Of a stretch of 23,721 nt of DNA, positions 1-23,721 are shown one piece after another. This DNA comes from a virus. The stretch's first letter is position 1; each line of letters begins with the position of its first letter. Where the stretch lies: positions 1-23,721 of the IMG/VR virus record IMGVR_UViG_3300022592_000032, one strand, 5' to 3'. The notes under the pieces are model-generated. The model saw nothing but the letters and a program-made list of their open reading frames with translations. It did no database searches and was not told the DNA's origin. The translations under genes and the position numbers were made by a program.

Positions 1-66
1 ATCGCGCTTGAACCGTCCCTGTGTAATCCGCAAGGATAGGCCAAACGGCTAGCGTGTGAAAGACGT
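1..66. other. Unassigned left edge
   Basis: No start codon or recognisable protein is visible here. Two plus-strand frames reach a stop before the terminator that follows, so this may be the last codons or 3' untranslated end of a gene lying left of the window. The sequence alone does not decide this. Confidence 0.3.
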
Positions 67-98
67 AACCCCCGCTTAATCGCGGGGGTTATTTTTTT
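67..98 (+). terminator. Rho-independent terminator
   Basis: A perfect 9-bp stem (67-75 with 82-90, AACCCCCGC against GCGGGGGTT) closes a 6-nt loop and is followed by TTATTTTTTT-like sequence to position 98. This is a classical intrinsic terminator for plus-strand transcription entering from the left. It insulates the replication operon that begins at 293. Confidence 0.9.
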
Positions 99-116
99 AT
101 GCCGTTTTCTAGTTAG

Positions 117-160
117 AGGCTATCAGCCTAGCCGCCTCAACTGGGCGCCCAAGAGGCGCC
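117..160. repeat. GC-rich hairpins including GGCGCC-N5-GGCGCC
   Basis: Two inverted repeats lie between the terminator and the first gene. AGGCT-ATC-AGCCT occupies 117-129. GGCGCC at 144-149 is repeated at 155-160 after 5 nt; since GGCGCC is self-complementary the pair can fold as a hairpin. The same GGCGCC-N5-GGCGCC arrangement recurs at 12983-12999 just upstream of terminase. Function is unknown; it may be an operator, an RNA structure or part of a packaging or recombination site. Confidence 0.6.
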
Positions 161-254
161 GGGGTTAACTACATTCGCTTCGCTCATATTGTACACATAC
201 CCAGTTGCTGATTGTCAAATCGAACCCAGCTGCGAATTCGTCGGCGTGTTGCGT

Positions 255-281
255 TTGACACGCCACGCTTACCCATATGCT
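255..281 (+). promoter_or_regulatory. Candidate promoter of the replication operon
   Basis: A perfect -35 hexamer TTGACA (255-260) is followed after 15 nt by TATGCT (276-281), 4 of 6 matches to the -10 consensus. A transcript starting 7 to 12 nt downstream would begin at or next to the ATG at 293, and no Shine-Dalgarno sequence precedes that ATG. The first mRNA of the operon may therefore be leaderless, as is common in Actinobacteria. The 15-nt spacer is short, so confidence is moderate. Confidence 0.5.
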
Positions 282-292
282 ACATTTCAGCC

Positions 293-508
293 ATGTCAGA
301 TATACAAGTAGCACACCGTTCGTTCAGCTCGCTCACCTCATGGATTCGCTGTGGCAAAGCATGGCAACTAGAGCGTGACTTACAAGCACCGTCCGAGCCA
401 GCATGGTGGTTCGTCGGTGGGTCTGCGTTTCACGCAGCAGCAGAGAAGTTTCTGCTCCATCAGTTTGAAAACTCCAAGACACCTCTCACAGATAAGCCAC
501 CATTCTAA
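293..508 (+). CDS. Cas4/RecB-type PD-(D/E)XK nuclease, N-terminal part (split gene)
   Basis: This 71-residue protein matches only the N-terminal part of the Cas4-like/RecB exonuclease family common in actinophages. It carries the opening S-F-S-S-L-x-x-W-x-R-C-G-K motif, in which C20 corresponds to the lone N-terminal cysteine ligand of the Cas4 iron-sulfur cluster. It also has the GGSAFHAAAE segment with H47 and E51, the conserved histidine motif near the metal site. The protein then stops. The rest of the enzyme (catalytic D, DxK, QxxxY and three further cysteines) is encoded separately at 1046-1702 after three small genes. The start at 293 is chosen because the homologous region begins there and it sits just downstream of a promoter; an in-frame start at 212 is possible. 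The stop overlaps the next ATG (TAATG). It is probably non-functional alone and would need to pair with the second part. Confidence 0.8.
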   Translation: MSDIQVAHRSFSSLTSWIRCGKAWQLERDLQAPSEPAWWFVGGSAFHAAAEKFLLHQFENSKTPLTDKPPF

Positions 509-648
509 TGACAAAAGAATTTACCTTTTACAATCGCGTATGCCTCACCACCGGCTACAGCAAGCACACAGTACGCCTAGGATTTAGCATCGGCAAGTAT
601 GGTATCGACGCCGACTTCTTCTTCTTTTGGTTCTCGCTGGAGTGGTGA
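508..648 (+). CDS. Small hypothetical phage protein, 46 aa
   Basis: The ORF starts at the ATG overlapping the previous stop (TAATG) and ends in TGATG overlapping the next start, so it is translationally coupled on both sides. The protein is rich in aromatic residues, with the tail FFFFWFSLEW, and has no clear catalytic motif. It resembles, from memory only, a family of short actinophage proteins that end in a conserved aromatic W. It is one of three small genes lying between the two halves of the nuclease. Function is unknown. Confidence 0.6.
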   Translation: MTKEFTFYNRVCLTTGYSKHTVRLGFSIGKYGIDADFFFFWFSLEW

Positions 649-869
649 TGGATGACATCGCTAACATTAAACCAACCACAGGTACGGAAGCCGACTATCG
701 CGCTCTCGGCCCAATTCGAGTATGCCCATGCGGGTCAGACCTTTGGAGCGTCAAGTGTAAGTTTGACGATGACGGAGAAATCGGTATCTATTTCTTGGAC
801 ATCAACTGTGCGCTATGTGGTAGCCTCGCCATCGCAGTCACGCCACCGCTAGGAGAATCACATGGGTAA
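648..869 (+). CDS. Small putative zinc-binding protein, 73 aa
   Basis: The protein contains C-P-C-G near residue 26 and C-A-L-C-G near residue 60, a pair of CxC/CxxC knuckles that suggest a zinc ribbon. The acidic segment between them (KFDDDGEIGIYFLDINC) is typical of a small actinophage family I recall but cannot name. The ATG at 648 is preferred over the in-frame GTG at 627 because it overlaps the previous stop (TGATG) and has GGAG about 6 nt upstream. It ends 8 nt inside the next gene. It sits within the interruption of the nuclease. A binding or adaptor role is inference. Confidence 0.7.
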   Translation: MDDIANIKPTTGTEADYRALGPIRVCPCGSDLWSVKCKFDDDGEIGIYFLDINCALCGSLAIAVTPPLGESHG

Positions 870-1059
870 AAAGCGCGCACAGATTATTAGCCAACAGGCA
901 TTCCAACAAGCCTTTGCTGAAACCGAAGTCGTCATGCGACTCGCCCTAGGAAAACAAATCCAGAAGCTTATTGACAATGAGCCTAACGAGATGGTTAAAC
1001 TAGGACTTGAACATGCACGTAAAGTTGTAGCAGGAGAGGAAACGTATGACTTGGGATAA
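862..1059 (+). CDS. Small helical hypothetical protein, 65 aa
   Basis: This gene has a strong ribosome binding site (AGGAGAATCAC before the ATG) and overlaps both neighbours, by 8 nt upstream and 14 nt downstream. The protein is basic at its N-terminus (MGKKRAQ) and then predicted mostly helical and amphipathic (FQQAFAETEVVMRLALGKQIQKL). No family is recognised. It directly precedes the C-terminal half of the split nuclease and is probably co-translated with it. Confidence 0.65.
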   Translation: MGKKRAQIISQQAFQQAFAETEVVMRLALGKQIQKLIDNEPNEMVKLGLEHARKVVAGEETYDLG

Positions 1060-1702
1060 GGTTTGGGAAGAATCCTTCCTTGAACAAATTGCAGAAGTCG
1101 AAGCTAAGTCCAGCACCAATCCTACTGATTGGCGTGTGGGTGGACGCTCATCCAAAGCCAACCCTGATAAAGAGAACAAGGTGTGGTGGGATGAGAACGG
1201 CAAGCAGATGTTCTTCAACTTCATCAACGCTTGGCAGGAGTCAGGCTTTGAGTTATGGGTATCACCGGAAGGTGTGCCTGGAGTTGAAATCGGATTCAAC
1301 AACTTCTTCGGTAGCGTCAACGTCAAAGCATTTGCCGACGCTGTTGTAGTGGCAGGCACTGAGATTGCTGTGGTAGACTTCAAGACCGGCAGTTACATGC
1401 CGGACTCATCGCTACAACTGGGAGTCTATGCCTCCATGATGGAGATGCAATTTGGTGTACGCCCAACCAAGGGTTACTATTACTCAGCTCGCAAGGCTCA
1501 GTTCGAAGAAGCCTCTGGCTTAGACCGTTGGACAATTCCTGTACTTACAGAGTTGTTCGAGCAGTTCGAGCGTGGCATTCAGAACAAAATTTTTCTACCT
1601 AACATCGGTATGTCATGTAGCACATGCGGAGTGAAGGACTATTGTTACGCCGTCGGCGGAGAGCTGGCACAGATTTACGACCCACTAGCAGAAATCAAAT
1701 AA
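1046..1702 (+). CDS. Cas4/RecB-type PD-(D/E)XK nuclease, C-terminal catalytic part (split gene)
   Basis: This 218-residue protein carries the catalytic core of a Cas4-like/RecB exonuclease. D98 lies in FADAVVV, D111-F-K113 in VVDFKTG gives the DxK motif, and Q124-xxx-Y128 gives QxxxY. Near the C-terminus C191-x2-C194-x5-C200 matches the three-cysteine part of the Cas4 4Fe-4S cluster. The fourth cysteine and the conserved histidine motif are missing here and are found in the separate ORF at 293-508. The N-terminus (TWDKVWEESFLEQI) begins exactly where the family continues after the histidine motif, so nothing essential seems lost; the break falls in the linker. The RBS (GGAGAGGAAACGT-ATG) is good. 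The likely role is ssDNA exonuclease or end processing in phage recombination and replication, assuming the two parts assemble. Confidence 0.85.
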   Translation: MTWDKVWEESFLEQIAEVEAKSSTNPTDWRVGGRSSKANPDKENKVWWDENGKQMFFNFINAWQESGFELWVSPEGVPGVEIGFNNFFGSVNVKAFADAVVVAGTEIAVVDFKTGSYMPDSSLQLGVYASMMEMQFGVRPTKGYYYSARKAQFEEASGLDRWTIPVLTELFEQFERGIQNKIFLPNIGMSCSTCGVKDYCYAVGGELAQIYDPLAEIK

Positions 1703-1712
1703 GGAGAAACAC

Positions 1713-2090
1713 ATGGCAGCACAAGCAAATACCAAGTTCCAAGTCAACTTCAAGTTGGCAGATGGAACACTCGTCAACGTCTATGCAGATGACTCAGCTG
1801 AGTTGGAAGCAGGACTTGCAACCATCCAAGACTCAGCAGCTCTCATCGGCGCTGTCTCTGGCTCATTGGCTAACGCCAGTGGCATCCGCAATGTGGTTGC
1901 TGGATTTAATGCAACACCAGTAGCACAAGCACCATCCGCTCCGTCAGCGGTTATTGAAGAAGGCCATTGCAAGCACGGCAAGCTCACCTATCGTGAGTCA
2001 AAGCCAGGCGATGCAAAGACATGGAAGGGTTGGTTCTGCCCATCACCAAAGGGCACTCCTGACCAGTGCGCTCCTAAGTTCCTTCGTTAG
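1713..2090 (+). CDS. Hypothetical protein with C-terminal Cys/His zinc-like motif, 125 aa
   Basis: A strong RBS (AAGGAGAAACAC) precedes the ATG. The N-terminal 80 residues look like a small beta/alpha domain followed by an Ala/Pro/Ser linker (APSAPSA). The C-terminal 40 residues hold C-K-H-G, later W-F-C-P-S and Q-C-A-P, a Cys/His pattern typical of a zinc-binding module. In actinophages a protein of this shape often follows the Cas4-like nuclease; that is memory, not checked. It may bind single-stranded DNA or assist the nuclease, but this is inference from position only. Confidence 0.75.
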   Translation: MAAQANTKFQVNFKLADGTLVNVYADDSAELEAGLATIQDSAALIGAVSGSLANASGIRNVVAGFNATPVAQAPSAPSAVIEEGHCKHGKLTYRESKPGDAKTWKGWFCPSPKGTPDQCAPKFLR

Positions 2091-2096
2091 TATCTG

Positions 2097-2924
2097 ATGC
2101 TGTCACTATCACAAGCGACAGCGAAAAGCACTAACGAATATCAGCTACTGCCAGACCTGTTTCCTTCGCTAGCTAGTGAGGGAATCAGGTTTCGCAGGGG
2201 ACAATTAACAATGATTGCCGGTCAACCAAACGCTGGCAAATCTTTAATCGCTCTCTGGATGGCAGTGCAGATGAAGGTGCCTACGCTGTACATATCCGCA
2301 GATACCGATGCTTACACAACAGCTATCCGTGCAGCTGCTATGGTTACCGGACACCAAGTGTCTTCTGTTGAGGAAGCATTTGCTACCGGTGAAGGTAGAG
2401 AATTTTACGCGTCTGAGCTAGCAAGCATTACGCATTTGCAGTTTGACTTTGCTCCATCACCCACACTTGATGAGGTTGACCTAGCCATCCGTGCATACGG
2501 TGAGGCATATGGTGAATACCCACACATGATTATTGTGGACAACGCAATGAACGTTGTCTCCATGCATAACGATGAATGGTCCGGCCTTCGTGAGATAGCC
2601 AAAGCCATGCACCACATCGCCCGTGAGACAGACGCAGCTGTGCTGCTACTGCATCACACCTCAGAGAATGAAGGCAAGCCGGATGTCCCACCTAGCCGCA
2701 AGGCTATCCAGGGCAAGATTAGCCAGCTGCCTGAGATGATTCTTACCGTTGCTCTTGTGTCACACACCGGTGAGTTTAGAGTGGCGGCAGTGAAGAACCG
2801 CTTTGCTAAACACTCAGCCACTGGAGATAACTTCGTTACCTTACAGGCTGACCCAAGCCGCATGAGTATCTATTCAGACCGCACCGCCCAGTACGTGGCA
2901 GATAGTTGGAGGGCAATGCAATGA
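2097..2924 (+). CDS. RecA-fold DnaB-like helicase/ATPase
   Basis: A 275-residue P-loop ATPase of the RecA/DnaB helicase C-terminal type. Walker A is GQPNAGKS at residues 42-49, Walker B is MIIVD ending at D148, and the downstream LLLHHTSE (about 183-190) matches the sensor strand with histidines seen in RepA/DnaB-like enzymes. The protein consists almost only of the ATPase core; there is no DnaB N-terminal primase-interacting domain. It presumably unwinds DNA at the phage fork together with the primase proteins at 3602-4454, or acts as a recombination ATPase. The ATG lies 7 nt after the previous stop with no obvious Shine-Dalgarno, suggesting coupled reinitiation. Its stop overlaps the next ATG by 4 nt. 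Confidence 0.85.
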   Translation: MLSLSQATAKSTNEYQLLPDLFPSLASEGIRFRRGQLTMIAGQPNAGKSLIALWMAVQMKVPTLYISADTDAYTTAIRAAAMVTGHQVSSVEEAFATGEGREFYASELASITHLQFDFAPSPTLDEVDLAIRAYGEAYGEYPHMIIVDNAMNVVSMHNDEWSGLREIAKAMHHIARETDAAVLLLHHTSENEGKPDVPPSRKAIQGKISQLPEMILTVALVSHTGEFRVAAVKNRFAKHSATGDNFVTLQADPSRMSIYSDRTAQYVADSWRAMQ

Positions 2925-3073
2925 CTTTCAAAGAAGGGCTAGACTATTTCAACGGGCAGGTTGGTACGCTCAATATGTATGACACCACCAACACTGACGA
3001 GGAAAAATTTTTTGCAAAAAAATATTTGGTTAAGCGCGGAGCGCATGACATCTGTGAGATACTAGGACTATGA
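2921..3073 (+). CDS. Small hypothetical protein, 50 aa
   Basis: ATGA overlap with the helicase stop and a strong GGAGGG upstream support translation. The protein (MTFKEGLDYFNGQ to HDICEILGL) is charged and probably helical. No motif is recognised. It ends with another ATGA overlap with the next small gene, so it is part of a run of three micro-ORFs between helicase and resolvase. Confidence 0.6.
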   Translation: MTFKEGLDYFNGQVGTLNMYDTTNTDEEKFFAKKYLVKRGAHDICEILGL

Positions 3074-3183
3074 AGCAGTCAGATGCCATTAGGTTTGAAA
3101 TCCTGCACATGTGCAAATGCGATGACTGCCTTAACGCAAAGCTCGATAAGTTCAAGGAAGCTGTGGAGAAGGAGCTGAAGTGA
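3070..3183 (+). CDS. Micro-ORF with Cys cluster, 37 aa
   Basis: This ORF is coupled by ATGA to the previous gene, with AGGA just upstream. The 37-residue protein contains C-x-C-x2-C (MCKCDDC) followed by a Lys/Glu-rich helix. It could bind a metal. No family is recognised. Its end overlaps the GTG of the next micro-ORF (AAGTGAG). Confidence 0.5.
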   Translation: MKQSDAIRFEILHMCKCDDCLNAKLDKFKEAVEKELK

Positions 3184-3272
3184 GCGATACGTTTTATTAC
3201 ATCTATTCAAAAGACGAATGCGGCGTATGGTTCTGTCAACCAGTAAGGAAGTCCGATGAGTACATACGGTAA
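3180..3272 (+). CDS. Micro-ORF, 30 aa, doubtful
   Basis: The GTG start overlaps the preceding TGA (GTGA) and has AAGGAG about 6 nt upstream, which supports translation. The encoded peptide (MSDTFYYIYSKDECGVWFCQ and on) is short and overlaps the next gene by 17 nt. It may be a real small protein or a coupling device that carries ribosomes to the resolvase start. Confidence 0.4.
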   Translation: MSDTFYYIYSKDECGVWFCQPVRKSDEYIR

Positions 3273-3618
3273 GCGCAAAGGCTCTGCTTTTGAGACAGGC
3301 ATTCTCAAATTCCTGCGTAGCAAAGGCTTAGCATCCGAAAGGTTACGCCTCGCAGGCAAGGACGACGAAGGTGACATCGTATGTATCGTTGCAGGTGCGC
3401 CGTATATCTTTGAGCTAAAGGCAACAGCCAAGATGGACCTGCCGCAGTTCTGGCGTGAGGCTACCACTGAGGCATTTAACTATGCCAAAGCGCGTAACTT
3501 AGATGTTACGCCACCAGCCTATGTCATCGTCAAGCGCCGCATGGCGGGGCTAGACCAGTCGTGGGTTATTCAAGATTTGAACCAGTGGTTGAAGGTAACC
3601 GGTGGTATCGAAGCCTGA
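3256..3618 (+). CDS. Holliday-junction-resolvase-like PD-(D/E)XK endonuclease
   Basis: A 120-residue protein with the archaeal Hjc/phage resolvase pattern. E13 lies in the first helix (KGSAFETGILKFL), then comes RLRLAGKDDEGD with the catalytic D40, then FELKA with E53-x-K55, followed by a helix containing F-W-R-E-A. Together these form the ExnDxnExK site of the PD-(D/E)XK fold. It would cut branched DNA during recombination or before packaging. RBS AAGGAAGTCCG precedes the ATG. It overlaps the following primase gene by 17 nt. Assignment to resolvase rather than another small PD-(D/E)XK nuclease is probable, not certain. Confidence 0.8.
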   Translation: MSTYGKRKGSAFETGILKFLRSKGLASERLRLAGKDDEGDIVCIVAGAPYIFELKATAKMDLPQFWREATTEAFNYAKARNLDVTPPAYVIVKRRMAGLDQSWVIQDLNQWLKVTGGIEA

Positions 3619-3970
3619 CCTTGCTGCCGTGCTTGAGCATTACGGCATCAACGTATTGGACAGGCATGGTTGGGTGCCATGCAAGTGCGTTATCCATGAT
3701 GACACCATGGCTAGTGCAGCATATAACCTTGATAGTCAGGCATACAACTGCCTAGTCTGTCAGGTTCTCGGAGATGTATACACATTAGTGCAAGCTAAAG
3801 AAGGGCTAGATTTCAAAGATGCTAAACGAAAAGCAGAGAGCATTGCTCACGGACGCAGCAAGCAAATACGCCAGCAGTCTAACTCCACAGGCAGCCTCTT
3901 ACCTGGCGGCACGAGGCATAACACAGGAAGTCGCGCATACGTTCCAGCTTGGAAGCGTCGTGGAGCCTAG
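3602..3970 (+). CDS. DNA primase, zinc-finger (CHC2-type) subunit
   Basis: A 122-residue protein beginning with a DnaG-like zinc-binding domain. C29-V-I-H32 and C50-L-V-C53 form the C-x2-H / C-x2-C finger, followed by GDVYTLVQ and the helix EGLDFKDAKRKAES usual after CHC2 fingers. The tail (GSRAYVPAWKRRGA) is basic and ends naturally. The TOPRIM catalytic domain is not in this protein but in the next ORF, which starts 152 nt before this one ends and in another frame (+1). The GTG start has GAAGG 6 nt upstream. It is probably the template-recognition part of a two-polypeptide primase. A +1 ribosomal frameshift joining both ORFs is an alternative. Confidence 0.8.
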   Translation: MVSKPDLAAVLEHYGINVLDRHGWVPCKCVIHDDTMASAAYNLDSQAYNCLVCQVLGDVYTLVQAKEGLDFKDAKRKAESIAHGRSKQIRQQSNSTGSLLPGGTRHNTGSRAYVPAWKRRGA

Positions 3971-4454
3971 TGCTGGACATGAGCATGCCGTTAACAGATT
4001 ATCTATTCCGTACCTTACACCAGCCGGTGTTGTGGGAATTAAGTTCAGGAGCGTAGATGAGTCAACTCCAAAATACCTCTGGCCTACCGGTCAGAAGATT
4101 GGGCTATATAACGTACTTGATTTGCATAAGCACAGCGATACGATTGCCATTTGCGAGGGCGAGATTGACACTATTGTGGCATCGGGTATCGTGGGAATAC
4201 CTGCGGTTGGAGTTGCTGGAGTCAGCCAATGGAAACCGTGGTTTCCTAAACTCTTTGAATCGTATTCTCGCATCCTTATATTTGCGGATAACGACGTCAA
4301 AGAAGATGGAAGAAACCCTGGCCAAGAGCTGGCCAAGCGAATCAAAGAAGACTTGGACAAAGCGGAAATAGTCCACCTTCCCGACAATATGGACACCAAT
4401 GAGGTATACTTACAGTATGGCCCTGATTGGTTCACCGAGAGGATAGCGGCGTGA
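3819..4454 (+). CDS. DNA primase, TOPRIM catalytic subunit
   Basis: A 211-residue protein with a TOPRIM domain: I-C-E113-G-E115-x-D117 is the first acidic motif and F-A-D157-N-D159 the second, the Mg-binding DxD of DnaG-type primases. The N-terminal LTPQAASYLAARGI helix and PYLTPAGVVGIKFR strand match the region preceding TOPRIM in phage primases. It makes RNA primers, presumably with the zinc protein encoded just upstream in an overlapping frame. The start at 3819 is the first ATG after an in-frame TAG at 3807. Its Shine-Dalgarno is weak and distant, which suggests coupling or frameshifting. The stop overlaps the next GTG (GTGA). Confidence 0.85.
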   Translation: MLNEKQRALLTDAASKYASSLTPQAASYLAARGITQEVAHTFQLGSVVEPSAGHEHAVNRLSIPYLTPAGVVGIKFRSVDESTPKYLWPTGQKIGLYNVLDLHKHSDTIAICEGEIDTIVASGIVGIPAVGVAGVSQWKPWFPKLFESYSRILIFADNDVKEDGRNPGQELAKRIKEDLDKAEIVHLPDNMDTNEVYLQYGPDWFTERIAA

Positions 4455-5023
4455 CAACCATCGCAGCGATTCAAGGCCCTGACTGGGTAGTAGTCGGGGC
4501 TGATTCGCAATCCTCTGATACTGATGGCTTTGCTATCAACATACCCGGCGGTAAAGTATTTAAGAATAGCAACCTAGTCTTTGCCGGTGCTGGTGCGGTA
4601 CGAGGTATTAACCTGCTGCAACACGACTTCGTACCACCAGTGGTAAACACCAAAGACATTGATAAGTATGTCACTCGCCAGCTTATCCCTGCTATACGCC
4701 GCACTTTTGCCGAGGCAGGCTATGAAGTAAACAAGGGTGACTCATCAGTAGAGAATGACAACATCTGGATTGTCGTTGTCAAGGGTGAGGTATACCGCAT
4801 CGACGAGGATTACTCATGGGAGCGTACAGTTAACAACCTGTATGTCGCAGGCAGTGGCGAGCAGTTTGCTCTCGGCGCTATGGATGCGCTGACAGGTGGC
4901 TTGCTAGTGGATGACTTAGCCAAAGCCAAGAAGATTGTTACCAAGGCTATCCAAACAGCCAGTAAGTACGATACATCCACCGGTGGCAAGATAACCATTA
5001 CGGTAGTGCAGGAGAACAAATGA
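4451..5023 (+). CDS. Proteasome beta / HslV-like Ntn hydrolase
   Basis: The GTG at 4451 (GAGAGGA upstream, GTGA overlap with the primase) gives M-T-T-I-A-A-I. After methionine removal Thr1 is N-terminal, as in HslV, with no propeptide. Numbering from Thr1, D17 lies in VVVGADSQ (HslV VIAGDGQ) and K34 in IPGGKVF stands for Lys33. A-G-S134-G-E matches the Ser129-Gly-Gly region, and Y-D173-T-S-T176-G-G matches the proteasome Asp166-xx-Ser169-Gly-Gly element. The 189-residue mature length fits a single proteasome beta fold. These are the residues of a working threonine peptidase. No ATPase partner or alpha subunit is visible. It sits in the replication operon, so an early role such as degrading or processing a host or phage protein is plausible but inferred. 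Confidence 0.85.
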   Translation: MTTIAAIQGPDWVVVGADSQSSDTDGFAINIPGGKVFKNSNLVFAGAGAVRGINLLQHDFVPPVVNTKDIDKYVTRQLIPAIRRTFAEAGYEVNKGDSSVENDNIWIVVVKGEVYRIDEDYSWERTVNNLYVAGSGEQFALGAMDALTGGLLVDDLAKAKKIVTKAIQTASKYDTSTGGKITITVVQENK

Positions 5024-5400
5024 CACCGGAGATGTCAGACTTTGACTTAGACTTTTCGTATGGGCACGAGGGCGAGCAGCTCGTCAATGACATCCTCACT
5101 GGCGGGCTGACCGTAGAAGTTAAGCGCGATAGGCGCTGGGTGCAAACCGGTAACATCTACATTGAGACTGCCTTCTACTCACGGGCTACACACAACTGGG
5201 TGGAGTCAGGCTTGATGAAGACTAAAGCAGACCGCTGGGCATTCGTGCTTGAACAGCTGGTCATCATCGCCACCACCAATGATTTGAAGGAAGCTATTAA
5301 CCGTTACGGCAGACCCATCAGCAATGAAAAGGAACCTAACCCAAGCAAGGGATTCCTGATTACCGTTGATGACATTATGTCGGTGCAGCGTGGCCGCTGA
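5020..5400 (+). CDS. Putative PD-(D/E)XK-like phage protein, 126 aa
   Basis: The start overlaps the peptidase stop (ATGA). After an acidic start the protein has EGEQLVNDIL, then TVE33VK35RDRRW with an E-x-K, then TGNIYIE, and later WAFVLEQLVI. This order (Glu in a first helix, ExK strand, TGN-x-x-x-E) resembles a small group of restriction-endonuclease-fold proteins in actinophages, but the first acidic residue of the site is less certain. It may be a nuclease or an inactive relative. It overlaps the next gene by 11 nt. Confidence 0.65.
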   Translation: MTPEMSDFDLDFSYGHEGEQLVNDILTGGLTVEVKRDRRWVQTGNIYIETAFYSRATHNWVESGLMKTKADRWAFVLEQLVIIATTNDLKEAINRYGRPISNEKEPNPSKGFLITVDDIMSVQRGR

Positions 5401-5572
5401 CCCAACGTTTATCTACGGCCCCAAGGATGGGGCGCAGGTGCCGCCTGTATTCTGGGCGCTAGATACTATTGAGTTGGTACAACACATGGAGAATGGCACT
5501 GACCTGATATACTTTTACCAGCTCGATGAAGAGACAAAGAATTATATATACCAAGGGCAAGCGGAAGGATAG
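5390..5572 (+). CDS. Small hypothetical protein, 60 aa
   Basis: The GTG at 5390 (MAADPTFIYGPKDG and on) is chosen because it overlaps the previous stop only slightly. An in-frame ATG at 5366 would give a 35-nt overlap with a less natural N-terminus. The protein is acidic with aromatic strands (DLIYFYQLDEETKNYIYQG). No family is recognised. It is followed after 4 nt by the DUF1599-like gene. Confidence 0.55.
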   Translation: MAADPTFIYGPKDGAQVPPVFWALDTIELVQHMENGTDLIYFYQLDEETKNYIYQGQAEG

Positions 5573-5576
5573 GGAT

Positions 5577-5972
5577 ATGAGTGAGTCAAGAGGACATCAA
5601 TTTAGCTATAACGATGTTGATACAGAACGGCTTTTTAATTCAGAGCGTAGACTTACAGAGACAGCAGATTACAATTACCCTGCCTCCCACAAGAAATTCT
5701 GTGCCGACGTCTGGGACATAATGGATGAGCTGGGTAACTTGCTTATTACTAAGCAGTTGGACTACGGCCCCGGCAATATCAACAACGCACACGGTGGTCC
5801 CATCAACGGCTTGATGGTACGCATTGGCGATAAGTTTGAGCGACTCAAAAACCTGCTCAAGAAGCAACAGATTAAGCCACAACACGAACCAATTGAAGAT
5901 TCATTCAAAGACTTAGCTAACTACGGAGTCATCGGCTTGATGATTCAGAGAGGCCTGTGGCCAAAGGAATGA
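5577..5972 (+). CDS. DUF1599 / Nmad1-like protein
   Basis: The 131-residue protein has the signature of the nucleotide-modification-associated domain 1 family (DUF1599): LLITKQLDYGPGNI, then GLMVRIGDKFERLKNLL, then EPIEDSFKDLANYGVIGLM. The family is widespread in phages and has been linked by genome context to DNA base modification or nucleotide metabolism; its activity is not established. RBS GGAAGGATAGGGAT precedes the ATG at 5577. An in-frame ATG at 5526 would overlap the upstream gene and lengthen the protein by a basic peptide, so it is not preferred. Confidence 0.8.
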   Translation: MSESRGHQFSYNDVDTERLFNSERRLTETADYNYPASHKKFCADVWDIMDELGNLLITKQLDYGPGNINNAHGGPINGLMVRIGDKFERLKNLLKKQQIKPQHEPIEDSFKDLANYGVIGLMIQRGLWPKE

Positions 5973-6706
5973 AAACCATTGTAGTTGTGTCTGATTTACA
6001 AGCCCCCTATCATGACGTCGGTGCAACCGACACACTAGCAAAGTTTATTAAAGCATACAAGCCAGATGAGGTGGTATCAGTTGGAGACGAAATCGACTTT
6101 CCGCAAATCAGCCGTTGGGAAGAAGGCTACGGCGGCGAGTGGAAATACGACATCGGAAAGCACAGAGATATTACCGTCCGACTACTTGAGTCACTTAATA
6201 TCAAACATATCAGTCGGTCAAACCACAGTGACAGACTGTATAACAAGCTTAGAGCTAAAGCCCCAGGGTTGCTCGGCTTACCTGAGTTGGAGATTGAGAA
6301 GTTTCTCAAGCTTGACGACCTTGGAATTACATATCACCATCAGCCCTACGAACTTGCGCCTAATTGGATACTTGTCCACGGAGATGAAGGCAACATCCAG
6401 CCTACTGCTGGAGCAACTGCACTTGGACTTGCAAAGAGGGCAGGCGTCAGTGTTGTCTGCGGACATACGCACCGAATGGGTCTTACCCATTGGACGCAGA
6501 GCTGGGCTGGTAAAGGAAAGACTGTTTGGGGCTTGGAAGTTGGTCATCTAATGAACCTGAAGCACGCAAAGTATATCAAGGCTGGGCTGTTCACATGGCA
6601 ACAAGGCTTTGCTATCTTGCATGTGGACGGTAAGAATGTAACGCCACACTTGGTTCCGATTATCAACAAGTCATTTACCGTAGACAAAAAGGTGTGGAGT
6701 TGGTAA
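5969..6706 (+). CDS. Calcineurin-like metallophosphoesterase
   Basis: The 245-residue protein shows the metallophosphoesterase motif series. SD9LQAPYH15D stands for DxH, SVGD40EID for GDxxD, SRSNHSDR in place of GNHD/E, LVHGDEG for the later His, and CGHTHR for GHxH. The GNH motif has Ser for Gly, an uncommon variation. Such enzymes in phages act on nucleic acid ends or cyclic nucleotides; the substrate cannot be read from the sequence. The ATG at 5969 overlaps the upstream stop (ATGA); a GTG at 5957 with AGAGAGG just upstream is also possible. It overlaps the sigma-like gene by 13 nt. Confidence 0.85.
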   Translation: MKTIVVVSDLQAPYHDVGATDTLAKFIKAYKPDEVVSVGDEIDFPQISRWEEGYGGEWKYDIGKHRDITVRLLESLNIKHISRSNHSDRLYNKLRAKAPGLLGLPELEIEKFLKLDDLGITYHHQPYELAPNWILVHGDEGNIQPTAGATALGLAKRAGVSVVCGHTHRMGLTHWTQSWAGKGKTVWGLEVGHLMNLKHAKYIKAGLFTWQQGFAILHVDGKNVTPHLVPIINKSFTVDKKVWSW

Positions 6707-7341
6707 CAGACAACTGGCTGCAAGAGTCTCGTGAGATAGCGGTAACGGTAGCTCGCAAGGTTCACAGGCATTACCACACATACTTTGACGTCTCTGACGT
6801 GACGCAAGAGCTAATGGTGTGGACACTTAAACGTCAGGATAAGATTAAAGAATGGCTTGACCATCCGCTTGAGTCGGATGAATACAAGATGGGTGTGCGT
6901 AAGCTAGGCAAGACACTGACTCGCCTTGCAGATAAGTATTGCCGGCGTGCTAAGGCGCAGAAGCTAGGCTATGAGATACGCGATGAGCAATACTACGACG
7001 CCATTAGTTTGTCGGAGATGTTGCCATTAGCCTTTCCTATCAAGGCGCCTATTGTTAATACCACCGATGGCAGTAAGCCCAAGGTATCCGGCGGTGGTAA
7101 CCCTGCCGAGGGTGGTAACTATGTTATTCAGCTGATGGATATACGCCGTGCCTTATCCAAGATTGACCCGCAAGATAAGCTTGTGCTGGAGATGAAGTTC
7201 TTTGAGGGGCTAACCTTTAGCGAGATAGCTGAGGTGTTACAAGTCAGCGACACCACCGCACATCGTAAGGTGGATGGCGCATTGCGCCGGTTAAACAATT
7301 TTCTGGGTGGACAGAATCCATTTGCAAAGGGTGAAGAATGA
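6694..7341 (+). CDS. Sigma-factor-like RNA polymerase subunit
   Basis: A 215-residue protein whose C-terminal third is a good sigma70-family region 4: LSKIDPQDKLVLEMKFFEGLTFSEIAEVLQVSDTTAHRKVDGALRRL (written here in pieces: DKLVLEMKFFEG, LTFSEIAEVLQ, VSDTTAHRKVDGALRRL), a helix-turn-helix recognising the -35 element. The N-terminal part (VARKVHRHYH, DVSDVTQELMVWTLKR) resembles region 2 of ECF sigma factors. A Gly/Pro/Asn-rich linker near residues 120-140 separates them. It may redirect host RNA polymerase to phage promoters, or be a regulator with sigma-like domains. The GTG start at 6694 overlaps the previous gene; a TTG at 6700 is an alternative. The stop overlaps the next ATG. Confidence 0.75.
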   Translation: MELVTDNWLQESREIAVTVARKVHRHYHTYFDVSDVTQELMVWTLKRQDKIKEWLDHPLESDEYKMGVRKLGKTLTRLADKYCRRAKAQKLGYEIRDEQYYDAISLSEMLPLAFPIKAPIVNTTDGSKPKVSGGGNPAEGGNYVIQLMDIRRALSKIDPQDKLVLEMKFFEGLTFSEIAEVLQVSDTTAHRKVDGALRRLNNFLGGQNPFAKGEE

Positions 7342-7466
7342 CAAAGTATATGCACGACTCTGAGTGCTACACCGAGATACGCCGAGTCGAAGGCAAGGCG
7401 TACATGGAGTTGTTCTGGAATTGTGTAGATAACTGTCCGATTGGAGGCGACAGTGCCGAAGTATGA
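7338..7466 (+). CDS. Micro-ORF, 42 aa
   Basis: The ATG overlaps the sigma-like stop (ATGA), with GGTGAAG upstream. The peptide has three cysteines (C10, C29, C33) and aromatic strands (AYMELFWNCVDNCPIGG). It overlaps the FmdB-like gene by 14 nt. It could be a small metal-binding protein. No family is recognised. Confidence 0.5.
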   Translation: MTKYMHDSECYTEIRRVEGKAYMELFWNCVDNCPIGGDSAEV

Positions 7467-7635
7467 TTACCGTTGCATCACCTGCGGTGGGCAGCAAGAG
7501 GTAGAGCGTAGCATCCATGCCGAGGCAGATAATCCTGTCTGCTGCGGTGAGATAATGACTCGCATCTACACTGCACCACCGGTGCGCTTTGAGGGTGCTG
7601 GCTTTTACAGCACCGATAATCCCAAGCGCGTATAG
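7453..7635 (+). CDS. FmdB-family zinc ribbon protein, 60 aa
   Basis: The protein begins MPKYDYRCITCGGQQEVE, the hallmark of the FmdB/CxxC_CxxC_SSSS zinc ribbon, and has a second knuckle in PVCCGEIMTRIY followed by the usual tail PPVRFEGAGFYSTDN. The GTG at 7453 is chosen because GGAGG lies 6 nt upstream and the family starts here. Such proteins are common in phages and host genomes; they are thought to be regulatory or RNA/DNA-binding, but function is unproven. It is the last gene of the plus-strand operon. Confidence 0.85.
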   Translation: MPKYDYRCITCGGQQEVERSIHAEADNPVCCGEIMTRIYTAPPVRFEGAGFYSTDNPKRV

Positions 7636-7636
7636 C

Positions 7637-7661
7637 TTTAGGTATAGGGGAAGTACCTAAA
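7637..7661. repeat. Inverted repeat after the replication operon
   Basis: TTTAGGTA (7637-7644) and TACCTAAA (7654-7661) form a perfect 8-bp stem with a 9-nt loop two bases after the FmdB stop. There is no T-run. It stands directly before the terminator hairpin at 7670 and may help termination, protect the 3' end, or bind a regulator. Confidence 0.6.
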
Positions 7662-7700
7662 ACAAAGAAGCCCGTCGGAGATTTATCCGGCGGGCATTCT
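7661..7700. terminator. Terminator between convergent operons
   Basis: Stem 7670-7678 with 7687-7695 (GCCCGTCGG against CCGGCGGGC, one G-T pair) closes an 8-nt loop. On the plus strand ATTCTT follows; on the minus strand TTCTTTGTTTT follows. The T-richer tail is on the minus side, but the position between two converging operons suggests it serves both directions. Confidence 0.75.
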
Positions 7701-7765
7701 TGTCGCTTCTACCTTGCGGGAGCGATGGCGGCTGTGAAAGGACTAGTAACCAGCCACCACATCTA

Positions 7766-8062
7766 TTAGTCAGACTGTATCACATCCGGATGTTTAAGTA
7801 AAGCAAGTTGGATGCGTGTCTGTCGGTCATATATTCCCACCCGCTTAACGTAATCCTTCTTTGCCTTCTCAACGGTATCGTATGGGCCAACAGCTTGCAC
7901 TAGATTTAGGCTAGGATGGACAACGAATACCACATAGCGTTGGCGGTGGTTCAGCATCTCCTCAATGGTAGCGAATACATCCTTAGCTAGCGTCTCTACA
8001 TCCGGCGCTTCACCTTCGAGCAAGGCTATCACCTTGCGTAGCTCAGTTGGTTTGGCTGCCAT
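7766..8062 (-). CDS. Hypothetical protein, 98 aa
   Basis: The ATG has GGAGAAGAACT upstream and overlaps the end of the glycosyltransferase by 20 nt. The N-terminal half is helical (ELRKVIALLEGEAPDVETLAKDVF); the second half has a strand (RYVVFVVHP) and the segment VQAVGPYDTVEKAKKDYVKR. No family is recognised. It is the last gene of the minus-strand operon before the shared terminator. Confidence 0.7.
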   Translation of the reverse strand: MAAKPTELRKVIALLEGEAPDVETLAKDVFATIEEMLNHRQRYVVFVVHPSLNLVQAVGPYDTVEKAKKDYVKRVGIYDRQTRIQLALLKHPDVIQSD

Positions 8063-8834
8063 AGTTCTTCTCCATTAGTCTGACGCATTCGTTCACGCGT
8101 TCACGCAGTGAAAGATACCCATATACCTGCGTGTTGTCAAGGTATTGCGGTATGCCAAGGTTGCGTAGGTGACGGCTAAAGATGACATACTCGTAGTCAT
8201 CGGTATCATCCATGTACCGAACATGTTCAAAGACATCCTTGCGTATCAGATAGGTGCAGTGAACCACGTCACAGATGATGTGTCCTGTTATCTCACGTTT
8301 GAGTACCTGGTAGTAGCGCATGTCATCAAGAAAGTAGCCACGCACATTGGCTAGCAGATGGTAGTTAGAGTAGGCAGGCTGTTCGGTATCAGCGCACATC
8401 AGTAGCGGTGCTACCACCGGCAGGTTGTGGCTAATCATGGTGCGTAGGGTATGAGGTGCGACGAAGTTATCTACATCCACCACCCAATAGAAGTCTGCAT
8501 CTGCCTGCCAAGCTGCGTTAATACTTGTCTCTCGTATGTCTCCGAGCACCTTAAAGCGTGTGGGATTCCATTCGTGTACGCCATAGTCCTGCACCGGTGT
8601 TTCTACATCGCGGTAGTCTTCGACCACATGGCGGTACCACTTGGCGTTCTCGTTGCACCAATCGCGCAGTATCTGCTCGGTGCCGTCGGTGTTGTTGTTG
8701 CTACGGACGTAGAGAATCATCCGGTCTTTGGGATAGTCCCACTTGGATAGTGAGTCCAGCCATGCCGGTAACATCTTTTCTTTTTGCTTAGCCAAGATGG
8801 CTACAAATACTAGCGGCTCATTGGTGGCGGTCAT
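8043..8834 (-). CDS. GT-A-fold glycosyltransferase
   Basis: The 263-residue protein starts with the strand LVFVAILAKQKEKMLPAWLDSL, has R-S-N-N-N-T-D-G-T typical of the nucleotide-sugar site, and then DADFYWVVDVDNF with the D120-V-D122 metal-binding DxD motif. This layout is that of GT2-like or collagen-galactosyltransferase-like enzymes. It could glycosylate virion proteins, DNA or host surface polymers; the sequence does not tell. The ATG at 8834 is preferred because AAGGAACAGCTCG lies upstream and homology starts there. A 35-residue in-frame extension to 8939 overlaps another small gene and looks spurious. Confidence 0.8.
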   Translation of the reverse strand: MTATNEPLVFVAILAKQKEKMLPAWLDSLSKWDYPKDRMILYVRSNNNTDGTEQILRDWCNENAKWYRHVVEDYRDVETPVQDYGVHEWNPTRFKVLGDIRETSINAAWQADADFYWVVDVDNFVAPHTLRTMISHNLPVVAPLLMCADTEQPAYSNYHLLANVRGYFLDDMRYYQVLKREITGHIICDVVHCTYLIRKDVFEHVRYMDDTDDYEYVIFSRHLRNLGIPQYLDNTQVYGYLSLRERVNECVRLMEKNYGSQTN

Positions 8835-8961
8835 CGAGCTGTTCCTTTCCACACTCGGGGCATTTCCAACTGTTCCATTCCTTGCCCACCCATACCATGA
8901 TGTCCTTAAAGTCTTTCTCGCACCAGGTGCAGAAGACATCTAGCTCTGTTTGGTAGTCCAT
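8818..8961 (-). CDS. Small zinc-ribbon protein, 47 aa
   Basis: This ORF lies in a different frame from, and just upstream of, the glycosyltransferase. The 47-residue product has two exact knuckles, C11-T-W-C14 and C34-P-E-C37-G, separated by a Trp-rich strand (VWVGKEWNSWK), a good zinc ribbon. The start overlaps the previous stop (TAATG) and the end overlaps the glycosyltransferase by 17 nt. Role unknown; probably nucleic-acid or protein binding. Confidence 0.75.
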   Translation of the reverse strand: MDYQTELDVFCTWCEKDFKDIMVWVGKEWNSWKCPECGKEQLDDRHQ

Positions 8962-9101
8962 TACCAGCCTCCTAAGCAGTCTTTAGAATGTGTATGTATC
9001 GAGTATTGTAGTAGGTATTCGCCTTTAGTTGGCGCAAATAGCTCGGTGCCACAGGCACCGCATGAGCCGTACCATTCTTCACCAAAGAAATCGTAGGTCA
9101 T
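8961..9101 (-). CDS. Small Cys/His protein, 46 aa
   Basis: The ATG at 9101 has AAGAAAGGGCGGAT upstream and overlaps the WhiB stop (ATGA). The protein carries C14-G-A-C17-G and then H-T-H-S-K-D-C, a possible C2HC zinc knuckle. The next gene starts on its stop (TAATG). No family is recognised. Confidence 0.7.
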   Translation of the reverse strand: MTYDFFGEEWYGSCGACGTELFAPTKGEYLLQYSIHTHSKDCLGGW

Positions 9102-9364
9102 ATCCGCCCTTTCTTGAGGCGCTTGCGTTCCGCCTCTGTCGTGTTGCCCCACCAGCCTAGCTGGTTGTATTTCATGGCATAGCTTAGACATTCATTGACA
9201 ACAGTGCAACCACCGCAGATACGGCGAAGCATGGCAGTATTCCTGTCGTCTCCCTTACCTTCGCCACTGGTAAAAAATGCTTCCGTATCCGTGCCGGCAC
9301 AGTTGGCGCTATCTTTCCATAGCTCATCGGCTGGGTCAATTATCGGATATATTATATCTTCCAT
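9098..9364 (-). CDS. WhiB-family transcriptional regulator (first copy)
   Basis: An 88-residue WhiB-like protein. C22, then C50-x2-C53-x5-C59 form the four-cysteine Fe-S cluster site. QLGWWGNTT (69-75) replaces the usual G-[VI]-W-G-G turn, and the tail ERKRLKKGRI supplies the basic DNA-binding end. WhiB proteins bind region 4 of the host principal sigma factor and retune promoter choice; the phage TM4 WhiB2-like protein is the known precedent for host interference. Here the final Gly of the turn is Asn, a variant. The ATG overlaps the endolysin stop (TGATG). Confidence 0.9.
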   Translation of the reverse strand: MEDIIYPIIDPADELWKDSANCAGTDTEAFFTSGEGKGDDRNTAMLRRICGGCTVVNECLSYAMKYNQLGWWGNTTEAERKRLKKGRI

Positions 9365-9804
9365 CAGTACCAGCCCTTTCGTAGCTCATGCTTTAGCCCA
9401 GCGCAAGCATCGTTATTCCAATGCAGTTTGATATAGAGCAGACCCCAACGAATCTGAGTTTGATAGTTGGTTTTGTAATCGCTGCCCATCCGAGCCATCT
9501 TAGTTGCTGGCAAAGCTTGTGGTATGCCCATTGCCCTGCCTTGTGTTGTCTTATCACCAATAGCATTGACTCGCCAATGGCTCTCCATGGTCCACAGACG
9601 GTCCAAGCAGGCCCATTGCTTGGCGTTGCCACCTTGTTGCATATAGAGGCGTTTAGCGTAGCTCTTAGGGCTTACAGTAGGTTCTTTCACCGGTGTGTAG
9701 GGCATGGATGTCCAGATTATTCCAAGGGTACAGAGCGCTGCGGTGTAAAAATAGAACCGTCTTGTCTTTCGTAGCCTGGTGTGGGCTTGGGAATGGGTGG
9801 ACAT
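9364..9804 (-). CDS. Membrane-anchored lytic transglycosylase (endolysin)
   Basis: The 146-residue protein has a basic N-terminus, a hydrophobic segment at about 17-33 (FYFYTAALCTLGIIW) and a short linker. A compact transglycosylase domain follows: QWACLDRLWTME74SHWRVNA with catalytic Glu74, GIPQALPATKM at 93-103, then TQIRWGLLYIK and a C-terminal GWY. This is the small SLT domain seen in actinobacterial Rpf/aggregation-promoting-factor-like enzymes. It would cleave peptidoglycan for lysis or entry. The N-terminal helix could act as a signal-anchor-release or plain anchor. The ATG at 9804 has AGAAAGG upstream but lies 88 nt inside the second WhiB gene, in another frame. Confidence 0.85.
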   Translation of the reverse strand: MSTHSQAHTRLRKTRRFYFYTAALCTLGIIWTSMPYTPVKEPTVSPKSYAKRLYMQQGGNAKQWACLDRLWTMESHWRVNAIGDKTTQGRAMGIPQALPATKMARMGSDYKTNYQTQIRWGLLYIKLHWNNDACAGLKHELRKGWY

Positions 9805-10136
9805 ATTAAGCCTTTCTGTTCTGCAAAGCCACGGATTTTTTCTTGCCAAATAAAGCCTAAGTCCATGGTCTTGTCAAATGAAGCTACTCTAGCTCTCTCA
9901 TAGGGAAACGTTCCGCCCCATATTCCGTACTCCTCGGCGTTATCTATGGCAGCCTGAAGGCAGGTCTGGCGAATCGGACAGGTCGAGCAGATAGCAAGCG
10001 CGGTAGTCGCGTTGTCTATGATAGCCTGAAAGCGTTTGCTTGGCTGATAGCCAGGGCTAACGCGGATGGCTTCGGGATACCACATATCTCCGTCCATGCC
10101 TTTACAGGCAGCGGGTAGGTCGGTAGTAAATATCAC
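9717..10136 (-). CDS. WhiB-family transcriptional regulator (second copy, long C-terminal tail)
   Basis: A 139-residue WhiB protein with C11, C50-x2-C53-x5-C59 and a canonical G-I-W-G-G turn at 71-75. Beyond the usual end the protein continues for about 60 residues (FIWQEKIRGFAEQKG, then Pro-rich and Arg-containing), longer than typical WhiB proteins of 80-110 residues. The tail region overlaps the endolysin start by 88 nt in another frame. The GTG start overlaps the stop of the 28-residue membrane peptide (GTGA). Together with the first WhiB copy it suggests control of the host principal sigma factor. Confidence 0.9.
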   Translation of the reverse strand: MIFTTDLPAACKGMDGDMWYPEAIRVSPGYQPSKRFQAIIDNATTALAICSTCPIRQTCLQAAIDNAEEYGIWGGTFPYERARVASFDKTMDLGFIWQEKIRGFAEQKGLICPPIPKPTPGYERQDGSIFTPQRSVPLE

Positions 10137-10219
10137 TCGCGGTTCTCAAACTTATGCAAAGCGTTTTCTAGTAACGCTCCCCCTACGGCAGCGAGTCCGG
10201 CAATAATAATAAGAATCAT
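10133..10219 (-). CDS. 28-aa single-pass membrane peptide
   Basis: The peptide MILIIIAGLAAVGGALLENA followed by LHKFENRE is one hydrophobic helix with small residues plus a charged tail. The ATG overlaps the upstream stop (ATGA) and the stop overlaps the WhiB start (GTGA), so it is fully embedded in the operon. It lies one gene upstream of the endolysin, so a holin-like or regulatory membrane role is possible, but it is shorter than known holins. Confidence 0.6.
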   Translation of the reverse strand: MILIIIAGLAAVGGALLENALHKFENRE

Positions 10220-10395
10220 TCCATGAGTCCCTTCAATACGGCGATAGCTACGTCGCAGTTGCCTCGTAGTTTCAGTGCGTTAATCGCTTCCCCGAGTATC
10301 TCAGCGGTGGCGTCGCGGTGTCCGGCGCGGTATGAGTCTCCCATGGCTTCATGTATGCCGTCAATCATCTTGGTTAGTCGTTCTGAATCGGTCAT
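10216..10395 (-). CDS. Hypothetical protein, 59 aa
   Basis: First gene of the WhiB/endolysin operon, about 50 nt downstream of a strong promoter. AGGGGAG lies 9 nt before the ATG. The protein (MTDSERLTKMIDGIHEAMGD and on) is predicted all helical, with the element SYRAGHRDATAEILGEAINAL. No family is recognised. It ends with ATGA overlap onto the membrane peptide. Confidence 0.7.
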   Translation of the reverse strand: MTDSERLTKMIDGIHEAMGDSYRAGHRDATAEILGEAINALKLRGNCDVAIAVLKGLME

Positions 10396-10448
10396 GTCGT
10401 GCGCTCCCCTATCGGTTTCTTGGGCGGTATTAGCGCCTCGTGGGTCGT

Positions 10449-10476
10449 AATATACTCAATCCGTGGTAGTTGTCAA
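10449..10476 (-). promoter_or_regulatory. Sigma70-like promoter of the WhiB/endolysin operon
   Basis: Reading the minus strand, TTGACA (10471-10476) is followed after 16 nt by TATATT (10449-10454), a perfect -35 and a 5-of-6 -10. Transcription would begin near 10442, giving a leader of about 45 nt before the ATG at 10395. It lies just downstream of a minus-strand terminator, as expected for an independent operon. The match suggests recognition by the host principal sigma factor. Confidence 0.75.
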
Positions 10477-10489
10477 GTACCCACAGACC

Positions 10490-10517
10490 AAAAAACCTAC
10501 GCCCTTGCAGGCGTAGG
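10490..10517 (-). terminator. Rho-independent terminator, minus strand
   Basis: The stem 10496-10503 with 10510-10517 (CCTACGCC against GGCGTAGG, 8 bp, 6-nt loop) is followed on the minus strand by TTTTTT (10490-10495). It ends the minus-strand operon coming from 12036 or 12258, immediately before the promoter of the next operon. Confidence 0.9.
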
Positions 10518-10538
10518 TCAGTTGGCGGGGCGGTACTA

Positions 10539-10790
10539 TCAAGTGGCGCAGTTGCACCCGTCAATCAGTGGGCGTAGGCAGTCTCCGCAGTAGCTGAGCA
10601 ACTGTCCGTCGGCTTGCATATCCTCGATAAATTCCTCCTCGCAATTGTGCGTTCCTCGGTCGTACAGTCCGCAAGCACCACAGAGAATCGAGTCTTTATG
10701 AATCGAGCAATATTGTTCCCCTTGGTCTTCCGTGAAGTAGCCCGAATCTGTGTCCGACCATCCACACTCAAAGCAAGTTATGAGGCTCAT
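10539..10790 (-). CDS. Multi-knuckle zinc-ribbon protein, 83 aa
   Basis: The ATG at 10790 has AAGGAACGAAGC upstream and overlaps the previous stop. The product contains at least four cysteine pairs: C6-F-E-C9, C-G-A-C, C-G-D-C and a terminal C-N-C, with C28 and H30 between them. This is probably two or more zinc sites. The first ten residues (MSLITCFECG) resemble the start of its upstream neighbour (MSLNCANCG). Binding partner unknown. Confidence 0.75.
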   Translation of the reverse strand: MSLITCFECGWSDTDSGYFTEDQGEQYCSIHKDSILCGACGLYDRGTHNCEEEFIEDMQADGQLLSYCGDCLRPLIDGCNCAT

Positions 10791-10897
10791 GCTTCGTTCC
10801 TTCCCTTCTCGTAGGCTTTCTGGCAGGTCTGGCAAAAGAGTGTTGCATCGTTTAGCTCGTCTGATTCGTAGCCACAATTCGCGCAGTTGAGGCTCAT
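10787..10897 (-). CDS. Small zinc-ribbon protein, 36 aa
   Basis: The 36-residue product has C5-A-N-C8-G and C22-Q-T-C25 with a short acidic loop between, a minimal zinc ribbon with a Lys/Arg-rich tail (KAYEKGRNEA). It is coupled on both sides by ATGA overlaps. Its N-terminus resembles that of the downstream zinc protein, suggesting duplication. Confidence 0.7.
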   Translation of the reverse strand: MSLNCANCGYESDELNDATLFCQTCQKAYEKGRNEA

Positions 10898-11178
10898 GCT
10901 GACACCTCAGCCTTCATAGCGAGAAGGTCGCGGGCGATGATGTCAAAGGGTGCTACGCCCCAGCTGAGGAGCAGCTGACGGGCTAGCATTTGGTCGGTGG
11001 TGTCTCCCTGACCGATAAGGTCGGAGATAGCTTCCTCGTACTCCTCGCGGATGATATCGGCGAGGGTAGAAGGTGAATCGTGTTCCCCTGCTAGCTCCAT
11101 GAGGTGCGAGTACGCCCCTTGGTCATTCATGGTCACGAGGAGGTAATCCTCGGCAAATTGCTCGTTAGCGTGTGTCAT
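10894..11178 (-). CDS. Acidic helical hypothetical protein, 94 aa
   Basis: The ATG at 11178 has AAAGGACTGCAAC upstream; longer in-frame starts run through a hairpin and the previous gene and are not preferred. The protein is strongly acidic and helical (DIIREEYEEAISDLI, QLLLSWGVAPFDIIARDLL). Small acidic phage proteins of this kind occur near antirestriction genes, but no ArdA motif is seen. Function unknown. Confidence 0.7.
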   Translation of the reverse strand: MTHANEQFAEDYLLVTMNDQGAYSHLMELAGEHDSPSTLADIIREEYEEAISDLIGQGDTTDQMLARQLLLSWGVAPFDIIARDLLAMKAEVSA

Positions 11179-11217
11179 GTTGCAGTCCTTTCGATAGTCA
11201 GATGAGAGGCTCATCAG

Positions 11218-11262
11218 TAGGCGCCTTACGCCTAGACCAAGGGCTAGCGGATTCGCTAGCCC
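11218..11262. repeat. Intergenic hairpins
   Basis: A perfect 9-bp stem (GGGCTAGCG at 11241-11249 with CGCTAGCCC at 11254-11262, loop GATT) lies between two minus-strand genes. TAGGCG and CGCCTA nearby form a smaller stem containing another GGCGCC. No T-run follows on either strand, so this is more likely an attenuator, processing site or operator than a full terminator. Confidence 0.55.
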
Positions 11263-11273
11263 GAGGTTTCGCC

Positions 11274-11420
11274 TTAGTTTCCGAATGGGTTGGTAGTCCA
11301 AGTAAAGCCGGAACCGGTCCACCATAGGTGCGTCACTACTTGCCAAATAGCCCATAGAAGCGCTGTCCAGAATACAGCGCGGACCATGAAGCGGGTCAAT
11401 AAATAAGCCGGTGATTTCAT
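11274..11420 (-). CDS. Small membrane protein, 48 aa
   Basis: The ATG at 11420 has TTGGAGATAGC upstream. The protein has one Trp-rich transmembrane helix (AVFWTALLWAIWQVVTHLWW) with a basic N-terminus and a short polar C-terminus, giving a predicted N-in single pass. It is coupled to the upstream zinc micro-ORF by ATGA. It could be a membrane effector, for example superinfection exclusion or holin-like; nothing in the sequence decides. Confidence 0.7.
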   Translation of the reverse strand: MKSPAYLLTRFMVRAVFWTALLWAIWQVVTHLWWTGSGFTWTTNPFGN

Positions 11421-11524
11421 GCTATCTCCAATCCGCACGTGTCGCACACGTCCTGCCCGTCGTGATAATTCTCCAGGCATACATTACAGCCATTCTGACA
11501 GTCCCCGGCGTGTGTGGTAGTCAT
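11417..11524 (-). CDS. Small Cys-rich protein, 35 aa
   Basis: The 35-residue product has five cysteines: C9, C13-N-V-C16 and C27-D-T-C30-G, plus His residues (H5, H21), a likely zinc knuckle. It overlaps both neighbours by ATGA. Like the other tiny CxxC proteins in this operon it may bind nucleic acid or a host protein. Confidence 0.65.
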   Translation of the reverse strand: MTTTHAGDCQNGCNVCLENYHDGQDVCDTCGLEIA

Positions 11525-11874
11525 GCACTCACCTTCTTTAATTCTTCTGAAATAAAATCGGCGCGTGAGTTGATTTCGGCGCGGAACTCATCCCATGACT
11601 CGATTTCGGCTACTGTTGAACTTACGTCGTAGCCGAACTCTCCACCGTAGGGGATAGCCCATAGGCTAGCTTCTGCCAATTCGGCGCCATAGAAGAGCGC
11701 CTGAACCTGCACGCCTACATAGCCCCATTCATCCTCGCGCCATAGTTGATACTGTTCTGGCGTTACCCAATCGCCATCGAATTCAGGGCTAGTGACACTA
11801 TCTACGAGCACACGTACGCGCAAGGTATAGGTTCCGCGGTCGTGTAAGTCTTCTTTAATCACGTCAATATTCAT
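11521..11874 (-). CDS. Acidic hypothetical protein, 117 aa
   Basis: AGGAG lies about 9 nt before the ATG. The acidic protein begins MNIDVIKEDLHDRGTYTLRV, a beta-rich region, and continues with many Asp, Glu and Trp residues (WVTPEQYQLWREDEWGYVG). The acidic surface could mimic DNA, a theme in phage anti-defence proteins, but no known family is recognised. It ends by ATGA coupling to the next gene. Confidence 0.7.
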   Translation of the reverse strand: MNIDVIKEDLHDRGTYTLRVRVLVDSVTSPEFDGDWVTPEQYQLWREDEWGYVGVQVQALFYGAELAEASLWAIPYGGEFGYDVSSTVAEIESWDEFRAEINSRADFISEELKKVSA

Positions 11875-11877
11875 AGC

Positions 11878-12036
11878 TTATGCTCCTACCTTCACTAGTC
11901 CGCGACGTACGCGGGAGATTCGATACTGTCCGCCTGACCATACGGTCATCGTAACAGCGTAGTCTTCTGCTTCTTGCTTAGTGGCGAATTCATAGGGCAT
12001 TACGCCACGTCCGCGAATTTCGACGATATAGCACAT
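11878..12036 (-). CDS. Small basic hypothetical protein, 52 aa
   Basis: The ATG has AGGACTAAACT upstream. The protein (MCYIVEIRGRGVMPYEFATK, then QEAEDYAVTM, QYRISRVRRG) looks like a small beta-alpha-beta domain with a basic C-terminus. It is the first gene after the iteron-bearing regulatory region at 12059-12152 and is therefore probably the first gene of this minus-strand transcription unit. Confidence 0.65.
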   Translation of the reverse strand: MCYIVEIRGRGVMPYEFATKQEAEDYAVTMTVWSGGQYRISRVRRGLVKVGA

Positions 12037-12058
12037 AGTTTAGTCCTGTTCATTAAGC

Positions 12059-12152
12059 GTGGACACTGTTGTCCACTGGCACTAGTTCAACAGAATTTCA
12101 AGATAATTTCAAGCTCTAGTGCTTAATTTAGGTAACGATTTCATAACGATTT
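12059..12152. promoter_or_regulatory. Phased repeat and dyad array
   Basis: Three elements lie in less than 100 bp. A dyad GTGGACA-CTGT-TGTCCAC occupies 12059-12076. An inverted repeat GCACTAG (12079-12085) and CTAGTGC (12116-12122) encloses three TTCAA units at 12086, 12097 and 12108, exactly 11 bp apart, two of them within AATTTCAAG repeats. AACGATTT is repeated at 12134 and 12145, again 11 bp apart. Spacing by one helical turn suggests cooperative protein binding on one face. It precedes the minus-strand gene at 12036, so an operator is likely; an iteron-type origin is an alternative. Confidence 0.65.
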
Positions 12153-12258
12153 AGGCGCCTGGCGCTGTCAATTTATCGATAAATTCATGCCATCTGGCTA
12201 TCTCGTCGGCTGTCATTGGTTCAGGCTTCAAGCCTGTTAGTGCTTCTTCTAGGTTCAT
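12151..12258 (-). CDS. Small hypothetical protein, 35 aa
   Basis: A very strong RBS (GGGAGGATAAGAGA before the ATG) supports this 35-residue ORF (MNLEEALTGLKPEPMTADEI and on), predicted helical and acidic. It contains the perfect palindrome at 12170-12185 within its coding region. Its stop lies at the edge of the iteron array. No family is recognised. Confidence 0.6.
   Translation of the reverse strand: MNLEEALTGLKPEPMTADEIARWHEFIDKLTAPGA
12170..12185. repeat. 16-bp perfect palindrome
   Basis: AATTTATCGATAAATT is perfectly self-complementary and AT-rich except for its centre. It lies inside the small minus-strand ORF at 12151-12258 and next to a GGCGCC palindrome (12154-12159). It could be an operator; coincidence is possible in AT-rich codons. 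Confidence 0.5.
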
Positions 12259-12280
12259 TCTCTTATCCTCCCATGAGTCC

Positions 12281-12364
12281 GGCACCTTGCCTACTCATTA
12301 GCTTAGACGTATCCGGCGCCGATTCGGTTCCCTATTCCTGGCACCAATTGCAGGCACCGGCACC
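12281..12364. repeat. GGCACC repeats
   Basis: GGCACC occurs four times, at 12281, 12340, 12353 and 12359, the last two directly adjacent. The repeats lie just upstream of the minus-strand small-gene operon and may be binding sites. Low sequence complexity makes chance possible. Confidence 0.45.
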
Positions 12365-12365
12365 G

Positions 12366-12415
12366 GTCCTGTTCGTTTAGGACATTGGTTCGAGGTTAGG
12401 GGACAGTGCCCTAAC
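12366..12415. repeat. Two adjacent hairpins
   Basis: GTCCT (12366-12370) pairs with AGGAC (12379-12383) around an 8-nt loop. GTTAGGG (12395-12401) pairs with CCCTAAC (12409-12415) around a 7-nt loop. No T-run follows either, so they are not clear terminators. Confidence 0.5.
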
Positions 12416-12443
12416 ACTCATCCCGCAACACGCCCGAGCGCGT

Positions 12444-12461
12444 TGTTACCGTGCGGTAACA
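12444..12461. promoter_or_regulatory. Operator-like 18-bp dyad
   Basis: TGTTACCG-TG-CGGTAACA has perfect 8-bp arms around a 2-bp centre, the shape of a site for a dimeric helix-turn-helix repressor. It lies upstream of the leftward small-gene operon and in the spacer shared with the rightward module. No repressor gene is recognised in the window. Confidence 0.55.
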
Positions 12462-12667
12462 TACCAATAACACAGCCCGACCACCCCGCAACGGGTCGGA
12501 AACGCGCCAGAACTCGCGGTCGGTAATGCCCCTATGGGATTCGGAAACAAATCCGTGTCGGAATCGCTGGCGCTCAACCCCAGGGTTTTTAACTATGGGT
12601 GTGTATTACTATTACTATCCACCACAATATTTTTTCTAAATATAGGCCGACGGCGCACCCCTATTTG

Positions 12668-12736
12668 TCTCATATAATGAGATACACACCCCATTAGCCA
12701 AAAGTTTTTTTATAGCAAAACCAGTATAAAATACTG
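12668..12736. promoter_or_regulatory. AT-rich dyads TCTCAT-ATA-ATGAGA and CAGTAT-AAA-ATACTG
   Basis: Two dyads with 6-bp arms and 3-bp centres occupy 12668-12682 and 12722-12736. The first contains TATAAT on the plus strand, a perfect -10 sequence, but no -35 hexamer is found at the proper distance. They may be operators over promoters used by a phage-modified polymerase. Confidence 0.45.
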
Positions 12737-12765
12737 ACTATAGGGTGTGTGATGTAATTCACAGC

Positions 12766-12797
12766 AATAAAAGCGGGATAAGCGTGTTTTATCCCGC
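12766..12797 (-). terminator. Hairpin, probable minus-strand terminator
   Basis: GCGGGATAA (12773-12781) and TTATCCCGC (12789-12797) form a perfect 9-bp stem with a 7-nt loop. On the minus strand TTTTATT follows (12766-12772). It would stop leftward transcription arising from the structured region or the terminase side. On the plus strand the hairpin is followed only by CTTAATATATATA. Confidence 0.65.
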
Positions 12798-12834
12798 CTT
12801 AATATATATAGGGGATAAAATAAAACACGTCTAC

Positions 12835-12960
12835 CCGTTCGGCTCTAGGCAGCTGAGCCTCACAGCGAAGATGCCGCTGAGACGAACGGTGGGTTTTAGT
12901 AGCCAGCCCTCTGAGGCTGGCTCTTAACGGGTTAGGGAGCCGTAAGCACAGCAGGCTCCC
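12835..12960 (+). ncRNA. Candidate structured RNA (three-way junction plus two hairpins)
   Basis: CCGTTCG (12835-12841) pairs with CGAACGG (12883-12889). Inside that stem lie GCTC/GAGC (12842-12845 with 12855-12858) and CAGCG/CGCTG (12863-12867 with 12875-12879), so it can fold as a three-way junction. Then come AGCCAGCC/GGCTGGCT (12901-12922) and GGGAGCC/GGCTCCC (12935-12960). A T7 run ends at 12982. No tRNA features (no acceptor end, no TTC arm) and no credible ORF are present. The strand is not certain from the folding; plus is chosen because of the downstream T-run. It could be an independent small RNA or the leader of the terminase transcript. Confidence 0.5.
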
Positions 12961-12963
12961 ATT

Positions 12964-13032
12964 AAGCAAAAAAGCTTTTTTTGGCGCCTAGGGGGCGCCC
13001 CTAAAATACACCCAGCTGCAACCATAGGTTGC
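12964..13032. repeat. GGCGCC hairpin and GCAACC-ATA-GGTTGC dyad before terminase
   Basis: AAAAAAGCTTTTTT around 12968-12981 is followed by GGCGCC (12983-12988) and GGCGCC (12994-12999) separated by 5 nt, the same arrangement as at 144-160. Then GCAACC (13018-13023) and GGTTGC (13027-13032) form a dyad about 25 nt before the terminase start. CCCAGCTGC at 13011-13019 also has close copies near the left promoter (CCCAGTTGC and CCCAGCTGC between 200 and 235). Confidence 0.5.
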
Positions 13033-13055
13033 GCCCACAAAAGGATTTTTACCCA

Positions 13056-14993
13056 ATGGCAAAGAAACTCAGCGAGGTGACTGACCGCAGTGCGTACAAG
13101 CTAGCCCCAGGTGCTACCTTGTCCGCGCCGGACGCCAAGAAGCGCCTTCTCGCGCTGATTGAAGAAGGCGTGACTGTGGAAGACGCTTGCCGCGCAGTCG
13201 GCAAGTCTGTCAAGTCATATGAGTATTACCGCGCTAGCGACCCTCAGTTTAAAGAGGCGATTGACCTCGCTCGAGTAATTAAGCGTCGTGCCGGCAAGGT
13301 AGCTGAAGAAGATGCCAATATCAGCTTTGAGGATTTTCGGACCAAATACCTTTCTAGCCAGACATTCCCGCATCAGCGCAACATAGTCTCCCTTCTGGAA
13401 GAAGGCCAGCCAGCCTGGCTTCACCCAAACATGATTTACGAAAAGGGTTTTAAGAACTACGTCCTTTGTAACATGCCTCCAGAGCATGCCAAGTCAATGA
13501 CGGTCAGTATTGATTATGTGACCTACAGAATTGTCACAGACCCAAATGTAAGAATTAAACTTGTCTCTAAGACCCAGCAGATGGCCAAGGAATTTCTTTA
13601 CGCCGTCAAGCAAAGACTAACTGCGCCCCAATGGGCAGAACTTCAGAGGCGGTACGCTCCAGTGGAAGGCTTCAAAGCCACGGCTGAGAAGTGGACCCAA
13701 GACGCAATTTACATTGAACGCGACTCAGGTGAAAAAGACCCAACCCTTCAGGCCTTGGGTATTGGCGGGCAGATTTACGGTGCCCGTGCCGACTTGATTA
13801 TTCTTGACGACTGCGTGACTCTGTCAAACTCCAATGAGTACGAGAAGCAGATTCGCTGGATTCAGCAGGAAGTCCTGACTCGTGTGGGACCTACCGGCAA
13901 GATTCTAGTTGTAGGTACACGCGTTGACCCAGTTGACTTGTACCGAGAGATGCGTAACCCAGACCGATACCCTGAAGGGGAATCGCCTTGGACCTACCTA
14001 GCTATGCCAGCTGTCCTAGAGTTTGCAGACGAAGCCAAGGATTGGGTAACGCTCTGGCCTAAGTCAGACCGCCCATGGGCAGGCGATGAGACAGAACCAG
14101 ATGCAGATGGATTGTATCCGCGCTGGGATGGTAACAACCTCAAGAAGCGTCGTGGTGTCCTTGACCCTAAGACCTGGGCTATGGTGTACCAGCAGCAAGA
14201 TGTTGAATCTACCGCTATCTTTACACCCGAGAATGTACGTGGCTCTGTCAGCGGAATGCGTCCCGTAGGTCCGCTTATCCCAGGCGCACCGGGCCAGCCC
14301 GCTCAGCTCAACGACCAGTACATTGTCTGCTCGATGGACCCAGCTATGTCAGGAGATACATTCTCCGTTGTGCTAGCTGGAGATAGAACTACCCAGAAGC
14401 GTTACTTACTGGAAGCCTCACGCATGCCAGCCCCTACGCCTCAAATGATTCGTGACTTGATTTTCAGCTGGACTGAAAAGTACAAGCCTAAGGTCTGGGT
14501 AATTGAGAAGAACGCCTTCCAGCTCTTCCTTACCCAAGACGAACAAATTAACAAGTTTCTTGCTACCCGAGGCATTCGCCTTGTACAGCACTACACGGGC
14601 AATAACAAGATGGACGCCGAGTATGGCGTCGCATCCATGGCACAGCTTTTCGGCACGTTGGACAACCAAGGCAAACACATTAGAGGTTCTAACTTATTGG
14701 AATTGCCCCGTGCCGATAACGAACACATCAAGGCTCTTATCGAGCAGTTGATTACCTGGTCTGCCGGCACCAAGGCTAAGCAGGACGGACCAATGGCTCT
14801 CTGGTTTGCAGAGACGCAGATGCGCGACTATCTCAACCAGTCCGGCGCATATGGTGGTTCTTTTGTGAAGAACCCGTTTGTAACAAAAGGACAGCTCGCT
14901 AAGCGTCGAGTTGTGGACTTAGAAGAGTACGCCAAGCTGCAAGAGCAAATGGCATCTAATGGAGGAACCTGGTATGGCACTGGATATAGATGA
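13056..14993 (+). CDS. terL: Terminase, large subunit, with HTH-like N-terminus
   Basis: A 645-residue terminase. The Walker-A-like loop is MPPEHAKS at 140-147, Walker B is LIILDD at 247-252, and the coupling motif is VVGTR at 285-289. The nuclease domain starts at about 428 (S-M-D428-P-A-M-S-G-D) with V-I-E-K-N later. Residues about 36-70 (EEGVTVEDACRAVGKSVKSY, then ASDPQFKEAI) look like the helix-turn-helix of small terminases. No separate small terminase precedes it, so the DNA-recognition part may be fused here. The ATG at 13056 has AAAAGGA upstream; the in-frame TTG at 13029 falls in a dyad and is not preferred. It packages DNA into proheads. The end overlaps portal by 20 nt. Confidence 0.9.
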   Translation: MAKKLSEVTDRSAYKLAPGATLSAPDAKKRLLALIEEGVTVEDACRAVGKSVKSYEYYRASDPQFKEAIDLARVIKRRAGKVAEEDANISFEDFRTKYLSSQTFPHQRNIVSLLEEGQPAWLHPNMIYEKGFKNYVLCNMPPEHAKSMTVSIDYVTYRIVTDPNVRIKLVSKTQQMAKEFLYAVKQRLTAPQWAELQRRYAPVEGFKATAEKWTQDAIYIERDSGEKDPTLQALGIGGQIYGARADLIILDDCVTLSNSNEYEKQIRWIQQEVLTRVGPTGKILVVGTRVDPVDLYREMRNPDRYPEGESPWTYLAMPAVLEFADEAKDWVTLWPKSDRPWAGDETEPDADGLYPRWDGNNLKKRRGVLDPKTWAMVYQQQDVESTAIFTPENVRGSVSGMRPVGPLIPGAPGQPAQLNDQYIVCSMDPAMSGDTFSVVLAGDRTTQKRYLLEASRMPAPTPQMIRDLIFSWTEKYKPKVWVIEKNAFQLFLTQDEQINKFLATRGIRLVQHYTGNNKMDAEYGVASMAQLFGTLDNQGKHIRGSNLLELPRADNEHIKALIEQLITWSAGTKAKQDGPMALWFAETQMRDYLNQSGAYGGSFVKNPFVTKGQLAKRRVVDLEEYAKLQEQMASNGGTWYGTGYR

Positions 14994-16758
14994 GTTAGGT
15001 ATTAAGGTCCGCAAGCTGCGCGACCACTACCATCTTCGTGATGCCCGCTGGGCAGACCTGCTTTCAATTCGTCAAGGAAATATCCAACAGGTATTCCCTG
15101 AGCTATTTTCATCTGACTATCCCAAGCCTATGGTGGCTAACTTCATCGACATCGCTGCCCGCGACGTAGCCGAAGTTATCGCCCCGCTGCCAGCATTCAA
15201 CTGTGACTCAACTGACGCTATCTCAGACCGCGCTAAGAAGCGTGCTGACAAGCGCACCATGATTGCCGCTGGCTATCGTGACACCTGCAACTTGCAGACC
15301 CAGATGTACACCGGTGCTGACCGCTATTTGACCTACGGTATGTTGGCATTCATCATCGAGCCTGACTTTGAAAACAATCGTCCAATGATTCGCTTGGACA
15401 ACCCAATTGGCGCATACCCAGAGTGGGACCGCTTCGGCAAGCTGACGTCATATACCCGTCGCTACCAGAAGACTGTACGCGAGCTATGCAACGATTTCCC
15501 TGAGCATGAGCCTGTCCTTCGTGGACCTTACGAGGCTCGTAACTCAGAGCGTATGCTAGAAGTATTCCGCTATGTAGACAAGAATGAAACCATTCTCTTT
15601 GTCCCAGAGCGCAAGAACCTTGTTCTTGACCGCGCTAAGAATTTCATTGACGAGATTCCTGTCGTCATTGCTGTTCGTCCTGGTATCGACTCAGACGAGC
15701 ATCAACGCGGACAATTTGACGACATCATGTGGGTACAGGTAGCCCGCTCACGCTTTGCTACCCTGCAGCTGGAAGCAGCACAGAAGTCTGTGCAGGCTCC
15801 ATTTGCTTTGCCTTCCGATGTTAACGTTCTTGAGATTGGCCCAGACGCAACCATCCGCTCTGCTAACCCAGAGAAGATTCGTCGTGTTGGCCTCGACATT
15901 CCTAACGGCATCTTCCAAGAGTCTGCAACTCTTGACCAAGAGCTTCGTGTTGGTGCACGTTACCCACAAGGCCGCCTCGGTCAGCAGTCAGGTTCTATCG
16001 TTACAGGCCGTGGCGTTGAAGCGCTTATGGGTGGATTTGATACTCAGGTTAAGACTGCGCAAGCCGTCTTCGCTGAGACATTCCGCCATGTTATGCGTAT
16101 CTGCTTCCTCATGGATGAGAAGCTCTTTGGTGATGTAGAAAAGGAAGTACGCGGCGTAAATGCTGGTGCACCTTACGAGATTACCTACACACCCAAAAAG
16201 GACATTGCCGGTGATTACTGGTGCGATGTTACTTACGGCATGATGGCAGGCCTCGACCCTAACCGTGCTTTAATTTTCGGCTTACAAGCTCGTGGTGATA
16301 AACTTATCTCACGTGACTTCTTGCGTCGTCAGATGCCATGGGAGATGAACGTCTCTATGGAAGAAGAAGCAGTAGAGATTGAGAATCTTCGTGACTCTCT
16401 TCTAGCCGCTGTTTCCTCAATGGCGCAAGCAATCCCGTCCTTAGCTGCACAAGGACAGGACCCATCAAAGATTATTAACGCAATCGCAGCTGCGATTAAG
16501 GGCCGCCAGAAGGGTGACAATATCGAAGATGTTGTTGCTGAGGCATTTGCCCAACAAGTTTCCCCGGCAGTTGCAGCCGCTGGTGAGGCAGAAGCCCCAG
16601 GTCAGGCTCCTGCTGGGGAGCCTAGTGCTCCGCAGGGAGTAATGCCACCTCAAGGCGCACCGCAAGGTGGGTCATCATTACAGAACCTGCTTGCAGGAAT
16701 TTCATCTTCTGGAGCGCCGCAGCTTGCTGCGTCAGTTTCCAGACGCTCACCAGCCTAA
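14974..16758 (+). CDS. Portal protein
   Basis: A 594-residue protein directly after terminase, with portal-type features. The N-terminal ARWADLLSIRQGN leads to a long alpha/beta body with ANFIDIAARDVAEVIAPLP and YLTYGMLAFIIEP. Then come the stem/crown helices (ARSRFATLQLEAAQKSVQAP) and QQSGSIVTGRGVEALMGGFD, typical of actinophage portals. The last 55 residues are Ala/Pro/Gly/Gln-rich and probably disordered. It forms the dodecameric ring at the capsid vertex through which DNA passes. GGAGGAA lies 7 nt before the ATG at 14974. Assignment rests on size, position and these segments. Confidence 0.85.
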   Translation: MALDIDELGIKVRKLRDHYHLRDARWADLLSIRQGNIQQVFPELFSSDYPKPMVANFIDIAARDVAEVIAPLPAFNCDSTDAISDRAKKRADKRTMIAAGYRDTCNLQTQMYTGADRYLTYGMLAFIIEPDFENNRPMIRLDNPIGAYPEWDRFGKLTSYTRRYQKTVRELCNDFPEHEPVLRGPYEARNSERMLEVFRYVDKNETILFVPERKNLVLDRAKNFIDEIPVVIAVRPGIDSDEHQRGQFDDIMWVQVARSRFATLQLEAAQKSVQAPFALPSDVNVLEIGPDATIRSANPEKIRRVGLDIPNGIFQESATLDQELRVGARYPQGRLGQQSGSIVTGRGVEALMGGFDTQVKTAQAVFAETFRHVMRICFLMDEKLFGDVEKEVRGVNAGAPYEITYTPKKDIAGDYWCDVTYGMMAGLDPNRALIFGLQARGDKLISRDFLRRQMPWEMNVSMEEEAVEIENLRDSLLAAVSSMAQAIPSLAAQGQDPSKIINAIAAAIKGRQKGDNIEDVVAEAFAQQVSPAVAAAGEAEAPGQAPAGEPSAPQGVMPPQGAPQGGSSLQNLLAGISSSGAPQLAASVSRRSPA

Positions 16759-16798
16759 GCTTACTGGCGAGACAACTCATCCCTATAGGAGAAAACAA

Positions 16799-17005
16799 AT
16801 GGCAACAATGAAGTCATCATTGACTACAAAGGTTCCTTCACCAAAGAACCAAGGCGGACACGGTTCGTCAGATGCAACAACCCAGAAGACAGCTATCCAG
16901 AAGAAGTCTGGACCAGCAGCTACTGGCAAGTCAAACGTTCTTTACACAAAGCAACCTTCAGGCACCAAAGGCACAGGCACCACTGCCGGAAAGCCAATGA
17001 AGTAA
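16799..17005 (+). CDS. Small basic, disordered protein, 68 aa
   Basis: ATAGGAGAAAACAA precedes the ATG. The protein is composed mainly of Lys, Thr, Ser, Gly and Gln (MATMKSSLTTKVPSPKNQGG, ending GTTAGKPMK), strongly basic and without predicted secondary structure. It may be a minor virion or DNA-associated protein. No family is recognised. Confidence 0.7.
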   Translation: MATMKSSLTTKVPSPKNQGGHGSSDATTQKTAIQKKSGPAATGKSNVLYTKQPSGTKGTGTTAGKPMK

Positions 17006-17008
17006 CAC

Positions 17009-17224
17009 ATGTCTAATGAGCAGGGCAGGATTCCTACTCGGGTAACCAAGTGGGATTTCTTTGCCCTGCTTGCAGATACTACTGCAGCAATTTTAGTTGA
17101 TATAGCAGCTGGGTTCGACACACTCACCCACATGCTAGAACATCAGGCAAGTTTCGTGGATGACAAAGAATCATTCCACGAGTATGCAGCCCGCACCATC
17201 GAGACTTTACAAGAGGGAGAATAG
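17009..17224 (+). CDS. Hypothetical protein, 71 aa
   Basis: It starts 3 nt after the previous stop. The protein has a helical core (DFFALLADTTAAILVDIAAG) followed by HMLEHQASFVDDKESFHEYA. The hydrophobic part could pack in a helical bundle. Small proteins of this kind often follow the portal in phages, sometimes as assembly factors. No family is recognised. Confidence 0.7.
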   Translation: MSNEQGRIPTRVTKWDFFALLADTTAAILVDIAAGFDTLTHMLEHQASFVDDKESFHEYAARTIETLQEGE

Positions 17225-17226
17225 TC

Positions 17227-17700
17227 ATGCCACAGGCAAACAAGCCAGCTATGACATCAGGCCCAGGGGCTATGAGCCAACGCACCGATGGCGGACCAGC
17301 ATCAAAGCAAGCACAACGGTATATCTCAGGTATGCCTAATTACGGTGACGCATCACAGCTCATGGATATGCAGGCATCTGCGCCTATGTCGCAAGCGCCT
17401 AAGACTCCTGCAGCTACACCATCACAAGTAGCAGCCGCAGCTCAGCAAGGCGCAAGCCCTGCCGCAGCGCAAGGTGCTATGCAACAACTAACACCTCTCA
17501 ATGCTCCAACACAGCGTCCTTCAGAACCAGTGACTACTGGCTCACCTATGGGTGCAGGAGCAGGTCCAGAAGCACTAGGAATTATGCCTGGACAGGCAGC
17601 TCAAGCTGGGCAATCAGCGAAGAATCTTATTCAAGCACTCGCGTCTCATCCAGACGCTTCCCCGGAGCTGCAACAACTCGCTAGTGCATTAGGGAAGTAA
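17227..17700 (+). CDS. Ala/Gln/Pro-rich protein, scaffold candidate, 157 aa
   Basis: GAGGGAGAATAGTC precedes the ATG. The protein is dominated by Ala, Gln, Pro, Ser and Met (SQVAAAAQQGASPAAAQGAM), with a helical C-terminus (SAKNLIQALASHPDASPELQ). This composition and its place between portal and larger structural genes would suit a scaffolding or head-assembly protein, but it lacks the acidic coiled coil usual for scaffolds. Function is unproven. Confidence 0.7.
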   Translation: MPQANKPAMTSGPGAMSQRTDGGPASKQAQRYISGMPNYGDASQLMDMQASAPMSQAPKTPAATPSQVAAAAQQGASPAAAQGAMQQLTPLNAPTQRPSEPVTTGSPMGAGAGPEALGIMPGQAAQAGQSAKNLIQALASHPDASPELQQLASALGK

Positions 17701-17702
17701 CC

Positions 17703-18026
17703 ATGGCAGAGCCACTTCCTGTACCAACACCAGCCCCTACAACGAATGTTGACATTGCTAATGCAATGGTTCAGGGCAATCAAGTTTTTGTTAAGCACAA
17801 CCCACAGCTTGCAGCTGCTGGCATATTGTCTGGCAACCCAGACACCATGAATACACTTGCTGCTAGCTCGCATATGGTTAATTATGCCAAGGCAATCGAT
17901 GACCATATTGCCACATACAATTCAAGCGTATGGTTTTCTAACATTTTCAAAGATGCAAAAGACGTTTCTGCAGCCCTTATCAAGAACGCAGCGGAAATCG
18001 CTGCGGAAAAGGGGCTTAATCAATGA
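17703..18026 (+). CDS. Hypothetical structural-module protein, 107 aa
   Basis: After a Pro-rich start (MAEPLPVPTPAPTT) the protein is helical (DIANAMVQGNQVFVKHNPQL, later SAALIKNAAEIAAEKG). It is coupled to the giant gene downstream by an ATGA overlap, implying production together with it. No family is recognised. Confidence 0.7.
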   Translation: MAEPLPVPTPAPTTNVDIANAMVQGNQVFVKHNPQLAAAGILSGNPDTMNTLAASSHMVNYAKAIDDHIATYNSSVWFSNIFKDAKDVSAALIKNAAEIAAEKGLNQ

Positions 18027-21000
18027 GTGACACTCAGGTAGCTCCAGCCGCTCCAGCCACACCTTCTTCAGGTGGTGGATTCTTAGGCTTTATCAAGAAT
18101 ATTCCTAGCGATATCGCTAAGGGTGTATCTGATATTCCTGTAGTTGGTAAGGCTCTCGGCACTGCTATGTCATGGGCTGGCAAGCCTTTGCAGGAAATTC
18201 AAAAAGATTACAAGTTTATTCACAGCCTTTACGTTGACCATGGCGTTGGCGGCATGTTGCTTGGTACAGCTGGCGTTCTTGCCGGTGGTGCTATTGGCGC
18301 TCTTGGTGGACCAGCGGGTATTGCTCTTGGTGCTGACATTGGCGGCGCTTTAAGCCGTAACATTCTTGGCCGCGTTGTACCTAACTTTCAGGATTCATTT
18401 AACAAGTCTAATGACCCGAATTACTTGGTGTCATTTGGACGCGATTTTGCGCATGGACTAGCAGCTATTCCTGGACTCGGCACACTACGCAATACAAACA
18501 CTGGCTTTGGCCAAGTTGTTTCAGGTATTGCAGATGCTTCATTTGACTTTGAGGGAGACCCCGTTGCTGCTGGCAGCAAGATGGCAGGAGCTATCAAGCG
18601 TGGAGATAACCTAGCTGTTGTCAAGCAAACCGACGAAGCTGGAAACCTTGTTCTTAATGCAAAGGGCCAGCCTATAACAAAGCTTGACGATGTAACAGGA
18701 AAGCCTATTGCTCATGCAACGCTTCCATTTGCTTCTTCGGGTGGCGCTGTTTCTAACTTTCTTCTCTCTAACTCATCACGGATTATCACAGCCGACCAAG
18801 TAGACCAGGTGCTTGCTAATCCGCTCATGGCTGCCAAAGTGCGCGCTATTGATGACATGGTTGATAAAGCAAAGAATGACCCAACCATTGCAGCTGGTTA
18901 CATTCATACCAATTATGGTATCCCTATGGGCTGGTCAGCAGCATTGAGCAAAGCCCTTTCAACTGCTACTACTCGAGATGAAGCAGTGCAGACTATTAAA
19001 CAAGCTTTGTACTCCAAGGAATTGGCAGATAGCGCCAATACTGCTGTTGGTGAATTGCGCCTACCATCCTTGACATACGGCAAGATGCTTAGCCAGAAGT
19101 ACGGCATTGACCGCATTCGCATGAGCAAGAATGCAAGCAACTATAATGACCAGGTTAACCTTCTCTTGCCTCGCAAGAGTGCTGTTATGGAACCTGCTGT
19201 CAACCCAGATGGTTCTCCTGTGCTTGATGAAACAGGCAATCAGGTAATGAATCCTAAGACTGTTACCAAGGTTGACCCAAATACCGGCGTAGAAACTCAA
19301 GAACAACTTTTTAAGCTCAATAAGCCTGCGCTATTTTCCAAGCCTGGCAGCGGAGCAATAATGAACGCCCTTGCTGGCAAGGTTCGTACATTTACCGGAC
19401 AGCGTGCTTTGTCTTTTGACACAAAAGCTAACGCTTTGTCTTCCAAAGAATTTGACCCAGCTGACCCAAATGCGTCCAGAACGGCAATGGATTTCACTTA
19501 CTACTCCATGCCATACCGCGTAGCTCTTGAGCATGCAACTAAGATGATTACAGCTACTGATGATGGTGCGCGTATCGACCAGATGCACGTCCTTCAGCAG
19601 GAAGTACTTAAAAACTTTGGCGTAGCCAAGGCTCAAGCCGCCTCAGTATTTGGTCAACTTGAGAGCGCTTCTCGTGGCAGCGCCTTTGACAAGGGTGTTT
19701 ATGCCGTCAACGACGGACGCCTTATTGGCTCAACTGAAATGAAGCCTGAGTACAGCGATACGCCTAAAGAATTGGCTATCGTCGAAGGCCAACGTTACAA
19801 GGGTTCCATGCTTGACCTTAGAGACATTCGTCAAGTCATGCGCAGTGCTAAAGCCTACGGCGCTTTGTACAACCCAGTAGACGACTTTTTCACACACTAT
19901 ACAAATGCTATTTTTGCACCATTGGCACTGCTATCTCCAGCCTTTGGTCTGCGCGTATCTTCCGGTGAAGCCTTGCATCAAATCATGCGTAAGGGTCTGC
20001 CCAGCTATCTAAGCAATGTCCTGGCTGCAAGCGTAGCCAATATGTCGGATAAGTACCGTTTGTACCACATGGATAAGATTGCTCAGACTCTCACCGAGAC
20101 TGATAAAAATGCCATTGAGGCCGAGCAGGCAACTGGTGTAGCTAAGCCAATTACAACAAACGAAGTCACCAAAGAGCTTGATGAGCGCAACCGTACTGTT
20201 CACGGCACCTTCAAGAATCTTGATGATTCTTTAACTAGCAAGCAATCATGGAACAACGCAGCCAACGCTGCTCGTAATGCTCGCTTTAATATCATGCCAC
20301 TGGGACTACTTGCTAATAAGTTCCGCGAGTCCAACCTTGTGCCATATTTTGTCAAGGACAAAATCAACGCCATGGACCGCTATTCAGCTATCTACGGCAA
20401 TAGAATGCCACAGGCTGGCGTAAGCGCAGCTCACGCAGCTTCTGAAGACTTGGTTGCAAAAGATAACATTAACCTTTTCGTCAAGAAGCATGGACATGGC
20501 ACTGTGCCTGGACAGGAGCTTGCTGGCTTGTCCCAGCTAGATAATAGCTTCCACTCCACATATGCCAAGAATGTCAATATGGCAGCAGCTGATTTGGCTC
20601 AACGTGACATTGCCCGCGATTACATGAACCGCATGAAGTCACCAGAATTCAAGGCGCTATCTCCAGATGAGCAATTTGCCAGCTTGGTAGATGCTCAAGC
20701 AGCTCGCATCAAGAATCCTAATATGTATCAGGATTACCGCAAATCTATGGATGGCTACACAAAAGCCGTTCCAGAGTCATTTGCTAAGAACCAGGTAGAC
20801 TATCTACAAGGTTTGGTATACGGTACTGGCCGCAAAGTTAACGTTGATTTGGTCGACAAGATTGCCAAGGGTCAGCGAGTAACCGAGCAGGAGTTGCGCA
20901 AGCTTCCTCAGACAGCCCTTCCTATTCAGGTGCTTGGCCGTCAGACAATGCCTACTATTGGCGATTCTCTACGCCGTGTTGAGCAAATGGGTTACCGCAA

Positions 21001-22741
21001 GTTTGTTACCCCGGTCATGGACTATGTATCTCGTCAGCCTTTGTTTGCTGACTTCTTTACTCGTCGCTTAATTGCTAACCAGCCTTTGATTGACATGGGC
21101 TTGCTGAGCGAAGACGAAGCTGTTCGCATGACTGCAACACAAGCTACCCGTGAGATGATTCCGACCATCCACAGCCCTGCTATCCGTAGCCAGTTTGCTG
21201 TATTGCACCGTAACTTGCTTCCATTCTTCTTTGCTCAAGAGCAGGCTATGCGTCGTACTGGCCGCTTGGTAATGACTAACCCACAAGCATTCCGTGACTT
21301 CCAGATTATCCAGCAGGGTCTAAACAACCCAGGCTTTGTACACACTGATGCCAATGGCCAGAAGTACATTGTCTACCCTGGCGGTATTGGAGAAGCTGGT
21401 AACGCTATTGCCCGTGGCCTAAACGCCCTTGGTTTGAAGCAATTCACAGGCTTGCCAACATCTATAACTGGTAATACTGCGTCGCTTTTGACAGTCCTTC
21501 CAGAAGTAAAGATGCCTGGCACAAGCCCATTTGTCAACTTTGCAATGACTGAGCTATCCAAGAAATTCCCATGGATGGACAAGGCAGTCAATGTTGCTTC
21601 CGGTGGTTATCCATCACAAAACTGGATTGATACGTTTATTCCTAACTCAACCATGCGCGATTTGTTCAATGCCATGAATATGGATGACCGCGAATCAACA
21701 GTCCTTAACTCAAAGCTGTCAGCCATTATGGCTGCCTACTACCATGGTGATTTGCCAGAGAATTACACCTCTCTGCCACCTTACCAACAACAAGATATCT
21801 TGACTAAGATTGAGCATAATGCTCAGTCTAACCTTCTTATCAAGGGCTTGTTCTCGTTCTTCCTGCCATTGGCACCAACGGTTAGCAACGACTACTACAC
21901 CAAAGATTTGCAAACTTTCCGCTCTGAGTACCTCAATATGCTCAAAGAAAAGGACCCAAGCACAGGTGCTACATACACAGCCGCTGCTGCGCTTAACAAG
22001 TTCTTGCAAGAAACTGGTTCAGCAGACCGTCCAAACCGAGCCATATCTTATACCGTTGCTCATAGCATAAATGAGACTGGTGGAGCATATGCCCCATTAG
22101 CAGATTCTACGCTTTCATGGATTAATAACAATCAATCTTTGCTCAACAACCCTAACTATTCAACAGCTGCGCCTTACCTTATCCCGCAGGCTGCAGACAG
22201 CAAGGATGCACTAGCGGTTGAAAATAAGCTAATCATTAATCACTTCCGTGCAAAGACTACCTCACGCGATTTCTTGAATGCGCTGTATGTTAAGCAAGGC
22301 TGGCAGGACTTGGACAATGCTTATACCGCTTATCAGGCAGATGTTAAAAACTTGCGGGCATCTGGTGACAAGAACGGCATGTATCAGGCTGGACAGCAAT
22401 GGAAAGCTATTACAGACCAGTATGGCCAGAGCAACCCAATCTGGTATGCAGACTACACAAACCCAACTCGCACAGAGATGGCAAAGAACGCTGTAAGCCA
22501 GTTCCTCACTATGCAGGAAAAGGGCTTGCTGGGTAGCTCAACACAGGGTCAAAAGATTTCCGAAATCCTAGATAACTACAAGGCTTATCATCAGGACTTA
22601 ATTGCAAATACTGTTGATGGCAAGAAGTTGCCAGGATACACACAGGCTCGTGACTCTTGGTACACCTATATGGATAACCTAGCAGCTGCAGACCCACAAT
22701 TGTCAAATGTCATAACAAGCGTATTTAGAAGGGTTGTATAA
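18023..22741 (+). CDS. Very large putative internal virion / injection protein, 1572 aa
   Basis: The largest gene of the window. Residues 74-110 form a Gly/Ala-rich hydrophobic stretch (GVGGMLLGTAGVLAGGAIGA and on) like glycine-zipper membrane-inserting segments; another hydrophobic stretch lies near residues 630-650 (NAIFAPLALLSPAFGLRVSS). The remainder is helical with no recognised catalytic motif; no transglycosylase, peptidase or polymerase signature was seen. Size, position after portal and composition suggest an internal core/ejection protein of a podovirus-like virion; a tape-measure protein is less likely because tail genes and long heptad repeats are absent. The start overlaps the previous stop (ATGA), with AAAGGGG upstream. 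The stop overlaps the next ATG (TAATG). Confidence 0.65.
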   Translation: MSDTQVAPAAPATPSSGGGFLGFIKNIPSDIAKGVSDIPVVGKALGTAMSWAGKPLQEIQKDYKFIHSLYVDHGVGGMLLGTAGVLAGGAIGALGGPAGIALGADIGGALSRNILGRVVPNFQDSFNKSNDPNYLVSFGRDFAHGLAAIPGLGTLRNTNTGFGQVVSGIADASFDFEGDPVAAGSKMAGAIKRGDNLAVVKQTDEAGNLVLNAKGQPITKLDDVTGKPIAHATLPFASSGGAVSNFLLSNSSRIITADQVDQVLANPLMAAKVRAIDDMVDKAKNDPTIAAGYIHTNYGIPMGWSAALSKALSTATTRDEAVQTIKQALYSKELADSANTAVGELRLPSLTYGKMLSQKYGIDRIRMSKNASNYNDQVNLLLPRKSAVMEPAVNPDGSPVLDETGNQVMNPKTVTKVDPNTGVETQEQLFKLNKPALFSKPGSGAIMNALAGKVRTFTGQRALSFDTKANALSSKEFDPADPNASRTAMDFTYYSMPYRVALEHATKMITATDDGARIDQMHVLQQEVLKNFGVAKAQAASVFGQLESASRGSAFDKGVYAVNDGRLIGSTEMKPEYSDTPKELAIVEGQRYKGSMLDLRDIRQVMRSAKAYGALYNPVDDFFTHYTNAIFAPLALLSPAFGLRVSSGEALHQIMRKGLPSYLSNVLAASVANMSDKYRLYHMDKIAQTLTETDKNAIEAEQATGVAKPITTNEVTKELDERNRTVHGTFKNLDDSLTSKQSWNNAANAARNARFNIMPLGLLANKFRESNLVPYFVKDKINAMDRYSAIYGNRMPQAGVSAAHAASEDLVAKDNINLFVKKHGHGTVPGQELAGLSQLDNSFHSTYAKNVNMAAADLAQRDIARDYMNRMKSPEFKALSPDEQFASLVDAQAARIKNPNMYQDYRKSMDGYTKAVPESFAKNQVDYLQGLVYGTGRKVNVDLVDKIAKGQRVTEQELRKLPQTALPIQVLGRQTMPTIGDSLRRVEQMGYRKFVTPVMDYVSRQPLFADFFTRRLIANQPLIDMGLLSEDEAVRMTATQATREMIPTIHSPAIRSQFAVLHRNLLPFFFAQEQAMRRTGRLVMTNPQAFRDFQIIQQGLNNPGFVHTDANGQKYIVYPGGIGEAGNAIARGLNALGLKQFTGLPTSITGNTASLLTVLPEVKMPGTSPFVNFAMTELSKKFPWMDKAVNVASGGYPSQNWIDTFIPNSTMRDLFNAMNMDDRESTVLNSKLSAIMAAYYHGDLPENYTSLPPYQQQDILTKIEHNAQSNLLIKGLFSFFLPLAPTVSNDYYTKDLQTFRSEYLNMLKEKDPSTGATYTAAAALNKFLQETGSADRPNRAISYTVAHSINETGGAYAPLADSTLSWINNNQSLLNNPNYSTAAPYLIPQAADSKDALAVENKLIINHFRAKTTSRDFLNALYVKQGWQDLDNAYTAYQADVKNLRASGDKNGMYQAGQQWKAITDQYGQSNPIWYADYTNPTRTEMAKNAVSQFLTMQEKGLLGSSTQGQKISEILDNYKAYHQDLIANTVDGKKLPGYTQARDSWYTYMDNLAAADPQLSNVITSVFRRVV

Positions 22742-23244
22742 TGGCCGGTCTAACTGACCCAAAGACAGGTAAAGTAATACCTGGTAGCTCTTCAAGCGGC
22801 TCAAACAGCGATACCTCAACTAGCGGTATCACTTACACATCACAGGCAAACCAGACAGCCGGAGCCAATAACCCGTTTTATCTTCCGACTCGCACTGATA
22901 CAACATACCTTACTCAGACATCCCCACAGGATGTTGAGTCTTTGGTTAACGCCACTATGCAGTCCCTAGTTGGGCGCAATGCTACCGCTGCAGAAATTAA
23001 AATGTACGGAGCCGAGCTGCTAGCTGCCGAAAAAGCTAACGTTGGTACATATGCCGGAGAAACAACTTATGCTGTTTCTGGAAAAAGAAACACTGTCTCG
23101 GGAGTTCAGACTACAGCCGGACTTGATGTTCAGGGTTACCTGCAAAGCCTGATTTCAGGCAGTGCAGATGCTCAGTCTTACAAGGCTGCTACTGGCTATT
23201 TTGATGCCATGACGCAAGCTTTACAACAGCAGAAGGCGATATAA
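22741..23244 (+). CDS. Hypothetical structural-module protein, 167 aa
   Basis: The start overlaps the giant gene stop (TAATG), with AGAAGGG upstream. The first 60 residues are Ser/Thr/Asn-rich and probably disordered. A helical region follows (DVESLVNATMQSLVGRNATA, AEIKMYGAELLAAEKANVG), and the C-terminus is helical. It may be a second internal or connector protein. No family is recognised. Confidence 0.7.
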   Translation: MAGLTDPKTGKVIPGSSSSGSNSDTSTSGITYTSQANQTAGANNPFYLPTRTDTTYLTQTSPQDVESLVNATMQSLVGRNATAAEIKMYGAELLAAEKANVGTYAGETTYAVSGKRNTVSGVQTTAGLDVQGYLQSLISGSADAQSYKAATGYFDAMTQALQQQKAI

Positions 23245-23245
23245 C

Positions 23246-23721
23246 ATGGCGACTCCTACATTAGAAGACTTGCTCAAAGGCCGTAGCGAATCCGCTCGTC
23301 GTTTAATCAAAGCTGAATACGAAAAGAATCCACAGCAAGCTATTCAGGACTTCGGTACTCAGTCTGCTACTCAGGCAACAACCCTTGAAGAAATGCTTGC
23401 CTCAGAGACAAAAGCTCATGGCGGCACGCTTACAAATTCACAACGTCGTGCTGTTATTAACCAGTGGAACCTTCAGCAAGGTTTCAACGAAGCCACCCAA
23501 CAAGCCAGTGGCGAACAGAATTACAACAACCCAAACAACCCTGGCGGAACATTCAATCCACCAGCGGCTGGCGCTAGCGCCAAGCAGCCAACGACTCCGC
23601 AAACAGTTAGCGGACAGTCTGTCATTCCTTCAAATATGACAGCTTCTGAAAAGAAGGCTGCAGGTACACCCGTAGATACAACTACATCTGGCTCATCAGG
23701 AGCTGGCGCCGGAGGCGCAGG
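23246..23721 (+). CDS. Hypothetical structural-module protein, 3' end outside window
   Basis: An open frame from ATG 23246 continues to the last base without a stop: MATPTLEDLLKGRSESARRL, then IKAEYEKNPQQAIQDFG, later Asn/Pro/Gly/Ser-rich sequence ending in Gly/Ala repeats. At least 158 residues are encoded here. AGAAGG lies upstream. Its helical start and disordered middle resemble the preceding protein, suggesting a related structural role. The C-terminal part is missing from the window. Confidence 0.75.
   Translation, partial: MATPTLEDLLKGRSESARRLIKAEYEKNPQQAIQDFGTQSATQATTLEEMLASETKAHGGTLTNSQRRAVINQWNLQQGFNEATQQASGEQNYNNPNNPGGTFNPPAAGASAKQPTTPQTVSGQSVIPSNMTASEKKAAGTPVDTTTSGSSGAGAGGA

Follow-up and report, generated by a model that had tools for sequence, protein, structure and literature searches.

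The locus and its reading frame

The window, that is, the whole stretch of 23,721 nucleotides of virus record IMGVR_UViG_3300022592_000032 that was analysed, contains a gene for a putative peptidase directly behind the two primase genes (Table 1). The order of genes is strongly kept: exonuclease, DnaB-like helicase, RusA-like protein, primase zinc finger, TOPRIM, protease, small ORF, DUF1599, metallophosphoesterase and sigma factor. This conserved order and the Pfam and PHROG matches of the neighbors agree with the first-pass annotation, which had placed the protease inside a replication operon. The primase stop is overlapped by the start codon of the protease, and the protease stop by the start of the next gene, a phrog_13596 member that is translationally coupled to the protease and whose pelagiphage relatives adjoin DNA polymerase. 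The two primase genes themselves overlap by about 150 nucleotides in different frames; their PHROG matches both span the overlap, and the arrangement is kept in relatives. In the virion module, a protein of 1572 residues has no clear family match, and phage FlowerPower has a 1635-residue protein in the same place.

Table 1. Features of the peptidase locus. Residues are numbered as in the mature protein (T1 after Met); counts out of 64 refer to diverse relatives.
Feature	Position	Strand	Remarks
Primase CHC2 zinc-finger subunit	3602..3970	+	PF01807, phrog_360
Primase TOPRIM subunit	3819..4454	+	PF13362, phrog_849; stop overlaps protease start; anchor of the either/or test
Predicted Thr1 Ntn-hydrolase (proteasome/HslV-like peptidase)	4451..5023	+	190 aa with Met, GTG start
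Thr1 codon, N-terminal nucleophile after predicted Met removal	4454..4456	+	182/183 relatives M-T-T, one M-S-T
Catalytic Asp17 codon	4502..4504	+	64/64
Catalytic Lys34 codon (Lys33 of proteasome)	4553..4555	+	63/64
Oxyanion-hole Gly47 codon	4592..4594	+	64/64
S134-G135 codons (Ser129-Gly130 of proteasome)	4853..4858	+	S 62/64 and T 2; G 64/64
D173-x-x-T-G-G codons (Asp166/Ser169 of proteasome)	4970..4987	+	D 61/64; T 60/64 and S 4
Conserved gene phrog_13596	5020..5400	+	start overlaps protease stop; in some relatives with either peptidase
Small conserved ORF	5366..5572	+	downstream border of the variable slot
DUF1599 protein	5526..5972	+	PF07659; downstream border of the slot
1572-aa protein of the virion module	18023-22741
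Methyltransferase insertions in the slot of related phages	L139:4633-6585, L184:2782-4677, L013:1028-2037, L176:4630-5289

The translated product begins with M-T-T-I. A longer reading from a TTG codon at 4427 is formally possible. In the relatives, the codon before TTI is GTG, TTG, CTG or ATG, and the codons further upstream vary and are often stops, while M-T-T is kept; the start was therefore placed at 4451. This placement across relatives leaves the protein with no propeptide, as had been claimed. Relatives without Thr1 had been named at the outset as evidence that would speak against a peptidase of this type; of the 183 viral relatives, 182 start with M-T-T and one with M-S-T. The dN/dS value of the gene against its relatives is 0.04-0.13, by which measure the gene is under purifying selection. 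A chance ORF is excluded by this value together with the matches to Pfam PF00227 and PHROG 1040.

Active site, fold and classification

The GTG start and every residue named in the first-pass annotation (T1, D17, K34, the Ser-Gly pair and the Asp-x-x-Thr-Gly-Gly motif) were found where that annotation had them. In 64 diverse sequences the first column holds 63 Thr and one Ser. Judged by these residues, the active site is complete rather than dead.

The protein matches Pfam PF00227 (Proteasome) with E=1.5e-6 and 28.5 bits, against a gathering cut-off of 22.4, and PHROG 1040, "peptidase HslV family", with E=2e-29 over residues 1-188. With a profile built from 64 diverse relatives, the best of the solved structures are BPH (9e-11) and HslV (3e-10). 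The structure prediction that had been proposed as a check gave an AlphaFold model with pLDDT 91.8 and pTM 0.87, in which the Ntn fold is present. In Foldseek searches with this model BPH stands on top (TM 0.78-0.80), and 20S beta subunits come next together with HslV; the viral models include a phage-encoded protein bearing the name HslV, at TM 0.94. The PF00227 score, the Ntn alpha-beta-beta-alpha fold and the residues Thr1/Asp17/Lys33/Gly47 place the protein in the proteasome-like Ntn superfamily. Sequence and model together assign the product of ORF 4451-5023 to the Thr1 Ntn hydrolases of the proteasome/HslV superfamily, with the fold and catalytic centre first attributed to it.

It is important to compare the protein with the better known members of this superfamily. 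The fold and catalytic residues are common to HslV. However, the window protease scores 18.3 bits against the HslV equivalog cut-off of 157.75, and HslU was not found, with zero AAA_2 matches in 12 records. The 20S beta subunits are also distant: the archaeal beta equivalog gives 35.6 bits against a cut-off of 224, the propeptide is absent, and a single Ntn gene occurs per contig. The earlier remark that there is no ATPase partner holds for the ClpX/HslU-type (AAA_2) unfoldase, which is absent from the 12 records, three of them complete phage genomes; classical AAA matches above the cut-off were given only by the two large actinophages.

The window has two WhiB genes and its host is therefore taken to be actinobacterial. 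Many actinobacteria possess a 20S proteasome, and the first-pass annotation had raised the idea that the phage subunit joins or poisons that of the host. Such a mimic or blocking subunit is extremely unlikely: the scores fall well short of the equivalog cut-offs for 20S beta and HslV, the closest fold is BPH and no 20S subunit, the active site appears intact and not dead, some phages with relatives of the protein have hosts that are not Actinobacteria, and in other phages a putative zincin takes the place of the protease (see below). The ideas involving the host proteasome are not supported.

The AAH and PPH groups of phages were defined in a large survey (Fuchs, Alva and Lupas 2021), with their function not given; the survey counts BPH, HslV, AAH, CPH and PPH as Group I proteasome homologues (PMC8665760). 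The window protein is likewise compact, lacks a propeptide and has Thr1/Asp17/Lys33/Gly47, and BPH is its best match in both profile and fold. Its length of 190 residues, compared with about 140 for PPH, speaks against a typical PPH. The label AAH was considered and dropped, because the cellular AAH-like proteins of rhizobia and Streptomyces fall in another branch. PHROG 1040 comprises Ntn proteins of T5-like phages, jumbo phages and actinophages and matches along the whole window protein. However, its T5-like and jumbo-phage members branch with the rhizobial and Streptomyces proteins, while the window protein forms a lineage of its own with proteins of the actinophages DSL-LC01, Pitbull and Pumpernickel (support 87/85 and 90/87, which is moderate). 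The nearest annotated phage protein is the "ATP-dependent protease subunit" of DSL-LC01 (35%).

The search for the family across phages that had been suggested gave, besides the PHROG 1040 match, at least 517 relatives in IMG/VR; the search for cellular homologues in genome contigs yielded only one BPH-like deltaproteobacterial gene. Since phage members of the family were already known (PHROG 1040; AAH, PPH), the window protein represents a new lineage and not a new kind. The family gains a large, mostly freshwater actinophage lineage, and AAH from Actinobacteria-specific phages was not known in 2021, having been found in no such phage (PMC8665760). No reported function of any phage proteasome homologue was found in the literature.

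Exchange of the peptidase with an unrelated putative zincin

The constancy of the protease gene was tested by anchoring the comparison on the TOPRIM primase rather than on the protease itself, in 107 distinct contigs. The slot after the primase is complete in 93 of these contigs and holds the Ntn protease in 49 and a putative zincin of about 110 residues with an HExxH motif in 44; the two never occur together and one of them is always present, although related sequences are not independent counts and the independent swaps are few. Five contigs without a peptidase all stop before the slot is complete. The primase tree contains five swaps between Ntn and zincin, at least four of them forced by supported branches. 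The four supported independent pairs give p=0.125 in a sign test, which with only four such pairs cannot get below 0.05. A second Ntn lineage, with 35-37% identity to the window's protein, fills the slot in four contigs whose primases share 73-85% identity with that of the window. No report of this either/or pattern was found in the open-licence literature. Some phages, with either type of peptidase, have gained C5 DNA methyltransferases and a SAM methyltransferase between TOPRIM and peptidase.

The alternative protein has HExxH in all 35 unique sequences. One member (L156) matches the Pfam putative metallopeptidase DUF6782 above the cut-off, and the protein is weakly similar to Peptidase_M78/IrrE. 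Its model has a pLDDT of 82, and the leading fold matches, Spartan, jannalysin, selecase, IrrE/PprI and Wss1, are weak (best E=0.035); a search of the PDB with the protein gave no significant sequence match. The HExxH motif is common to the zincins SprT/Spartan, Wss1, jannalysin/selecase and IrrE, but the alternative protein has just about 110 residues.

A sister clade, reached via a distant primase, provided 70 complete loci. The slot common to this clade follows DUF1599 or whichever gene replaces it; seven loci have the zincin there, three the Ntn gene and 60 neither. A first reading, that this clade is often without a peptidase, was wrong. Eight slot-empty contigs searched whole all carry an Ntn gene elsewhere, as compared with none of five slot-filled contigs (p=0.0008 by plain counting, with phylogeny ignored). 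In all seven slot-empty contigs inspected for its position, and likewise in ct2KA10, the portal gene is immediately followed by this gene. Across the two clades, the 31 contigs with lengths of 21-49 kb divide into 16 with the Ntn gene and 15 with the zincin, and no contig carries both or neither; some of these long contigs were obtained through one of the two peptidases and others through the primase, and since contigs are fragments the count of one covers the contig only, with a second copy possible outside it.

In these sequences, the Ntn protease and the zincin are mutually exclusive at the level of both slot and contig. Part of this exclusivity could arise mechanically, by allelic exchange via the shared flanks. 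However, the occurrence of exactly one peptidase per contig at differing positions speaks against a simple one-place allele exchange as the only cause. The one-or-other rule does not hold in the broader family: Streptomyces phage FlowerPower, related by its terminase (44%), has neither the Ntn gene nor the zincin.

The replacement also bears on the chemistry of the protein. The two unrelated folds swap, one per genome and at differing positions, and share little beyond peptidase chemistry; peptide hydrolysis is therefore the likely selected activity. Ntn hydrolases are chemically diverse, and the fold might serve a non-hydrolytic reaction such as ligation; connectase, a proteasome homologue, acts as a ligase (PMC8665760). 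This is very unlikely for the window protein, because an HExxH protein as replacement fits hydrolysis and the protease model has two flanking helix pairs, which connectase does not. The repeated, exclusive replacement by an unrelated metallopeptidase would make proteolysis the selected property, which can be tested directly by a genetic swap.

Possible task of the peptidase

With moderate confidence we infer that the protein is an active stand-alone peptidase, equivalent to the zincin in one retained task, and that this task most likely belongs to replication or host takeover. The methionine aminopeptidase of the host should expose Thr1, and a propeptide would for this reason not be needed. 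The subunit probably assembles into a homo-oligomeric ring, by analogy with BPH and HslV, which would work without a phage-encoded unfoldase. The single proteolytic task that these phages appear to retain would be carried out in related phages by the unrelated zincin. It would most likely take place in the cytoplasm during the phase of DNA replication and host takeover and would remove either a host protein or a DNA-bound one. This timing is favored by the place of the gene after the primase and by the setting of its relatives, which in one plasmid and in unrelated phages adjoin ThyX, thymidylate synthase/DHFR/RNR, DNA ligase and dCMP deaminase. Early expression, suggested in the first-pass annotation, is plausible from the operon position, but the timing is not conserved, because sister-clade relatives have the gene beside the portal gene.

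Due to these portal-side copies, which would also suit a virion role, a morphogenesis protease is retained as a rival. Such an enzyme would cut portal, scaffold or internal virion proteins, the zincin would do likewise in sister phages, and the place in the operon would be incidental. Head-maturation proteases are usually encoded near the portal, and the Ntn gene directly follows the portal in seven sister-clade genomes and ct2KA10. The location in the replication operon of the window clade does not agree with this role; nor do the relatives in other phages, which lie among nucleotide-metabolism genes rather than head genes, and FlowerPower, in which a long stretch separates the portal from the head protein gene downstream of it and the Ntn gene is absent. 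We regard a virion role as possible, though rather doubtful.

A branch of the replication or takeover reading has a host regulator or defence protein as the substrate, in the manner of ImmA/IrrE-type metallopeptidases. The weak similarity of the zincin to Peptidase_M78/IrrE and to IrrE/PprI structures is consistent with this, as are the DNA methyltransferases gained in the slot of some phages, a gain typical of a counter-defence site. A host-directed role has been proposed for the patchily distributed zincins of jumbo phages (PMC7824862). However, retention of one peptidase per genome suits a constant need better than variable arms-race cargo, a repressor-like neighbor is absent, and PADLOC gave zero matches for the Ntn protease or the zincin. 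A target of this type is therefore conceivable but on the whole unlikely.

The retained task could also be the clearing of proteins from replicating DNA by one protease, either proteasome-like or Spartan/Wss1-like, which we consider improbable. The hints are the primase and helicase neighbors, the weak but top-ranking match of the zincin fold to Spartan, and Lys/Arg-rich tails. According to one account, SPRTN and the proteasome both degrade DNA-protein crosslinks at replication forks in eukaryotes (PMC6375733); if true, the DNA-clearing reading would be a viral parallel to this eukaryotic pair. The tails, found at the C-terminus of several related phage Ntn proteins (L050:6576-6690, L403, L404), could bind nucleic acid. 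Outside the phages, a rhizobial Ntn homologue (L107:3001-3546) lies in a nitrogen-fixation cluster of a Sinorhizobium fredii plasmid, adjoining nifQ and Fe-S assembly genes.
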